Assembly: GCA_022820025.1 (NCBI GenBank)
Contig: JAJEGF010000004.1
Location: 1 to 64,000, forward strand
Direction of reading: 5' to 3'
Length of the DNA stretch: 64,000 nucleotides
Source of the DNA: Chloroflexota bacterium
GTDB taxonomy: Bacteria; Chloroflexota; UBA11872
Shown here: in pieces, positions 1 to 64,000 of the stretch
Position numbering within the stretch: position 1 is the stretch's first letter
How the letters are laid out: each line of letters begins with the position of its first letter
The notes under the pieces: generated by a model
What the model saw: the letters and a program-made list of their open reading frames with translations, nothing else
Database searches by the model: none
What the model was told of the DNA's origin: nothing
Translations under genes and position numbers: made by a program

Positions 1-12
1 CAGGAGAGGCCT

Positions 13-118
13 TTGCGTAACCGGGGGTTGGTTGCGCGGAAGACCCTCACCCCAACCCTCTCCCACGGGGAGAGGGAGAAAGAGCCGCCCTGCATTTGAG
101 GGCGCGGGGCGTTTTGCA
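13..118. repeat. Intergenic repeat, upstream copy
   Basis: Non-coding stretch downstream of amt. Bases 13-51 contain a unit of the form TAACC..GGGTTGGTTGC..GGAAGACCCTCACC that recurs three times in the murJ-GT gap (3619-3659, 3736-3775, 3847-3886). Bases 74-118 (GGGAGAAAGAG ... GAGGGCGCGGGGCGTT) recur at 3969-4012. A short palindrome (CTCTCCCACGGGGAGAG) sits between the two blocks. No coding potential is visible; the ORFs here are low-complexity arginine/proline-rich shadows. Probably a dispersed intergenic repeat family. Confidence 0.65.
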
Positions 119-224
119 ACGGCCACTCATGAGCCTGAGTCCGCCACGACCGGCGGGGAGGGGGGCGGGGGCCCGCCTCCGCGCGGCATAGGCAATTCAG
201 CGCCTCGCGCATCAATTGCCCGGC

Positions 225-1622
225 CTAGTCGTCCTCGCCGTCGTACTCCTCGGGCATGAGGACGAACTCGGGGTAGGCCTCGATGCGGAGTTCGCCGGCG
301 TCCTGGCCGAGTTGTTCGACCTGTTGCGACACGCGCGAGCCGATGGTCATTTCCAGCAGCTTCCAGAGGCCGAAGGAAACGATGAACACAAAGGCGCCGA
401 TGGCCAGGATGCCGATCAATTGCACGTGGAACGTGCCACCAGCGGCGATGCAGACGGCGAGGGTTCCCCAGATACCGGCGAACAGGTGCACGGGAACCGC
501 GCCGACCACGTCGTCCTGCCGCAGCTTCTCCAGCAGCTTCATCCCGGCCACGCAGATCACGCCGCCGATGGCGCCGATGATGATCGCCCAGTAGTGATCG
601 ACGATATCGGGGCCGGCGGTGATGGACACGAGTCCGGCCAGGGCGCCGTTCAATCCACCCAACACGTCGGTTCGTCCGAAAATCGGCCGCGACGCCACCA
701 GGGCAGCCATAGCGCCGGCCGCGGCGGCGAGGTTGGTGTTGACCAGCACGTGGCTCATGGCAATGGCGTCGGACGCGCTGCCCAGCGCCAGCTGGGAGCC
801 GCCGTTGAAACCGAACCACCCGAGCCAGAGGATGAAGACGCCGAGCGTGACCATCAGGACGTTTGACGGCGGCGTGGCCCGGGCCGTGCCGTCCTTCTTG
901 AACTTCCCGAGCCGAGGACCGACGACGAGGATGCCGGCGAGCGCGGCCCAGCCACCGGTGCTGTGCACGATGGTGGAGCCGGCGAAGTCCTGGAATCCAA
1001 GGTCGTACAGCCAGCCTTCGCCCCAGGTCCAGGCACCGACGATGGGGTAGATGATGGCGGTGAGGATCAAGACGAACAGGAAGAAGGACCACAGCTTGAC
1101 CCGCTCGGCCAGGGCGCCGGACACGATGGAGGCGGCCGCCGCCACAAAGACCATCTGGAAGAACCAGTCGGACATGGTGGAGTAGGCGTTTTCGCCGGCG
1201 AGCACGGCCGCCGCATCGCCCTCGCCGTTGACCAGGGCGATCTCTTCAGCCGACGGTCCGTAGAAGAGCTTGAACGATCCGATGAAATTGCCGATGAGAT
1301 CGCCGTACATCAGGTTGTAGCCGATGATGAAGTAGGCCAATCCGGCAATCGAGTACAGGCCGATGTTCTTCAGACAGATCATGGAGGCGTTCTTGGTCCG
1401 CACGGACCCGGCCTCCAGCATGGCGAAGCCGGCGCTCATCCACATGACCAGCGCGCCCCAGACGAGGAACGCAAAGGTGTTGAGAACGTAGACGGCCTCG
1501 GCTTCCACGCCTTGCGCCTGCGCCACGGCCGGCCGTGCCAGGAAGATGCCGAGGGTCGCGGCCGCCGCCAGCAATAGAAGGTTGCGTCGGCGCTGTCCAA
1601 ACAGGTGCATGATTGCGGTCAC
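225..1622 (-). CDS. amt: Ammonium transporter, Amt/MEP/Rh family
   Basis: Trimeric inner-membrane channel for ammonium/ammonia uptake. The protein begins with a basic, hydrophobic signal-like segment ending in an ALA-rich stretch, followed by about eleven membrane helices. Family signatures are clear: WMSAGFAMLEAGSVR in the first helix region, DFAGSTIVHSTGGWAAL carrying the first pore histidine, and DDVVGAVPVHLFAGIWGTL carrying the second. The long upstream extension in the ORF track is not real. The GTG at 1622 is preferred because GGGGAG lies 5 nt upstream; the ATG at 1610 is the alternative. No glnB/glnK partner is adjacent, so regulation by a PII protein cannot be read from this window. 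About 465 residues, normal for the family. Confidence 0.93.
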   Translation of the reverse strand: MTAIMHLFGQRRRNLLLLAAAATLGIFLARPAVAQAQGVEAEAVYVLNTFAFLVWGALVMWMSAGFAMLEAGSVRTKNASMICLKNIGLYSIAGLAYFIIGYNLMYGDLIGNFIGSFKLFYGPSAEEIALVNGEGDAAAVLAGENAYSTMSDWFFQMVFVAAAASIVSGALAERVKLWSFFLFVLILTAIIYPIVGAWTWGEGWLYDLGFQDFAGSTIVHSTGGWAALAGILVVGPRLGKFKKDGTARATPPSNVLMVTLGVFILWLGWFGFNGGSQLALGSASDAIAMSHVLVNTNLAAAAGAMAALVASRPIFGRTDVLGGLNGALAGLVSITAGPDIVDHYWAIIIGAIGGVICVAGMKLLEKLRQDDVVGAVPVHLFAGIWGTLAVCIAAGGTFHVQLIGILAIGAFVFIVSFGLWKLLEMTIGSRVSQQVEQLGQDAGELRIEAYPEFVLMPEEYDGEDD

Positions 1623-1955
1623 GGCTACTCCCCTCGATGAGTCCACAGCGATTAGCCCAGCTCGCGAGGTGAGGGTACCGAGCGCCGGGATTTTTTCCCA
1701 ACTCCGAAGGATTGCGGGGTCGAATGAAGCGTGGGATTGCCTGCTTGTTGTTGCGGGCCGAGGCCGCGAAATCTCGTGGGCGGTGATCGCCCTCATTCGG
1801 CGACGGCCTCGTGTGCGGAGGGATGCCCACGGCTCCCAGCCAGCCAGGATCCTAGAAATACGTCGACCTCGATCACATTGGGCGCCAGCCCGCCGTGTAC
1901 GGGTCAGCCGGGCTGACCGGTCATTTGGGCCGGCCACCAAGGCGTATTCAGCCGC
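1623..1955. other. Intergenic region between murJ and amt
   Basis: A 333-base gap between the murJ stop and the amt start, both genes being on the minus strand. It should hold the amt promoter. No RNA gene, repeat or convincing operator was recognised. ORFs here are shadows or the spurious 5' extension of the amt frame. Confidence 0.5.
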
Positions 1956-3536
1956 CTAGCGGGGGCGGAGGCGGGAGAGGCGGGTGGTGAGCTCGGTGAG
2001 TTCCTGGCTGGCGAGGAGCCAGGCGACGGTGAGGTAGGCGAGGACGGCGGCGGCGAGGTAGACCGCGAGGAGCAGGGCGGAGTCGAGGCCGATGGGGCCG
2101 TCGGTCCAGGTGGTGACGCGGAGGACGGCGACGACGAGGCCCATCATGGCGGTGGCGACGACGGCGGTGGCCGCGACGGATAGTTCGGCGCGGCCGATGG
2201 ACATCCCGCCGCGCCGGTGCAGGACAACGCCAAGAATGACGGCTTCAACCAGGACGCCAATTGACAGGCCAAGTGCGATACCGCCGATGCCGAACCACTG
2301 GGCCAGGAACCAGGACAGCAGCATGTGGAAGGCCAGGGACGCCGCGGCGATGGCGACGGGGGTGCGAGTGTCCTGCATGGCAAAGAAGCCGCGGACGAGG
2401 ATTTCGACGGCGGCGTGGCCGGCCAGCCCGAGGGCGAAGAAGCGGAGGGCGACGGCGGTGATCTCGGTGGCGTGGGCATCGAAGGCGCCGCGCTGAAAGA
2501 GGACGGCGACGAGGGGTTCGGCCAGGATCGCGAGAACGACTGCGGCGGGCAGGTTGAGGAAGACGATGTGGCGGGCGACGCCGCTGACGCGGGCGGCGAA
2601 GAGTTGGCGGTCGCCACCGGCCCAGCGGCCGGCAAGCTCCGGCAGGGCGGCTTCACCGAGGGCCATGCCGAAGACGCCGAGCGGCAGCAGCATCAGCAGA
2701 AAGCCGTTGTTGAGGGCCGCGACCGCTGAGGGCCCTTGCAGCGAGGCGAGGATGTTGACGTAGATGAGGCTGGCCTGGAGGACGGCGACGCCGAGAAGGC
2801 GGGGCAGCATGAGGACGATCACGCGCCGGACATCGGGGTTGGCGAGGCCCCAGGTGAATCGGAAGCGGCCCCAGGAGGCCAGACCGGGGGCCTGAACGGC
2901 CAGATGCAATACCGCGCCGATGAGGGTGCCCCAGACGAGGCCGCGGAGTCCGAAGGCCCGGGCCAGGATCAAGGCACCGATGATGATGCCGACGTTGTAA
3001 AGGAGCGGACTGATGGCCGGGGGGACAAAGCGTCGCTCGGCCTGGAGGGCGGCCTTAGCCAGGGCGCTGAGTCCGAGCAGGACCGGGGAGAGCATGAGCC
3101 AGCGGGAGGCATCGACGGCCAGGTCGTGGGTGCCGGACTCGAAACCGGGGGCGATGGCGGTCATGAGCGGCTCGGCGATGAGGGCGCCGAGCGCGGCGAA
3201 CGCGGCGGTGGCGAGGAAGACAAGGGTGGCGACACCGCTGAGGAGTTGGCGCAAGGCTTCGGGGTCGCCGCGGGATTTGACCTCGGCGTAGACGGGGATG
3301 ACGGCCGATAGCAGGGCGCCGCCGGCGAGCAGCATGAAGATTGTGTCGGGTATGCGGAAGGCGGCGTACCAGGCGTCGGCTTCAGGGCCGACGCCGAATT
3401 GGGCGTTGATGGCGGCCTGGCGGACGAAGCCCAGGAGGCGGCTGAGGGCGATGGAGGCGAGGACGATGCCGGCGGCGGCGGCGATGCCACCGCCGAGGCC
3501 GTCGGTTGTGTCGGGGCGTGGAGGGTCTGAGGTCAC
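1956..3536 (-). CDS. murJ: Lipid II flippase MurJ (MviN)
   Basis: Polytopic MOP-superfamily transporter that flips lipid II across the cytoplasmic membrane for peptidoglycan synthesis. The N-terminus has the typical pattern with SRLLGFVRQAAINAQFG, then EADAWYAAFRIPDTIF and LAGGALLSAVIPVY. The 526-residue length and about 14 hydrophobic segments match the family. The start is GTG at 3536 with no strong Shine-Dalgarno. Transcribed toward amt, but the 333-base gap suggests separate units. Its presence, with murE and femX elsewhere in the window, indicates a peptidoglycan-bearing cell. Confidence 0.93.
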   Translation of the reverse strand: MTSDPPRPDTTDGLGGGIAAAAGIVLASIALSRLLGFVRQAAINAQFGVGPEADAWYAAFRIPDTIFMLLAGGALLSAVIPVYAEVKSRGDPEALRQLLSGVATLVFLATAAFAALGALIAEPLMTAIAPGFESGTHDLAVDASRWLMLSPVLLGLSALAKAALQAERRFVPPAISPLLYNVGIIIGALILARAFGLRGLVWGTLIGAVLHLAVQAPGLASWGRFRFTWGLANPDVRRVIVLMLPRLLGVAVLQASLIYVNILASLQGPSAVAALNNGFLLMLLPLGVFGMALGEAALPELAGRWAGGDRQLFAARVSGVARHIVFLNLPAAVVLAILAEPLVAVLFQRGAFDAHATEITAVALRFFALGLAGHAAVEILVRGFFAMQDTRTPVAIAAASLAFHMLLSWFLAQWFGIGGIALGLSIGVLVEAVILGVVLHRRGGMSIGRAELSVAATAVVATAMMGLVVAVLRVTTWTDGPIGLDSALLLAVYLAAAVLAYLTVAWLLASQELTELTTRLSRLRPR

Positions 3537-4136
3537 TGCGTGTGTCCGGTCGAGTTTTGGATGGCCTTGCGTCGCGCAAAGCAGAGACTCTTACTCCGAC
3601 CGCCTCTCAGAGGCGACGTTCGCGTAACCCAAAGGTGGTTGCCCGGAAGACCCCTCACCGATTTCGGCCGAAGACGCCCGAATCTGCCTCTCCCCCTGGA
3701 GAGGGTGAAGAGCCGGGCGCCCCCACGAGTGACCGTTGCACAGCCCGGGGGTGGGTGCCCGAAGGACCCTTCACCGATCGCCGGCGGGGCCGGCGGCATC
3801 CCTCGGCGAACTCGGGACTGGTGCTGCCGCTCCCCCAGGAGTGACGTTTGCCTAACCCGAGGGTGGGTGCCCGGAAGACCCTCACCCGGCCGGAAGGAGT
3901 GAGTGAAGAGGAGTGAGAGGTGAGAGCAGAGGGAGCAAGCGGCGTGTGCAAGGGCCTTCAGTGGGAGCGGGAGAAAGAGCGGATGCGGCATTGAGGGCGC
4001 GGGGCGTTGTGCCGCAGTCACTTCGCGGAGAGGGAAAAGACTGCGGACCTGCTGGGAGAGGGTAGGCGTGGAACTTGGAGCCGCACCTTGGGTTGACGTG
4101 CAGGGGAGGCCTGGGACGGGGCTAAGATTGTTTGCA
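3537..4136. repeat. Mosaic intergenic repeat region
   Basis: A 600-base gene-free stretch between divergent murJ and the glycosyltransferase. It holds three copies (3619-3659, 3736-3775, 3847-3886) of a roughly 40-base unit with the core GTGGGTGCCCGGAAGACCC, plus a second block at 3969-4012, both of which also occur at 13-118. Short palindromes of the CCTCTCC..GGAGAGG type lie between them. A possible -10 element TAAGAT (4123-4128) precedes the downstream gene. ORFs in all frames look non-coding. Confidence 0.6.
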
Positions 4137-5498
4137 ATGCCATCTGTGTGGGCAGCCGGGTGCCGGTTGTCGCACAGCACACCCGAAGACTTTTCCGTGC
4201 CGCCAAATTTCACGCCGGAAAACCTGGAGATCGTGTTTCTCTCATTCGAGGGACCGGATCAACCCTACTCGCAGGCGGGAGGCCTGGGGGTGCGGGTGGC
4301 GCAGTTCACGCGGTCGCTGGCGCGGCAGGGGTTCAACACGCACCTGATATTTGTGGGGGACCCCGAACGGCCCGGATACGAGGTGCAAGAGGACGGGCGA
4401 CTGCATTTGCACCGATGGTGCCAGTGGCTCAGTGAACATCACCGGGGCGGGGTGTACGAAGCCGAGATCGAGAAAGTTCATGATTTCCAGGACTCGGTGC
4501 CTGCTCACGTGACGTTCGAGATCGCGACGCCAGCGGTGGCGGAGGGGCGCACGGTGGTGGTGATGGCGGAGGAGTGGCATACGGCCGACGCGCTTTCGCG
4601 GCTGAGCGACTCCCTGCATTTCAACGGGATTCGCCAGAACTGCGTGCTGGTTTGGAACGCGAATAACGACATGTCGCTCAACCGCATGAATTGGGACCGG
4701 ATTGGCTACGTGGCGGACTTTGCGGCGGTGTCAAAGTACGTCAAGCACCAGATGTGGGACTGCGGGGTCAACCCGGTGGTAATTCCGAACGGGGTGCCCG
4801 AGGAGCGACTGGTGCCGGTGGATCCGGACGCGGTGGCGGCGTTTCGGCGGGCGATGGACTGCGACCTGTGGTTCTTCAAGATTGGCCGGACGGACCCGGA
4901 TAAGGGATGGCTGGAGGCCGTGGAGGCCGTCCACCGGCTGCGCGATCAGGGTGTCAACGCCCGGCTGGTGATCAAGCCGGGCGCGTATGAGGCGCATGGC
5001 GACGAGGTTTATCGGCACATGGTGTGGCGAGGGCTGGATCGCGCCGAGGTGGCGACCGAGGACCGCTCGGTGGCGGGGATTGCCACGGCGCTGGGCGCGG
5101 CGCCGGAGGCGGCGGTGCTGGACCTGCGGTTCTTCGTGCCGGACGAAATCCTGCCGGTCTTCTACGCCGCGGCGGACGGGACGCTGGCCAACAGCGGGTA
5201 CGAGCCGTTTGGTCTGGTGGGGCTGGAGGCGATGGCCGCAGGCGGGATCGCGTACGTGGGGTCCACGGGCGAGGACTATGCACGGCCACTGCAGAACTGC
5301 GTGGTGCTGGACGACGCGGCGGATCCGGACGAGATCGTGCGGTTTGCGTTGCAGTTGAAGGACGATGCGGCGCTGAATGCGTCGATCCGGGCTGGCGCGC
5401 GACGCGCGGCGGAGCTGTTTACCTGGGAAGCCGTGACACCGATATTCCTGACCCGGATGCGCCACCTGGCGGCCGGGCAGGACGTGGTGGTCGGTTAG
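4137..5498 (+). CDS. Glycosyltransferase, GT4/GT5 glycogen-synthase-like
   Basis: GT-B fold glycosyltransferase likely to use a nucleotide sugar in alpha-glucan or related synthesis. The N-terminal domain opens with a strand and a glycine loop (PYSQAGGLGVRVAQFTRSL) like that of glycogen/starch synthases. The C-terminal domain carries KIGRTDPDKGWLEAVEAV and the nucleotide-sugar motif SGYEPFGLVGLEAMAAGG with the paired glutamates. The ATG at 4137 is chosen because upstream residues look non-coding; a GTG at 4197, just before the first conserved strand, is also possible. The stop TAG at 5498 is in the same frame as the GH57 ORF downstream. Acceptor and donor cannot be told from sequence. Confidence 0.82.
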   Translation: MPSVWAAGCRLSHSTPEDFSVPPNFTPENLEIVFLSFEGPDQPYSQAGGLGVRVAQFTRSLARQGFNTHLIFVGDPERPGYEVQEDGRLHLHRWCQWLSEHHRGGVYEAEIEKVHDFQDSVPAHVTFEIATPAVAEGRTVVVMAEEWHTADALSRLSDSLHFNGIRQNCVLVWNANNDMSLNRMNWDRIGYVADFAAVSKYVKHQMWDCGVNPVVIPNGVPEERLVPVDPDAVAAFRRAMDCDLWFFKIGRTDPDKGWLEAVEAVHRLRDQGVNARLVIKPGAYEAHGDEVYRHMVWRGLDRAEVATEDRSVAGIATALGAAPEAAVLDLRFFVPDEILPVFYAAADGTLANSGYEPFGLVGLEAMAAGGIAYVGSTGEDYARPLQNCVVLDDAADPDEIVRFALQLKDDAALNASIRAGARRAAELFTWEAVTPIFLTRMRHLAAGQDVVVG

Positions 5499-5561
5499 CA
5501 TTCGGGGAGCGCCAGCCGGCCGCCCCACCCCCACGATCGCGCACGTCCAATCGCCGACACC

Positions 5562-6749
5562 CTGGTTATCTATACGCTGATTCACCAGCCGCGACGGGTG
5601 CGTATTCCGGCGGTTCCGATTCCGCACGGGGCGGACGCGGCGACGATCGAAGCGGCGCTGTTCGACGACGAGTTGAACCAGTTCTACTTCGAGAAGGTGG
5701 CGCGCTGGTGCTACCGGCCGGCGATCAAGCTGTGGCGAGAGTTGCTGGACCGGGGGTTGGCGCTGGGGCTGGGGATTCCGTTGTCGACGCTGCCGCAGTT
5801 CGAGACGTGGGACCCAGAGCTGCTGGGTGAACTAAAGGCCCTGCTGGGTCATGCGAACTGCGAGCCGGTGGCGACGGAGCCGAATCATGCGGTGAGCATG
5901 CTGCTAGACCTGCCGCTGTTTGCGCGGGGAATGGAGCGGTCGGCCACCGGCCTGGAAGAGCTTTGCGGGCAGCGGCCGCGGGTGGCGGACACGACCGAGA
6001 TGCTGATGTCGTCGGACATTGCGCGGTCGCTGGCCCGAACGGGGTTCGAAGCCGGGTTCGTGGATGGGCGGCCGTGGATCATGGAGTGGCGGAGCGCGGC
6101 GCACCTGTACAAGGAACGGGGCGGTCTGCCGCTGCTGGCCCGGCACTTCGACCTGAGCGACGACGTGGGGTACCGGTTCTCGAACCAGGGCTGGGACGGC
6201 TGGCCGCTGACGGCGGACCGCTACGCGGACTGGATTGCTTCAACGCCCGGGGACCTGGTGACGCTGGCCTGGGACTTCGAGACGTTTGGCGAGCATCACA
6301 ACGTGGACACGGGGATATTCGAGTTCCTGGACGCGCTGCCGGACGAGCTGGCGAAGCGCGGGGTGCGCTGCCTGACGCCGAGTGGGGCGGTGGATGCCCT
6401 TGGCGGCGGCGCGCATGAGCTGCCGCTGTCGCCGTTTCCGGCCACGTGGGCGGGGCAGCACGGGGGGTTGGAGTTCTTCCTGGGGAACCATGCGCAGCAG
6501 GCGGTGTTCCGGCTGATGACGGCGGCGTATGGGACGGCGCAATTGACGGAGGATCCAGCGCTGATCGACCTGGCGTACCTGCTGTTGCAGTCGGACAACC
6601 TGCACTGGTTGCAGTGGGTCGGACGGGAAGGCTCGGAGGCGGACGTTTCGGCCTATTTCACCCCAGGCGAGTGGATGTGGTTGGGGGCGGACCGGTTGCT
6701 GTGGGAGCACCAGCGGGTGTACATCAACTTTATCGACGCGATCAGCTAG
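5562..6749 (+). CDS. GH57 alpha-amylase-like glycoside hydrolase
   Basis: Retaining alpha-glucan hydrolase/transferase of family GH57 (MJ1611-like branch). Region 1 (IHQPRR), region 3 with the nucleophile glutamate (DTTEMLMSS) and region 4 with the acid/base aspartate (WDFETFGEHH) are visible. The first canonical start is GTG at 5598, which would cut off the conserved HQP motif: the frame reads LVIYTLIHQPRRVRIP across 5562-5609, and no ATG, GTG or TTG occurs in frame between the preceding gene's TAG and 5598. A CTG start at 5562 is therefore proposed. Readthrough of the upstream TAG or a sequencing error are alternatives. It is followed 10 bases later by an aldo/keto reductase, in an apparent alpha-glucan operon. 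Confidence 0.8.
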   Translation: MVIYTLIHQPRRVRIPAVPIPHGADAATIEAALFDDELNQFYFEKVARWCYRPAIKLWRELLDRGLALGLGIPLSTLPQFETWDPELLGELKALLGHANCEPVATEPNHAVSMLLDLPLFARGMERSATGLEELCGQRPRVADTTEMLMSSDIARSLARTGFEAGFVDGRPWIMEWRSAAHLYKERGGLPLLARHFDLSDDVGYRFSNQGWDGWPLTADRYADWIASTPGDLVTLAWDFETFGEHHNVDTGIFEFLDALPDELAKRGVRCLTPSGAVDALGGGAHELPLSPFPATWAGQHGGLEFFLGNHAQQAVFRLMTAAYGTAQLTEDPALIDLAYLLLQSDNLHWLQWVGREGSEADVSAYFTPGEWMWLGADRLLWEHQRVYINFIDAIS

Positions 6750-6759
6750 CGAGGTCGGA

Positions 6760-7566
6760 ATGGACGAGGTTTACCTGGGGCCGACGCAGACGACCGTGCC
6801 GAAGATCGGGCTGGGGACGGCCCGGTATTTCGGCGGGCGGGGCGTGCTGGTGAAAGGGCTGGCGGCGGGGCTGCGGCTGATCGACACGGCGGAGTCGTAC
6901 AACGCACGGGGCGACGAACCCGGGCAAGCCGAGTTGCTGGTCGGGAAGGAGCTTGCGGGGCACTGGGATCAGACGTTTATCGCCTCCAAGATCTCGCCGC
7001 GGAACCTGGCGGCGGCCGACGTACCAGTGCATGCGCGGGCGAGTGCGCAACGGCTGGGCGTGGAGGTGATCGATCTCTACCAGATTCACGGGCCGAATCC
7101 TTCGATCCCGATTGGCGAGTCGATTGGGGCGCTGGAGCGGCTGGTGGACGAGGGGCTGATCCGGTTCATCGGGGTCAGCAACTTCTCGGCGGATCAGTTG
7201 AAGGCGGCGCAGGATGCGGCGCGGCGGTATCCGATCGTGTCGAACCAGATCCGGTACAACCTGTTCGAGCGGGACGTGGCGGACGACGTGCTGGCGTACT
7301 GCCAAGAGACGCAGGTGACGGTGATTGCACATACGCCGCTGGCGCTGGCGGACTTTGACGGTCACGCGGGGTCGGGGGTGTTGCACGAGGTGAGCCGCAG
7401 CACCGGTCGGACCCCGGCGCAGGTGATGTTGAATTGGCTGGTGGCGCAAGACGGGGTGATTGCGATTCCGAAGACCGACCGGCCGGAGCGGGTGGCGGAG
7501 CTGGCCGGATCGGTGGGCTGGGACCTGGATGCGGAGCAGCGCCGAGCGTTGGATGCTTGCGCCTAG
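6760..7566 (+). CDS. Aldo/keto reductase
   Basis: NAD(P)H-dependent oxidoreductase of the AKR superfamily, (beta/alpha)8 barrel. The catalytic tetrad is intact: Asp and Tyr in RLIDTAESY, Lys in FIASKIS, His in LYQIHGPNPS. The family signature GLIRFIGVSNFSADQL and the cofactor-binding IPKTDRPERV near the C-terminus are present. At 268 residues it is normal length. It starts with ATG 10 bases after the GH57 stop and sits between two glycan genes, so a sugar aldehyde or ketone substrate is plausible but unproven. Confidence 0.9.
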   Translation: MDEVYLGPTQTTVPKIGLGTARYFGGRGVLVKGLAAGLRLIDTAESYNARGDEPGQAELLVGKELAGHWDQTFIASKISPRNLAAADVPVHARASAQRLGVEVIDLYQIHGPNPSIPIGESIGALERLVDEGLIRFIGVSNFSADQLKAAQDAARRYPIVSNQIRYNLFERDVADDVLAYCQETQVTVIAHTPLALADFDGHAGSGVLHEVSRSTGRTPAQVMLNWLVAQDGVIAIPKTDRPERVAELAGSVGWDLDAEQRRALDACA

Positions 7567-7602
7567 CGCAATCCGCTGAGCCATAGGACGGAATTGACCT
7601 CA

Positions 7603-8805
7603 ATGCGGATTGCGATGGTGGTCTGGGAGTACCCGCCGCACGTGGTGGGCGGGCTGGGGACGTACTCCGGCGCGATGGCGCCGGCGCTCCGGGCGGCGGG
7701 ACACGACGTGCAGGTGTTTGCGGCGCTGCGGGACGGTGACGCGCCGGCTCCGCAGCCGGACACGCATTGGGCGCGCCAGTTGGACCTGAGCCCGACGTAC
7801 CTGGGGGTCTACAACCAGGAGGCGTCGAGCTGGGGGGCGTTCTTCGGGGAGTTGTACTCGACGAACATTCTCTGGGCCGACGCGGTGCGGGCGGAGCACG
7901 ACAGGGAACCGTTTGACGTAATCGCGGTGCATGACTGGCTGGGGGCGCCGGCGGGGTTGACGCTGGCGCGGCACGTGGACGCGCCGATCGTGCTGCACGT
8001 GCACAGCGCCGAGTGGGGACGGCAGCCGGGCGGGCCTTCGCCGATCGTGTCGCGGTGGGAGACTGCGGCGGGCCGGGCGGCGGCCGCGACGATCACGGTG
8101 AGCCAGGCGATGGTGCGGGACCTGATCGCGCACGGCTGGGACGCGGAGCGGGTGCACGGCGTGTGGAATGGGGTGGACACGGAGAAGTTCTCGCCGGACG
8201 CGCCGGGCGGGCGGGAGCTACGGGCGCGGTACGGGTTGCCTGTCGATGCGCCGGTGGTGTTTTTCATTGGCCGGTTGACCGGAGTGAAGGGTGCGCAGCC
8301 GCTGGTGGAGGCCTGGCCGCAGGTGGTGGCGCGGCACCCGGAGGCCCGGCTGGTGGCCCTGGGGACGGGCGATCAGGACGAGGAGATTCGGGGGCTGGTG
8401 GCGGGGCTAGAGATCGACGACTCGGTCACGCTGCGGACGGAGTGGGTTTCGGAGACCGAGCGTATTGCCCATTTCGCGGCGGCCGACCTGGTGGTGTTGC
8501 CATCAACCTACGAGCCGTTTGGGATCGTGTGCCTGGAGGCGATGGCCTGTGGGAAGCCCGTGGTGGTTGGGGCACGGGGCGTGGTTGGCTTTCGTGAGCA
8601 GGTGCTGAATTACGGCCCGAATCAGTGTGGGGTGCATGTGAATGGGGCGGATGCGGCGGACATTGCGTGGGGGATCGCTGAGGCGCTGCGCGACCAGGAA
8701 CGGATGCGGCGCTGGGGCGAGAACGGGCGGCGGCGGGCGGTGGAGACGTTTACCTGGGAGAGGTGTGCGGCAAGGACGGTGGAGGTGTACGGGCGGGTCG
8801 TATAG
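7603..8805 (+). CDS. Glycosyltransferase family 4
   Basis: GT-B glycosyltransferase. The N-terminus MRIAMVVWEYPPHVVGGLG gives the Rossmann strand plus glycine loop of GT4 synthases, and the C-terminal domain has FFIGRLTGVKG and the E-x7-E motif in STYEPFGIVCLEAMACGKP. The ATG at 7603 is preferred over the in-frame TTG at 7594 because it places a GGA-rich site about 10 bases upstream and leaves the conserved first strand at the N-terminus. The fourth gene of the cluster; together with the GT and GH57 genes it suggests alpha-glucan turnover. Donor and acceptor unknown. Confidence 0.85.
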   Translation: MRIAMVVWEYPPHVVGGLGTYSGAMAPALRAAGHDVQVFAALRDGDAPAPQPDTHWARQLDLSPTYLGVYNQEASSWGAFFGELYSTNILWADAVRAEHDREPFDVIAVHDWLGAPAGLTLARHVDAPIVLHVHSAEWGRQPGGPSPIVSRWETAAGRAAAATITVSQAMVRDLIAHGWDAERVHGVWNGVDTEKFSPDAPGGRELRARYGLPVDAPVVFFIGRLTGVKGAQPLVEAWPQVVARHPEARLVALGTGDQDEEIRGLVAGLEIDDSVTLRTEWVSETERIAHFAAADLVVLPSTYEPFGIVCLEAMACGKPVVVGARGVVGFREQVLNYGPNQCGVHVNGADAADIAWGIAEALRDQERMRRWGENGRRRAVETFTWERCAARTVEVYGRVV

Positions 8806-8852
8806 ATGGTGGCGCTGCGCGGGACTACGTTGCTCGTCGGCGTTGACTCGGA

Positions 8853-9047
8853 CTAGAACGAAGACGGCGGGTCGTCGCGCTCGGAGACAGCAGTCAGCGA
8901 TATGCGGATCAGACCGCTTGCCAGGCGGACCTGGGTCAAGGCGTCCACGTTCGCCTCAAGTGCGCGAATCTCAGTGCGCAGGTCTCGGATGTCGGACTTC
9001 AGCCAGGCCAGCGTCCCGCCCACGACGGCCAATTGCAGAGGTAGCAC
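8853..9047 (-). CDS. Small membrane-anchored coiled-coil protein
   Basis: A 64-residue protein with a hydrophobic N-terminus (LPLQLAVVGGTLAWL) followed by a charged helical segment with heptad spacing (SDIRDLRTEIRALEANVDAL). GTG start; the frame upstream continues hydrophobic (LLAIAGIV), so the membrane segment may begin slightly earlier. It follows the 161-residue coiled-coil gene by 38 bases on the same strand and looks like a shortened relative of it. No function can be assigned. Confidence 0.55.
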   Translation of the reverse strand: MLPLQLAVVGGTLAWLKSDIRDLRTEIRALEANVDALTQVRLASGLIRISLTAVSERDDPPSSF

Positions 9048-9085
9048 GATGCCGGCGATGGCCAGCAGATCGGCGGTTTCGAGGG

Positions 9086-9571
9086 TCAGGGAGCAGGCTC
9101 GCGGGCGACCGGCTCAGGAACCGGACCTCCGAGACGGGCCAGGGCCTGCGCCATTTCGTACTGGCGCTCTTCCATCCTATCGAGGCGCGTGTCCATCCTG
9201 TCGAAGCGGGCGTCCATTCCGTCAAGGCGGACATCCATCCTGTCGAGGCGGACATCCATCCTGTCGAGGCGGGCATCAATGCCATCGAGGCGGACATCAA
9301 TGCCGTCGAGGCGGGCGTCAATGCCGTCGAGGCGGGCGTCAACGCTGTCGAAGCGAGCATTGATGGCGTCGAAGCGCGCATCCAACTCAGCCCGTAGACC
9401 GCGCAAGGCCAAAGCCTGCTCGGCGCGCAGATCGCGAAGGGCCTCAGCCTGCTGCTGGGCCATGAATTCGAGACGGGCGTTAAGGCTGCGCCAGATGGCG
9501 ACAGCCAAGCCAGCCAATCCAACAAACAGGGCCCCGCCCGTGCCCAGAATCGTCCACGCTTCGGCGCTCAT
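9086..9571 (-). CDS. Membrane-anchored coiled-coil protein with heptad repeats
   Basis: A 161-residue protein: one transmembrane helix (about residues 8-28, LGTGGALFVGLAGLAVAIW), a helical linker rich in A/E/R/L, then about ten near-identical seven-residue repeats of the type RLDGIDA / RLDRMDV, then a short proline-rich tail. The pattern predicts a long parallel coiled coil projecting from the membrane. The true start is ATG at 9571, with GGAG nine bases upstream; the 467-residue ORF in the track is a spurious extension antisense to the AAA+ gene. It is divergent from that AAA+ gene. Function unknown. Confidence 0.7.
   Translation of the reverse strand: MSAEAWTILGTGGALFVGLAGLAVAIWRSLNARLEFMAQQQAEALRDLRAEQALALRGLRAELDARFDAINARFDSVDARLDGIDARLDGIDVRLDGIDARLDRMDVRLDRMDVRLDGMDARFDRMDTRLDRMEERQYEMAQALARLGGPVPEPVAREPAP
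9178..9384 (-). repeat. 21-bp tandem repeat (minisatellite) within a CDS
   Basis: About ten consecutive imperfect copies of a 21-base unit, consensus on the plus strand close to CCGTCGAGGCGGGCATCAAT, with no spacers. Each copy encodes one heptad of the coiled-coil protein on the minus strand. Copy number in such arrays commonly changes by slippage. The plus-strand ORFs over it are shadows. Confidence 0.9.
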
Positions 9572-9724
9572 GCGGCGACGCTCCGGCGGGGTCGGGCATC
9601 GGATCCAACGTATCACACGCACTAGACCTATCGCCCTGTCTTGACACTTTCGACACCACGAAGGCTGCAAGCCAAGCCCGGGGTTAGCCGGGCGCGCGCC
9701 TAGAATGCGGGCGGCGCGTGGTGG

Positions 9725-12007
9725 ATGAGCCTGGTGATGCAGAGTTTTCTGAGGTCCCTGTTTGGCGCGGAGGATGCGGTCGAGGGTCGTGGCGGCCCGG
9801 CGGGCGATGGGCGCGCGGTGTTTGGGGAGCACATCGTGCTCGAAGACTCGGCGCTCGCGATCCTGGGGGAGCGGTTTGCGCGGCGGGACCTGGGAACGGG
9901 GCGGTTTCGGGCCGTGCCGGCGGAGGTTCGGGAGGAGCTGGGCGGATTCGGGGACGAGGCGCCGGATGCGTCGCGGCTGGTGCCGACGCGGGACGAGGTG
10001 TTCATTCGGATTACAGCCTCGATGGCGGAGATTTTGCAGCGGATGGCGCAAATCGAGGCGAATCCGCACCTGCGGACCTTTGTGCTGCTGACCGGGCCGA
10101 CGGGCTGCGGCAAGACAACGATGGTCAAGACGTATTGCCACCTGGCCAATGAGCCGTGCGTTGAACTGACGTTCAGCGGCGATACGACGCTGGCGGACTT
10201 TTTTCAGCGGACGGAGGTCGTGCGGGGCGATACGGGGCAGTCGACGGTGGCGGCGTTGGGGCCGGCGGTGCAGGCGATGTTGCACGGGCACAAGCTGCTG
10301 ATCAACGAGATCAACATGCTGCCGCCGGACCTGGTGAGCGCGCTGACGCAGGCGATGGATACGGGGCGGCTGGTGATCTCGGGCACTGACCTGGGGAACA
10401 TCGAGATCGAGGTGCATGAGCAGTTCGGGGTGTTTGCGACGGCCAATCCGAATTACGTGGGGGCCGCGGAGATCGGGCGGGCGCTGCAACGGCGGTTCGG
10501 CTGGGGGCTGGGGGCGATTCCGATGGGATTTCTGCCGCCGGAGGAGGAGGCCGACGCGGTGGCCTTCGAGTTCGGGCGGCTGGAACTGGCGGAGGCCTTG
10601 GACTTGAGGGCCAATCCTTCAATCGTGGAGCGGCTGGTGGGGGTGGCGAGCCAGTTGCGCGGGCACGCCGAGTTGGGCGGGGCCATGCGGGACCGGATTT
10701 CGACTCGCTCGCTGGTTCACTGGCTGGCGCTGGGGCACGCGACGGGACTGCCGCTGGCGGAGATCGGGGCGCAGGCGGTGCTGTCGATCGCGCCGGACGA
10801 CCTGATGCAGCCGGTGGCGGAGACGACGCGGCAGGCGCTGGGTCGGGCGGTGGCTTCGACGGCCTATCCCGAGGAACTACAACAGGCCCTGTTGGATATC
10901 GAACGACCGGATGCGGGCGCGGCTATCCCGCTGCCACCGCCTATGCCAGCAGCCGAGTCCCCGGCGGTCGATGACGGATCCGGGGCATCGCTGGATCTGT
11001 CCGATGGACGGACGGTGCGAATTCGAGCTCGGGCCGACCGACCGCCAGTCGTCGAAACCACGAACAGTGTCAACGGTGCGTCAACGGACGAACTGCGGCG
11101 GGCACTGAGAACGGAGTACGGATTGAACCTAGCGTCGTCGCTGGGACACGTTCCGCCGACCAGCAGCGTGCTGCCGTGTCTGACGGCGTCCAGCTGGCAG
11201 GCGTTGCGGCTGACGCAGGGGGCGCTGGTTGCGGGGCGGCCGGTGTTCCTGCGAGGGCCGACGGGCTGCGGGAAGTCGGCAATGGCGCGGACGCTGGCGC
11301 ACCTGTGGAATCTGCCGGCAGTCGAGTTCAGCCTTACTGGCGAGACCAGCAAGACGGACCTGACGGCGGCGCGGCGGCTGACGGGTGGGGCAACCTCGTG
11401 GTCGATCCAGGGATTCCTGGAGGCGGCCAGCGAGGGGCTGTTCGTGATCGTGAATGAGTACAACCTGGCGTATCCGGACGTGCACTCGATCATCAACGGG
11501 CTGTTCGACAAGGGCGGCCGGCTGCTGCTGCCGGACGGGCGGGTGGTGCACGCGCATCCGGACTTCCGGCTGGTGGCGACGGGGTTTGCCGAGGGTCCGG
11601 GCGTGAAGCCGCTGAACGAGGCGGTGGAGAACCGATTTGGGGCGGTGATCCGGATGGAGTATCCGCCGCTTGAGGAAGAGGCGGCGATCCTAGCGTTCGT
11701 GGCCGACGAGGCGATCGATCCGGCGTTGCTGCATTCGGCGGCGGAGCTGGCTGGTACGGGGCGCGCGATCCTGTCGGGCGCGTGGGACCGGGACGCGCGT
11801 CACCCGCTGAACGACGTGCCGGCGGACCTGGCCGGGGCGGCGGCCGAGCGGGTGAGCCTAACGACGGCCGAACTGGTGACCAGCGCGCGGGCGGGGGACG
11901 ATTCGTCCACGTTTGTGCGCTGGTTGCGGCGGGGGGTGCTGGACGGAGCCGGGGACGACATTCGCGCGGTGCTGGAAGCGACGCTGGCCGGCTATGGCCT
12001 GGTCTGA
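9725..12007 (+). CDS. Double AAA+ ATPase (MoxR/AAA_5-like)
   Basis: A 760-residue protein with two AAA+ modules. Module 1 has Walker A GPTGCGKTT (about residue 124) and a Walker B-like LLINEINML; module 2 has GPTGCGKSA (about residue 511) and FVIVNEYNLA. Both Walker B segments end NE rather than the usual DE, keeping the catalytic glutamate but replacing the magnesium-contacting aspartate. Arginine-finger-like sites (ALQRRFG, AVENRFG) follow each. A disordered, proline-rich linker separates the modules. The VWA gene starts 10 bases downstream, the classic MoxR-VWA arrangement, so the pair probably acts as a remodelling or metal-insertion chaperone. The client is not identifiable here. Confidence 0.82.
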   Translation: MSLVMQSFLRSLFGAEDAVEGRGGPAGDGRAVFGEHIVLEDSALAILGERFARRDLGTGRFRAVPAEVREELGGFGDEAPDASRLVPTRDEVFIRITASMAEILQRMAQIEANPHLRTFVLLTGPTGCGKTTMVKTYCHLANEPCVELTFSGDTTLADFFQRTEVVRGDTGQSTVAALGPAVQAMLHGHKLLINEINMLPPDLVSALTQAMDTGRLVISGTDLGNIEIEVHEQFGVFATANPNYVGAAEIGRALQRRFGWGLGAIPMGFLPPEEEADAVAFEFGRLELAEALDLRANPSIVERLVGVASQLRGHAELGGAMRDRISTRSLVHWLALGHATGLPLAEIGAQAVLSIAPDDLMQPVAETTRQALGRAVASTAYPEELQQALLDIERPDAGAAIPLPPPMPAAESPAVDDGSGASLDLSDGRTVRIRARADRPPVVETTNSVNGASTDELRRALRTEYGLNLASSLGHVPPTSSVLPCLTASSWQALRLTQGALVAGRPVFLRGPTGCGKSAMARTLAHLWNLPAVEFSLTGETSKTDLTAARRLTGGATSWSIQGFLEAASEGLFVIVNEYNLAYPDVHSIINGLFDKGGRLLLPDGRVVHAHPDFRLVATGFAEGPGVKPLNEAVENRFGAVIRMEYPPLEEEAAILAFVADEAIDPALLHSAAELAGTGRAILSGAWDRDARHPLNDVPADLAGAAAERVSLTTAELVTSARAGDDSSTFVRWLRRGVLDGAGDDIRAVLEATLAGYGLV

Positions 12008-12017
12008 CGAAACGCGG

Positions 12018-13952
12018 ATGACGACCGAACAGTTCGAGCTGGCCGGCGGACTGATCCTGAACGACCTGCCGGTGCGCCTTGAGGCCGGAGCGTGGTGGGC
12101 GTACCGACCGGCACAGGCAGTGGTGGACTATCCGCGCGCGCTGCTCTCGGAGTGGCCGCCTGAGCTCATGGTGGCGGGGCTGGCGCATGAGGCCGCCGAG
12201 GTGCGCTTTACCGGGAAGGCCGGGGCGATGGCGACGGCACGCTGGATCGAGCTTCACGCCGACGCCGCGGTATCGGCCGCGGCGCTGACGCTGCTGGTGA
12301 ACGTGGTCAACGACATGCGGGTGAACCGTCTGCACATGGCCCGGTACCCGGGCATCGGGCGGCTGTTCAAGCGGCTCTACGGGCGTGGGGTGGAGTTGGA
12401 GCCGATGAGCGATATGCAGGGCATCCGCGACACCGGCGGCGTGCCGCTGCACCACCAGTTCCTAGACGCGCACATTCATGCCTGGACGGAGCGGCAGTGG
12501 CCCGGCAGCCGAACGGCGCCGGCGTTGGATCGGCCGGCCGCGGCGGCGTTCGAGGCGACGCTGGAGGCGGTTGAGCGAGCGGCTGGCCGCGCCCAGGTTT
12601 CGGGGTTGCTGGACGAGCTGTCGGACGCCGTGCTGCCCACGTACCGCACGCTGGTGATGGCCGAACAGGAGGCGCGGCGGCAGGCGGCCGAACGAGCGCG
12701 TCCCAAGACCCGCGCGCCGGACGACAGTGATCCGGGCGAGACCCTGGAGGACGAGTCCGAGACGGCGAGTGAACGGGAACCAGGCGCTTTGGCCGGCACG
12801 GAAGGCGCCAGCGCCGAGAGTGACGAACCGGCCGAACGGGAACAGGAGATGCCGGAAGGGATGGCTCAGCCGCTGCAAAGCAGAAGACGGGACGGGGCGC
12901 CCGAGGCGCCGGCCGACCGCAGCCCGGCGTCGATAACCCAGGGACAGCGGCGGCGGTGGAGCCGGCGGCAGGTGCGGGACCGGGTCCTGAGTTCAACCGG
13001 AGAGTCCTGGCATCCGGGGCTGATTTCGTACCTGCGGAAGGGTCGCGGACCACAGGTCGATTACGAGGCGTATGACTACCTGGCGGCGGTGCGCAAGCTG
13101 GATCCGCTGATCCGGGAGTCGATTCACGGCAGCGGGAGACGGCGCGGGCTGGCGGAGATCATGGACCGGCGGCGGCATGGGGCGGTAGATCCGTGGCGGC
13201 GTCCAAGGAAGCAGCGGCGGGGAGATACGGGCGAGATCGACCTAGAACATCCCGAGCGTTTAGTCACCGATCCAGCCTCGGCATTTCTGCGCGGGGTGCG
13301 GGTGGCACGGGAAGACCGGCAGCGAGATTTCGCCAGCGCCATCTTGCTCGACATCAGCGGCAGCATGGTGCAGCGGGGGTTTCCGACCAAAAAGTTCGAC
13401 CGGCTGGTGGAAGCGGCGGTGATCTTCATCGAGATCCACGAGCGGCTGCGGATTCCGTATGCGGTGCTGAGCTTCAGCACGGAGGCAGTGGTGCACTGGC
13501 GATTCGAGCAGAGTGTCTGGACGGCGGCCGGGATTCCCTCGGAGGCGGCCTACCGTCCACGCGATCACAGCCAGATCGTCCGGACCATCTACACGCTGGA
13601 CCACCGCGAGACCGACGACGCGGGGGCGATGCGGCGGGCGTTGACGCACATCCAGCCGCAGGCCGGGTTGAAGAGCGTGATCGTGATTACCGATGGGATC
13701 AGCAGCGATCCGGCGCGGCTGCGCCGCGTGCTGACGGACCTGGATCGACGCAACCGCAATGGACCAGGGGGACAGGCGACAAAGGTGCTGGCGTTCGGGG
13801 TGGGGGTGCTGCGCACCGAGTTCGAACGCGCGTACATGCCGCGAATCGACGGTCGGCCGCTGGGCGCGTGTTTCGGCGAAATCGTGCACGATAGCCAACT
13901 GCTGCCGACCCTGATCCGGAACGCGGTCGACCAGCGGATCCGCGCGGCGTAG
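12018..13952 (+). CDS. VWA-domain protein, partner of the AAA+ ATPase
   Basis: About 644 residues. The N-terminal 250 residues are helical with a His-rich patch (PLHHQFLDAHIHAW) and LVNVVNDMRVNRLHM. A long acidic disordered linker follows, then a C-terminal von Willebrand A domain with a complete MIDAS: DISGS (about residue 445), a threonine-bearing loop region and VIVITDGIS. The architecture resembles CobT-like or CoxE-like VWA partners of MoxR ATPases. ATG at 12018 is chosen since the ORF upstream overlaps the ATPase. Likely co-translated with the ATPase and acting as its metal-dependent substrate adaptor; this is inferred from family pairing. Confidence 0.82.
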   Translation: MTTEQFELAGGLILNDLPVRLEAGAWWAYRPAQAVVDYPRALLSEWPPELMVAGLAHEAAEVRFTGKAGAMATARWIELHADAAVSAAALTLLVNVVNDMRVNRLHMARYPGIGRLFKRLYGRGVELEPMSDMQGIRDTGGVPLHHQFLDAHIHAWTERQWPGSRTAPALDRPAAAAFEATLEAVERAAGRAQVSGLLDELSDAVLPTYRTLVMAEQEARRQAAERARPKTRAPDDSDPGETLEDESETASEREPGALAGTEGASAESDEPAEREQEMPEGMAQPLQSRRRDGAPEAPADRSPASITQGQRRRWSRRQVRDRVLSSTGESWHPGLISYLRKGRGPQVDYEAYDYLAAVRKLDPLIRESIHGSGRRRGLAEIMDRRRHGAVDPWRRPRKQRRGDTGEIDLEHPERLVTDPASAFLRGVRVAREDRQRDFASAILLDISGSMVQRGFPTKKFDRLVEAAVIFIEIHERLRIPYAVLSFSTEAVVHWRFEQSVWTAAGIPSEAAYRPRDHSQIVRTIYTLDHRETDDAGAMRRALTHIQPQAGLKSVIVITDGISSDPARLRRVLTDLDRRNRNGPGGQATKVLAFGVGVLRTEFERAYMPRIDGRPLGACFGEIVHDSQLLPTLIRNAVDQRIRAA

Positions 13953-14096
13953 CTGCTGGAGGCACGATCGTCAAACCCGAGACCGTACCAGTGATGAACA
14001 TCGCGAAGTTTCCGCCAAATCGAGAATCATCGTCGCCGGCTGCCAATACCAGCGGACAGGCTTTGCCCTGCCCGCGCATCAAGTCAGGAGCTTGAA

Positions 14097-14951
14097 GTGC
14101 TACGCCAAGGCCGTCCCGAAGACCCACACCACACCCAGGTTGCCGTGCGGGCACTGATCAACGCGGGCTATGCGCCGCATGAGGCAGGGCGAGCGTTCGT
14201 GAGCTATCGCACCCGCATGCGCGAGGCGACCGCCGGCTGGCCGGCCGTCCTGTTTGCCGGATTCCTTGTCGGTGCGCTCCCGGGCCTTGTTTTACTGTTT
14301 ACCGGGGCGCCTCCGGCCGCCGTGCTGCTGTGCGCGGGGGGTATTGGACTCGCAGCCGTTGAGCGCTGGCGCTGGCAGCGCGCAGGGGTGCACCGACAGT
14401 TCACAATCCAAGCCGAGGGTCAGCAATACCTCTTGCTCCAGGGGCTGCTCTGGGTCGTACTGCTGGTTCTACTGGCAGTCACGCAATGGGCGCAAGCGGG
14501 CGCCGTCATCGGGCTCGGCATCGCCCTGGGACTCCCGCTCAGCTTCGTCTTTCGGTACTACTTCTACCGGAGTTACCCAACGGCGCTCGCCATCGTGAGC
14601 AACACACCGGCCGGGGCGGACGCCCGCGCAATCATCGAGCACGAAATCGCCGCCTCGCACTCGGACGGTGGTCAGGACTGGGAGACAGCGCGAGTCAATC
14701 AGACGCTTACCAGGCAACGGGCCAAGACCGGCGTGAATGCCCGAGTCCGCATGCGGCTGGCCGTCTTCGTGGGCAGCCTGGCGGCCTGGTGGTTCCTGGC
14801 GCGCTGGTGGGTCTGGCAAGGGGCGCCGGAGGGTAGCGCCTCGCTCGTGCCATTCAGCGGCAACGTCGGTGTCGACATCGTGGGCATCGTCGTCGGATCG
14901 CTGATTGGCCTGGGCGTCGTCCGGTTCTATGCGCGCTTCATCGAAGCGTGA
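14097..14951 (+). CDS. Membrane protein, tandem paralogue 1
   Basis: A 284-residue protein of unknown function. A soluble N-terminus (GRPEDPHHTQVAVRALINAGY) with a short helical domain is followed by paired transmembrane helices, a conserved loop FRYYFYRSYPTALAIVSNTP, a charged cytoplasmic region, and two more C-terminal helices ending FYARFIEA. Start GTG with GGAG seven bases upstream. It is clearly paralogous to the next gene (15133-16044), sharing RPEDP.HTQ, ERWRW, GLPLSFVFR and the C-terminal RFIE. It lies 144 bases after the VWA gene. Confidence 0.75.
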   Translation: MLRQGRPEDPHHTQVAVRALINAGYAPHEAGRAFVSYRTRMREATAGWPAVLFAGFLVGALPGLVLLFTGAPPAAVLLCAGGIGLAAVERWRWQRAGVHRQFTIQAEGQQYLLLQGLLWVVLLVLLAVTQWAQAGAVIGLGIALGLPLSFVFRYYFYRSYPTALAIVSNTPAGADARAIIEHEIAASHSDGGQDWETARVNQTLTRQRAKTGVNARVRMRLAVFVGSLAAWWFLARWWVWQGAPEGSASLVPFSGNVGVDIVGIVVGSLIGLGVVRFYARFIEA

Positions 14952-14966
14952 GGCAGGGCATGCCGC

Positions 14967-15081
14967 CTAGTCTTCGGCCAGGCTGACGCGATCCAGGACC
15001 TCGCGGTTCCAGACGTATTCGGACATCCGGTGCATTGGTCGGGCCGGCTGATTAGTTCACCCGCCGGTGCGCACGCCGCCG
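14967..15081 (-). pseudogene. Relic of a duplicated 2-hydroxyacid dehydrogenase gene
   Basis: Bases 14967-15020 are identical over 54 positions to the 3' end of the intact dehydrogenase gene (16060-16113), including its stop. After a junction near 15025-15035 the sequence matches an internal part of that gene (about 16628-16680) with several substitutions. The relic is therefore a copy of the dehydrogenase gene with an internal deletion of roughly 500 bases and no 5' end. Together with the two membrane paralogues it shows that a membrane-gene plus dehydrogenase unit was tandemly duplicated. Confidence 0.8.
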
Positions 15082-15132
15082 TCGGTCGCTGACCTGTCGA
15101 AGAGCCAAGTGTGGATTATTCTGAGGGCAGCA

Positions 15133-16044
15133 ATGTTGAATCGCCTGCGACCGGGGCGCCCGGAAGACCCGCAGCACACCCAGCACGCGGTGAGGGCCTT
15201 GATTAGCGCCGGTTACGCATCGCACGAAGCCGGCCGCGTGTTCGTGCGCTACCGCACCCATCTGCGAGCGGCCATTGCGTCGTGGGCAGCCACAGCGATC
15301 GCCGGGTTCCTCACGGCTTTGATTCCGGCCCTGGTCTTGGTGGTCCTCGGGGCGGCGACGACCGGGTTGCTGCTGTGCGTGTTTGGCATCGGCCTGGCCG
15401 CCATCGAGCGCTGGCGCTGGCGGCGGGAGCGCGTGCACAAAGAGTTCAGTGTCCAGCCCCGCGATCAGCAGTACTTCCTTCACCAGGGAGTTCTATGGAT
15501 AGCCCTGCTGGCGGCGCAGGCGTTACTGCGGCCTGAGCACGCTGGCGCAATTGTCGGCCTTGGGCTTGTGTTCGGCCTGCCGCTCAGTTTTGTATTTCGC
15601 TCCTACTTCTATCGAAGCTATCCCAAGCTCCTGGCGATCGTGAGCAACGCGCCCACCGGGGAGGTGGCACGGGACATCGTGGAGGGGGAGATCGCAGCGA
15701 GCGATGAGATTAGCCTCAGAGCCAAGCAGCGGAGCGACTCTGAACCTGGCGCGCCGGGATGGGCACGCACGTTTGGTCGACGGCGGCACGTTGGCATATT
15801 TCTCTCAGGGCTCGTTGGTTGGTGGATCCTCGTTCGCTGGGCTGGGTCCCAGGCCGTCGGCATGGGAGAGGCTCAGGGCCCGATCGCCATGCTCAATCAC
15901 GACCCGCGCATTTGGGACTCGGACAACGCCGAGCTACTTGCGCCGTTCAGCGGCGACATCCTGGTCAATGTGATCGGGGTGGCGACCGGCGCAATGGTCG
16001 GCTATGGCGTGCTGTCGTTTTACCGCCGCTTTATCGAGTACTGA
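15133..16044 (+). CDS. Membrane protein, tandem paralogue 2
   Basis: A 303-residue multi-spanning protein, paralogue of 14097-14951, with the same N-terminal RPEDPQHTQ..VRALISAGY domain, ERWRW after the second helix, GLPLSFVFRSYFYRSYP, and a C-terminal helix ending FYRRFIEY. It differs by an extra segment (about 25 residues, AQGPIAMLNHDPRIWDSDN) before the last helix pair. The ATG at 15133 is preferred: GAGG lies six bases upstream and the start matches that of the paralogue. It converges with the dehydrogenase gene. Function unknown. Confidence 0.75.
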   Translation: MLNRLRPGRPEDPQHTQHAVRALISAGYASHEAGRVFVRYRTHLRAAIASWAATAIAGFLTALIPALVLVVLGAATTGLLLCVFGIGLAAIERWRWRRERVHKEFSVQPRDQQYFLHQGVLWIALLAAQALLRPEHAGAIVGLGLVFGLPLSFVFRSYFYRSYPKLLAIVSNAPTGEVARDIVEGEIAASDEISLRAKQRSDSEPGAPGWARTFGRRRHVGIFLSGLVGWWILVRWAGSQAVGMGEAQGPIAMLNHDPRIWDSDNAELLAPFSGDILVNVIGVATGAMVGYGVLSFYRRFIEY

Positions 16045-16059
16045 CTCGGTGCCCGGCCT

Positions 16060-17055
16060 CTAGTCTTCGGCCAGGCTGACGCGATCCAGGACCTCGCGGT
16101 TCCAGACGTATTCCGGCATCCGGCCCTGGAGGACGCGGACGACGGAGAGGGCCGCGCGGCGTTCCAGTTCCAGCAGCGATTCCTCGGAGAGGAAAGCCGC
16201 GTGCGGCGTCACTATGGCTCGCTCCAAGCCGATCAGCGGGTGGTTGGGGGGCGGGGGTTCCTGTTCGAGGACGTCGATTCCGGCGCCGGCGATCCAGCCT
16301 TTGTCGATGGCACGGGCCAAGGCGTACTCGTCGATCAGCGGTCCACGCGCGGTGTTGATGATGTAGGTAGTTGGCTTCATGGCGCGGAGTTCGGGTTCGC
16401 CGATGGTGTGGTGCGTTTCCGGGGTGAGCGGGGCGTGGACGGAGATGAAGTCTGATTCGGTCACCAGGCGGTCTTTGTCGACCAGTTCGGCGCCGATGTC
16501 GGCTACGCGGTCGGCCGTGATGTACGGATCGTGGACGAGGATCCTGAGCCCGTGCGGAATGGCGCGTTGCGCGAGGGCGAAGCCGATGCGGCCGTAGCCG
16601 AGGATTCCGAGCACGCGGCCGCGCATGCGATGCATGGGTCGGGCCGGCTGGTTGGTCCACTCGCCGGTGCGCACGCTGCGGTCCAGCACTGAAATGCCGC
16701 GGGCCTGGGCCATCAGCAGGGCCATGGCGTGGTCGGCGACTTCCTCGTAGCCGTAGTCGGGCACGAAGGTGACGGGAATATCCAGCGAGGTGCAGGTGTC
16801 GACGTCGATGTTGTCGGTGCCGACGCCGTAGCGACCAACGACGCGCAGACGCGGCGACGCGCGGACGACGCGCTCGGTGACCTTGGCAAAGCAGGTGAGG
16901 ATGCCGGTGACGTCAGCGGCCAGTTCAGTGAGGCGGTCTTCGTCGCCGGCGTCGGCTTCAACGACCTCGGCGTCGAGCTCGGCCAGAACCTCGCGCTCGG
17001 GGTCAGTGGAAGGCCAGACGTAATCGGTAATCAGAATCTTGTGCCGGTCGGCCAC
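16060..17055 (-). CDS. D-isomer-specific 2-hydroxyacid dehydrogenase (CtBP-like)
   Basis: NAD-dependent oxidoreductase acting on a D-2-hydroxyacid. The Rossmann motif is GILGYGRIG, and the catalytic Arg (INTARG), Glu (LEQEPPPP) and His (TPHAAFLS) are intact. The N-terminal catalytic segment contains VVGRYGVGTDNIDVD, typical of phosphoglycerate-dehydrogenase/CtBP relatives. No ACT domain is present, arguing against SerA. The GTG at 17055 is chosen because GGGGAG lies eight bases before it; the longer ORF is an artefact. About 331 residues. A deleted copy of its 3' half lies at 14967-15081. Confidence 0.88.
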   Translation of the reverse strand: MADRHKILITDYVWPSTDPEREVLAELDAEVVEADAGDEDRLTELAADVTGILTCFAKVTERVVRASPRLRVVGRYGVGTDNIDVDTCTSLDIPVTFVPDYGYEEVADHAMALLMAQARGISVLDRSVRTGEWTNQPARPMHRMRGRVLGILGYGRIGFALAQRAIPHGLRILVHDPYITADRVADIGAELVDKDRLVTESDFISVHAPLTPETHHTIGEPELRAMKPTTYIINTARGPLIDEYALARAIDKGWIAGAGIDVLEQEPPPPNHPLIGLERAIVTPHAAFLSEESLLELERRAALSVVRVLQGRMPEYVWNREVLDRVSLAED

Positions 17056-17188
17056 GACGTCGACTCCCCAACAAACGAATGGGCGGCGCGGCGAGCTTAG
17101 GGAGCGCCGAAAACCGGTGTCAACGCGGCACGCGTCGTCCGGCAACTGCGACAATGGACCGGGCGCTTCGAGTAATGGGGCTCACGCC

Positions 17189-19156
17189 ATGCCGCGCGAC
17201 CTGGCCCTGGGCAACGGATCGTTTCTGGTCAACTTCGACTCGCGCTACCGCGTGCGCGACATCTACTACCCGCGCGTTGGCTCCGAGAACCAGACCGGCG
17301 GGCGCGCCTGCCGATTTGGGGTGGGCGTGGACGGGCAGTTCTCGTGGATCAGCAACGACGAGTGGTCGCGAGAGTTGGACTATGCCGACAACACGCTGGT
17401 CACCGACGTTCGTCTGCGGAACCCGCGCCTCGGCGTCGAACTGGTCTGCGCCGACTCGGTGGACTTTGACCGCCCGATCTACGTGCGCCGGGTCGCGCTT
17501 CGGAACCTCGCCGACCGCGAACGCACGTTCACGCTGTACTTCCACGCCGACTTCTGGTTGGAGCGGGACGGCATCGGCGACACGGCCTATTTCGATCCGT
17601 GGACCGAGGGCATCGTGCACTACAAGCGCAACGTGAACTTCCTGTGCAACGCGCAGGTTGGCGACAAGGTTGGATTTGACGAGTACAGCGTCGGGGGCAA
17701 ATCCGAGGACGCCTCGCAGGGGACGTGGCTGGACGCCGAGGACGGACGCCTGGAAGGCAACCCCATCGCCCAGGGGCAGGTGGACAGTATTGGCTCCGTA
17801 CGCGTCACGGTTGCGGGCGGCGGCGAGGGCACGGCGCACTACTGGATCGTGGCCTCGGATGACTTTTTCCGGGCGAAGGACCACAACGACACGGTGGTCG
17901 AACGGACGCCGGAGAGCTTTATCCAGCGGACGAGCGACTACTGGTCGTACTGGGTCACGCGGGATCCGACCGACCTCTGGCCGCTGGAACCGGCCAGCCG
18001 CGACCTGTACCGCCGAAGCATGCTGGTGGTGCGCACGCAGATCGACGACGGCGGCGCGATCATCGCGGCGAACGACAGCGACATCCTGCAGTTCGGGCGC
18101 GATACCTACAGCTACATGTGGCCGCGGGATGGGGCGCTGGTGGCCGAAGCGCTGATCGGGGCCAACCAGCGCGAACTGGCCGGCCGCTTCTTCCAATTCT
18201 GCCGGCGCGCCCTGCAGCCGGGCGGCTTCATGCTGCACAAGTACCACCCAGACGGCTCGCCGGGCAGCAGCTGGCACCCGTGGGCGGACGCCAACCGGCA
18301 GCGCGTGCTGCCGATCCAGGAAGACGAAACGGCGCTGGTGCTGTGGGCGCTGCGCCTCTACAACCAGCGATTCATGGATACCGAGTTCATCCGCGGCGTC
18401 TACGCCCCACTGATCAAGGCGTCGGCGGATTTCATGGTGCGCTATCGCCACGAGCCCAGCGGCCTGCCGGCGGCCTCGTGGGACCTGTGGGAAGAACGCC
18501 TGGGCATTCATACGTTCACCGTTGCCTCGGTTTGGGCCGGACTGGAAGCGGCGGCGGAGTTTGCCGAGGGGTTTGGGGAATTGGATACGGCCTCGCGCTA
18601 TCGAACGGCGGCGTCCGAGATGCGGGCGGCGACGCTGGAGCACCTGTACAGCGAGGAGCACGGACGGTTTCTCCGACGGGTTGAGGTGAACGAAAACGGC
18701 TCGCTGACGCCGGACCTGAACATCGACGCCAGCGTGCACGGCGTCTGGCGGTTCGGCATGTTTGACGCAGGCGACTCACGCGTGCGGTCAACCATGGAGA
18801 GCGTGCGCGACGAACTGACCGTGAAAACCCATGTGGGCGGCGTGGCGCGCTACCAGAACGACTACTACCACCAGGTCAGCGACGACATTGGGAATGTGCC
18901 TGGCAATCCGTGGTTCATCTGCACGCTCTGGCTGGCGCAGTGGTACGTGGCGCTGGCGGAGTCGGAGGCCGATTTGACGCCGGCTCGCGACATCCTGGCC
19001 TGGGTGGCGGACCGCGCGCTGCCGAGCGGCACGCTGGCCGAGCAGGTCCACCCGTACTCGGGCGCGCCGCTGAGCGTGAGCCCGCTGACGTGGAGTCACG
19101 CGGAGTTTGCGACGACGGTGCAGAAGTACGCGGCAAAGGCCGCGCAGATCGCCTAG
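17189..19156 (+). CDS. Glycoside hydrolase family 15 (glucoamylase-like)
   Basis: A 655-residue GH15 protein releasing glucose from alpha-glucans or alpha,alpha-linked saccharides. An N-terminal beta-rich domain (about 1-270) is followed by the (alpha/alpha)6 barrel. Signatures include YMWPRDGALVAEA (about 307), SWDLWEERLGIHTFTVASVW with the general acid glutamate (about 430), and LAEQVHPYSGAPLSVSPLTWSH with the base glutamate (about 614). No signal peptide, so it acts in the cytoplasm, consistent with intracellular glycogen or trehalose-type turnover alongside the GT/GH57 cluster. The ATG at 17189 is chosen over the extended ORF, which overlaps the divergent dehydrogenase gene. Confidence 0.9.
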   Translation: MPRDLALGNGSFLVNFDSRYRVRDIYYPRVGSENQTGGRACRFGVGVDGQFSWISNDEWSRELDYADNTLVTDVRLRNPRLGVELVCADSVDFDRPIYVRRVALRNLADRERTFTLYFHADFWLERDGIGDTAYFDPWTEGIVHYKRNVNFLCNAQVGDKVGFDEYSVGGKSEDASQGTWLDAEDGRLEGNPIAQGQVDSIGSVRVTVAGGGEGTAHYWIVASDDFFRAKDHNDTVVERTPESFIQRTSDYWSYWVTRDPTDLWPLEPASRDLYRRSMLVVRTQIDDGGAIIAANDSDILQFGRDTYSYMWPRDGALVAEALIGANQRELAGRFFQFCRRALQPGGFMLHKYHPDGSPGSSWHPWADANRQRVLPIQEDETALVLWALRLYNQRFMDTEFIRGVYAPLIKASADFMVRYRHEPSGLPAASWDLWEERLGIHTFTVASVWAGLEAAAEFAEGFGELDTASRYRTAASEMRAATLEHLYSEEHGRFLRRVEVNENGSLTPDLNIDASVHGVWRFGMFDAGDSRVRSTMESVRDELTVKTHVGGVARYQNDYYHQVSDDIGNVPGNPWFICTLWLAQWYVALAESEADLTPARDILAWVADRALPSGTLAEQVHPYSGAPLSVSPLTWSHAEFATTVQKYAAKAAQIA

Positions 19157-19214
19157 CCGCCGCAGGGCGGCGAGACTGCTAAGGTCAGCCTGGCAACCCG
19201 TTAGCCCATCCCCA

Positions 19215-19592
19215 ATGCCGCGACCCATCAGAATCACCGTTGGCGACGTTGCGATGCATGGCGAGTTACTCGATACGCCGACGGCCGACGCCATCTGGGA
19301 CGCGCTGCCGATTGCGCGGACGGTGAACACCTGGGGGCACGAGTTTTATTTCGACATTGGCGTGCAGGCCGAGCAGGAACCGGACGCTTCGGACGTGGTC
19401 GAGGTCGGCGACCTGGCCTACTGGCCGCCGGGGTTGGCGTTCTGCGTGTTTTTCGGCCGGACGCCGGCCAGCCAGGGGAACGAAGTTCGCGCGGCGAGCC
19501 CGGTGAATGTGGTGGGGCGCATCGACGATCCGCCCATTGACGCCCTGCGCCGGGTTCGCACAGGCACGGCAATTCGGATCGAGGCAGCCTGA
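19215..19592 (+). CDS. Cyclophilin-like domain protein (TM1367 type)
   Basis: A 125-residue single-domain protein. The run RITVGDVAMHGELLDTPTA, then DALPIARTVNTWGHEFYFDI, VVEVGDLAYWPPGLAFCVFF and ASPVNVVGRI match the small cyclophilin-like family typified by Thermotoga TM1367. The family has the cyclophilin fold, and its biochemical role is not established. ATG at 19215; the ORF extension overlaps GH15. It ends 37 bases before the candidate lexA promoter. Confidence 0.75.
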   Translation: MPRPIRITVGDVAMHGELLDTPTADAIWDALPIARTVNTWGHEFYFDIGVQAEQEPDASDVVEVGDLAYWPPGLAFCVFFGRTPASQGNEVRAASPVNVVGRIDDPPIDALRRVRTGTAIRIEAA

Positions 19593-19629
19593 GCGACACG
19601 GTCATTCACGAGTGGAGCAGCACTGCGAC

Positions 19630-19658
19630 TTGACCGTTCGTTTATTGTCCGGTACCTT
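19630..19658 (+). promoter_or_regulatory. Candidate lexA promoter with embedded operator-like sequence
   Basis: TTGACC (19630-19635) and TACCTT (19653-19658) are separated by 17 bases. The spacer and -10 contain GTTTATTGTCCGGTAC, which matches GTCTTTTGTACGGTAT in the dinB promoter at 12 of 16 positions and in the same register relative to the -10. A sequence shared by lexA and dinB promoters is a good candidate LexA site for autoregulation, but no binding consensus for this lineage was available to test it. Confidence 0.45.
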
Positions 19659-19745
19659 TGCATTACTGCCCGAGATTCCAGGTGCGACTTGCGGCACGGG
19701 CCTCGCGAGTGCCGGCACTGGAACAGCGCGTAAGGACGGCTTGCG

Positions 19746-20345
19746 ATGGGCGATCCGCTGACGAAGCGCCAACACCGTGTGTTGCAGACCATCGAGCGGT
19801 TCGTGCAGGACGAGGGCTATACGCCGAGCGTGCGCGAGATTGGCGCCGTGCTCGAACTCGCGCCGGCTACCGTGCAGCAGCACCTGGAGGTGCTGGAGCG
19901 CAAGGGGTATATCCGGCGCTCGGGCCAGTCGCACGGAATCGAAATCCTGAGCGGGGGAATGCCGGGCGGGGTGGTGAATGTTCCGATCGTGGGCGAAATC
20001 GCCGCCGGCGCCCCGATCGACGCCTACGAAGAGCGGCTGGACACGATTGCCGTGACGGCGGACATGTCGCCGGACGGCACCGCGTATGCGCTCCGTGTGC
20101 GCGGCGACAGCATGGTGGAGGACCACATCTGCGATGGCGATATCGTGATCGTGGATCCGGTCGAGACGGTTCGCGACGGCGAGATCGGCGTGGCGATGCT
20201 GGACGACGGCTCGGTAACGCTGAAACGCATCTTCCGAGAGGACACCCGGGTTCGACTGCAACCGGCTAACGCCGAGATGGCGCCGATCTACGCCGACGAT
20301 GTCCGAGTTCGCGGGCGGGTGACCTCGATCATGCGGCGGCTCTGA
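19746..20345 (+). CDS. lexA: LexA repressor, SOS response regulator
   Basis: A 199-residue LexA. The N-terminal winged helix (LTKRQHRVLQTIERFVQDEG, then TPSVREIGAVLELAPATVQQHL) binds operators. The C-terminal S24 peptidase domain has the self-cleavage Ala-Gly site in IAAGAP, the nucleophile Ser in RVRGDSMVEDHI and the general-base Lys in VTLKRIFRE. RecA filaments on single-stranded DNA trigger its autocleavage in characterised systems. The TPR gene begins 13 bases after its stop, and dinB follows with its own promoter. Confidence 0.95.
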   Translation: MGDPLTKRQHRVLQTIERFVQDEGYTPSVREIGAVLELAPATVQQHLEVLERKGYIRRSGQSHGIEILSGGMPGGVVNVPIVGEIAAGAPIDAYEERLDTIAVTADMSPDGTAYALRVRGDSMVEDHICDGDIVIVDPVETVRDGEIGVAMLDDGSVTLKRIFREDTRVRLQPANAEMAPIYADDVRVRGRVTSIMRRL

Positions 20346-20358
20346 CCCGGCGACGCGC

Positions 20359-21072
20359 GTGGCGGACATCCAGGATCGCCGCGACGACATAGCGGACCTG
20401 GTTGTGGCAGGCGCCGTTGATGCGGCCGCGCAGTGCGCCCTGCTGGCGGTCGACGCCGCCGCGCCGAGCCCTGAAGCCCGCTTGTCAGCATTGCACCTGA
20501 CCAGCCTGGGGGTGCGCTACGCGGCCGAAGGCAATACCTCGGCGGCGCGCGAGGCGTTTGACCTGGCACTGGACACGGCGACCGGAGAATCGGGTACCGA
20601 TGATTTGCGGCCACGGCTCTATCGCAATGTGGCTGCCGCGCTGGACGCCGCCGGCCACCATGGCGCCGCCGCGCGTTGCCTGGAAGACGCCGTGGAGCAT
20701 GGCGCCGACGGCGCGGCCGTGTGGCAGGCCCTGGGCCGGGCGCGACTGAGATCCGGCGACGCGCCGGGCGCGCTGGACGCGCTGAACCACGCCCAGCGGC
20801 TGAGTCCTTCGGCCGCCGTCACCGCCGACCGCGTGCTGGCGGAGCTGGTGGTTCAACCCTCGCCGCAAGCGGCGCGGCAGGCCCTGGCCCGCCTGGAAGC
20901 CAGCCGGCCGGAGCAAGCCTCGGTTCGCTGGGATTTTGCCCTGGCGCGCGCGCATCAGATCGCCGGCGACTCCGCCAAAGCCACGGCCGCATTCCTCCGC
21001 GTGCTGGAACACGCGGACGGTGAGCTAGGGGCGCAGGAGTTGGCGCAGGCACGCAGCGCCCTCGCGAGGTAA
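20359..21072 (+). CDS. TPR-repeat protein
   Basis: A 237-residue alanine-rich, all-helical protein with tetratricopeptide-type spacing, for example LGVRYAAEGNTSAAREAFDLAL, ALDAAGHHGAAARCLEDAVEHG and ALGRARLRSGDAPGALDALNHA. No signal peptide or membrane segment. It starts with GTG 13 bases after lexA and is likely co-transcribed with it. TPR proteins are scaffolds; the partner is not evident. Confidence 0.7.
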   Translation: MADIQDRRDDIADLVVAGAVDAAAQCALLAVDAAAPSPEARLSALHLTSLGVRYAAEGNTSAAREAFDLALDTATGESGTDDLRPRLYRNVAAALDAAGHHGAAARCLEDAVEHGADGAAVWQALGRARLRSGDAPGALDALNHAQRLSPSAAVTADRVLAELVVQPSPQAARQALARLEASRPEQASVRWDFALARAHQIAGDSAKATAAFLRVLEHADGELGAQELAQARSALAR

Positions 21073-21141
21073 CCCGCAGCCGCCGCACTCGCCATTCGAC
21101 GATGGTGGGGTACTGAGACGCCGACGATGGCTCGCGTGTTC

Positions 21142-21175
21142 GTCTTTTGTCTGTACGTCTTTTGTACGGTATACT
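21142..21175 (+). promoter_or_regulatory. dinB promoter with direct repeats, possible LexA operator
   Basis: TTGTCT (21147-21152) and TATACT (21170-21175) are spaced by 17 bases, a good sigma-70-type promoter. Two direct repeats GTCTTTTGT begin at 21142 and 21157, 15 bases apart, overlapping the -35 and the spacer. The second repeat plus -10 aligns with the lexA promoter. The -10 ends only six bases before the dinB ATG, so transcription would start at or next to the start codon, predicting a leaderless mRNA. Confidence 0.55.
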
Positions 21176-21181
21176 CAGGGC

Positions 21182-22435
21182 ATGGACGCGACTGGACCCA
21201 GTATCCGGGCTTGCAGCCGGCTGCCCGCTGCGTGGCGTAAGCAGCGGGTGATCATGCACGCGGATATGGACGCGTTCTATGCGTCCGTTGAGCAGCGCGA
21301 ACGACCGGACCTGAAGGGTCGCCCCGTCATCGTGGGCGGCCCGCGGGATGCGCGCGGCGTGGTGGCGGCCGCCTCCTATGAGGCACGGGCCTATGGCGTC
21401 CGGTCGGCCATGCCGCTGCGGCAGGCGGCGCGGCTCTGCCCGCACGCCGAGTTCGTCGCCGGACGCATGCGGCTGTATTCCGACGTTTCGCAGGAGGTGA
21501 TGCGCGTTCTTGGGACGTATACGCCGCTGGTTGAGCCGCTTTCGCTGGACGAAGCGTTTCTGGACGTCACGGGCTGCGAGCGCCGATTCGGAACGCCGCC
21601 CGAGATTGCCGAGCACGTGCGGGACGCGGTGCGCACCGCGGTTGACCTTCCGATTTCCGTTGGTATTGCGACCAACAAGTCAATCGCCAAGATCGCCTCG
21701 ACCCTGGCCAAGCCCGACGGGCGCCGCATCGTGCCCCCCGGATCCGAGCAGGACTTTCTTGACCCGCTGCCCGTGCGCATGATCTGGGGCATCGGTCCGA
21801 AGAGCGAAGCCCGCCTGGCCGCCCGCGGCATTCGCACGATTGGCGAACTGTCACGCCACGATCCGGCGCGAATGCGCGGCCTGCGCAAACCGACGACGCT
21901 CGCGCGCGGCATCGATCCTCGCGACGTGGAGCGAGACCGAACGGCCAAGTCCGTGGGCAACGAGGTGACGTTCAGCCACGACACCGGGGACCTTGCACTG
22001 GTTCTGCGCTACCTGCGACAGCTCGCCGACCACGTGGCGCGGCGGCTGCGTGCGAAGCGGCTGGCAGGACGAACCGTGGTTCTGAAGCTGCGTTACGCCG
22101 ACTTCGGAACCATCACGCGACAGGTCACGCTGCGCAAGGCGACCGACCAGACTCACGCCATTTTTGGCGCCATCCGGGAACTTCTCGGACGGGAAGCACG
22201 TGGTCAGGACGTTTTCAGATTGGTCGGGGTTCACGTGACGGGCATTGAGCCCGCCTCGACGCGACAGCTTTCGCTCATTTCACGGACCGAACGCGATCCC
22301 CGCCCGCTGGAGATTGCCATGGACCAGATTCGCTCGCGCTTCGGCGATGCGGTGATTACGCATGCCGCTCTGCTGGGATCGAGCGCCCGCATGGACCGGG
22401 AGCGCTACGCCTGGCGGGAGGATGTCCTGGGATGA
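21182..22435 (+). CDS. dinB: DNA polymerase IV (Y-family, DinB)
   Basis: Error-prone translesion polymerase. The palm carries the catalytic acidic residues in MHADMDAFYASVE and PLSLDEAFLDVTG. The fingers motif SYEARAYGVRSAMPLRQA and the HhH region WGIGPKSEARLAARGI are present, followed by the little-finger domain. RQLSLIS near the C-terminus resembles a beta-clamp-binding QLSLF-type peptide. The 417-residue length is normal, with about 20 extra N-terminal residues before the first conserved strand. The promoter resembles that of lexA, indicating SOS control. Confidence 0.95.
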   Translation: MDATGPSIRACSRLPAAWRKQRVIMHADMDAFYASVEQRERPDLKGRPVIVGGPRDARGVVAAASYEARAYGVRSAMPLRQAARLCPHAEFVAGRMRLYSDVSQEVMRVLGTYTPLVEPLSLDEAFLDVTGCERRFGTPPEIAEHVRDAVRTAVDLPISVGIATNKSIAKIASTLAKPDGRRIVPPGSEQDFLDPLPVRMIWGIGPKSEARLAARGIRTIGELSRHDPARMRGLRKPTTLARGIDPRDVERDRTAKSVGNEVTFSHDTGDLALVLRYLRQLADHVARRLRAKRLAGRTVVLKLRYADFGTITRQVTLRKATDQTHAIFGAIRELLGREARGQDVFRLVGVHVTGIEPASTRQLSLISRTERDPRPLEIAMDQIRSRFGDAVITHAALLGSSARMDRERYAWREDVLG

Positions 22436-22498
22436 GGCGTCGCGTTGGCCGGTTGCGAAACGTTCATAAGCCAATCGTTGCCTGGAAAGGAGCGTCCA

Positions 22499-23056
22499 AT
22501 GTCGCGACTGCCCGATCAGTTTGGTGACCTGCTGCGCCTTGAAGCGGCCAGCGGTCACGCCACGGCGGAGGCCGGCAGAACCGGAACGTTCGGGAGCCGA
22601 ATGGCGATGGCCAGGCTTGGCCGCCTGTACCGATACGCTCTTCGACATCCGGCTGCCGGTCGGGATCAGGTGCTTCGGGACGTGGCCCGCCAGACGTTGC
22701 GTCACGGCGCGTCGCACATACTGGGCCGCCGAACGCGCGAGGCGCGGCTCTTCGTCAGTTGGGGCCATCAAGTTCATCGTGAGGTGTTCGCGGCGCGCGC
22801 CGGCGTTCAGTTTCAGCCGGGGCGCGCCCCGCACGAACTCGTGGCGACCTGGAAGTTCACGTTTCCGGTTGTCGATCTGGTCCTCAGAGACCTGCATCGG
22901 CGGATGCGCGACCACACCCTGGTCATTGAAGACGGGTCCCGCCGATACGTGCATGACGGATGCGGTATCCGGTTGGAATCGAGGAGTTCGCGCACCGTCC
23001 TGGGACCGTCGCGACAGCTTGGTGAACGCACGCCGCCGCTCTTCGTCTCAACGTAG
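22499..23056 (+). CDS. Hypothetical protein in the repair cluster
   Basis: A 185-residue basic protein of no recognised family. The ATG at 22499 has a strong Shine-Dalgarno (AAAGGAG, seven bases upstream), supporting real translation. Visible features are an arginine-rich middle (RLYRYALRHPAAGRDQVLRDV), a segment rich in predicted strands around ATWKFTFPVVDLVL, and a serine/arginine-rich tail. No catalytic motif or membrane helix. It lies 63 bases after dinB and about 130 before the SbcD-like gene, on the same strand. Confidence 0.5.
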   Translation: MSRLPDQFGDLLRLEAASGHATAEAGRTGTFGSRMAMARLGRLYRYALRHPAAGRDQVLRDVARQTLRHGASHILGRRTREARLFVSWGHQVHREVFAARAGVQFQPGRAPHELVATWKFTFPVVDLVLRDLHRRMRDHTLVIEDGSRRYVHDGCGIRLESRSSRTVLGPSRQLGERTPPLFVST

Positions 23057-23190
23057 ACGGCCGCCGTATATGGCGCCAGCGTCCGGGAGGTCGGCCGCGG
23101 CGACGCGCCGCCAGGGTGATACCATCTCGGGCGTCAGGCCGTGCGGATTGTGCGGCCTGCGTCACGGGGGGCAAGGATGAGCTTGTCTCC

Positions 23191-24288
23191 GTGCGCATCG
23201 TTCGCTCTCTGCAGGGTCGCGCCCGTCTCGCCATAGCCGCGGGCTTTCAGCTTGGCGCGCGCCCGGCAGCGCTCCCGCCCGTACAGCGCGACCGCTTTCG
23301 TGCGCTCACGCACCAAGCGTTCGCGGACGTCCTTGAGCAGTCGACCCGCGCGGGATGCCAGGGGATTGTTTTCGGTCAGGGCCTGTTTGCCGAAACGCCG
23401 CCGTCACTCGAAGACGCGCGGGCCGCGATGGCTCCGCTCGGAATCGCGCGGCGTAGGGGAATGACGGTCGTAGCGATCAGTGACCCGTCACGCCAAGTTT
23501 CGGACGGCACGGATTTCCTGGCAGACGTCGGTCTCGTCGACGCGCTGCTGACCGCACATGGCCCCGGGGCTGTCGTGGCGCCGGTCGCCGACCTTCAGAT
23601 CGGCCTGGTGACTGGCGGCGCCTTGGCTGCTGGCGGCGACGCGGATTTGGTCATCGAGATTTCCACCGGTGAGAGCCAAAGCGCCGGACGCTCGTTGCCT
23701 GCCGGTTCCGCCGACTTGGTTGTCGATACCGGCGCTGATCGTGCCCCGCCCGATCGCCTCGACGATGTTCCCATCGTTGCGACGGGGTGGGCCGGCCCTT
23801 CGCTTGACGGGCGCGCGGAGCCCGGCTTTGTGATCCTGGATATCGACCCGGCGGCTGGCGCGACGCCTTCGTTCGTGCCGACGGAAGTTCTGCGGCCCGC
23901 CCGGCTTTCGTTCGCTTCGCCGCGTTCGGGCAGCGAGGTGGCGAGCTTGATTGCGCCGGCATTGGGCACGGCCGGCATCCTGGACGTTGAGCTGCACGGT
24001 CAGATGTCGCGCGCCGCCTGGCACGAACTCGATCCGCCGCGCCTGGTTGAACAGGCGGCCTCGGCGGGCACGCTGCTGCGTTTTGCCATTGACGAATTGC
24101 ACGTTGCCGACTCCCAACACCACGCCAGCGCCTCGACCCGAACATCCTTCCTGGTCAATGCCAGGCGCGTCAGCGACCGACTCCTGGCCTCGGCTGACGA
24201 TGACAGCGAGCGAGCGTTGGTCGCTGCCGCGCGGGCGCACGTGGCCGAGGTTGCGCGACGCCGCGAACCGACGAAGGCCGTGACGTGA
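23191..24288 (+). CDS. Degenerate SbcD/Mre11-like (YhaO-like) protein
   Basis: A 365-residue protein that keeps the layout of the SbcD/Mre11 nuclease without its metal ligands. RLAIAAGFQLGARP aligns with the family's first strand (HxADxHLG type) but lacks the His and Asp. GIVFGQGLFAETPPS replaces GDLFD. VVAISDPS replaces GNHD. LVVDTGADRAPP replaces the GHIH motif, followed by an SGS-like region and a well-kept GFVILDID strand. Nuclease activity is therefore unlikely. GTG at 23191 is preferred, GTG 23116 possible; a TACCAT -10-like element lies at 23120. Its stop overlaps the SbcC-like start by four bases (GTGA), so the two are translationally coupled. Family assignment is inferred from motif order. 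Confidence 0.6.
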   Translation: MRIVRSLQGRARLAIAAGFQLGARPAALPPVQRDRFRALTHQAFADVLEQSTRAGCQGIVFGQGLFAETPPSLEDARAAMAPLGIARRRGMTVVAISDPSRQVSDGTDFLADVGLVDALLTAHGPGAVVAPVADLQIGLVTGGALAAGGDADLVIEISTGESQSAGRSLPAGSADLVVDTGADRAPPDRLDDVPIVATGWAGPSLDGRAEPGFVILDIDPAAGATPSFVPTEVLRPARLSFASPRSGSEVASLIAPALGTAGILDVELHGQMSRAAWHELDPPRLVEQAASAGTLLRFAIDELHVADSQHHASASTRTSFLVNARRVSDRLLASADDDSERALVAAARAHVAEVARRREPTKAVT

Positions 24289-27272
24289 TCTTTCTCGAGC
24301 GATTGGTCGCCCATCACGTGGGCGAGATTGAGGACGCGGATATCGCCTTTCTGCCGCGCGGCCGTCATCTCATCGAGGCGACGCCCGAGGCGGCGGCAAC
24401 GCTTAGCGCCGCGCTGCGTTGCGCGCTTTTTGGCGACGTGGCGCCAGGGTTTGGCCAGCGAGAGGGTGCGCTGGTGGGTGCGTCTATCGTCGCCGGCGGC
24501 GCGGCCTATGCCATCGAGCGGCGAATCGCGCCGAACGGTCGGCTCACGACGTTGCTGGCACGAGGCGGGCCGTCGGGCCTGGTGCCGGTTGCGGGCGGCG
24601 AGCGCATCGAACGCGAATTGGAGCGCGTGCTCGGCGCCGACATGGAAGCACTAGCCGCGCTTATCTGGCCCCCGCACGACCTGGAGCCGTTGACGGGCCG
24701 GTTGCGCGACGTTGTTCGCGCCTGGCTCGGCTCACGACGAATGAATGTGCTGGCCGCCAGCGTGGAGGTGAGCCGGGATCTGGAGGAAGCCGAGCGCCTG
24801 GCGTCGCTGCACGTCGCGCTGGCCAAGGCGGCCGAGGCCAACAACGCGGCCGCCGCCGAGGTTCAGCGGCTTGCGTACGTGCGCAGGCGCGACCGGGCCG
24901 CCCGCGCGGTTCATCAGCTTGAGGAGGCCGAACGGCTTGTCGCCGAGGCCGAGGATGAGCGTCTGCGCATGCTGACCGCGGCCCAGGGACTTGAACGTCA
25001 TGTCGAACAGGCCGAGCGCGCCCTGGCGCTGGCGCACCTGCTGGACCATCGAGACTCCGCGATGCGGCGGCACGAGGCAGCGCGGACTCGGCGAGTCGAG
25101 TACGAGACGCAGGCTGCTGAACTGGTCAACGTGCGCTCCACGTTGACGACAAGCGAACGGCGATTGACAACGCTGGACCGCGGATTGGCCGCGTATGACC
25201 GAGCGGACGCCGCCGCTGCGGCCGCAAAGCAGGCACGGAATGCAAGTTCGTCCATCGGCGAGGACGTGGCCGCTCTGGAACGCGCACGGCAGGAGCTCTC
25301 GGCCAGCCGGAGCAAGGCCGAACGCCTGGCCGCCCAGGCAAAGCGCACGCGAACGCTCAGTGACCGGGCACGCGACGAATCCCACCTGCCAGCGGCGCAT
25401 CGCCTCTGGCGCGTGTGGCTGGAGCATGCGAATGACAACGACGACAACGCGGACCGGGCCGAGAGCGAAGCGGCAACGCTCCACGATCAGCTGAACACCC
25501 TGGAGGCGGCGGTCCGCACCCAGGAGCAGGATGCCCGGCTGCGGGCGAGTTGGCGGCGGTTGGCTGCCGGTAGTGCGGTGGCTGGCCTTGGCGCGGGCGT
25601 GGTTGGGCTCCTGGCCGTCGCTCCGCTGGCGCCGCTGGGCCTCTCCGTGGGCCTCGTCGGCACACTGGCCGGCATCTGGCTGACCCTGGCGGAACGTGGC
25701 AGCGGCGATAGCGTGGACGAGTTGGAGCGCGAACTGGACACCGTGGCCCGTGCGCTTCGGCAGACGGAACAGCGAAGGCAGGCTGCCGCCGACGCACGGA
25801 ATGTGCGCGTTCGCATCGAGAACCAGCTCGAGCAACTGGGACTGGAAGTCCCAACCGACGCGCAGCGGGCCCTGGTGCTCCGCGACAGCGCCACGGCTCG
25901 TTTGCGCCAACTGGCCGACGGCGACGGTCGACGTGAGTCGCAAGAGCTCCGCCAGGAAGCCGCGACCGCGTCACAGGCAGCCGAGGATGCCGCGCGGGAG
26001 GTTCGGCGTTTGGAGGCGCGCGTGGCGACCTTGCATCGCCGTGACCCTGAACAGCAGCAGGTCGCTGCGGCGGCCGAGCGACGCACACAACTGGAGCGAG
26101 CGGCCAGCGCCCGGCGGGCGGCGGAACGCCTGGCCGGCGAACTGCAGATCGGGACGTCGCGGGAAGCCATTGAACAGTCGCGACGTAACACGTTGCGAGA
26201 GGTTCAGGATCTGCAGCAGCAGTTGAGCGGCGCCGCGGATCTGGAACTCAAGCGGCAGGTCGCCTTGCGGGACGAGACTCGAGTTAACGACGAACTTGCC
26301 GCGTTGGTCGCCGAGATATCGGCGCGGTTCGACGAACAATCCGAACGTGCGCCGGATCGGGCGAGGGCCGTGCAGATTGCGCAGATCGCGGCCGTCGTCG
26401 CCCAGGTTGGCGGCGACCGAGCCCACAGCGCCGCGCGCGGCGCGGCCCAGCGCGGCCGCACCGTCCACGCGGCTTCGAGGCGACACTCGACCGATCTGGC
26501 GGCGGCTCTGCGGGCGCTGGCGGTTGACTGCGACGCCGATCCAACGTCGGCCGAAGCGCGAGCCGCCATCCCGGACCTGGACGCCGACCCGATCGGAGCC
26601 GAAGAGATTCGCCGCTCGCTGCGTCGGGCGCGCGAGGCGGCGCGCCGGACCGAGACACGCGTGCAGACGCTGGAACTGCGGGCCGGCGTGGAGTGCACAG
26701 ACATTGACCCCGACGATGCCCACGACCGCCTTGACCGAGCCTTGCGTGCGCGCAGGATTCGCGAGATCGGCCAGACCATTGTGCGCGGCGCCCTGGACGC
26801 CTCGCTGGAGAGCTTGCCGGCCTCAATCGAGCACGAGTTGCGGAGCATCCTGCCGGCCGCCACCGCCGGCCGCTTCTGGGACGCCCGCTGCGGTGAGAGT
26901 CTTTGCGTGGAAGTCTGGGACCCGCGAGCAGCCGCGTGGCGAGCGCCGGTCGACCTGGATGGCCGGAGCCGCGAGCACGTGGAGCGGGCATTTGCGCTGG
27001 CCTTCGCGGTTGCCGGTCCGCCGCTGGACGCGACGGACTTGCCGGCCTTTATCTGGCTGGAACAGTCGGCGACGGATCACGATGGCGAGATCCTGCAAGC
27101 CGTGGCGGCGGCTGCCAGCCTGGGCGGAGCGGCGCAGCGCTATCCGCAGGTTATTGCCACCGGACAGTCGATCAGGCCCGGCCTCGGCCGATTCGATCGC
27201 GTGACTTCCCTGACGGACGGGCACGCTTCTGACGCAGCGACGACCATCAGCGGCATCCGTGAGGCCGGGTAA
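24285..27272 (+). CDS. Degenerate SbcC/Rad50-like (YhaN-like) protein with membrane hairpin
   Basis: A 995-residue SMC-like protein. The N-terminal head begins as in YhaN/Rad50, but where the P-loop should be it reads HLIEATPEAAATLSAALRCA, lacking the GxxxxGK[ST] motif. Long coiled coils follow (residues about 150-420 and 480-760), interrupted by a hydrophobic hairpin (about 428-466) that may enter the membrane. In the C-terminal head the signature LSGGxRE is replaced by LDGRSRE and the Walker B/D-loop by AFIWLEQSATDHDGE. ATP hydrolysis is therefore improbable. No CxxC zinc hook is seen. Coupled to the SbcD-like gene upstream (GTGA) and to a membrane protein downstream (TAATG). Confidence 0.65.
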   Translation: MIFLERLVAHHVGEIEDADIAFLPRGRHLIEATPEAAATLSAALRCALFGDVAPGFGQREGALVGASIVAGGAAYAIERRIAPNGRLTTLLARGGPSGLVPVAGGERIERELERVLGADMEALAALIWPPHDLEPLTGRLRDVVRAWLGSRRMNVLAASVEVSRDLEEAERLASLHVALAKAAEANNAAAAEVQRLAYVRRRDRAARAVHQLEEAERLVAEAEDERLRMLTAAQGLERHVEQAERALALAHLLDHRDSAMRRHEAARTRRVEYETQAAELVNVRSTLTTSERRLTTLDRGLAAYDRADAAAAAAKQARNASSSIGEDVAALERARQELSASRSKAERLAAQAKRTRTLSDRARDESHLPAAHRLWRVWLEHANDNDDNADRAESEAATLHDQLNTLEAAVRTQEQDARLRASWRRLAAGSAVAGLGAGVVGLLAVAPLAPLGLSVGLVGTLAGIWLTLAERGSGDSVDELERELDTVARALRQTEQRRQAAADARNVRVRIENQLEQLGLEVPTDAQRALVLRDSATARLRQLADGDGRRESQELRQEAATASQAAEDAAREVRRLEARVATLHRRDPEQQQVAAAAERRTQLERAASARRAAERLAGELQIGTSREAIEQSRRNTLREVQDLQQQLSGAADLELKRQVALRDETRVNDELAALVAEISARFDEQSERAPDRARAVQIAQIAAVVAQVGGDRAHSAARGAAQRGRTVHAASRRHSTDLAAALRALAVDCDADPTSAEARAAIPDLDADPIGAEEIRRSLRRAREAARRTETRVQTLELRAGVECTDIDPDDAHDRLDRALRARRIREIGQTIVRGALDASLESLPASIEHELRSILPAATAGRFWDARCGESLCVEVWDPRAAAWRAPVDLDGRSREHVERAFALAFAVAGPPLDATDLPAFIWLEQSATDHDGEILQAVAAAASLGGAAQRYPQVIATGQSIRPGLGRFDRVTSLTDGHASDAATTISGIREAG

Positions 27273-28027
27273 TGCTCGCATCGGAGACCAACGACCGCGT
27301 GTCGCAGCAACCCATCGCCCGCCGTCGACCTCGCGGGGAACGCCGCTCGCCGGCGCTCAATCGACCCGGTGACCGCAGGGCGCCTGACGCCAGGGTCTCG
27401 CGCCGCAGGTCGACGTCGAATGACCTGGACAGCGCGGATTCCAGGCAAGCCATTCAGATACGACGCGACGACGTCACCCGGCAGTCGAAAGCGGCGGCCA
27501 AATCGCCCACACGGCGAACGCATCGTCCGAAGCGCCCGCGAGTCGCCGCCGCCGCACGCAGTGCAGGCGATCCCGACAGCCAGCTGCAGTTGACGTTAGA
27601 CCTCAGCGACCCGGAGCCACGCGGCTACGAGGCCTCCGCCGCGGCACCGCGCGAGCGGATTGACGCCACTCGGTGGCTCTGGCTGGCCATGGGCATGGGC
27701 ACGGCGGCCTGCCTCCTCCTCTTGGGTTTCCAACTTGTCTTCACAGATCCCGCGCACGGGCTCAATGTCCTGGCCGTGGTGGTCACCATGTCCTTCGGCG
27801 CGCTGTTCGCCACGTGGACGTTCGAGTACTGGCTGCGGCGCGGCGCCGCCACGCCGCCGAAGGTTCGAACGTGGGCGCTCACCCGGCACGCCGTTCTCGT
27901 GTCCGTGGGCGTGGCCGCCATGGCCGTAAGCGCCCTGAATCGCACCGCGAGCTTCGGTCTGCTGCTCCTGGTGATCTTGACGCTGATCGTGGCCGACATC
28001 GTGCTGCGCCGGCTGCGCATCCGGTAG
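27272..28027 (+). CDS. Membrane protein with long basic N-terminal tail
   Basis: A 251-residue protein. Residues 1-130 are very basic and disordered (many Arg/Ser/Asp, PTRRTHRPKRPRVAAAA), and the rest forms about four transmembrane helices (WLWLAMGMGTAACLLLLGF, LAVVVTMSFGALFATWTF, and two near the C-terminus). The ATG overlaps the previous stop by one base, indicating coupling with the SbcC-like gene. The basic tail could bind nucleic acid, but that is inference. No family recognised. Confidence 0.65.
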   Translation: MLASETNDRVSQQPIARRRPRGERRSPALNRPGDRRAPDARVSRRRSTSNDLDSADSRQAIQIRRDDVTRQSKAAAKSPTRRTHRPKRPRVAAAARSAGDPDSQLQLTLDLSDPEPRGYEASAAAPRERIDATRWLWLAMGMGTAACLLLLGFQLVFTDPAHGLNVLAVVVTMSFGALFATWTFEYWLRRGAATPPKVRTWALTRHAVLVSVGVAAMAVSALNRTASFGLLLLVILTLIVADIVLRRLRIR

Positions 28028-28803
28028 TGCGCGGTGAGAGGTCAGACGATCCCTACGCGCGAATAGCCGACCTGTACGAGGCCGAGCACCGCGGCTGGAC
28101 CGATGATCTGGATCTGTACCGCGCGCTGGCGGCGCGCGCCGGCGGTCCAGTGTTGGAACTGGGCTGCGGCTCGGGCCGTGTGGCCATCGCCCTGGCCGAG
28201 GCCGGGCACATCGTTCATGGCGTCGACACGTCGGAGGCCATGCTGGCTATTGCGCACACGAATCTGGGCTCGCGCCGATTGCCGGTGAGTTTCAGACGTG
28301 GCGATATGAGGCACGCCAGCGGTCACGCCGAGTTCGGCCTGGCGTTCTGCGCGCTTGACGGACTCCTTCACCTGCAATCCGCGGCTGACGTTCACGACAC
28401 ACTGCGCGCCGCCCACCACGCTCTTCGGCCGGGCGGGTTGCTGGCCGTCGACGTCGTCAACCCGTCACCCGACCGGCTGGCGATGCGTGACGGTGTGGTT
28501 CGGCACCAGTCGACCTTTGCCGGGCCGGGGGACGCGGAGATCACGCACTTCGTGTCCTGGGAAATCGATCCCGACGCTCAGACCATCGATACGGCGCACT
28601 TCTACGACGCGCTGAGCGACGACGGAGCGGTGCGCCGGCGCACAACGGCGTTCCGGCTGCGCTACCTGGAACGGGACGAGCTGGAAGCCGCACTGCAAAC
28701 CGCCGGGTTTGACCGCCCGGAGGTGTATGGGAACGCCCAACTCGATCCCTTCGAGCCCGACAGCGACCGCATGATTCTCGTCGCAACCAAGTCCACCGCG
28801 TAG
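28027..28803 (+). CDS. SAM-dependent class I methyltransferase
   Basis: A 258-residue methyltransferase. Motif I VLELGCGSGRVAIALAEAG, an acidic residue at the end of strand 2 (HGVDTSEAML), motif II/III-like FGLAFCALDGLLHL, and ALRPGGLLAVDVVNP are typical of the Methyltransf_11/25 group. GTG start overlaps the previous gene's TAG by one base, so it closes the SbcD/SbcC-like run. Substrate unknown; small-molecule acceptors are common in this subfamily. Confidence 0.82.
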   Translation: MRGERSDDPYARIADLYEAEHRGWTDDLDLYRALAARAGGPVLELGCGSGRVAIALAEAGHIVHGVDTSEAMLAIAHTNLGSRRLPVSFRRGDMRHASGHAEFGLAFCALDGLLHLQSAADVHDTLRAAHHALRPGGLLAVDVVNPSPDRLAMRDGVVRHQSTFAGPGDAEITHFVSWEIDPDAQTIDTAHFYDALSDDGAVRRRTTAFRLRYLERDELEAALQTAGFDRPEVYGNAQLDPFEPDSDRMILVATKSTA

Positions 28804-28806
28804 GCG

Positions 28807-29754
28807 CTAGAACGACCAGCGCCCGACAGGTCCGTTGCGACGACGCCAGGCAACGTAGGCGCCCTGGTCGCCGACCAGTCGTATCGTTGAGGCGATTGGC
28901 GCCAGACCCAGGTTCAGCAGCCGACGCAGCAAAACGCCGTCGGCCAGGGCGAGGTCAACGTCGAGCGACGACAGGCCTCGAACCAACGCCGAGCGCGCGG
29001 CCGCACGCATCCAGGCATCAATATCGTGGTTCAGCGGAACGCCAGCCATCACAAGCCGAAGGTCCAACGACCCGCCAGCGCCAGGTATCAACGGATCCGG
29101 GTCGCAGAGCAACTTGACATCAGGCCCGATCAACACGTAGCTCGCCGATGAATGCGGCTGAGATTTGACCCTGGCCACAAGTGTCGGTTCACGGCCTCGC
29201 GTGTGGTCGTCCAGGTCCGAGCCGGCGACTTCTCGCCAGCTGTTCGGCTCGAATGGCGCACAGAGATCCGAAGCCGCGCCCCGCAAGCGCACCGTGAGAT
29301 CGGCAGGCCGAAAGCCGCGGCGTGCATACATCCCGGCGGCGCGCACCGCCGTCGGCGCGACCTCCATCCCAGTGACCGGACGGCCACTGGCCGCCAGGAA
29401 CTCGACCGCGTGATCCGTCAACGCGGCACCCACACCGGCGCCCCGGAAGTTTGGCTCGACCCCCAGGCCAGCAAACCAGGCCGCTTCAGGCTCGACCACG
29501 GCAAACACGGCGCCAACCGGGCCGTAACCTCGGACCTCGGCAATCCACGCCGCCGCGGCATTCTGACGCCACCGGCGAATTCGGCCCGCAGACAGCGGCA
29601 GGTCGGGAGCGCCGGCTGCCGCAACTGCTCCGCTATCGCGCGTCCCATAAGCCGCGCGCAGCAGGTGAGCCGCCGCTTCGGCGTCATCGTCGCGCATTGG
29701 ACGCACGTTCACCGGCGCGTTTGGATTCGAGTCAGCCACGATAGAATTCGGCAA
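28807..29754 (-). CDS. GNAT-family N-acetyltransferase
   Basis: A 315-residue acetyltransferase with motif A LGVEPNFRGAGVGAALTDHA in the first half, whose RGAGVG loop binds the acetyl-CoA pyrophosphate, then MYARRGFRPADLTVRL. The C-terminal half (about 160-315) appears to be a second, degenerate GNAT-like domain. The TTG at 29754 is supported by GGAGG five bases upstream; a GTG at 29739 is less likely. It converges with the methyltransferase and is divergent from the aminotransferase. Substrate unknown. Confidence 0.8.
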   Translation of the reverse strand: MPNSIVADSNPNAPVNVRPMRDDDAEAAAHLLRAAYGTRDSGAVAAAGAPDLPLSAGRIRRWRQNAAAAWIAEVRGYGPVGAVFAVVEPEAAWFAGLGVEPNFRGAGVGAALTDHAVEFLAASGRPVTGMEVAPTAVRAAGMYARRGFRPADLTVRLRGAASDLCAPFEPNSWREVAGSDLDDHTRGREPTLVARVKSQPHSSASYVLIGPDVKLLCDPDPLIPGAGGSLDLRLVMAGVPLNHDIDAWMRAAARSALVRGLSSLDVDLALADGVLLRRLLNLGLAPIASTIRLVGDQGAYVAWRRRNGPVGRWSF

Positions 29755-29804
29755 GCGACCCTCCGTCAGCCGCAGTCTGTCCCCCGAAACGAATTGCCAC
29801 GCCC

Positions 29805-30992
29805 ATGACCACCATGCCTCATCCCGATCTGGCCGGCGCCATGAGCCGGCTCGGCACCGAAACCGCGTTTTCCGTCCTGGCCCGAGCCAAGGCCCTGGAA
29901 CGCGAAGGCCGCGACATCATCCACCTCGAGATCGGCGAGCCTGACTTTGACACCCCGGCCAATATCATCGAAGCCGCCAAGCGGGCGCTGGACAACGGCT
30001 TCACGCACTACGTGCCGTCGGCCGGAATCCCGGAGGCCCGCGAGGCCATCGCCGCCGACGTCGCAGAATCCCGCGGAATCGATGTCGCGCCCGAGCAAGT
30101 CGTCATTACGCCGGGCGCCAAGCCGATCATGTACTTCGGGATTACGGCGCTGTGCGGTCCGGGAGACGAAGTGCTGTATCCGGATCCCGGGTTTCCGATC
30201 TACGAGTCGGTCATCCGATTCGTGGGAGCCACCCCAGTGCCGCTGGCGCTGCGGCCCGAGAACCAGTTTCGGCTGGATCTGGACGAGTTGAAGGCCAAGC
30301 TCTCCGACCGAACGAAGCTGCTGATTCTCAACTCACCACAGAACCCCACGGGCGGCGTTCTGCCGCCGGAGGACATTTGCGCGATCGCGGATCTGGTTGC
30401 GGACCGGCCGTTGCATGTCCTCAGCGACGAGATCTACGGACGCATCATGTATGGCGAGATCGAGCACGCCTCAATTGCGGCCTGCCCGGGCATGGCCGAC
30501 AAAACAATGATCCTGGACGGATTCTCCAAGACGTACGCCATGACCGGCTGGCGGCTTGGCTATGGGGTGATGAACGCGGGCCTGGCGGAAGCCGTGGCTC
30601 AACTGCAGACCAACTGCACCAGCTGCACCGCCGCATTCATCCAGATGGCGGGGGTCGAAGCGCTGACCGGGCCGCAGGAGGCCGTGGACGGCTTCGTGGC
30701 GGAGTTCCAGCGGCGACGTGACGTGATCGTGGATGGCCTGAACAGCCTGGAGGGCGTGGATTGCCAGCGTCCGGCGGGCGCGTTCTATGTGTTTCCCCAA
30801 CTCAGCGGGTTCAAAATCAGCACTGACGAGATCGCGGACCGGCTGCTGAACGAGGCGGGCGTCGCGGTGCTGGCGGGAACGGCTTTTGGGACCGTGGGCG
30901 CCGATTCGCTGCGATTGTCGTTCGCGAACTCGGTGGAGAACCTGGAGCGCGCCGTGGAGCGGATGCGTCCAGTCCTGGCCGCCGCGCGCTAA
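29805..30992 (+). CDS. PLP-dependent class I/II aminotransferase (AspC-like)
   Basis: Fold-type I aminotransferase, 395 residues. The pyridoxal-phosphate lysine lies in ILDGFSKTYAMTGWRLGY. NSPQNPTGGVL and SDEIYGRIMYG supply the cofactor-binding Asn and Asp/Tyr, and LRLSFANS the substrate-carboxylate Arg. It resembles aspartate/aromatic aminotransferases of thermophiles; the amino-donor preference cannot be fixed. It is close to the PLP-synthase genes (pdxS/T) but on the opposite strand. Confidence 0.9.
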   Translation: MTTMPHPDLAGAMSRLGTETAFSVLARAKALEREGRDIIHLEIGEPDFDTPANIIEAAKRALDNGFTHYVPSAGIPEAREAIAADVAESRGIDVAPEQVVITPGAKPIMYFGITALCGPGDEVLYPDPGFPIYESVIRFVGATPVPLALRPENQFRLDLDELKAKLSDRTKLLILNSPQNPTGGVLPPEDICAIADLVADRPLHVLSDEIYGRIMYGEIEHASIAACPGMADKTMILDGFSKTYAMTGWRLGYGVMNAGLAEAVAQLQTNCTSCTAAFIQMAGVEALTGPQEAVDGFVAEFQRRRDVIVDGLNSLEGVDCQRPAGAFYVFPQLSGFKISTDEIADRLLNEAGVAVLAGTAFGTVGADSLRLSFANSVENLERAVERMRPVLAAAR

Positions 30993-31004
30993 GTCCAGGT
31001 CCGC

Positions 31005-31346
31005 CTAGATCTGTTCGACCCGGTCGAGGTCGAACATGAACATGGTGGCGCCGCCCACCTGAACTTCGACCGGGAACGGCAGCCGCGCTTCGCCTGAATC
31101 CTGGGCCGACTGCATCGGGTTTACGATCTGCATACGGGTCGTGGCGTTGCGTCGCACGATCCCGAGCAAGTCGCCGATGCGATCGTCATCCACGCCGATG
31201 ATGAAGGTCGTATTGCCCTCGCGCAGGAATCCGCCCGCCGTGGGCACGCGGGTGAAGCGGAATCCGCCGGAGACGAGCGAATCAGCCAGGACGTCGGCGT
31301 CCGGCTCCTGCACGATTCCGAAGAAGAGCTTCAGCGGGGGAACCAA
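31005..31346 (-). CDS. darA: Cyclic-di-AMP receptor DarA-like (DUF970, PII-like)
   Basis: A 113-residue PII-like protein. KLFFGIVQEPDADVLADSLV, then GFRFTRVPTAGGFLREGNTTFIIGVDDDRI, reproduces the DarA/PstA (YaaQ) pattern, in which the GGFLREGNTT region forms part of the cyclic-di-AMP pocket. The start is TTG at 31346, the only option that keeps the first strand. It follows tmk by 27 bases, the same adjacency as in Firmicutes (tmk-yaaQ). It implies cyclic-di-AMP signalling; no diadenylate cyclase gene is in the window. Confidence 0.85.
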   Translation of the reverse strand: MVPPLKLFFGIVQEPDADVLADSLVSGGFRFTRVPTAGGFLREGNTTFIIGVDDDRIGDLLGIVRRNATTRMQIVNPMQSAQDSGEARLPFPVEVQVGGATMFMFDLDRVEQI

Positions 31347-31373
31347 TCAAGCGAGGCGTGCGGCGCCGGCAGC

Positions 31374-32087
31374 TTACGCGATGCTGAGTGGGAGAAGTCG
31401 TTGCACGGGCGCCGTGACGTGCCGCAGGTCGCGGGCGTCCACTTCGGATTGGACGCGACCCAGGATTTCCGCGGCAATCTCCCGGGGGGGCTGCAATCCG
31501 TCCACCACCAGCCAGCGATCAGGGTCGTCCGCCGCCTGGTCCAGGTAGGAATCGCGAACACGGCGGTGGAAGGCCAGGCCGTGCCAGTTGATGCCGCCGG
31601 CCTTTTCCCAGTCCGTATTGCGGTGGCTGAGGCTGCGCTTGAGCCCGTCCTCGACGTCAATGTCGAGCAGCACGGTAACGTCGGGTGTGACACCCTGAAT
31701 CGCAAACGACGTCAAGTTCTCGAGATCGCGGCGTCGCAGACGAAAACCGCCACCCTGGTAGGCGCGGGTTGAGGCAAAAAACCGGTCGCAGATCACCACG
31801 CCGCCGCGTTCGAGGTGCGGACGAATCCGTTCGGTCACGTGTTGCGAGCGGGCGGCCGACATCAGCAGCGCCTGCACGCGCGGCTCCACGGCTTGCATGT
31901 CCTGCTCCTGGAGCAAGACGCGGCGTAGCCGTTCACCCAGCGAGGTGCCGCCCGGCTCTCGGGTCAGGTCCACATCAAGCGCCTGTTGACGGAGGGCATC
32001 TCCAAGCAATTGGGCCTGGGTGGTCTTGCCGCTGCCCTCGGGACCTTCAAGAACGATGAAAAGCCCGGTCGGGTTGTCGTCAATCAT
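31374..32087 (-). CDS. tmk: Thymidylate kinase
   Basis: Phosphorylates dTMP to dTDP. P-loop LEGPEGSGKTTQ, substrate motif LTREPGGT, the DR[YF]-type motif CDRFFASTRAYQGGG and a lid region (LKRSLSHRNTDWE) are present. 237 residues, slightly longer than usual because of a short C-terminal tail (APVQRLLPLSIA). Its ATG overlaps the stop of the upstream Ycf45-like gene by four bases, so the two are coupled. Confidence 0.94.
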   Translation of the reverse strand: MIDDNPTGLFIVLEGPEGSGKTTQAQLLGDALRQQALDVDLTREPGGTSLGERLRRVLLQEQDMQAVEPRVQALLMSAARSQHVTERIRPHLERGGVVICDRFFASTRAYQGGGFRLRRRDLENLTSFAIQGVTPDVTVLLDIDVEDGLKRSLSHRNTDWEKAGGINWHGLAFHRRVRDSYLDQAADDPDRWLVVDGLQPPREIAAEILGRVQSEVDARDLRHVTAPVQRLLPLSIA

Positions 32088-33577
32088 GCGAGCCTCGGGC
32101 GCGTACTGACGGGGGTGCGCAGATGCTGGCGGGGCGCGCCGTTGCCGCGTGCGCCGGCGTTGGCCTGCGCGGGCTGTTTAGGCGGCGGCTCATCAGGGCG
32201 TTCCATGTCGAGAAGTGTCGACAGGCAGGCCTCCATCTGCGTCACCGTGTTGTTCCGGAGCACATACACCGGCAGGCCGCGGGCTTCGGCGTCGCGCAAT
32301 ACGCGGGCGCGCTTGCGGTGAAAGCTGCGGAGGGTCACAACAACATCGGCCTGGGCCAGGTGCCGCACCAGGCGAATCGCGTCGGTTGCACTATTGGCGA
32401 TCGCGTGCTCCATTCGGCTACGGCTGACGCCGAAGGGAAACACCTGCAAGCGGCCGTCGTCCACGCGCGCGTCGCCGGCGTCCACCGGTTCCGACAGGGC
32501 GCCCTCAACGCTCACGCGAGCCTCGGCATTCGTATCGCGCAGCACCCGACCGTCCGCCAGCCGCATCCGCGATTCCGCCCGCACGGCGCCACCGCGCAGG
32601 ATGGCGTCCACGGACCCGGCAACGTTGTTGTGAATCACAAAGGCATCGCGCGAGTGCAACTCGATCAGCGTGTCGAAGGTTGGCGGCGACCGGCGCTCCA
32701 GCACGGTCTTCTGGGTACGGCGCCGCCGCGCCTCGTCGTCGCTCAGGGTTACGGATTCGACGCCGCCAACCAGATCGCTCAGCAACGGATTGAGCAGCAC
32801 GTTGTCCAGTGTCTGGCCGTGCGCGGTGGCGATGAGGCGCACGCCGCGCTCGGCGATAGTACGGGCGGCCTCGGCTTCGAGTTCCGTTCCGATTTCATCC
32901 ACGACGATGACCTCGGGCATGTGGTTCTCCACGGCTTCGATCATTACCCGGTGCTGGCGGTCCGGGGCGGCGACTTGCATGCGCCGGGCGCGGCCGATGC
33001 CGGGGTGGGGAACATCGCCGTCGCCGCCGATTTCGTTCGAGGTGTCGACGATTACCACGCGGGCGCCGTGATCGTTTGCCAGCACGCGGGCCATCTCACG
33101 AAGCATGGTGGTCTTGCCCACGCCGGGCGGGCCGAGGAGCAGCAGGCTGTGGTCACCGGCGACGATGTCGCGGACAATCGCGGTGGTGCCGTACAGAGCT
33201 CGTCCGCGCCGAACGGTCAGCCCGACGACTCGACCCGATCGGTTTCTGATGGCGGAGAACCGGTGGAGGGTCCCCGGAACTCCGGCGCGGTTATCGTCGG
33301 TGAATTCGCCAATGGCTTCCACGACTGCCGCGATGTGGTCGGCTTCGACGTGCCAGGGCAGGAGGCGCTCGGATCCATCGCTGAGGCGAATCTCGGGCAC
33401 TCGACCAAGATCGAGCACGATCTCGACGACCTCGGTCCAGCCGGATACGGTGCGGAGGTCGTCCTGCAGTTTGACCGGCAGCGCCGCAACCAGGTCCCTC
33501 AGTTCGTCGTCATCCCCGGATTGAATATGCGGCGCGTCGACGGCCCTGGGCGGCTGGAGGAGGTCCGGGGTTGCCAC
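32084..33577 (-). CDS. Ycf45/SpoIIIAA-like AAA+ ATPase
   Basis: A 497-residue protein: an N-terminal domain (LRDLVAALPVKLQDDL), a RecA/AAA-type ATPase core with Walker A LLLGPPGVGKTTMLREMAR and Walker B EVIVVDEIGTELEAEAA, then a C-terminal region (residues about 400-470, LVRHLAQADVVVTLRSFHRK) that in cyanobacterial and plastid relatives carries an R3H nucleic-acid-binding domain. Cellular role in this family is not established. GTG start, six bases after the upstream GNAT stop, and four-base overlap with tmk, placing it firmly in the pdx-tmk operon. Confidence 0.82.
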   Translation of the reverse strand: MATPDLLQPPRAVDAPHIQSGDDDELRDLVAALPVKLQDDLRTVSGWTEVVEIVLDLGRVPEIRLSDGSERLLPWHVEADHIAAVVEAIGEFTDDNRAGVPGTLHRFSAIRNRSGRVVGLTVRRGRALYGTTAIVRDIVAGDHSLLLLGPPGVGKTTMLREMARVLANDHGARVVIVDTSNEIGGDGDVPHPGIGRARRMQVAAPDRQHRVMIEAVENHMPEVIVVDEIGTELEAEAARTIAERGVRLIATAHGQTLDNVLLNPLLSDLVGGVESVTLSDDEARRRRTQKTVLERRSPPTFDTLIELHSRDAFVIHNNVAGSVDAILRGGAVRAESRMRLADGRVLRDTNAEARVSVEGALSEPVDAGDARVDDGRLQVFPFGVSRSRMEHAIANSATDAIRLVRHLAQADVVVTLRSFHRKRARVLRDAEARGLPVYVLRNNTVTQMEACLSTLLDMERPDEPPPKQPAQANAGARGNGAPRQHLRTPVSTRPRLA

Positions 33578-33583
33578 GCCGGC

Positions 33584-34564
33584 CTAGCTCGTCGCCCGGT
33601 CGAGGGCCTGCGCGGGCACTTCAGCCGCGATTCGCACGGTCATGTGTTTGACCAGCAGTTCGCGTTCCTCGGTCTTGGCAAAGCCCTCATCCTGCACTGC
33701 GCGGCGCAGCGCGTCTTCGTGCGCATGCACAACGACCCGGACCGGCAGACGTCCGGAGTCCATCAGTAGCCAGACCGCGTAGCCGAGCAGCGGGCGCGTA
33801 CGTGCAGCGCAACGCGGATGGACCATCAGGGCGGCGGTGTGGCGACCGCGGGTGCCCGGATGCACGCGCAGCCAGCCGTCAAGGCCTCGCTCACCGTCGA
33901 CAACAAATTCCTGGGGCGACCGGCCGCCGCCGAGCAGCGGCAGCCGACGCCGCGGAACCGACGGACGCTCTCCACCCGGCGACTCCGCCAGCTGCAGCGC
34001 CGCGGGCGTGATGGTGCGGTAGAGCTGGGAGATGTCCCAGGCGTCCGCCTGTTCGGCGGGTCGCAGACCGGCAATCGGCCCCGGATCGGCGACCGGACCC
34101 GGACGTCGCGTGTACACGTCCTCGCTGACGGCGCCAACGAAGCCCACGCGTCCAAAGACCTCTCGAAATCGGCTGGCGCGAGGCACACGGGCAAATACGC
34201 TCACATACCCGCGAGACGCCGCGTCCACCGTCAGCCGCTCAAGCAAGGCGGCACAGGCCGCGAGTTCAGCCGAATCCGGCACTACATCGTCGGCGGACAG
34301 GGCAATGGTGAGCACGGAGACATTGGCCCGGCGTCGATCGGGCACGAATTCCGCCAGCGCGAAGCCGACCATCGATTCATCTGTCCAGGCGGCATACCCC
34401 CGCATGTCCGGCACGAGCCCCGGGACGGTGGCCGCCAGGGCCATGAAGGCCGGGGGCGTGGGTCCGGCAACCGGCGCCACGTGTTCACGCGGACTGGTAC
34501 CGAGGATGAAGTTGCGCGCCAGCGCCGGCGCGTGCCACGGGCGAAGCCGCGAGACGCCGGGCAT
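33584..34564 (-). CDS. GNAT-like acetyltransferase-related protein
   Basis: About 326 residues. A duplicated GNAT-type layout: FALAEFVPDRRRANVSVLTIAL, then RGYVSVFARVPRASRFREVFGRVGFVG in the first half, and LRVHPGTRGRHTAALMVHP, RPLLGYAVWLLMDSG and VQDEGFAKTEERELLVKHM in the second. The acetyl-CoA loop is poorly conserved, so catalytic competence is unclear. Its ATG overlaps the pdxT stop (TGATG); an in-frame GTG lies one codon upstream. Substrate unknown. Confidence 0.65.
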   Translation of the reverse strand: MPGVSRLRPWHAPALARNFILGTSPREHVAPVAGPTPPAFMALAATVPGLVPDMRGYAAWTDESMVGFALAEFVPDRRRANVSVLTIALSADDVVPDSAELAACAALLERLTVDAASRGYVSVFARVPRASRFREVFGRVGFVGAVSEDVYTRRPGPVADPGPIAGLRPAEQADAWDISQLYRTITPAALQLAESPGGERPSVPRRRLPLLGGGRSPQEFVVDGERGLDGWLRVHPGTRGRHTAALMVHPRCAARTRPLLGYAVWLLMDSGRLPVRVVVHAHEDALRRAVQDEGFAKTEERELLVKHMTVRIAAEVPAQALDRATS

Positions 34565-35142
34565 CACGCGTGCCTGGCCATCTCGACGAAGCCGGCGTGC
34601 AACCGCGTGTCTCCGGTGAGTTCAGGATGGAAGGACGTTCCGAAGAGACGACCGTGCCGCACCGCCACGATCGTTCCATCGTCCAATCGGCTCAGCACCT
34701 GCACGCCCGGTCCCACCGCGCGGACGACCGGCGCCCGGATGAAGACCGCGTGGAAGGGACCGCCACTGATGCCTTCGATCTCAAGGTCGGTTTCAAAGCT
34801 GTCGGTCTGACGGCCAAACGCGTTCCGCTCGACTGTTATGTCAAGCAGATTGAGCAGGGGCTGGCGGCGGCCAACATCTCGCGCCATGAGAATCAGGCCG
34901 GCGCAGGTGCCCCAGATTGGCTTTCCGGCCTCGGCCAGAGCTTGGATGGGCCCGCGGAGCGCATAGCGTTCCATCAGCTTGCCGATGGTGGTGCTCTCCC
35001 CGCCGGGGATGATCAACCCCGCGATGCCGTCCATGTCGGACCGCTGCCGCACTTCAACGGGTTCGGCGTCAAGCCTGCCGAGCATGGCGCCATGTTCGGC
35101 AAAATCGCCTTGAAGCGCGAGGACGCCGATGCGAACGCTCAC
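34564..35142 (-). CDS. pdxT: Pyridoxal 5'-phosphate synthase glutaminase subunit PdxT
   Basis: Class I glutamine amidotransferase that feeds ammonia to PdxS. IGVLALQGDFAEH at the N-terminus, LIIPGGEST, the nucleophile Cys in WGTCAGLILMA and the His-x-Glu pair in GTSFHPELT are all present. 192 residues. It lies 15 bases downstream of pdxS, forming the standard PLP synthase pair. Confidence 0.96.
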   Translation of the reverse strand: MSVRIGVLALQGDFAEHGAMLGRLDAEPVEVRQRSDMDGIAGLIIPGGESTTIGKLMERYALRGPIQALAEAGKPIWGTCAGLILMARDVGRRQPLLNLLDITVERNAFGRQTDSFETDLEIEGISGGPFHAVFIRAPVVRAVGPGVQVLSRLDDGTIVAVRHGRLFGTSFHPELTGDTRLHAGFVEMARHA

Positions 35143-35157
35143 GCGTACCTCGCGTCG

Positions 35158-36057
35158 TTACCACCCGCGGCCGGCAAGCATCTCCTCGGGCTGAAGCGAG
35201 CTGTTGGCTATGCCGACCATGGGCTCACCGAGATTTCGCGAGACCTCGGCCACGAGCGCCGAGTCCTCGAAGTTCGTAGTGGCTTCCACGATCGCCCGGG
35301 CGCGTAGCGCCGGGTCGCCGGACTTGAAGATTCCGCTGCCGACGAAGTTGCCGTCCGATCCCAGCCGCATCATGAGCGCGGCGTCGGCCGGCGTGGCGAT
35401 GCCGCCGGCGGCGAAGTTGACGACCGGCATGCGGCCAAGTTCGGCGGCCTCCTCCACCAGGTTCAGCGGGGCCTGAATCTCCTTGGCGTAGGCGTATAGC
35501 TCGTCCGGGCGCATGTGTTGAATCTGGCGCAACTCGGACATGACGCGCCGCATGTGGCGAACGGCCTCGACAACATCGCCGGTACCGGCCTCTCCCTTGG
35601 TGCGAACCATGGCCGCGCCCTCGCCGATGCGTCGCAGCGCCTCGCCCAGGTTGCGACAGCCGCAGACGAAGGGAACGTCAAAGCCTGCCTTGGCGACGTG
35701 GTGCTCCTCGTCGGCGGGCGTCAGGACTTCGGACTCGTCGATGTAGTCAACGCCGAGCGACTGAAGGACCTCAGCTTCCACGAAGTGGCCTATCCGGCAC
35801 TTGGCCATCACGGGGATCGTGACGGCGGCCTGGATTTCCAGGATCTTCTCCGGGTCCGCCATGCGGGCCACGCCGCCGTCCGCGCGGATGTCGGCAGGGA
35901 CGCGCTCCAGCGCCATGACCGCGGCGGCGCCAGCGTCTTCCGCAATGCTGGCCTGCTCGGCGGTGACGACATCCATGATGACGCCGCCCTTGAGCATTTG
36001 CGCCAGGCCGCGCTTGACGGTTTCGGTGTTCTTGCTGACCGCGCCGTTGGAACTCAT
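35158..36057 (-). CDS. pdxS: Pyridoxal 5'-phosphate synthase subunit PdxS
   Basis: Condenses ribose 5-phosphate, glyceraldehyde 3-phosphate and ammonia to PLP (DXP-independent route). The key Asp ([13 protein letters not shown]), the first lysine ([11 protein letters not shown]) and the second lysine region ([20 protein letters not shown]) are intact, as are [16 protein letters not shown] and the phosphate-binding SGIFKS. 299 residues, normal. It heads the pdxS-pdxT-GNAT-Ycf45-like-tmk-darA run; the 71-base gap to mmgE may contain its promoter. Confidence 0.97.
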
Positions 36058-36128
36058 AGCTACCCCGGACAGAGATCTCCAACACTGAGACTCTTAGCCC
36101 ATAGTCTAGCGTGAGCCGTCCGCAGGTC

Positions 36129-37502
36129 CTATACGGGCTGAGCCGCCTGAACCAGTTCTGCCAGGGGCGTGTCGAGCGGGGCGTGCAGCGCGCCACGGAG
36201 AGCGGCTTCGGCAAGATCCGAATCCACCGGAACAGCGGCGGATTGAAACTTCTCCACGAGTTCCGCATCGCTCAACGGCCGCCTTGGATCGCCGCGCGGG
36301 TCTTCGACGCGCACGGTTCGAGCCTCGCCGCCGGCGAACTCGACCTTGAGCACGCAGCCCCAGCGCTGCGGATAGGCGGCATCCAGCGTTGGGTCGCTGG
36401 CAACCTCGATGCAATCGGCGACACGCAGCACCTCGGGATCCCAGAGATGCGGCTCGCCGAAACTCGCCAGCGTCGGCCGGCCGTGGACCAGGGCCTGCGC
36501 GGCCCCGTAGTACACGCTGAACTGGGCGTCCACGCGGTTGGCGGGACGACGCTTCGGTTCGGGCGGATCGGCGACGATCTCGCCGCCGCCGGGAAGGACG
36601 CTCACAGTGACACGGCGCAGTTGGTCGGGTTGAAAGCCGTTGGCGGCGCGTAGCTCACGACAGGCGTCGATTACGGGATGAATGTAGCGACAGCAGGGGT
36701 AGGGCTTGATGGCGACGTCGAGCAGGGCCGGATGGTCGGGATCCAGCGCACTCAGGAGCTCGGGTCGCGGGTCGTTGCTGAAGGCCTCCAGCAGCCCGTA
36801 GGTCCCGGTGAGGGCGTCGATGGGGCCGACGACGCCGGCCGCGGCCAGGTCGGCGGCCACGATTCCGGCATGCGCGGCCCAGCCAGCGTTCAGCCGCTTG
36901 CCGTCGCTGCCGTTCTGGACGTAGGCCATCGATCCGGCGGCCAGGCCAGCAGCCAGGCCCAGGGCCTGGTGAATGCCGTCGGCATCCAACCCACCCGCGT
37001 GCGCGACGGCAACCGCGGCGCCCAGGGCGCCGGCGACCCCGGTCGGGTGAAATCCGCGTGCATACGTGGCGGGCGCGTAGAGCGCGTCCCCGACCCGCAT
37101 GGTTGCCTCGTATCCGCCGACGCCGGCCGCCAGCAGATTGCCAAGCGTCCCCTCGCCGCGTTCAACGGCCGCCATGGCGGCAGGCCAGACCACGACGCCG
37201 GGGTGCAGCGAGGACTCGTTGGTTACGTCGTCAAGTTCCAGCGCGTGGGCGGCCATCCCATTGGCCAGCGCCGCCGCAGGCGCCGGCGCCCGTTCACGCA
37301 GGTGGACCGAGGCCTCGCCGTCGCCGGGCTGCACGGCGTAGGTCGCGACGCGCTTGGACACGGCAAGGTCGCTGCCACCGATCAGCACGCCGAAGTAGTC
37401 GAGCAGCAGGCCGCGGGCGCGCGCTTCAACTTCCGGCTGCAGAGTGTCGGGTGAAACTGCGGCGGCAAACTCGGCGAGATGGCGTGAGGGGTTACTCGTC
37501 AT
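36129..37502 (-). CDS. MmgE/PrpD-family protein
   Basis: A 457-residue member of the 2-methylcitrate dehydratase / cis-aconitate decarboxylase / iminodisuccinate epimerase superfamily. LLLDYFGVLIGGSDLAVSK, NGMAAHALELDDVTNESSLHPG, GYEATMRVG and KPYPCCRYIHPVIDA are the usual conserved blocks. No prpB/prpC genes are nearby, so methylcitrate-cycle function is not supported. It lies between the lipocalin-like gene and pdxS on the same strand. Substrate cannot be named. Confidence 0.85.
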   Translation of the reverse strand: MTSNPSRHLAEFAAAVSPDTLQPEVEARARGLLLDYFGVLIGGSDLAVSKRVATYAVQPGDGEASVHLRERAPAPAAALANGMAAHALELDDVTNESSLHPGVVVWPAAMAAVERGEGTLGNLLAAGVGGYEATMRVGDALYAPATYARGFHPTGVAGALGAAVAVAHAGGLDADGIHQALGLAAGLAAGSMAYVQNGSDGKRLNAGWAAHAGIVAADLAAAGVVGPIDALTGTYGLLEAFSNDPRPELLSALDPDHPALLDVAIKPYPCCRYIHPVIDACRELRAANGFQPDQLRRVTVSVLPGGGEIVADPPEPKRRPANRVDAQFSVYYGAAQALVHGRPTLASFGEPHLWDPEVLRVADCIEVASDPTLDAAYPQRWGCVLKVEFAGGEARTVRVEDPRGDPRRPLSDAELVEKFQSAAVPVDSDLAEAALRGALHAPLDTPLAELVQAAQPV

Positions 37503-37578
37503 GTCGATGATTCCGCAGCGCCCGGCCCCGCCATGATGCCAAGACGCAGCCAGGCCGTGTCAGACGGCTGCCGGTGCC

Positions 37579-38022
37579 TCAATCGTTCGGGCTGCGCGGC
37601 GCCGCCCGCTGCCACAGCAGACGCCCCGAACGCGATTTCCCATGGATGACCATTGGCGGGGTCGTCAAGAGGAGCTCATCACCTTCCAGGTGAATGTATC
37701 TGACCTGCTCGGTCCCAACGCGATTGGGATAGAAGGCTGTCTCGATTCTGTGAACGACGCGGTCTCCCAGGAATTCATACGCGCCGCCGTAGGAAATGAA
37801 GGTGCCTGCCGCCGCCAGCTTCTCCTCGTCGGTGCCACCCAGAATGTCGTCCGAGGCGAAGTTTCTCCGGCCGGCGGCCATGATCAAGACCGACATGTAG
37901 CCATCGGGCGTGTACATGATGAATCCCGACGCGTCCTTGCCCAACGGGTATGACACCTCGTCCCCCGCGTGGGCCTCGTAGGTAACAAGTCGCCAGGCGC
38001 CGATCAGCGGATTCGGCTCCAT
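37579..38022 (-). CDS. Lipocalin-like domain protein
   Basis: About 147 residues. PLIGAWRLVTYEA, then GFIMYTPDGYMSVLIM, and GTFISYGGAYEFLGDRVVHRIE with a C-terminal VRYIHLEGDELLLTTPP form the repeated-strand pattern of the lipocalin-like (PF13924-type) family. No signal peptide. The ATG at 38022 (AAGGAG just upstream, first conserved residues immediately after) is preferred; ATG 38055 is the longer alternative. It follows the transporter ATPase by 48 bases. Ligand unknown. Confidence 0.72.
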   Translation of the reverse strand: MEPNPLIGAWRLVTYEAHAGDEVSYPLGKDASGFIMYTPDGYMSVLIMAAGRRNFASDDILGGTDEEKLAAAGTFISYGGAYEFLGDRVVHRIETAFYPNRVGTEQVRYIHLEGDELLLTTPPMVIHGKSRSGRLLWQRAAPRSPND

Positions 38023-38070
38023 GGCTCCTTCTCCATTGACGCGAACTGAAGTCATGATGCCAATCCGCAG

Positions 38071-38844
38071 CTAGGCGGTGTCAGCCAGCAACGCGTCCAG
38101 CAGCCGCTGCTTGTGGGCGGCAAACGCCGGCGTACCGCGCACGGCGCGCGTGCGGGGCCTGGGCAAGCCGACGGGCAGGTCAAGCTGAATGCTGCCGGGG
38201 CGTCGGGTCATCACGTAGACGCGGTCCGAGAGCCAGAGGGCTTCTTCCACATCGTGCGTGACAAACAGCACAGCCGCCTCTAGGCGCTCCCAGATTTCGA
38301 GCAGCCACTCCTGGAGCGCCGCGCGCGTGAGCGCATCCAGGGCGCCGAACGGCTCGTCCAGCAGCAGGATGTCCCGGTCGAGCAGGACAGTGCGCAGTAG
38401 GGCCGCGCGTTGCCGCATGCCGCCGGAGAGGGTGTGGGGCAGCGCGTCGGCAAAGCCATCGAGCCCAAAGGACGGCAGCAGTGACTGCGCACGCGTGCGC
38501 GCCGCGGCGCGGTCGCCGCCGCCGACCTCCGCCCCGAGCGTGGCGTTGTCCAGCAGCGAGCGCCAGGGCAACAGCAAATCGCGCTGCGGCATATAGGCGA
38601 CCTGCCCGGGCGTACCGTCAGCCTCGGTCTCGATTTCAATCGCGCCGTCCGTCGGCTCCTCAAGCCCCGCGATCAGTCCCAGCAGCGTGCTCTTCCCACA
38701 TCCGCTGGGACCGACCAGGGAGACGAACTCCCGGCGGCCGACCTCCAGGCTGACGTTGCGCAACGCCTGGACCGAGTGCCCGCCATTGGCCGGGTAAGCC
38801 TTGGACACGCCGGACAGCCGCAAGACCGGCGGTCCAACGGACAT
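38071..38844 (-). CDS. thiZ: ABC transporter ATP-binding protein, ThiZ-like
   Basis: Energises the pyrimidine-precursor importer. Walker A VGPSGCGKSTLLGL, Q-loop AYMPQRDLLLPWRS, signature LSGGMRQRAALLR, Walker B DILLLDEPFGALDA and H-loop LFVTHDVEEAL are all intact. It closely resembles the NitT/TauT/SsuB/ThiZ group. Start ATG with AGAGG just upstream, six bases after thiY stop. The substrate is inferred from the TPP riboswitch and the ThiY-like partner. Confidence 0.9.
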   Translation of the reverse strand: MSVGPPVLRLSGVSKAYPANGGHSVQALRNVSLEVGRREFVSLVGPSGCGKSTLLGLIAGLEEPTDGAIEIETEADGTPGQVAYMPQRDLLLPWRSLLDNATLGAEVGGGDRAAARTRAQSLLPSFGLDGFADALPHTLSGGMRQRAALLRTVLLDRDILLLDEPFGALDALTRAALQEWLLEIWERLEAAVLFVTHDVEEALWLSDRVYVMTRRPGSIQLDLPVGLPRPRTRAVRGTPAFAAHKQRLLDALLADTA

Positions 38845-38850
38845 TGGCCT

Positions 38851-39843
38851 CTAGCTGTCCCGGATAAAGCTGTTGTCCATGGCGTCCGAGGTATTGATCA
38901 CGCGCGACTGCAAGCCGCGCTCGACCATCCAGTTCGAGTAGGCGTCCCAGACCGCCTGGGACTGGTCGCCCCAGCGGTCGGCGTCCTCGGCGTAGCGGGG
39001 GCTCAACCACGGCTGGCTGAGGCGCACGAGGTCGGCGTTGATGCCTTCCGCGTTGGCGATCAGGATTTCAGCCGCATCCTCGGGGTACTTGATCGCGTAC
39101 TCGTAGCCCCGCTTCACCGCCCGTGTCCAGCGCTTCACGACGTCAGGCCGGTCGGCAATCAACTGTTCGCCGGTGACGTACACCGGCGTGTAGTAGTCCG
39201 GCACGCAGTCCAAATCGGTCATCCGCACGAAGTTCAACTCGATGCCGCGTAACTGGGCCTCGACGCCGGTCCATCCTTCGAAGATCCAGACAAAGTCAAC
39301 GTCGCCCCGCTCCCAGGCCACGAACGGGTCGGTGAAACCGATGTCTACAAACTCGATGGCATTCACGTCGGCGCCGTCGCACTCCATGAGCGAGGTGAGC
39401 ACCTGGCGTTCGACGTCGGAGCCGAAGGCTCCGTACTTCTTGCCCTCGAAGTCCTTGGGCCGGCGAATGCGCCGGTCGACCGGCGAGGCGAAGCCGGACG
39501 TGTTGTGCTGGATGACCGCTGCGATGGAGACCACCGGCACGTCCTCGACACGCGCCAACGTCACGGCTTCCTGGTAGCTGACGCCAAAGCTGGCCGCGCC
39601 CGAGCCCACGGCGGCCTCGACGCCGGCGGTGCCAGGCTCGACGATCGTGACGTCGAGCTCTTCTTCCGCGAAGTAGCCCAAGGCCTGCGCCACGTAGAGC
39701 CCGGTGTGGTTGGTGTTGGGCACCCAATCGAGCATGACGGTGACGCTGGCCGGGCCGGACGATGCTTCGCCGCAGGCGCTGAGCAGCGGAATCGCCGCCG
39801 CCGCGCCAAGCGCGCCCAGGGCGCGCCGTCGTGTGAGCTTCAT
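38851..39843 (-). CDS. thiY: ABC transporter substrate-binding protein, ThiY/NMT1-like
   Basis: A 330-residue lipoprotein. Signal sequence with arginines (KLTRRRALGALGAAAAIPLL) and lipobox LSAC. The mature part begins VTVMLDWVPNTNHTGLYVAQ, the hallmark of hydroxymethyl- or formylamino-pyrimidine binding proteins of the NMT1/THI5-like family. Its ATG overlaps the permease stop (ATGA). The long ORF upstream in this frame is a shadow of the permease gene. Binds a thiamine pyrimidine precursor by inference from family and riboswitch. Confidence 0.9.
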   Translation of the reverse strand: MKLTRRRALGALGAAAAIPLLSACGEASSGPASVTVMLDWVPNTNHTGLYVAQALGYFAEEELDVTIVEPGTAGVEAAVGSGAASFGVSYQEAVTLARVEDVPVVSIAAVIQHNTSGFASPVDRRIRRPKDFEGKKYGAFGSDVERQVLTSLMECDGADVNAIEFVDIGFTDPFVAWERGDVDFVWIFEGWTGVEAQLRGIELNFVRMTDLDCVPDYYTPVYVTGEQLIADRPDVVKRWTRAVKRGYEYAIKYPEDAAEILIANAEGINADLVRLSQPWLSPRYAEDADRWGDQSQAVWDAYSNWMVERGLQSRVINTSDAMDNSFIRDS

Positions 39844-40616
39844 GTCTGGGCCTCCTCCGTTCGAACGTAGATCCAGGGCGCAATCCAGCGCCCGACGACA
39901 TCGACTGCAAGAAACAGGGCAACGCTCAAGACCGCGATGATCGCGATGACCGCGAACACGCGCGCCGTCTGGAAGGAACTGGACGCGCGCAGCATGTAGA
40001 GGCCGAGCCCCTGGCTGGCGCCGACCCACTCGCCGATCACGGCGGCGATCACGCTGTAGCTGGCGGCAATCTTCATGCCGCTCAGCAGGGACGGAATCGC
40101 CGACGGCAGCTTTACTTTGCTGAAGACTTGCCGACGGCTCCCGCCCATCGACCGCACAAGCGCCTGCATATCGGGGTCGGCATTGCGCAGACCGCCCGCC
40201 AGGCTGACCGCGATTGGGAAGAAGCACGCAAGGGCGACGATCAGGATCTTGGGCGTGATGCCGAAGCCGAACCAGATGGCCAGCAGCGGCGCCAGGGCGA
40301 AGATTGGGATCGTCTGCGAAGTCACCAGCAGCGGCGACAGTGCGCGTCGGGCCAGGCCCGACTGATCGATGAGCGCGGCCACCAGGAACGCCAGCAGCAG
40401 GGCCGCGACGTAGCCAATGGCGGCTTCCAGCAGGGTGCGGGCGGTGTGCGGGGCGAGCTGCGGGAGCGACTGGACGAACTCGACCACGATGACGGTCGGA
40501 CTCGGCAGCAACCACTCGGGCACGGCGGCCAGCCGAGTGACCAGCTCCCACACGCCAACCAGCGCCGCCAGCACGCTCAGCGCCGGGGCTATCCGTGCAA
40601 CGCGATGTGTGTTCAA
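39840..40616 (-). CDS. thiX: ABC transporter permease, ThiX-like
   Basis: A 258-residue membrane component with about six helices of the BPD_transp_1 fold. The EAA-type loop is MGGSRRQVFSKVKLPSAIPSLLSGMKIA. WELVTRLAAVPEWLLPSP at the N-terminus is typical of NitT/ThiX permeases. TTG start at 40616, overlapping the stop of the YkoF-like gene by four bases (TTGA), hence coupled translation. Confidence 0.9.
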   Translation of the reverse strand: MNTHRVARIAPALSVLAALVGVWELVTRLAAVPEWLLPSPTVIVVEFVQSLPQLAPHTARTLLEAAIGYVAALLLAFLVAALIDQSGLARRALSPLLVTSQTIPIFALAPLLAIWFGFGITPKILIVALACFFPIAVSLAGGLRNADPDMQALVRSMGGSRRQVFSKVKLPSAIPSLLSGMKIAASYSVIAAVIGEWVGASQGLGLYMLRASSSFQTARVFAVIAIIAVLSVALFLAVDVVGRWIAPWIYVRTEEAQT

Positions 40617-40918
40617 GCGGCGGTTTGCTTGCGGAAGGGCGCGACGCGTTCACGCATTGTCTGCAGGCCGGTCGGCCGCTCCAGCAAGCGGATGTTGGTC
40701 TGGATCGCATCCGGGCCCTTGGCGATGGCCGCGCGGTGGGCGCCAATGGCGACCTGCATCAGTTCGGCGGCGTCATCGCCTTCGATGGTGGTTTCCAGCG
40801 AACCGACTTCGTACTCGAGTCCGGCCGCCTGGATGTGCGCGATGGCCGCGTTGATCGGCTCCAGATCGTCGCAGCCTTCGAGCGACTGCACTTGAATCCC
40901 CAGGGTTGCTCGTGGCAT
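40613..40918 (-). CDS. Thiamine-binding YkoF/MTH1187-like protein
   Basis: A 101-residue single-domain protein of the thiamine-binding (Thiamine_BP, MTH1187/YkoF) superfamily: ATLGIQVQSLEGCDDLEPINAAIAHIQAAG, then EVGSLETTIEGDDAAELM and a conserved helix near the C-terminus. The start is set by the Shine-Dalgarno: AGGAGG lies six bases before the ATG at 40918, whereas the ATG at 40924 would abut it. First gene behind the TPP riboswitch, so probably an accessory to the pyrimidine transporter or a thiamine-intermediate sensor. Confidence 0.8.
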   Translation of the reverse strand: MPRATLGIQVQSLEGCDDLEPINAAIAHIQAAGLEYEVGSLETTIEGDDAAELMQVAIGAHRAAIAKGPDAIQTNIRLLERPTGLQTMRERVAPFRKQTAA

Positions 40919-40943
40919 CGCCATCCTCCTCAAGAACGACGAA

Positions 40944-40972
40944 ATCCGCGGGTTGCCGTGCAACCTGCGGAT
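40944..40972 (-). terminator. Hairpin of the riboswitch expression platform
   Basis: On the minus strand ATCCGC-AGGTTGC-ACG-GCAACCC-GCGGAT forms a strong 13-pair stem with one mismatch and a 3-base loop. It is followed by a T-rich stretch (TTTCGTCGTTCTT) and then by the Shine-Dalgarno of the first gene. The position between the TPP aptamer and the start codon fits a ligand-controlled terminator; the T-tract is imperfect, so translational control is an alternative. Confidence 0.5.
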
Positions 40973-40982
40973 CTGCGCGAGC

Positions 40983-41074
40983 CTGCTCCCTACGCTGGCA
41001 TTACCCAGATCAGGTTCCACGGGTCGGCGACGGCTCCGGTCGCCTTCTCAGCCGGGCTTGCCCCCGGCTCCCCC
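40983..41074 (-). promoter_or_regulatory. TPP riboswitch (THI element)
   Basis: The minus-strand leader contains the conserved TPP aptamer parts in order: GGGGGAGCC at the 5' end, GGCTGAGA, a variable stem, then GGAACCTGATCTGGGTAATG, then CCAGCGTAGGGA. These match the pyrimidine- and pyrophosphate-sensing helices of the THI box. It precedes the YkoF-like/ThiXYZ genes and predicts repression when thiamine pyrophosphate is abundant. Confidence 0.95.
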
Positions 41075-41152
41075 ACGATTCAGTTGTTGAGGCTCGTCGA
41101 AACGCGAGCCGTTGCTTTATGCACCTAACGCTCGCATGCGCGAATCGGGGTG

Positions 41153-41818
41153 TCAATTGTCGGCCGAGCCGTGCTCGTGCACGAGCAGCAACAGGCCCGA
41201 TCCGACTTCCAACATCGCCGCTGAACCGGTGAGTTCGTTGCTGACGCCGAGGCTCGTTCCGACCTGGAGGCTGCGGCCGTCAAGCTCGTAAGCAAGCCCC
41301 TGGGATTGGAGGTCGAGCGCGGGCCCGTCCACGGCCAGCAGCGTGACGATGTCACCGGCGCGGCCATGTATCTCGGCTCGATCGGTCACCAGCCGAACCT
41401 CGCGACGTCCGTCGGCAAGCACCACCGCGCGGTCACGCCAGCTCGGGTTGGCAAGCAACATGACGGTCGCCAGCTCGTGGTCGAGGCGGGCGCCGCCGAA
41501 GGCGCCGACCACAATGACTCGATCAGGATCAACTTCCAGGCCGGCCCGCAGAGCTAGCTCCGCGTCGGTGGCGTCCTTGGCGGTGGGAAAGCGACGAACT
41601 TCGACATCCGGGTTGGCCGCTTCCGCTTCGGCGAACCCTCGCGCGCCAAGCGAGTCACCATCGCCCACGATGACATCACAGATGCCCCCGGCTTCGGTAA
41701 CAGCCCGGGCCCCACCGTCGGCGGCGACGACTCGATCCGCCGCAGCCAGTTGCCGAGCGAGAAACGCCGAGTCGATGTCGCCGTTCAGCACCACCAGCAC
41801 CGTCAGGCCGGAGCCCAC
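41153..41818 (-). CDS. Thiamine pyrophosphokinase
   Basis: Converts thiamine plus ATP to thiamine pyrophosphate. The N-terminal catalytic domain has VVAADGGARAV, DVIVGDGDSL, FPTAKDATDAELAL and GARLDHELATVMLL, all TPK landmarks. A beta-sheet C-terminal thiamine-binding domain follows (VTLLAVDGPALDLQSQGLAYEL). 221 residues; GTG start. It lies upstream of the riboswitch on the same strand and produces the riboswitch ligand. Confidence 0.9.
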   Translation of the reverse strand: MGSGLTVLVVLNGDIDSAFLARQLAAADRVVAADGGARAVTEAGGICDVIVGDGDSLGARGFAEAEAANPDVEVRRFPTAKDATDAELALRAGLEVDPDRVIVVGAFGGARLDHELATVMLLANPSWRDRAVVLADGRREVRLVTDRAEIHGRAGDIVTLLAVDGPALDLQSQGLAYELDGRSLQVGTSLGVSNELTGSAAMLEVGSGLLLLVHEHGSADN

Positions 41819-41833
41819 GCGACGCCCTCCGGT

Positions 41834-44032
41834 CTATAGATCCGTTCGGTAGAGGTAGCGGATGTCCCAGAGCCCAAACAGGGTAGGCGTGAGATTCCCG
41901 AACACGTTGCGGACCGCGGTGAGGCGCTCCGAGTGCGAGGTGTAAGCAACCGGCGCATGCTCAGCGGCAATTTCCTGCGCCTCGTGGTAGAGCCGAATCC
42001 GCTCCTCATGATCCAGTTCCTGGCTGGCCCGGATAAAGAGCGAATCGATTTCGGCTTCCCAGGTCGTCGCGGGCTCGGACTGGTTCGGGTTCCAGAGGTG
42101 CAGCGACTCGCTGCTATGCCAGAACGAGATGCTGAAGTGCGGCTCGGAACTGCCGCCGAAGCCAATCAGGATCGATTCCCACTCGTAGCTGCTGGTCAGT
42201 TGGTCCACGATCTCACCGAACTCGATCACGCTGATATCGGCCTGAATGCCAATCTCCGTCAGACCGGCCTGGATGATCTCCAGCACTCGGAGGCGAAGAT
42301 CATTGCCGGCGTTGGTGGCCATGGTGAACCTGATGTTGTTGCCGGCGTAATCCTCGCGAATTCCATCGCCGTCCTCATCCATCCAACCGAGGCCGTCGAG
42401 AATGGCGTTGGCTCTCTCGATGTCGTACTCGTAGCGACGGACATCGGGATTATGGAAATCGCCAGCGGCCGGGCTGACAAAGGCCCACTGCGGGTAGCCC
42501 AGCCCGTGCTGGACGTCACTGATTATCGCGGCCTTGTCCACCGCATGGACCACGGCCTGGCGGAAGCGAGTGTTCTCGAACCAGCGCAGTTTTTCGGGCG
42601 CGAGGAACGGCTCACCGGTCTCGGCGTTGCTCCCCGGGTTCATGTTGAAGGCCAGGAATGTCGAACCGAAGGTGGGTCCGCGGCTGTAAAGCGTGAAGTT
42701 CTCAGAGTCCTGCACCGGCTCGAGGGTCGCGAACTCCTCGCCCAAAACGCCGTGAACGTCCGTCTCACCTGATCGGAACTTGGGGAGCTCGTCGGCCAGG
42801 CCGTCCACCACCAGGTACCTGACCTCGTCCAGGTACGGGAGACGGTTGCCCGCGCTGTCGGTCATCCAGTAGCTCGGGTTGCGCTTGAGGACGATGAGGC
42901 TGTCCGGCTCGAGAGTCTCGAGAGTGAAGGGGCCGGTGCCGATGATCTCGGCGGGGTCGGTCTCGATGTCCCACACCGAGTTGAACGTCCCGTCGTCCAC
43001 GTACGGCTCAAGGATGTGTTTCGGATAGATGGCGGTGCCCATGGAGCGGAGGAACGGTGCGAATGGCACCGGCAGCACGAATTGGACGGTGTAGTCGTCG
43101 ATTGTGGTGACCGTCATGCGCTCTTCGCGCCACTCCGCGGTCTCCGCGTCGAAGACCCGAAACGCGAATGACGCGCGGCTACCGGTGGGGATGTCGTCGT
43201 TGTAAATGATCTGATTGAACGTAAAGTCCACGTCGGCGGCGGTGAACGGCTGGCCGTCGTGCCAGGTCACATCACGACGCAACTGGAACGTCCAAGTCAA
43301 TCCGTCATCGAAGTGCTCCCAGGATTGCGCGAGACTCGGCTCGACCTGGTTGTTCAGCCAGGACGTTTCGGTAAGACCTTCGAAGAGATACCCAAGGATT
43401 CCGGTTGACGACGAGTCGTTGGCCAGCGCCAGATTCAAGGTCAGCGGAGCGCCGATCGTGGAGTAGGTCACGCTTCCGCCCGGTGTGCCAACGGCGTACT
43501 CGAAGGCCTCGGCGTTGGCTTGCAACTCGGCCACGGTGGCGCTGCGTAGCGCGGAAACTGTTGCTGCCCCGGCGGATGCACGCAGTGGTGTGGTGGCGTA
43601 CGCCCATATCTCGTCGGTCTGATCGCTGTCCGCGCCGAATGTCTGAACGAGCGGTCCGGGCAGATCGCTGTCCGACACCTTGTATGAGGTGAATACCACC
43701 AGTGACTCGTGCGTGGCGAGGTCGCCCAGCGGTAGCGGCGGATTGCCTGCGTAGTTGTCGATAGGCCGATTCGTTGCGTACGGGTAGTGCAGCAGAAACA
43801 AACCGGTCAGCTCGGTACCGCCGGTGTTGGACACGCGCACTCGACAAGACACCGTGTCGCCGGGCATCGCCGACTGGCTGTCGCAGGCGGCGCTGACCGC
43901 CAGGGCCGGGATCTCGGAGTGCGACGCGGATGCGTTTGACGGGCCGACGACCAAGGCAGCCGCCGCGGCCAGAACCGCCAGGATGACGGCAAAGCGAGTC
44001 GAACGGAAGGGCTTTACGCGGGCAGCAAACAT
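41834..44032 (-). CDS. ABC transporter substrate-binding protein family 5, copy 1
   Basis: A 732-residue secreted protein. A Sec-type signal peptide (no lipobox cysteine) is followed by an Ig-like/DUF11-type domain (GDTVSCRVRVSNTGGTELTG), then a full SBP_bac_5 (DppA/OppA-type) domain: LANDSSSTGILGYLFEGLT, LTWTFQLRRDVTWHDGQPFTA, then NMNPGS and FRQAVVHAVDKAAI. Paralogue of the next gene, with very similar C-termini (NLTPTLFGLWDIRYLYRTDL). No permease or ATPase genes adjoin it. Ligand unknown; peptides, nickel or oligosaccharides are possible. Confidence 0.85.
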   Translation of the reverse strand: MFAARVKPFRSTRFAVILAVLAAAAALVVGPSNASASHSEIPALAVSAACDSQSAMPGDTVSCRVRVSNTGGTELTGLFLLHYPYATNRPIDNYAGNPPLPLGDLATHESLVVFTSYKVSDSDLPGPLVQTFGADSDQTDEIWAYATTPLRASAGAATVSALRSATVAELQANAEAFEYAVGTPGGSVTYSTIGAPLTLNLALANDSSSTGILGYLFEGLTETSWLNNQVEPSLAQSWEHFDDGLTWTFQLRRDVTWHDGQPFTAADVDFTFNQIIYNDDIPTGSRASFAFRVFDAETAEWREERMTVTTIDDYTVQFVLPVPFAPFLRSMGTAIYPKHILEPYVDDGTFNSVWDIETDPAEIIGTGPFTLETLEPDSLIVLKRNPSYWMTDSAGNRLPYLDEVRYLVVDGLADELPKFRSGETDVHGVLGEEFATLEPVQDSENFTLYSRGPTFGSTFLAFNMNPGSNAETGEPFLAPEKLRWFENTRFRQAVVHAVDKAAIISDVQHGLGYPQWAFVSPAAGDFHNPDVRRYEYDIERANAILDGLGWMDEDGDGIREDYAGNNIRFTMATNAGNDLRLRVLEIIQAGLTEIGIQADISVIEFGEIVDQLTSSYEWESILIGFGGSSEPHFSISFWHSSESLHLWNPNQSEPATTWEAEIDSLFIRASQELDHEERIRLYHEAQEIAAEHAPVAYTSHSERLTAVRNVFGNLTPTLFGLWDIRYLYRTDL

Positions 44033-44178
44033 CCCTGGGTCAACTGCTCCCGATCAGTACCGGCGACAACGTCACGCATCGGCCAATCACTGTCAAGCTC
44101 GGCCCTTTCGGCAAGCCGGAGCGAAGGGGGAGCGGTTTCCGGCCAGCGTCTCCAGTGCGCTCTTCGCAAGCGTCCGAT

Positions 44179-46686
44179 CTACAGGTCGGTTCGGTAGAGG
44201 TACCGGACATCCCAGAGCCCGAACAGGGTGGGCGTGAGGTTTCCGAAGACGTTGCGGACCGCCGTGATCCGCTCCGCGTGCGTCGTGTAGATGACGGGAA
44301 GGTTGTCGGCGGCAATTTCCTGGGCCCGGTGGTAGCGCCGGACCCGCCGCTCGTGGTCCAGCTCCTGGCTGCCTTCGACGAAGAGCCGGTCGATCTCGGC
44401 CTCCCAGGAGGTTGCGGGGGTGACCTGATTCGGGTTCCAGAGATGCAGGGCTTCGCTGCTGTGCCAGAAGCCAATACTGAAGTGCGGCTCGGCGCCGCCG
44501 CCAAAGCCAATAACCACGGCTTCCCAATCGTGGGTGTTGGTCAACTGGTCGACCAGGTCGCCGAACGGAATCGACACGACGTCGGCCTGGACCCCGATTC
44601 GGGCGAGACCTTCGTGGACGATCCGCTGCACCTCGCGACGCACCGTGTTTTCGTCCGCGTTTGTCGCCAGCGTGAACGCGAGCGCGTTTCCGGCGTAGTC
44701 CTCGCGGACGCCATCGCCGTCGCTATCCATCCAGCCGAGGCCGTCCAGGATGGCGTTGGCTCTATCGATGTCGAAGTCGTATTGCCGAACGTCGGGGTTG
44801 TGAAAGTCGCCGGCGGCGGGGCTAATGAAGGCCCACTGCGGGTAGCCCAAGCCGTGCTGCACGCCATCGATAATGCTGTCCTTGTCGATCGCGTGCGCGA
44901 CGGCCTGGCGAAACCTGGTGTTCTCGAACCAGCGCAGCTTGTCGGGGTCCAGGAACGGCTCACCGGCTTCAGCATCCCTGCCGGGGTTCATGTTGAAGGC
45001 CAGGAACGTTGAGCCGAAGGTGGGACCGCGTCTGAAGATCGTGAAGTCCTCAGCCTCCTGCAACGGATCGAGCGTCGCGAATTCCTCGCCCAGGACGCCG
45101 TGGGCGTCCGTTTCGCCCGATCGGAACTTCGTGAGTTCGGATTCCAAGTCCTCGACGATGATGTACATGACTTCGTCCAGATACGGGAGCGAAGTGCCTT
45201 CGCTGTCCTTCAGCCAGTAGCGCGGGTTGCGCTGCAGGACAAGGCTCGCTCCGGGAACGTAGCTCGCGATCGTGAAGGGTCCGGTACCGACGATTTCAGC
45301 AGGATCGGTCTCGATCTCCCAGGTCTCCGCAAACGTGCCGTCATTCACGGACTGCTCAAGGATGTGCTTGGGATAGATGGCCGTTCCCATGGCACGCAGG
45401 AATGGCGCAAAGGGCACCGGCAGGACAAACCGCACCGTGTAGTAATCGATCGCGGTGATCGTCATCCGCTCTTCGGTCCACTCGCCGCTTTCGGCGTCGA
45501 GTACCCGGAAGTTGAACGGCGCGCGATCTCCGGTGTCGATGTCGTCGTTATAGATGATCCGGTTGAAGGTAAAGGCAACGTCCTGGGCCGAGAACAGCTG
45601 TCCGTCGTGCCACCGGACATCGCGGCGCAAATGGAATGTCCAGGTCAGGCCGTCGTCGGAGCGTTCCCAGGATTCCGCCAGTCGCGGCTCGACCTCGTTG
45701 GTCAACCACGAGGTTTGGGTGAGACCTTCGAAGAGGTAGCCGAGGATGCCGGATGAGGACGAATCGTTCGCAAGGGCCGGATTCAAGGTCAGAGGCTCGC
45801 CGATGGTGGCGTAGGTGATGCTTCCGCCCGGCGTTCCCACGGTGTAGTCGAACGCCTCGGCATTGGCTCGCAACTCGGCGACGGTCGAGCTGGCAGGACT
45901 GTCCGACGATGGGCGCTCCTGTGATTGGCTCGGCGTAGCCGCGGGCGTCGGACTGGGTATAGCCGCTGGGGTGGGGCTGGGGGTAGCCGCTGGGGTCGGA
46001 CTGGGTGTGGACGCGGACGTGGGGCCGGGCGTGGCCACAGGCGTGGGGCTGGGCGTAGCCACGGGCGTCGGGCTGGGTGTGGCCACGGGGGTCGGGCTGG
46101 GTGTGGCCACGGGCGTCGGACTGGGCGTGGCGACCGGCGTCGGGCTAGGTGTGGCCGCTGGCGTCGGACTGGGCGTGGCCACGGGTGTGGGGCTGGGTGT
46201 GGCGATGAGTGTGGGTTCCGGCTGCGGAAACAGGGGCGGCGGCGCAACCAGTGGTACCGGAACGTAGATCCACTCGGCGTCCGTCTGGTCGCTGGTGGTT
46301 CCGAATACTTGGGTTAGGGGTCCCGGGTAATCGGCCATGGACAGCGTGAAGGACGTTTCGACAATCTTTGACTCGTGGGTAGCTAAGTCACCCAGCGCCT
46401 GCTTCTTGCCCTCAACCGGAAGGTATCCACGGAACGTGTAGTGAAGCAGGAAGACGTTGGTCAGGTCGGTCCCGCCTACATTGGCAATCGTGACTCGGCA
46501 GGTCACGGTGTCGCCCAGCACCAGCGGTTCGGTACCGCAAGAGGCATCAACCTCCAGACGCGGAGGATCATCGTGCAACGCCCCAGCGCTCAAGGGGCCT
46601 AACGCAAAGGCCGCCGCTACAGCCACGACTGCCGCGATGACGGCAAGCCGGGGCAATCGAAAGCGAGCGAGGCGGGGGACTTTCAA
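44179..46686 (-). CDS. ABC transporter substrate-binding protein family 5, copy 2
   Basis: An 835-residue paralogue of 41834-44032 with the same order: signal peptide (TTG start, KVPRLARFRLPRLAVIAAVV), Ig-like domain (GDTVTCRVTIANVGGTDLTN), then a proline/threonine linker of about 110 residues built from repeats such as TPSPTPVA, then SBP_bac_5. The linker is absent from copy 1 and probably holds the binding domain away from the surface. A transporter partner must be encoded elsewhere. The 146-base gap to copy 1 shows no clear feature. Confidence 0.85.
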   Translation of the reverse strand: MKVPRLARFRLPRLAVIAAVVAVAAAFALGPLSAGALHDDPPRLEVDASCGTEPLVLGDTVTCRVTIANVGGTDLTNVFLLHYTFRGYLPVEGKKQALGDLATHESKIVETSFTLSMADYPGPLTQVFGTTSDQTDAEWIYVPVPLVAPPPLFPQPEPTLIATPSPTPVATPSPTPAATPSPTPVATPSPTPVATPSPTPVATPSPTPVATPSPTPVATPGPTSASTPSPTPAATPSPTPAAIPSPTPAATPSQSQERPSSDSPASSTVAELRANAEAFDYTVGTPGGSITYATIGEPLTLNPALANDSSSSGILGYLFEGLTQTSWLTNEVEPRLAESWERSDDGLTWTFHLRRDVRWHDGQLFSAQDVAFTFNRIIYNDDIDTGDRAPFNFRVLDAESGEWTEERMTITAIDYYTVRFVLPVPFAPFLRAMGTAIYPKHILEQSVNDGTFAETWEIETDPAEIVGTGPFTIASYVPGASLVLQRNPRYWLKDSEGTSLPYLDEVMYIIVEDLESELTKFRSGETDAHGVLGEEFATLDPLQEAEDFTIFRRGPTFGSTFLAFNMNPGRDAEAGEPFLDPDKLRWFENTRFRQAVAHAIDKDSIIDGVQHGLGYPQWAFISPAAGDFHNPDVRQYDFDIDRANAILDGLGWMDSDGDGVREDYAGNALAFTLATNADENTVRREVQRIVHEGLARIGVQADVVSIPFGDLVDQLTNTHDWEAVVIGFGGGAEPHFSIGFWHSSEALHLWNPNQVTPATSWEAEIDRLFVEGSQELDHERRVRRYHRAQEIAADNLPVIYTTHAERITAVRNVFGNLTPTLFGLWDVRYLYRTDL
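45933..46212 (-). repeat. 24-bp tandem repeat encoding a Pro/Thr linker
   Basis: About eleven imperfect copies of a 24-base unit; on the minus strand each encodes an eight-residue block close to ATPSPTPV. There are no spacers, and the frame is kept throughout, so copy-number change would only alter linker length. Confidence 0.85.
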
Positions 46687-46775
46687 CTAGCTGCTCAGCC
46701 CGTTACCAACCGCAGTGTTTACAAGAGTAACGTACGCTTCGCGTCAGTCAATATCAGTTGGGTTAGCCCATCTCC

Positions 46776-47128
46776 TCAGGCGAAGCGGTCCGGGCCGAAA
46801 CGTCTGACGAGTGGATCCAGGCGGTCGTCGCATACGGGGTCGGCCACGAGTTCGGCAGTCACCGGCGCAAGGTCTAGGCCCTTGGTGAAGTAGCCGGTGG
46901 CGACGATGAGTCCCTCCACGGGCGACGGGCCGATGACCGGGAAGCCATCGGCCGACTGGGGACGGAAGCCCATCCAGGTTTCAACGATCTCGGCGTTCGT
47001 GAGTCCGGGGACGAGGGCGGCGGCAGCGCCGCGGACCTGCCGGATGGCGCCGGCGTCGATGTGGGCGTCGAACCCCACGTCTTCCTGCGGGGCGCCCAGC
47101 GCGACGCGTCCGTCGGCACGCGACTCGC
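46776..47128 (-). pseudogene. Truncated thiO copy (C-terminal fragment)
   Basis: Closely resembles the last ~355 bases of the intact thiO gene (47717-48070), including VETWMGFRPQSADGFPVIGP and the C-terminus PLVRRFGPDRFA. The similarity stops abruptly at about 47128, after the sequence for the GRVAL/GATQED region, so the FAD-binding Rossmann domain is missing. A 100-codon ORF remains open, but it cannot encode a working oxidase. Probably a partial tandem duplication. Confidence 0.8.
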
Positions 47129-47206
47129 CATGAGGACTTGCCGAACCGTCCTCAGAACGCCCCGGCGTCGAGCCTGCGGCCGTGTTGAACGACGACTGCC
47201 CCGGAC

Positions 47207-47542
47207 TTATACCCTCTCGGCTTCCGAAGACTCGGCTGCGTCGCGCTCCTTGATTTCCGACGACTCCGTCAAGCCGTTCTCGCCGAATTCCGACGATTCG
47301 GTTTTGCCATTCTCCGGCGGCGGTCTGTTGGTACCAACGTTCTGGCGGACGCGACTCACCGCGCCTGTGGCGGTGGCGCCCGTCGTTCGCGCCGCCCGTT
47401 TGGTGGTCGCCTGAACTCGGCTAGCCCCCGCCTTCGCCCAGGCCGCGAGCGGCCGGCCGGCCTCCAGGGCTTTTCGATTGAATCGGACGATGACCGCACC
47501 GGCAACCAGCAGTGCCGCAGAGATTCCAAGGAGCTTTTTCAT
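47207..47542 (-). CDS. Small single-pass membrane protein
   Basis: A 111-residue protein: N-terminal helix KKLLGISAALLVAGAVIV, then a basic helical stretch (AKAGASRVQATTKRAARTT) and an acidic Ser/Glu-rich tail (ESSEFGENGLTESSEIKE). The ATG at 47542 has GGAGG six bases upstream, which decides the start and supports translation. It lies between the thiO fragment and thiO. No family recognised. Confidence 0.65.
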   Translation of the reverse strand: MKKLLGISAALLVAGAVIVRFNRKALEAGRPLAAWAKAGASRVQATTKRAARTTGATATGAVSRVRQNVGTNRPPPENGKTESSEFGENGLTESSEIKERDAAESSEAERV

Positions 47543-47719
47543 CGCATACCTCCACGCAATACAGCAGCCAATCAAGGCTCTAGCTAGGTGTCATGATCCT
47601 GGCGCCAAAAACGCACGCGGACTGACGCCTACCAGGGGCCGGTCGCCCTGCTCAGGATCGAGCCATGGGTTCGGCCGATTGATCAATGGTACACGCCGGA
47701 GCGGAGACTAAGCCCGGGT

Positions 47720-48814
47720 TCAGTTAAAGCGAATCGGTCCGAAGGGCACCAGCAGCGGGTCAAGCCGACCGTCGCATACGAGGTCGGCGACGAGTTCGGC
47801 CGTCACGGGCGCCAGGGCGATGCCCTTGGTGAAGTGCCCGGTGGCGACGACGAGTCCCTCGACAGCCGTCGGGCCGATGACCGGGAATCCGTCGGCTGAC
47901 TGGGGGCGGAAACCCATCCAGGTCTCCACGATCTCGGCATCGGAAAGTCCGGGAACGAGGGCGGCGGCATCGCCGTGGACCTGCCGGATGGCGTCGGCGT
48001 CGATGTGGGCGTCGAATCCCACGTCCTCCTGCGTGGCGCCCAGCGCGACGCGTCCGTCGGCGCGCGACACGATGACGCCCTCAGGGAAGTTAACGGCTCG
48101 ACGCGGTCCCTCGGCGCGCACGGCGCACATCTGCCCCTTGCAGGGACGCACGGGCAGCCGGAAGCCCGGCGCCAGGCCGGCGCACCAGGCGCCGGCGGCC
48201 AGGATCACCGCGGAGGCGGCGATAGACCGGTCGCGCAGGCCGACGCCCGCGGCGCGGCCGCCGGTGACCTGGATAGAGGTGGCGGGTGAGTCCGTCAATA
48301 CCTCGACGCCAGCCGACCGAACGGCCTGCTCCAGGGCTGCGGCGAGCGGGCGCGGATCCAGCGAGGCGTCGGCCGGGAACAGCGCCGCCGCTTCAACGGG
48401 ACCGGTACACGACGGTTCCAGCGCGCGGAGTTCCCACGGTGTCAGGCGTTCGGCCGGGTATCCGGCGTCCGTCAGCCACGACACTCTCGACGTGAGTTCC
48501 GTGACGTCTTCGTCGGTGCGCGCGACGGCGAGGATGCCGTCGGCACACCAACCCACGGCATCGGCCCCAACCTGTTCCAGGAATTCCGGATAGGCCGCGA
48601 GCGAGCGGCGCAGCAGGTCGAACAGGGGTCCGGGGCCGGCCCCGTACTGGTGGGCGGCAATGATCCCCGCGGCGGCCCAGGTGGACTCGCGCGCCGGCCG
48701 CCCGCGCTCGATCAGGGTGACGCGCAGGCCGCGTTCTCGCAGTTCCCAGGCGCAGGCCAGGCCAACGATGCCGCCGCCCACGACGGCGACGTCAGCGGTG
48801 TGTCCGTCACTCAC
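47720..48814 (-). CDS. thiO: FAD-dependent glycine oxidase ThiO-like
   Basis: DAO-superfamily flavoprotein, 364 residues. ADVAVVGGGIVGLACAWELR binds FAD. STWAAAGIIAAH, then VILAAGAWCAGLAPGF, the segment GRVALGATQEDVGFDAH and the C-terminal GPTAVEGLVVATGHFTKGI match ThiO, which oxidises glycine to the imine used for the thiamine thiazole ring. No thiG/thiS lies alongside, so D-amino-acid or sarcosine oxidase activity is an alternative. GTG start. A partial copy of its 3' end lies 1 kb downstream. Confidence 0.82.
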   Translation of the reverse strand: MSDGHTADVAVVGGGIVGLACAWELRERGLRVTLIERGRPARESTWAAAGIIAAHQYGAGPGPLFDLLRRSLAAYPEFLEQVGADAVGWCADGILAVARTDEDVTELTSRVSWLTDAGYPAERLTPWELRALEPSCTGPVEAAALFPADASLDPRPLAAALEQAVRSAGVEVLTDSPATSIQVTGGRAAGVGLRDRSIAASAVILAAGAWCAGLAPGFRLPVRPCKGQMCAVRAEGPRRAVNFPEGVIVSRADGRVALGATQEDVGFDAHIDADAIRQVHGDAAALVPGLSDAEIVETWMGFRPQSADGFPVIGPTAVEGLVVATGHFTKGIALAPVTAELVADLVCDGRLDPLLVPFGPIRFN

Positions 48815-48847
48815 CGCCTTGCCGATCCGGTGCGGGTCAGTCTCCGA

Positions 48848-49642
48848 CTAGGCCCCGTCCACGGCGGCGCGCAGCGCTTCGCCGTTCTGGGCCCACCAGC
48901 TGGAGAGGATGCCGATGTCGGTGCCGATCGAGAAGTGCGTCACGCCCATGTCCAGGTAGCGCTTGGCGTGGTCGGGCGAGCCGATTTCGGCGCGCGGCTG
49001 AATGCCCATGCCGAGCGCGGTCTTGATGACGTAGGCCTCGGCTTCGCGAACCTCAGGGGAGCCGCCCTGGCCCGGCTTGTCGATGCTCATGGCGTAGTCG
49101 GTGGGACCGAACTGGACCATGTCCACGCCGCCGACGCCAATGACGTTTTCAAGATTCCGGACGGCTTCGTCCTTCTCGATCATCAGCATCACCACGGCTT
49201 GTTCCAGCGCGTCGACGAATGCTTGGCTGCCGCCCTCGCGTACGTAGCCGGTGTCGCGGCGCGACCCCGCGCCATGCTTACCGCCGGTGGACGGGGTGCT
49301 GGCCCGGACCGCCTGCACGCATTCGCGCGCTTCCTCGGGCGTTCGCACGTCCGCAAACAGGAGGTTCTGGATTCCCGAGCCGATGGCTCGAACGGTCAGG
49401 TAGGTCCGCGGCTCCTGCTCGATCTTCATCATGCCGCTGAAGTTGTCGAAGAGATCGATGGCGCGCCCGATGTTCTCCAGCGCGTACAGGTCGTAGGGCG
49501 CGTACTCGGCGACGAATTCCACGTAGTCGTACTGCCCGGTCTGGCCGACCAGTTCAACGATCGCGGGCCAGGAGATGAGGACGTGGGTGCTGTAGCTGGG
49601 CTGGCCGGCGTCCAGCAGTTCGCGAAGACGGTTAGGGCGCAT
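48848..49642 (-). CDS. HpcH/HpaI-family aldolase
   Basis: Class II pyruvate-type aldolase, 264 residues. VEFVAEYAPYDLYALENIGRA resembles the family's first conserved acidic region. The metal-binding Glu lies in VVMLMIEKDEAVRN and the Asp in VQFGPTDYAMSI, and GMGIQPRAEIGSPDHAKRYL completes the barrel. The upstream neighbour is a sugar-acid-dehydratase-like enolase, so the pair could cleave a 2-keto-3-deoxy sugar acid. Exact substrate unknown. Confidence 0.85.
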   Translation of the reverse strand: MRPNRLRELLDAGQPSYSTHVLISWPAIVELVGQTGQYDYVEFVAEYAPYDLYALENIGRAIDLFDNFSGMMKIEQEPRTYLTVRAIGSGIQNLLFADVRTPEEARECVQAVRASTPSTGGKHGAGSRRDTGYVREGGSQAFVDALEQAVVMLMIEKDEAVRNLENVIGVGGVDMVQFGPTDYAMSIDKPGQGGSPEVREAEAYVIKTALGMGIQPRAEIGSPDHAKRYLDMGVTHFSIGTDIGILSSWWAQNGEALRAAVDGA

Positions 49643-49720
49643 GAGGACTTACCAGTTAGGTGTCGGCTGCGGCGCAGTGTTTCACACCGCCGCAGGCCGC
49701 GTCTCAGCCGGCTGCCGCGC

Positions 49721-50833
49721 TCAGGTCACCAGGTACTCGCGCAGACCGTCCCAGTTGACGTGCATGCCAAGGCCGGGGCCTTGCGGGAGACGAACCGTGC
49801 CGCGCTCGGTCAGTTCCAGCTTCTCGTGGAACATGACCTCGTTCAGACCGGCCACGTTGGGGTTGTAGTACTCCAGGATCAGCGGCATGGGGAAGGCCGC
49901 CAGCAGGTGAATGTGGATCTCCTGCAAGCCGTGGGGCGCAATCGGAATCTCGTAGGCCGCCGCCAGGGCCGCGACTCTCCGGTATTCCGTGATGCCGCCG
50001 AGCACCATCGCGTCGGGATTCAGGATGTCCACGGCGCCGGTTTCCAGGAGTTCGCGGAAGCCCCAGCGGGTGTACTCGTTCTCGCCCGCGGCGACCGGCA
50101 CCGTCGACGAACGGGCCGTCGCGGCGCTGCCGCGCATATTGTCGGGTGAAACCGGCTCCTCGAACCAGAAGGCGTCGTATTCCTCGAGGATGCGAGCCAT
50201 GCGAACCGCGTCCGCCTGCACGTAGGCGTTGTTGGCGTCCACCAGCAGGTCAATGTCGGGGCCGATGGCGTCGCGAACGGCGCGGATGCGGACCTCGTCT
50301 TGGCGAAGCGGGACCGCGCCGATCTTCATCTTGACGGCGTTGGCGCCCTGCTCCACGTAACTGAGCATCTCGTCCTGCAACTCGGCCAGGCCCTTGCCCT
50401 CGGCGTAGTAACCGCCGGCGATGTAGGCGCGCACCTCGTCCGTGAATCCGCCCAGCACCTGGTAGAGCGGGCACTCAAAGGACTTGGCCACGATGTCCCA
50501 CAGCGCGATGTCAATGGCCGAAATAGCCCTGGTCGTCAGACCCTTACGGCCGAAAATCTTGGGCTGGTAGAGCGATTCCCAGATGCGCTCGACGTTGCGC
50601 GGGTCCTCGCCGACCAGCGCCTGCCGCATGTCGTTGACGGTGGCGATGGTGGCGTCACCCTGCGCCGTCGCGGCGATGCCGCCCGCGCCGCAGATCCCAA
50701 AGCCTTCCAGACCGTCGTCAGTCGATATCCGCACCACCACGTTCTTGGATGCGGTGTAGGTGTATTTCCCGTTGCTGATCGGGGTGTCGTACGGCTTGGC
50801 GTATAGCTCGGCGGTGACGTCAGTGATCTTCAC
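49721..50833 (-). CDS. Mandelate racemase/muconate lactonizing enzyme family protein
   Basis: Enolase-superfamily member, about 370 residues. The capping domain is followed by the barrel with catalytic VKMKIGA (KxK), then metal ligands in LLVDANNAY (Asp), FWFEEPVSP (Glu) and AAGENEYT (Glu), and a His in PIAPHGLQEIH, the mandelate-racemase arrangement. Probably a sugar-acid dehydratase. The GTG at 50833 is preferred over the ORF's TTG at 50872 because it precedes the first conserved strand (KITDVTAELYA). It lies 78 bases upstream of the aldolase. Confidence 0.88.
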   Translation of the reverse strand: MKITDVTAELYAKPYDTPISNGKYTYTASKNVVVRISTDDGLEGFGICGAGGIAATAQGDATIATVNDMRQALVGEDPRNVERIWESLYQPKIFGRKGLTTRAISAIDIALWDIVAKSFECPLYQVLGGFTDEVRAYIAGGYYAEGKGLAELQDEMLSYVEQGANAVKMKIGAVPLRQDEVRIRAVRDAIGPDIDLLVDANNAYVQADAVRMARILEEYDAFWFEEPVSPDNMRGSAATARSSTVPVAAGENEYTRWGFRELLETGAVDILNPDAMVLGGITEYRRVAALAAAYEIPIAPHGLQEIHIHLLAAFPMPLILEYYNPNVAGLNEVMFHEKLELTERGTVRLPQGPGLGMHVNWDGLREYLVT

Positions 50834-50897
50834 GCGGCGGCTCGCAGTGGCTGAAAGGTCGGGCCGCAGCAAACCACGGCGACGGGCGCGCGGTCAA

Positions 50898-51755
50898 TCA
50901 CTGGCGGGCGACGCTTGGCTGGTCCACAACCATGAACGAAGTTTCAGCCGCCACGGCGCCGTCCACGGTGATCGCAACCGAGTGTTTGCCAAGGCAGTTG
51001 GTCTCGTCCACGTAGAACGCAAAGTACCCGCGCCGCAGCGCCTGTTGCGGACCAGTCTCGAATTCGCCGCCGCAACTGCCGGAACTCCAGCGGAAGCCAA
51101 GGCGCGCGCCCTCGCGCACATCGCGAAACTCGACGCTGATAAATATACGGTCGTCGAGTCCAAACACTTCCGACACGTCCTGCGGTCGCTGCAAACCATC
51201 CACGGTCAGCGCGGTGGCGACGCGGCCGATGTTCGCGCGCAGTGGAGTGGGCGTCCGCGCAGGAGTCGGCGGCGGTGCCACCGGCGGCTGGGTGACCGTC
51301 GGCGACGCCGCGGGAGCCGCCGTGGTTGGGCCAGGCGACGGTGAGGGCGATGCGACCGACGGAGCGGTGGGCGACGGACTTGGCGAAGGCGATAGCGCCG
51401 TCCCGGTCGCCGTGGGCGGCGGTCCGGCCGGCGGCGCTGTCGGCGGGGGCGTTGCCAGTGGCGGCGTGGGAGTCGTCGCCGGGACCGCCGCAGCCGTGGG
51501 CGTAAAGGTTGACGCAACGCGCGGAGCAGCGGCCAGGGATGCGGCCGTCGGCGCGGACGAACTCGCTGCGACAGTTGGCGCCGGGCTCTCGGACACCGGC
51601 GGCGCACGTGTGGGTACCGTCACGCTCGGCGTCTCCGCGACGTCGCCATTGCACGCCGCTATCGAAGCAAATGCCAGCCCCAGGCACACGTAGAGAAGCG
51701 CCGCCCTCGCGCGGGACCTCGCTGGTGTTGTGCAGCGTTGCACGCTGGTCCTCAT
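50898..51755 (-). CDS. Proline-rich lipoprotein with C-terminal beta domain
   Basis: A 285-residue putative lipoprotein. The signal peptide ends in lipobox SIAAC. Residues about 40-170 are a Pro/Ala/Ser/Thr-rich stalk. The last 110 residues form a compact, strand-rich domain (ALTVDGLQRPQDVSEVFGLD, then FISVEFRDVREGARLGFRW and GKHSVAITVDG) with a cysteine pair (SGSCGGEF, ETNCLGKH). Likely displayed at the cell surface. No enzyme motif. Confidence 0.72.
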   Translation of the reverse strand: MRTSVQRCTTPARSRARAALLYVCLGLAFASIAACNGDVAETPSVTVPTRAPPVSESPAPTVAASSSAPTAASLAAAPRVASTFTPTAAAVPATTPTPPLATPPPTAPPAGPPPTATGTALSPSPSPSPTAPSVASPSPSPGPTTAAPAASPTVTQPPVAPPPTPARTPTPLRANIGRVATALTVDGLQRPQDVSEVFGLDDRIFISVEFRDVREGARLGFRWSSGSCGGEFETGPQQALRRGYFAFYVDETNCLGKHSVAITVDGAVAAETSFMVVDQPSVARQ

Positions 51756-51912
51756 CAGTCGCCGCAGCCTATTTGGAGTCGCAGACTCGGATTAATCCAA
51801 GTAGCCAAAACGCTTGCTAAGCGTGCGTTGAGTCTAACAACGGCAGGCTCCAACTCTTTGGTCACTATGAGACCGCAGCAGACTGTCGCGGCGTTACGCG
51901 CGTCGCCCGGAA

Positions 51913-52896
51913 CTATCGTCCGTTGAGCGCCTCGTGCAGGCGGGTCAATACCTGCTCGGTCGCAATGTCGAGCGGCGCGTCCACGGTGGCGCCCGCCGCC
52001 AGGGCGTGGCCGCCGCCGCCGAAGGCTGCCGCCACCCGGTCGATCCGCGGCCCCTGTGAACGCAAACTCACGCGCGTACGCGACGCATCGATTTCGTAGA
52101 ACACGGCCACCGCCACCGCGTCGGCGACATCCTGGAGAGCGTTGGGAATGCCCTGCGAATCGGCAATGCGCGCACCCACATCCGCCGCCATCCGCTCGCT
52201 GACTTGCGTCCAGACCACGCGGCCGTCTTCTGACCGCACCGCCGCCGCCAGCGCGGCGCCCAGTAAGCGCGTGGCTTCGAATGTGCGTACGTTGAGCACC
52301 CGGCGCGGGATATCCGCCGTGGCGCCGCCCAGCGCTTGCAGGGCGGCAGCCGCTCGCAACGTGCGCGGACCCGTCTCCTTCGTCTGAAATCCGAGCGTGT
52401 CGGCTACCAACCCGGCCTGCAGCGCGATCGCGCCATCGCGCGAAATGCCGCCGCCCAGCGTGCTCAACAGCATCCAGATCACTTCCGCCGCGGCGGCGGC
52501 GTCCGAGACCACGTAGTTCACGTCGCCATAGCGGTCGTTGGTGACGTGGTGGTCAATGTTCACGATCGGACGAATCGCGCGCAGCGCCGTTCGGACGTCC
52601 TCGTCGGCGCTCAGAAGGCGCATGCTGGCCGTGTCGACGGAGAAGAGGACATCGAACGGTCGGGCGTCCGGCGGCGACGACAGCAATTCTGTTGTCAGCG
52701 CGTGAAATCGCTCAGTCCCCGGGATTGAGGCCATCACCGCATCAATGTTCTCGGGCTGACTGACCGCCAACACCGGTGAGGCGCCCAACGCCTCGAGAAT
52801 CGCCGCCAACCCAAGGGCTGAACCAAGGCTGTCGGGGTCCGGGTTTCGATGCGAGACAATGAGGGGACGCCTGGCTCGCCGAATGAGCGCCACCAC
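51913..52896 (-). CDS. DHH/DHHA1 phosphoesterase, NrnA-like
   Basis: A 327-residue phosphoesterase of the nanoRNase/pAp-phosphatase/c-di-NMP-hydrolase group. DHH motifs: SHRNPDPDSLGSALGL (motif I), FSVDTAS (II), NIDHHVTNDRYGDVNYV (III) and a downstream Asp in GLVADTLGFQT (IV). The C-terminal DHHA1 domain ends with FGGGGHALAAG. GTG start; the reading frame extends upstream without a better start. Some family members degrade pApA produced from cyclic-di-AMP, which would fit the DarA-like receptor here. Confidence 0.88.
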   Translation of the reverse strand: MVALIRRARRPLIVSHRNPDPDSLGSALGLAAILEALGASPVLAVSQPENIDAVMASIPGTERFHALTTELLSSPPDARPFDVLFSVDTASMRLLSADEDVRTALRAIRPIVNIDHHVTNDRYGDVNYVVSDAAAAAEVIWMLLSTLGGGISRDGAIALQAGLVADTLGFQTKETGPRTLRAAAALQALGGATADIPRRVLNVRTFEATRLLGAALAAAVRSEDGRVVWTQVSERMAADVGARIADSQGIPNALQDVADAVAVAVFYEIDASRTRVSLRSQGPRIDRVAAAFGGGGHALAAGATVDAPLDIATEQVLTRLHEALNGR

Positions 52897-53088
52897 CGCG
52901 CCGCGAACGTCAGGCTGGCGGGATGCGTCGCGGATGGCTGAGAGTCCTTGGGCGTGGGAGCACGGTCTGCGCCCATCTTATCGGCGCGGTCGGCCATTTC
53001 GGGACCCGGTGTTCCAGCAAGTCGCTTTCGCGTGCTAGGTTCGGGGGAGCGAGCGGAAATCTGTTTCCAATAGTCGCTGGGGGAACGC

Positions 53089-53556
53089 ATGAGCGCGGTT
53101 GAAACGGGCGAACGCATTGGCCTGCCGCAGGACAAGCCACCGGCCGAGCGGATGTCGCTGCCGATGGCCGCCCCGCCGTCTCCGGAGCCGGCCGCCGCGA
53201 TATCCCTGTCGCAGCGTGCCGCCCGAGCCTTTCGCGAGATCCTGGAAGGCAAGGGCGAGTCCTACGGCGCGCTCAAGGTTGCCGTTATGGGCGGCGGCTG
53301 CGCCGGAAACCAGTACGCCATGGCCATCGCCCGCGCCCCGGAACCCACCGACATCGTGCTGGAGTCTCGCGGCGTGGACATCTTCGTCGACAGTTCCAGC
53401 GCCCACATGATGGTCGGCGCCGAAATCGACTTCATCGACAGCATGATGGGCCGGGGTTTCACGGTCAGGAACCCGAGCGCGGAGCAAACCTGCGGCTGCG
53501 GCAGTTCCTTCAACACCAACGGCAGCGGCGTGAAGCCGGGAGGCTGCACCGCCTGA
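53089..53556 (+). CDS. Iron-sulfur cluster carrier, HesB/IscA/ErpA family
   Basis: A-type Fe-S carrier, 155 residues with an unusual 38-residue N-terminal extension rich in Pro/Glu. The three cluster-binding cysteines are present: VAVMGGGCAGNQYAM and the C-terminal CGCGSSF. DIFVDSSSAHMMVGAEIDFI is the standard central block. It stands alone on the plus strand, divergent from nrnA and convergent with murE; a TAGGTT -10-like element lies about 50 bases upstream. Confidence 0.92.
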   Translation: MSAVETGERIGLPQDKPPAERMSLPMAAPPSPEPAAAISLSQRAARAFREILEGKGESYGALKVAVMGGGCAGNQYAMAIARAPEPTDIVLESRGVDIFVDSSSAHMMVGAEIDFIDSMMGRGFTVRNPSAEQTCGCGSSFNTNGSGVKPGGCTA

Positions 53557-53569
53557 GCAGCGGCTTCGC

Positions 53570-55066
53570 TCAGCCGCCGTAACCCAGTTCGGCCAGCGCC
53601 TCGCGCGCGGCTGCGGCCTCGTCCCACGGCTCTTCCCGGTGGGCGAACTGAATGGACTGTTCGTGGCCTTTGCCGGCCAGCACGACGGTGTCGCCCGCAC
53701 GGGCCAGGTCGAACGCTCGAGCAATGGCCTCACGACGGTCGTGAATCGTTTCGAAGCGCGCGCCGCCAGGGGTGCTTCCGGCAATCACCGCGCGCGCAAT
53801 GTCCTCGGGGCGTTCTCGTCGCGGGTCCTCGTTGGTGACGATCGCCAGATCCGCGCCCTCCGAAGCGGCGCGGCCCAGCAGCGGGCGCTTCTCCGCGTCC
53901 TGGTCTCCCGCGCTGCCAAAGACCGCCAGCACCCGGCCGGAGGTGAATGCCCGAACCTCCGCCAGGCAAGCGGTCAGCGCCGCCGGCGTGTGGGCGAAGT
54001 CCACGATCACGTGAAACGGCTGGCCCAACTGAATGGTCTCCATGCGACCCTTGACGGGAGCGAACGAGGCCAGCCGGCCCACACCTGCCGACAGGTCTCC
54101 CGTGATACTGCCCACGCACGCCATGGCGGCCGCCACGTTGGAGACGTTCCAGCGACCGCGCAGGCGCGTCCGCGCTTCCCAATGGCCCCACGGCGATGAG
54201 CCCGCGACCACCAAGCCCTCAGGCGTGACGCCGGCGTAGCGCGCCGGCACGTCGGCCGGATTCATTTCGCCGAAGGTCAAGACGTCAACCGGGCACCCGT
54301 CGGCAAAGCCAGCCGTTACCGGATCGTCGGCATTGAGCAGCGCGACCTTGCCGCGTCCGTCATCCGGACCCTGTGCCAGCAGGTCCAACAGCCGACGCTT
54401 GGCCGCGCGATAAGCCTCCAGCGTGCCGTGCAGATCGAGGTGCTCATGGGTCACGTTGGTTATGACGGCCCGGTCGAAGGCGAAGCCGTCGACGCGCGCC
54501 AGTTCCAGGGCATGGGACGCCACTTCCACGACGGCCCAGGCGTCGCCCTCCCGAACCATTTGAGCCAGGAGCCGGGCCACGGTGGGGGCTTCCGGGGTCG
54601 TCAGCCGGCTGGCCTTCGCCAGGTCCACGCCGCCGGCCCGCGTGTTGACGGTCGTGAGTTCGCCGACTCCGCCGACGTAGGCGCCCAGCATCCAGGCGAT
54701 CAGTCGCGAGGTGCTGGTCTTGCCGTCCGTGCCCGTGACGCCCACGAGTCCCAACTCTCGATCCGGCTCGCCCCAAAACCGGCGGGACAGGCTGGCCAGG
54801 GCCACGCGGCCGTCAGGCACGATCGCCAGGCCAACGCGGGGAGGCGTCTCGACCGGGCGTTCCGCGACGATCGCCGCCGCCCCGGCGGCCAACGCGGCAG
54901 GTGCGTAGTCGTGGCCGTCGACCCGGAACCCTTGTCGGCAGACGAAGCACGATCCCGGCCTCACGTCCCTGGAATCAAGCGCAATGTCGCGAATGCGGGC
55001 GCCGGACGCGCGTATCGGCTGCGCGCCTGGCAGGCCCGCGATCAGCTCGTCAAAGGTCGGATGCAC
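53570..55066 (-). CDS. murE: UDP-MurNAc-tripeptide ligase MurE
   Basis: Adds the third amino acid to UDP-MurNAc-L-Ala-D-Glu. Three-domain Mur ligase, 498 residues: ALDSRDVRPGSCFVC in the UDP-binding domain, ATP loop GVTGTDGKTSTS (about residue 110), NVTHEHLDLHGTLEAY with the carbamylated-lysine region (AAKRRLLDLL), and the C-terminal substrate motif. That motif reads TNEDPRRE instead of the DNPR typical of meso-diaminopimelate ligases, so the third residue of the stem peptide is uncertain. GTG start, 10 bases after femX. Confidence 0.93.
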   Translation of the reverse strand: MHPTFDELIAGLPGAQPIRASGARIRDIALDSRDVRPGSCFVCRQGFRVDGHDYAPAALAAGAAAIVAERPVETPPRVGLAIVPDGRVALASLSRRFWGEPDRELGLVGVTGTDGKTSTSRLIAWMLGAYVGGVGELTTVNTRAGGVDLAKASRLTTPEAPTVARLLAQMVREGDAWAVVEVASHALELARVDGFAFDRAVITNVTHEHLDLHGTLEAYRAAKRRLLDLLAQGPDDGRGKVALLNADDPVTAGFADGCPVDVLTFGEMNPADVPARYAGVTPEGLVVAGSSPWGHWEARTRLRGRWNVSNVAAAMACVGSITGDLSAGVGRLASFAPVKGRMETIQLGQPFHVIVDFAHTPAALTACLAEVRAFTSGRVLAVFGSAGDQDAEKRPLLGRAASEGADLAIVTNEDPRRERPEDIARAVIAGSTPGGARFETIHDRREAIARAFDLARAGDTVVLAGKGHEQSIQFAHREEPWDEAAAAREALAELGYGG

Positions 55067-55076
55067 CTGCCTGGCC

Positions 55077-56114
55077 TCAGCCTTGCGGCTGTCCGCGCCG
55101 GCGCTGGAGCGCGGTGCGCGCGCGCAACACCCCCGAGGTCAGCACCCACGAGCGGACGCGTTGCAGCGAAAGGTCGTATGTACCCGGGTAGTCCACCAGC
55201 CGCGGGTTGAAGCCCAGCTTGAAGCGATGCACGCCGGCCATCGGGTCATGCGGATCGTCCGGATCGGCCATCCCCCAGAGGTCATAGCGTCGGCAGCCGC
55301 GTTCCCGCGCCCACTGCATGGCCGCCCACTGCGTGGCGTGCGGGGCCATGCGCCCGCGTTCGGCGTCCGACGACGCGCCATACAGATACACCGCCTCGGG
55401 ACCGAACGCGACGGCCATGAGCGCCGCCAGGGCGCGGCCCTCGTAGCGGGCCACGAAGAGCGCGGCATCATCGCCGAAAGTTTGCGCCACGTCGCGGTAA
55501 TAGGACGCCGCATGCACGGCAAACCCCTGGCGCTCCGCCGTGGCGGTGGTCATTTCATAGAACGCGTCGAAGCCGGCCTCGCTCGACTCCGCCACGACCT
55601 CCACGCCTCGCCGCCCAGCCAGCCGGATGTTGTAGCGCATTTTTGACTTGAACAAGCCCAATAGCTCGGAGTCATCCGCCGCCAAATCCACGACGGCCGT
55701 CCGCGGAATCTGCACAAAGGCCTCGGTCTTGCGAAACCCCAGTGCCTCCAGCACGGCCGCGTGCCGGGCGTGCACGGGCTCGACCCGCAGCAGCGATGCC
55801 CCGAGGCGCCGCGCTTCCGCGGAGGCCGCCTCGATCAGGATCCGAGCGTCCGCGTCCGATTCCGCCAGCGGACCGCGTGGAACGTAGGCCAACCCGACCG
55901 ACGGTCCCAGCGGCGGAACCCGGCGCGTTCGAGTCAAAAGCTGCACGCCCCCGCGCGGCGCATCGGCGTCACCCACGGCCAGCCGCGCCACCCGCCAGCC
56001 GTAGCGCGCCTTCAGGTCGCCCCAGGAACCGGATTGCAGCAGGGTCGCGCCCGGGTGCGCGGCGGCGAACCGATTCCACTGGCGAGCGCTCGATACGGAC
56101 CAGACCGGCGACAC
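55077..56114 (-). CDS. FemABX-family peptidyltransferase
   Basis: About 345 residues with the twin GNAT-like folds of Fem proteins: LLQSGSWGDLKARYGWRV at the start, LFKSKMRYNIRLAGRRGVEV in the middle (usual R-x-I-R-A-R site) and WAAMQWARERGCRRYDLWGM, then FKLGFNPRLVDYPGTYDL. These enzymes transfer amino acids from aminoacyl-tRNA to lipid-linked peptidoglycan precursors. GTG at 56114, two bases after the ubiE stop; the longer ORF is an artefact. Its place beside murE supports a wall-bridge role. Confidence 0.88.
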   Translation of the reverse strand: MSPVWSVSSARQWNRFAAAHPGATLLQSGSWGDLKARYGWRVARLAVGDADAPRGGVQLLTRTRRVPPLGPSVGLAYVPRGPLAESDADARILIEAASAEARRLGASLLRVEPVHARHAAVLEALGFRKTEAFVQIPRTAVVDLAADDSELLGLFKSKMRYNIRLAGRRGVEVVAESSEAGFDAFYEMTTATAERQGFAVHAASYYRDVAQTFGDDAALFVARYEGRALAALMAVAFGPEAVYLYGASSDAERGRMAPHATQWAAMQWARERGCRRYDLWGMADPDDPHDPMAGVHRFKLGFNPRLVDYPGTYDLSLQRVRSWVLTSGVLRARTALQRRRGQPQG

Positions 56115-56116
56115 GG

Positions 56117-56824
56117 CTACACCCGGGTCGCCGTATGCAGGGCCACGCTGCCAAGCCCCAGGCGATGCACGCGCACGTCGGCGAACCCGGCCTGGGCGAT
56201 CACGGCCGCCAATGCCTCCGCGCTCACGAATTCGTCGACCGATTGCGGCAGCCATGAATAGGCGCTGGCGTGCCGGCTCACCAGCCGCCCCAGCAGCGGC
56301 ACCCAGCGATTGAAGTAGAGGCGAAACAGCGCGCGCGGCAGCGGCTGCCGCATCGGCGTCATTTCCAGGATCACCAGACGCCCGCCGGGACGCAGCACCC
56401 GCGCCATGGCCGCGAAGATCTCCGGCAACCCGTCCACGTTGCGCAGCAGGAATCCGCTGATCACGGCATCCACGGATGCATCCGCCAGCGGCGGGCGGAA
56501 CGCATCGCCCAGGACGAATCTCGCGGTTTGGCCGGCCTTGGCCTCGCCGGCGCGCCGCCTGGCAATCCGGAGCATTCCCCCCGCGAAGTCCAGGCCGACG
56601 ATCTCGGATCCGGCGCCGCCGTGGCGAGCCAGCGCCAACGCCAGGTCGCCGGTTCCGGTTCCCACGTCCAGCACCACGCGCGGCTGAACCGCCAGGACCT
56701 CCCGGACCGCGCGCCGCCGCCAGCCGAGATGCATGCCGAAGCTCATCAGGAAGTTGAGCAGGTCGTAGCGCGGCGCAATGGCGTCGAACATCGGCCGCAC
56801 CCAGGGGGCCTTGCGCGCTGGCAC
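56117..56824 (-). CDS. ubiE: UbiE/MenG-type quinone C-methyltransferase
   Basis: SAM-dependent methyltransferase, 235 residues. MFDAIAPRYDLLNFLMSFG at the N-terminus, SAM motif VVLDVGTGTGDLALALA and VISGFLLRNVDGLPEIFAAMARVLRPGG match UbiE/MenG. GTG start. It lies 17 bases after the polyprenyl synthase, which makes the isoprenoid tail, so demethylmenaquinone is the likely substrate. Confidence 0.92.
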   Translation of the reverse strand: MPARKAPWVRPMFDAIAPRYDLLNFLMSFGMHLGWRRRAVREVLAVQPRVVLDVGTGTGDLALALARHGGAGSEIVGLDFAGGMLRIARRRAGEAKAGQTARFVLGDAFRPPLADASVDAVISGFLLRNVDGLPEIFAAMARVLRPGGRLVILEMTPMRQPLPRALFRLYFNRWVPLLGRLVSRHASAYSWLPQSVDEFVSAEALAAVIAQAGFADVRVHRLGLGSVALHTATRV

Positions 56825-56841
56825 GGCGTCAGCCGCGAGAC

Positions 56842-57852
56842 CTACGTGTGGCGATCGGTCGCGTAGGTGACGAGATCGGCCAGGGCGTCGAAGGCCGGGT
56901 CTGGCGGCAGCCGGGTCAGCGCGGCCCGCGCCCGGTCCGCATACCCCTCGGCCACCGCGCGCGCCGCGTCCACGGCGCCCGACGCTCGCAGCGTCTCGAT
57001 CGCGTCGGCGGACTCGGCCTCGGACAGCCCCTCGCCCTCGGCCAGCCGCCGCATCACGGGCGTTGGCTGGTCGGCCGCATCCAGGTATTCGACCACCGGC
57101 AGGGTGAGCAACCCGGCCCGCAGGTCGCCGCCCACCGGCTTGCCCGTCTCCTGGGATACGCCCGCAATGTCCAGCACGTCGTCCGTGACCTGGAAGGCCA
57201 TGCCCAGCGACCAGCCAACGTCGTGCAGAGCCTCGGCCTCGTCGTCCGGCGCGTCGGCCAGCACCGCCGTCGCGTCGCAGGCCAGGGCAATCAGCGCGGC
57301 CGTCTTGCCGCCGATCTTCTCCAGGTACTGCCGGCGCGTGGCCTCGGCGTCGCCGTTGAAACTCGGGAAGACGAATTCGCTACGCGACATCTCGTGGATG
57401 GTGTCGGCGAATTGCCGCACGATCTTGGGGCGGTTGAGCCGAGCGACCAGGTCCGCCGCGCTGGCAAAGAGATAGTCGCCGGCCAGGACCGCGACCTTGG
57501 TGGACCAGGCCGCGTGGACCGACGGCTGGCCGCGCCGCGAATCCGCCTCGTCCACGATGTCGTCGTGTACCAGCGTGGCGCTGTGGAGCACCTCGGTGCC
57601 CGCCGCCAGCAGGACGACTTCCTCGCGATCCACGCCGTAGGCCTGGCCGATCAGGAGGGCAATGGCCGGACGCAAGCGCTTGCCCTGGCTCCCCAGCACC
57701 GACGCCAGCACGCCTTGCAGCATGGGGAGTTGGCTATCCGCGACGCAGCGGTCCAACTCGGCCTCGACGTGTACCTGGCCCATCTGCACCGGGGCCAGGA
57801 TTTCCGCGAGATCGCGCGGCGGACGGCGGTCCGTTACGGCAGAGGAGCGCAC
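56842..57852 (-). CDS. Polyprenyl diphosphate synthase (trans-isoprenyl)
   Basis: Chain-elongating prenyltransferase, 336 residues. First aspartate-rich motif HDDIVDEADSRRG and second FQVTDDVLDIAG, plus GSQGKRLRPAIALL and GGKTAALIALAC. The GTG at 57852 is chosen: GGGAG lies eight bases upstream, and the start overlaps the tatD stop by 19 bases. Likely makes the side chain of menaquinone. Chain length is not predictable here. Confidence 0.92.
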   Translation of the reverse strand: MRSSAVTDRRPPRDLAEILAPVQMGQVHVEAELDRCVADSQLPMLQGVLASVLGSQGKRLRPAIALLIGQAYGVDREEVVLLAAGTEVLHSATLVHDDIVDEADSRRGQPSVHAAWSTKVAVLAGDYLFASAADLVARLNRPKIVRQFADTIHEMSRSEFVFPSFNGDAEATRRQYLEKIGGKTAALIALACDATAVLADAPDDEAEALHDVGWSLGMAFQVTDDVLDIAGVSQETGKPVGGDLRAGLLTLPVVEYLDAADQPTPVMRRLAEGEGLSEAESADAIETLRASGAVDAARAVAEGYADRARAALTRLPPDPAFDALADLVTYATDRHT

Positions 57853-58604
57853 CGAAACAGCTCCCGAGCGTTGTGCGTCGTGGTGGCGCAAAGCGAGGAT
57901 ACCGACACGTTTCGCACAGCCGCGACCACGGCGGCGGTATGCGGCAGGTAGGCCGGCTCGTTGCGGCGCCCGCGCTTCGGCGTTGGCGCCAGGTAGGGCG
58001 CGTCGGTCTCGATCAGCAGCCGGTCGGCTGGAACCTCGGCCGCCGCCGCCCGCACGTCGTCGGCTTTCTTGAACGTCACGATGCCCGAGAACGAAATGTG
58101 GAGTCCAAGGTCCACGAATCGCTGCACGGACTCGGGCGGTCCCGTGAAGCTGTGCATGACCCCGCCCGCGGAGCCCAACTCCTCGCCCAGGACGCGCTCG
58201 ACGTCGTCCAGGCTCTCGCGCTGATGGATCACGATCGGCAGGTCCAGATCCGCCGCCAGCCGGCAGTGGGCTCGAAACGCGCGCTCTTGCAGCGCCGGCG
58301 GCTGGTGATCGCGGTAGAAGTCGAGGCCGGTTTCGCCGATGGCCTTGACGTCGTTGACCTTGGCCAGTTCATGTAGAGCCGCAACCGTGGTCGAGTCGAA
58401 CCCGCCACAGTCGTGCGGATGTACGCCCACCGTGGCGTACCAGCCGGGAAAGTCCTGGCCAATCGCGATAGCCCGCTTGCTTGTGGCCAGATCGGTCGCC
58501 ACCACCAGCGTCTCGGACACACCGGCGCTTCGGGCGCGTTCGTGGATGGCATCCAGGTCGTCGGCAAACCCCGAATCGGCCAGGTGGGCGTGACTGTCGA
58601 ACAG
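57834..58604 (-). CDS. tatD: TatD-family metal-dependent hydrolase
   Basis: Amidohydrolase-fold DNase. The frame reads RLFDSHAHLADSGFADDLDA upstream of the first canonical start (GTG 58520), so the HxH metal motif would be lost if translation began there. A CTG at 58604 directly before FDSHAH, or ATA at 58613 overlapping the metG stop, are the candidates; no ATG, GTG or TTG is in frame. Further ligands: GVHPHD, KAIGETGLDFYRD, PIVIHQRES, MHSFTG and LLIETDAPYLAP, all intact. About 257 residues from CTG, normal for the family. Confidence 0.85.
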   Translation of the reverse strand: MFDSHAHLADSGFADDLDAIHERARSAGVSETLVVATDLATSKRAIAIGQDFPGWYATVGVHPHDCGGFDSTTVAALHELAKVNDVKAIGETGLDFYRDHQPPALQERAFRAHCRLAADLDLPIVIHQRESLDDVERVLGEELGSAGGVMHSFTGPPESVQRFVDLGLHISFSGIVTFKKADDVRAAAAEVPADRLLIETDAPYLAPTPKRGRRNEPAYLPHTAAVVAAVRNVSVSSLCATTTHNARELFRCAPLP

Positions 58605-58609
58605 CCGGA

Positions 58610-60133
58610 CTATCCGTCCAGGCGCGGGAACAGCGGCGGACCGCCGGGCACGTGCTGGCCGGCTTCGATCACGCCGGCGTCGTCGCCCCAGGCCGCCGGC
58701 CGCCCCACGATTCCCAGCTGCACTTCGATGGCGTCAGCCGTCTGCGGAATTGCCGGACGCACCATGGTGGCAATGCGCGGCAGCGCGTCCATCAGCATCG
58801 CCAGCACCGTCCGCAGGCGCGGCTGTTGCGCCTCGTCCCGCGCCAGTCGCCAGGGTTCCGTCCGTTCGATGTACTGGTTCACCGCCGTGATGTAGCGCCA
58901 GACGGCGGCCAGCGCCAGGTGAAAGCGCCAGTTCTCGTATTGGTGGGCCGCCACGTCCCAGGCCGTCTGCTCGGCCGCGCGCAATTCGGACTCCTGGCTG
59001 GTGAAGTCGGTCAACTCAGGTGCAATGCCGTCCAGGTAGCGGTGCAGCATGGAGGTGCTGCGCAGCACCAGGTTGCCCAGGTCGTTGCCAAGATCGTGCT
59101 GATAGCGCCGCGCCATGCCTTCCCAGGTGAAGTCGCCGTCGCGCTCGTAGGCCACCTCCCGCAGCAGGAAATAGCGCAGCGCATCCGAACCGAACCGTTC
59201 CACCACCTCCGCCGGCCGCACCACGTGCCCGCCGCTCTGGCTCAACTCCTCGCCGGCGAAGTTGACCCAGCCGTGCACGCAGACCTGCCGTGGCACTTCC
59301 AGTCCGGCAGCCATGAGCATGGCCGGCCAGTAGATCGCGTGGAAGCGCACGATGTCCTTCCCGACGACATGTACGTCCGCGGGCCAGCGCTTCGCGAACA
59401 GGTCGTCGCCGCCGCGCTGCCCGAATCCGATGCCCGTGATGTAGTTGATCAGCGCGTCGAACCAGACGTAGATGACATGGTCCGGGTCGTTCGGCAGCGG
59501 CAAGCCCCAGCCGCCGGTGGCACGCGAGATGCTGAAGTCCTTCAGTCCCTGCCGTAGGAACCCCAGCATTTCGTTGCGCCGCGATTCGGGCCAGACGAAG
59601 TCCGGACGCTGTTCGTAGAGTTCCAGCAGCGGCTCCTGATAACGGGAGAGGGCGAAGAAGTAGTTGTCCTCCTCCACCCACTCGGGCGGGACGCGATGCG
59701 TCGGACAACACCCGTCCACGAGTTCCTCATCGCCGTAAAAGGCCTCGCAGCGGACGCAGTACCAGCCCTCGTACCGACCCTTGTAGATATCGCCGTTGTC
59801 GAATACCCGCTGGTAAAAGGCCTGCACCGTCTGCAGGTGCCGCGGTTCGGTCGTGCGCACGAAGTCGTCGAACTCCACGCCGACCAGGTCCCAGGCCGCC
59901 TGAAAGCGAACCGCCGCCTGATCCACGTACGTCTGGGTGTCAATCCCTTCGTCGCGGGCCGAACGGCTGACCCGTTGACTGTTCTCGTCCAGACCGCCCA
60001 GGAAAAACACGTCCTGGCCACGCAGCCGGCGATACCGCGCCATGGCGTCGGCCGTGATCATCTCGAACGAGTGCCCGACGTGCGGCTCGCCGCTGGGATA
60101 GGGAATGGACGTGGTCAGGTAGTAACGGGACAC
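58610..60133 (-). CDS. metG: Methionyl-tRNA synthetase with degenerate KMSKS loop
   Basis: Class I aminoacyl-tRNA synthetase, 507 residues. The HIGH-type site is PYPSGEPHVGHSFE, the zinc knuckle GWYCVRCEAFYGD..VDGCCPTH, and the methionine pocket region IYVWFDALINYITGIGFG is normal. The catalytic KMSKS loop, however, reads FAGEELSQSGGHVV: both lysines are replaced (E and Q). The fold and anticodon-binding helical domain are otherwise intact. GTG start. Whether this is the cell's only MetRS cannot be told here. Confidence 0.9.
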   Translation of the reverse strand: MSRYYLTTSIPYPSGEPHVGHSFEMITADAMARYRRLRGQDVFFLGGLDENSQRVSRSARDEGIDTQTYVDQAAVRFQAAWDLVGVEFDDFVRTTEPRHLQTVQAFYQRVFDNGDIYKGRYEGWYCVRCEAFYGDEELVDGCCPTHRVPPEWVEEDNYFFALSRYQEPLLELYEQRPDFVWPESRRNEMLGFLRQGLKDFSISRATGGWGLPLPNDPDHVIYVWFDALINYITGIGFGQRGGDDLFAKRWPADVHVVGKDIVRFHAIYWPAMLMAAGLEVPRQVCVHGWVNFAGEELSQSGGHVVRPAEVVERFGSDALRYFLLREVAYERDGDFTWEGMARRYQHDLGNDLGNLVLRSTSMLHRYLDGIAPELTDFTSQESELRAAEQTAWDVAAHQYENWRFHLALAAVWRYITAVNQYIERTEPWRLARDEAQQPRLRTVLAMLMDALPRIATMVRPAIPQTADAIEVQLGIVGRPAAWGDDAGVIEAGQHVPGGPPLFPRLDG

Positions 60134-60169
60134 GGCTGATAGGTGACCGGGGTGGAGCGGTGCGCGATT

Positions 60170-61015
60170 CTACGCGCTGTCGGCGTGCGGCTCGCGCAAC
60201 TCCCGTGCGATTCGGTAGACATCTTCCCTGGGCAGATCCAGGGCGCGCGCCACGGCCCCGGCCGCCTTACCCGGACGCATTCCAGCTTCCAGACGGCTAC
60301 GCAACTGCGCTTCTACCGTTGCCCGGTCAATCGTGGGCGCCTCGGCGACGCCGCCGACGTCAACCACCACCGTGAGCTCCCCACGCGCGCCCACGACGGA
60401 CACGTAGTTGGCAATCTCCGCCAGCGTTGATTCGCGAATCTCCTCATGGAGCTTGGTCAGTTCTCGGCACATGGCCGCGGGGACGTCTCCCAGCCACGCC
60501 TCCAATTCGGACAGCCGGTCGGTCACACCGTGGGGGGACAGGTAGATCACCAGCGTCCGCGCCGTGTCGGCGGCGCGTCGTACCAGGCGTTCCCGCCGAA
60601 CCCGTCGTTCCGGAAGAAATGCCAGGAAGGCCACCGGCTGGCGCGCGAACGACACGACGGATAGCGCCGTGGTCAGCGCCGAGGGTCCCGGAATAGGACT
60701 GATTGGCAGCCCTTCAGCCCGCACGCGCGCCAGCAGGTCCGGCCCCGGATCGGAAACGCCCGGCGTGCCCGCGTCCACGATCAGCGCCACGTCGCCGGCG
60801 CGCAAGCGCTCGATGATGGCGTCCTCTCGACTTTCGGGGCTGTCCTCGCGGTAGGTAATCACCTTGGGAGTGCTGCCCACATGCCCCAGCAACTTGCGGG
60901 CGCGCTGGACATCCTCGGCCACCACAACGTCCACCGAACGCAGCACCCGAGCCGCCCGAAACGTCAGGTCTTCCAGGTTGCCTATCGGCGTCGCGACCAC
61001 AAACAGCGTTCCCAT
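60170..61015 (-). CDS. rsmI: 16S rRNA (cytidine(1402)-2'-O)-methyltransferase RsmI
   Basis: Tetrapyrrole-methylase-fold enzyme, 281 residues, modifying C1402 of 16S rRNA. LFVVATPIGNLEDLTFRA, VVVAEDVQRARKLL, ALIVDAGTPGVSDPG, PIPGPSALTTALSV and ELTKLHEEIRESTLAEI are all diagnostic. TAGACT lies six bases before the ATG, suggesting a promoter with little or no leader. It heads the rsmI-metG-tatD-prenyl synthase-ubiE-femX-murE run. Confidence 0.93.
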   Translation of the reverse strand: MGTLFVVATPIGNLEDLTFRAARVLRSVDVVVAEDVQRARKLLGHVGSTPKVITYREDSPESREDAIIERLRAGDVALIVDAGTPGVSDPGPDLLARVRAEGLPISPIPGPSALTTALSVVSFARQPVAFLAFLPERRVRRERLVRRAADTARTLVIYLSPHGVTDRLSELEAWLGDVPAAMCRELTKLHEEIRESTLAEIANYVSVVGARGELTVVVDVGGVAEAPTIDRATVEAQLRSRLEAGMRPGKAAGAVARALDLPREDVYRIARELREPHADSA

Positions 61016-61060
61016 GCGGCGAGTCTACGCAGCGGGACGTGCGACCGGTCGAAATGGCAA

Positions 61061-61097
61061 GGGGCCGGGCCTGGACGGAGGTCCAGAGCCCGGCCCC
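61061..61097 (-). terminator. GC-rich hairpin after the glycosidase gene
   Basis: GGGGCCGGGC-CTGGAC-GGAG-GTCCAG-A-GCCCGGCCCC forms a 16-pair stem with a single bulge. It starts 16 bases past the stop of the minus-strand glycosidase gene and is followed on that strand by TTGCCATTTC, a weak T-tract. It separates that gene from rsmI. Confidence 0.7.
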
Positions 61098-61112
61098 TGT
61101 ACGTACTCTCGC

Positions 61113-63047
61113 CTACTTGGGCATCGCCCTGATGGCGTCGTACGCCGGACGCGGCGAGAGATCGGGCCGCAGGATGCCGAAGGCCCACTTCTCGTCGGTG
61201 TTTGGCACAACCTGCTGGAAGTTCAGGTTCCACATGATCATGTGGGTGACGTACGGGCTTTCAGCCCGGACCTTGGCGAAGGACCGCGCAAGGAACGCCG
61301 CCTGATCGGCTTCCGAGTTGCAGCGCGCGTACTCGTACCCCGCGGCTGGCGCGGCTGGCCCGCCCGGTCCGTGAATCGTGGCCCAGCCGAACTCGGTGAA
61401 CCAGACGGTCTTCTCGGGGTGCCCGCGAGCCGCCATCAGGTTGTACAGCTCCTTGTAGCGGTCAAAGAAGAAGCTGGGGTGATTGGTCCAACCGCCCCCG
61501 CACTTGGCGTTGCTGTTGTGCGCCGCCTCGTTAAGCCAGTCATCCGGAGCATTGGGGCCGCCGTTCGGGTGCACACCCAGCGCTTCGAAATAGTTGAAGA
61601 CCTCACCGTTGTTGTGGTCGAAGACGCGCTGCAGGTAGATAGCGTCGTCAATGCCCACGTTGTTGTTGAACACACCCGTCGGGGTCGGCGCGCCAAGGAT
61701 GACGATCGCGTTGGGATCCGACTCCTTCACGCCCCGGTAACCGTTCTTGACCAGGTCAACGAACTGTCCGTACGAGGCGTTCGAAAACGTGCCCCACTCC
61801 AGCGAGAGGTTCTCCTCGTTCCAGATCTCATACGCCTGAACGCGGCCCTTGTAGCGGGCGGCGATCTCACGCATGAAATCGCGCAGCTTCGTCGGGTCGG
61901 CGGGTCGCCCGTGTCCGGTGCCCCGCTTGCTCGCTTCGGCCTTATAGAAGTCCGGTGACTTCACGACGCTCAGCAGGATATTCAGCCCCTTGGCGTTCAT
62001 CGTGTTCACCAGGCGATCCGTCGGACCCCAGTTGAAGATGCCGGGGCGGTTCTCCACTTCCTCCCATGGAATCTGCTGCTTGACCCAGTTCAGACCGGCG
62101 GCCTTGACGATATCCGCCAGCCGGCCGTCTTCATTAAGGCGATATTCGCCCTGAATGCCAAAGCCGGTCAGCCCGCGGGGAAGGACGCGCGGTGCGGGTA
62201 TCGAGCCAACCGTCGTCGGACGGGTTCTCGGCGTGGTGTCCGGCGCTTCAGTCGGCGCCGGGGTCGCCTGCGGAGCTGTCCTCGGCGGGGCCGTCGCCGC
62301 GCGACCGCCAGCCTCGGCCGCGGTAATCGGCGGCTTGGCCGCGTTGGGAATGATCACGTTGCTGAGCTTCTTCACCTTGTCCGGCACGTTCTGCCGACCC
62401 ACCGCCCCGATTGACGTCCCGGTCGCGGGCACGTTCCAGACCTCGAACACGATGCGCTGCGCGCGCAGCAACTGCAGTCCCTGCGGGTTGCCATTGACTT
62501 CGCGTTCCTCGTAGCGGATCGGCAGCCCGTAGAGGTTCAGCCAGTTGGGATCGGCCAGGAACTCGGCCCTGATCTTGGGATTCGCGTCCAGCAGCGCCAG
62601 GTGGTTGCGGACGATCACCGCGAAGTCAGTCACGCCCCGGTCCGCGGCCAGAACCTGGTGCGGCGGCACGTTGGGCAGGTCAACGTTGGGATAGCGGTTG
62701 GCCAGCGCGTCCAGCGTGTTGTACCAGTTCATGCGCCGGTTCGTTGAATCCCATTGCAGGATCACCTTCTGGAAGGCCTGCAACGTGAACGGACCCTCCA
62801 CCCAGCGGCCACTGATCGGGTAACCCAGGGCCTGGAGGTCCTTGTCTCGAATGAAGTCCCACATCGGGACCCCGCCGGCGTTGGTCACGGCGTAGCCATC
62901 GTCGTCCCGATTGGGCGTGTCACCACCCGTCGCGGTAAACAAGCATCCGTCGTTCAGGGGAATGCCATCGCATTCAAAGGCATGAACCGGAGCGGCCATG
63001 GCCAACACGACCAGCAACACGACCACACCAACGACTAGCTTGCGCAT
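61113..63047 (-). CDS. Secreted clan GH-A glycoside hydrolase-like protein
   Basis: About 644 residues with a Sec signal peptide (KLVVGVVVLLVVLAMAAPVHA). Residues about 20-210 form a cysteine-containing domain with DKDLQALGYPISGRWVEGPF, then a Pro/Thr/Ala-rich linker (about 250-290). A (beta/alpha)8 barrel follows, whose acid/base Glu lies in YEIWNEENLSLEW and nucleophile Glu in VWFTEFGWATIHG, as in clan GH-A (GH5/GH39-like). ATG at 63047, with GGGAG six bases upstream, is preferred over the longer ORF. Polysaccharide target unknown. Confidence 0.8.
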   Translation of the reverse strand: MRKLVVGVVVLLVVLAMAAPVHAFECDGIPLNDGCLFTATGGDTPNRDDDGYAVTNAGGVPMWDFIRDKDLQALGYPISGRWVEGPFTLQAFQKVILQWDSTNRRMNWYNTLDALANRYPNVDLPNVPPHQVLAADRGVTDFAVIVRNHLALLDANPKIRAEFLADPNWLNLYGLPIRYEEREVNGNPQGLQLLRAQRIVFEVWNVPATGTSIGAVGRQNVPDKVKKLSNVIIPNAAKPPITAAEAGGRAATAPPRTAPQATPAPTEAPDTTPRTRPTTVGSIPAPRVLPRGLTGFGIQGEYRLNEDGRLADIVKAAGLNWVKQQIPWEEVENRPGIFNWGPTDRLVNTMNAKGLNILLSVVKSPDFYKAEASKRGTGHGRPADPTKLRDFMREIAARYKGRVQAYEIWNEENLSLEWGTFSNASYGQFVDLVKNGYRGVKESDPNAIVILGAPTPTGVFNNNVGIDDAIYLQRVFDHNNGEVFNYFEALGVHPNGGPNAPDDWLNEAAHNSNAKCGGGWTNHPSFFFDRYKELYNLMAARGHPEKTVWFTEFGWATIHGPGGPAAPAAGYEYARCNSEADQAAFLARSFAKVRAESPYVTHMIMWNLNFQQVVPNTDEKWAFGILRPDLSPRPAYDAIRAMPK

Positions 63048-63219
63048 CTTGACTCCCTGGGCGACGACCGGCGGCAAGGCTTTGAGGTTGCGCCGCCACG
63101 TGTATCAACGGTCGGGCATCCAGTCTGTTACGTAACCTTCACCGGCGCAACACCCGCGCGCCGCGCATGCCCGGTCGGCACGCACCGGCAGATGCGAATC
63201 CTCGACCCGACGACGGTAT

Positions 63220-63939
63220 CTAGTTCGAGTGGAAGTGCGTCCGGATGACGTGGTTCAGCAAGTCCGCGGTGCACTCGGCACAGTAAATCGTGCGGGTTTC
63301 GTGTTCTTCGCGCGCAAAGGCAAGCAATTGCCCCACGTCGGCGGCAAAGCGCAGCGCGCAACGGTTCAGGCACACCGTGCGGCCCAGGGCCAGTTCCACG
63401 TTTGACTCACGGTTGGCGGCGGGGAGCTCCAGCACTTGGCCGAAGGCGTTGATGGCCAGCCGCCGCAAGGCTGTCTGCCGCTCCGACGCCTGCCGTATCG
63501 CGCGCAGGCGGTGCACCGACATCACCGCGGCCAGGTCCGGCCGGCAACTGGCGAACACATGCGGATCGCTCTGCGGCGAAATGTTGTGCTCCGGCGCGTC
63601 CCGCAGGTCCTGGTCCAGGATGGCCACGTCATAGTGCGGTCCGGCCTGCTGCCACGGCTCCTGCTCGAACGTCCGGATGTAGCGCGGTCCCACAATCTGT
63701 CCGCTCTCCACGTCCAGGCTCTGTTCCACGTACCACAGCGTGCTCCAGTAGGGGGACCCGCGCGGCAGTTGCGGGATCACCCAGGTCCCGAACGGCCGCA
63801 GCTGGCCGCGCTCCACGCTGAACCCGGCGCGCTGGCCCAGCACCAGCGCCACCTCCTGCACGTGCGCAATCGTGGAGACCACGGTCTCCGCTTCCCAGCT
63901 CTCCACCCCCGGCGTCCATTGAAACGATATGGACTTCAT
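63220..63939 (-). CDS. Degenerate archaemetzincin-like protein
   Basis: A 239-residue protein. The arrangement YDVAILDQDLRD, LAAVMSVHRLRAI, LRRLAINAFGQVLELP, then CLNRCALRF and a final YCAECTADLL follows the order of archaemetzincins, in which the third block is the zinc-binding HExxHxxGL helix and the last is a C-terminal Cys pair. Here the zinc histidines and glutamate are replaced (INAFGQVLEL), so protease activity is not expected. The family assignment is inference from pattern; an unrelated uncharacterised family is possible. Same strand as the glycosidase, 172 bases upstream. Confidence 0.45.
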   Translation of the reverse strand: MKSISFQWTPGVESWEAETVVSTIAHVQEVALVLGQRAGFSVERGQLRPFGTWVIPQLPRGSPYWSTLWYVEQSLDVESGQIVGPRYIRTFEQEPWQQAGPHYDVAILDQDLRDAPEHNISPQSDPHVFASCRPDLAAVMSVHRLRAIRQASERQTALRRLAINAFGQVLELPAANRESNVELALGRTVCLNRCALRFAADVGQLLAFAREEHETRTIYCAECTADLLNHVIRTHFHSN

Positions 63940-64000
63940 CGTTCGGGTCGGTGGACGGCGCCTGGCCGCCGGGCCGCGCGTGTTTGCTTCGCCTCGTTCA

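Follow-up and report, generated by a model that had tools for sequence, protein, structure and literature searches.

KMSKS is a textbook signature of the class I aminoacyl-tRNA synthetases, and the second of its lysines is regarded as a stabilizer of the transition state. The locus described here raises the question of whether, and by what means, a methionyl-tRNA synthetase (MetRS) with neither lysine could be a working enzyme. Its gene, metG, lies within the 64,000 nucleotides of a Chloroflexota contig that were analyzed (the window), where the gene and its motifs outside the loop are as follows.

58610..60133, minus strand: metG, methionyl-tRNA synthetase of the MetRS1 type, GTG start, 507 amino acids
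60071..60082, minus strand: HIGH motif, HVGH, residues 18-21 (aligned and read)
59696..59758, minus strand: zinc-knuckle ligands C126, C129, C143 and H146 (read; pattern of Thermus thermophilus MetRS)
59357..59359, minus strand: Lys259 of the GKDI motif; the protein has just four lysines, and this one is invariant in the window's family (f1)

The product scores above the cut-offs of NCBIfam PRK12267 (630 bits, cut-off 598) and of TIGR00398 (474 bits, cut-off 336), and its AF2 model (pLDDT 93.4) has a predicted Rossmann-fold catalytic domain, with all of the best PDB matches being class I MetRSs (TM-score up to 0.95). HVGH at residues 18-21 is the HIGH motif of class I synthetases, while the KMSKS position reads EELSQS. 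Residues of the methionine site (Y12, D49, R204, W224, and H265) and of anticodon recognition (N354, R358, and W428) are present, most being invariant and the others at least 90% conserved among 42 aligned MetRSs; we take them to be Y15, D52, R233, W253, H301, N391, R395, and W461 of Escherichia coli. The initial annotation had described the HIGH motif, zinc knuckle and anticodon domain as intact, and all three are indeed kept. The same-strand neighbors are ordinary (rsmI, tatD, a polyprenyl synthetase, and a ubiE-type methyltransferase). Beside rsmI, we observe a 654-amino-acid open reading frame (61113..63077) with the look of a secreted glycoside hydrolase and no Pfam match, and similar frames occur near metG in G013 and near the metG remnant of the sister genome G018. 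The genes at 56117..61015 are very lysine poor at 67% GC, with 4 Lys and 46 Arg in metG and 2 Lys and 28 Arg in the ubiE-like gene.

The altered segment itself contains the following features.

59219..59254, minus strand: KMSKS-loop position, GEELSQSGGHVV, residues 294-305 (read directly and aligned)
59246..59248, minus strand: Glu296 (GAG), at the first KMSKS lysine (alignment of 18 f1 and 78 other MetRS1)
59237..59239, minus strand: Gln299 (CAG), at the second, catalytic KMSKS lysine (same alignment of 18 and 78)
59225..59227, minus strand: His303, a new basic loop residue, mostly Asn in MetRSs (18/18 f1; about 1% basic elsewhere)
59216..59218, minus strand: Arg306, a new basic residue past the loop, mostly Asp in MetRSs (17/18 f1; about 6% basic elsewhere)

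Both lysines are thus absent, as had been claimed for this gene, although the loop had been placed at 59230..59275, which overlaps its actual position but lies about 20 bases off. Residue 299 is Gln in all 18 f1 enzymes and Lys in 74 of the 78 other MetRS1, and none of the 18 has Lys at either 296 or 299. Relative to the 78 others, f1 lacks the basic residues of positions 296 and 299 and has acquired new ones at 303 and 306, in the same segment.

Alignment of metG from related lineages revealed that the loss is family-wide. The loop reads [EQ]EL[ST]QSGGHVV in 13/13 genomes of the window's genus and APMSQTSGHIV in 5/6 genomes of the sister genus, so that both lysines are absent from all of these 18 genomes, with Glu or Pro at the first position and Gln at the second. 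Within the genus, the loop has accumulated synonymous changes and almost no amino acid changes, the exceptions being GQEL (L013) and ELTQS (L014). The 12 other genus genomes with the loop come from several assembly projects, one of them being a single-contig chromosome, and a sequencing or assembly error is ruled out by a loss common to 18 genomes and several projects. With the loop columns left out of tree building, the 18 lysine-less enzymes fall into a single clade (SH-aLRT 100%) adjoining the next family of the same order, which retains the second lysine (xMSK[ST], KLSKS) and sometimes has Ala at the first. Across 400 Chloroflexota genomes, a scan by codon pattern picked up no Gln-type loop beyond this family, which is weak evidence, since of the 18 known cases the scan recovered only about 10 and did not register the loop of the window itself (TTG codon). 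A lineage-wide loss of KMSKS is ruled out by the normal LeuRS (KMSKS) and ValRS (KVSKT/S), though CysRS has KMAHS. With respect to CysRS, L167 (G000:C61:31933-33360) and L168-L195 carry KMAHS or KMGHS; in 29 of the 30 loci, His takes the place of the second lysine, and the sole exception comes from outside the class.

Comparison of metG with its congeners gave dN of 0.006-0.057 and dS of 0.23-0.87 (dN/dS about 0.03 to 0.08); the gene is under purifying selection, and pseudogene decay is ruled out by these ratios. As for the suggestion that another MetRS exists, a full-genome search for a second metG found one MetRS in the window's genome (G000, 93.6% complete) and one in its relative G001, a single contig of 3.0 Mb, and the other PF09334 hits in these two genomes come from relatives within class I, among them LeuRS, ValRS, and CysRS. 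A second, divergent MetRS with KVSKS is present in G005 (L147, G005:C72), an assembly with 4% contamination as a possible source. In the sister genome G018, the usual place of metG (L165:713-943, G018:C24) holds only a 77-codon open reading frame, an in-frame internal-deletion scar in which residues ~1-39 run directly into the final ~17; a foreign MetRS2 with the loop KASSS lies elsewhere (L148, G018:C19). The natural reading is that one working MetRS would have been replaced by another, the gene being essential, while the scar may be an assembly artifact at that one site. The in-place deletion of metG in a genome that carries a foreign MetRS argues that the lysine-less MetRS is a working enzyme. 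From the single-copy status and the gene replacement, we infer that the window's MetRS is active and charges tRNA-Met with methionine.

If so, the lost positive charge needs a substitute, and one candidate lies elsewhere in the ATP site.

59972..59974, minus strand: Arg54, in the second helix, at the place of the ATP-phosphate-contacting Lys56 of Staphylococcus aureus MetRS; co-varies with residue 299

In ternary complexes of S. aureus MetRS, Lys56 forms bonds to the phosphates of ATP, which the authors liken to the part played by Arg399 of human MetRS2 (PMC9071491), and the K54A mutant of Mycobacterium tuberculosis MetRS is inactive, the cause given being conformation (PMC6038951). Ungapped alignments place residue 54 at both of these lysines. 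Among the 18 f1 and 78 other MetRS1, Arg54 is found in f1 only, save for one outgroup, L096 (loop RLSRS). With the relatives of L096 and of L091 (KMSSS) added, giving 135 distinct MetRS1, Arg54 occurs in 24/24 enzymes whose second lysine is replaced by Gln or Arg and in 0/108 with Lys, and column 54 is the only one perfectly associated with residue 299 (the runner-up column scoring 0.77 on the same scale). Parsimony places four changes of Arg54 on the tree, three gains and one reversal (in L216), each on a branch where residue 299 changes, and such branches make up 2.3% of the tree length. The coincidence has a P of ~3e-7, or ~3e-3 corrected for all positions and residues, on an approximate tree and for a position noticed before it was tested; sister-pair tests had too few pairs to reach significance. 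In the nearest relatives from f2, f4, and f5, the second lysine is still there and residue 54 is Asn or His, so the gain of a basic side chain at 54 falls on the branch along which that lysine was lost. In the L096 clade, Lys became Arg at both 54 and 299, which could reflect substitution bias; GC bias as its source was rejected, as the GC ranges of the two forms overlap and do not separate them. In the KMSSS clade (L091, L092, and L094), position 53 or 54 is basic, though Arg54 itself is absent, and residue 54 of Thermus MetRS is not basic. Taken together, residues 54 and 299 are likely, though not proven, to be coupled.

The reading that we prefer, to which we give about an even chance, is that this is the organism's working and only MetRS, that both KMSKS lysines were lost once, in the family ancestor, and that the lost cation would be supplied mainly by Arg54. 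Arg54 would then do the job of the second lysine and most likely provide the main cationic stabilization of the leaving pyrophosphate, from a helix that in other MetRS1 is the site of an ATP-phosphate-contacting lysine, perhaps with assistance from His303 and Arg306, both new to the loop in this family. Of the two options raised by the initial annotation, rewired catalysis or a second MetRS, it is rewiring that the covariation at residue 54 and the new basic loop residues point to, and the second enzyme that was not found. More tentatively, and with rather less than even confidence, the catalytic cation may now sit on a fixed arginine of the second helix instead of on the mobile KMSKS loop, such that the loop would no longer act as a charged lid and 54/299 would be an exchangeable pair across MetRS1.

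Alternatively, the charge could have moved within the loop, with His303 and Arg306 (seven and ten residues past Glu296) replacing both lysines directly and Arg54 being incidental. Both residues are specific to the clade without the two lysines (18/18 and 17/18), but L014 has Thr306 and lacks both lysines all the same, the KMSSS and RLSRS clades have made no such gains, and the post-KMSKS segment may not reach the phosphates; we regard this as unlikely. Rather doubtful, too, is a bound potassium ion in place of the second lysine, with Gln299 as a ligand. This has a parallel in human cytosolic TyrRS (KMSSS), a class I synthetase that is active although the second lysine is missing (PMC2813244, PMC7613620); its first lysine is kept, and potassium is reported in place of the second. 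In the window's enzyme, such an ion would leave both the Arg54 coupling and the loss of the first lysine unexplained.

We consider it improbable that a slower enzyme is simply tolerated, its lysines lost by drift in a lysine-poor, GC-rich lineage. The scarcity of Lys relative to Arg in metG and in neighboring genes is in line with such drift; Lys259, on the other hand, is retained in 18/18 f1 enzymes, the loop is strictly conserved, and the change was to Gln, Glu, or Pro rather than to Arg and persists in L014 at 52% GC. There is very little chance that the altered loop protects against an inhibitor mimicking methionyl-adenylate. Such protection has been considered for AgnB2, an agrocin-immune LeuRS whose loop reads KQSKS and which sets a precedent for an altered loop in a self-immunity synthetase (PMC5059758). 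Protection of this kind would be a selective reason rather than a catalytic mechanism, compatible with the other readings, but AgnB2 retains its lysines, and beside metG we see neither an inhibitor gene nor a second, sensitive copy. That a second MetRS carries the load and the lysine-less protein is a paralogue with another role can be dismissed almost entirely, since, despite the extra KVSKS enzyme of G005 and the two MetRSs of some relatives in the class, the lysine-less MetRS is the sole one in G000, in single-contig G001, and in most family members and is under strong purifying selection.

The window's enzyme has the same domain order and fold (TM-score up to 0.95), the same methionine pocket and anticodon residues, and a knuckle at the same position as other MetRS1 (PRK12267/TIGR00398; S. 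aureus, M. tuberculosis, Brucella) and differs from them in having no Lys at either KMSKS position and in Arg54, His303, and Arg306. The second lysine is likewise missing from the Pyrococcus abyssi-type MetRS (1rqg, KFSTS) and from Chloroflexota MetRS2 (KASSS, KVSTS, KFSAS, KFSSS, and KISGS), where this position is freely variable, but both keep the first; MetRS2 has an ATP-facing arginine, Arg399 in human, that is absent from MetRS1 (PMC9071491). Within MetRS1, the second lysine is also lost in one clade (KMSSS), and loss of the first alone is seen as well. The RLSRS MetRS1 of the L096 clade, also from Chloroflexota, likewise combines a lysine-free motif with Arg54; its arginines retain the positive charges of the loop, unlike the window's enzyme. 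Absence of a basic residue from both lysine positions was seen only in the window's family among the sampled MetRSs, and we found no publication on such a double loss in a searched literature that includes few subscription journals.

Loss of the second lysine is therefore already known, and the unusual part is that both are lost with neither position basic; this is not a new kind of enzyme. The near indispensability of the second lysine implied by the initial annotation was too strong, as Ser, Thr, Gly, Ala, and Arg are common there in other MetRSs and human TyrRS has KMSSS. The arginine that co-varies with residue 299, in another part of the ATP site, hints that the charge lost from the loop has moved rather than vanished. 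An essential single-copy enzyme with neither lysine and a co-varying ATP-site residue is a natural experiment on relocating a catalytic charge, and the 54/299 coupling is a two-residue prediction open to a standard kinetic assay, of interest mainly to synthetase specialists and testable with a handful of mutants. For the family, these comparisons show a real and conserved MetRS1 variant that is presumably active and in which charge stabilization has probably been relocated.
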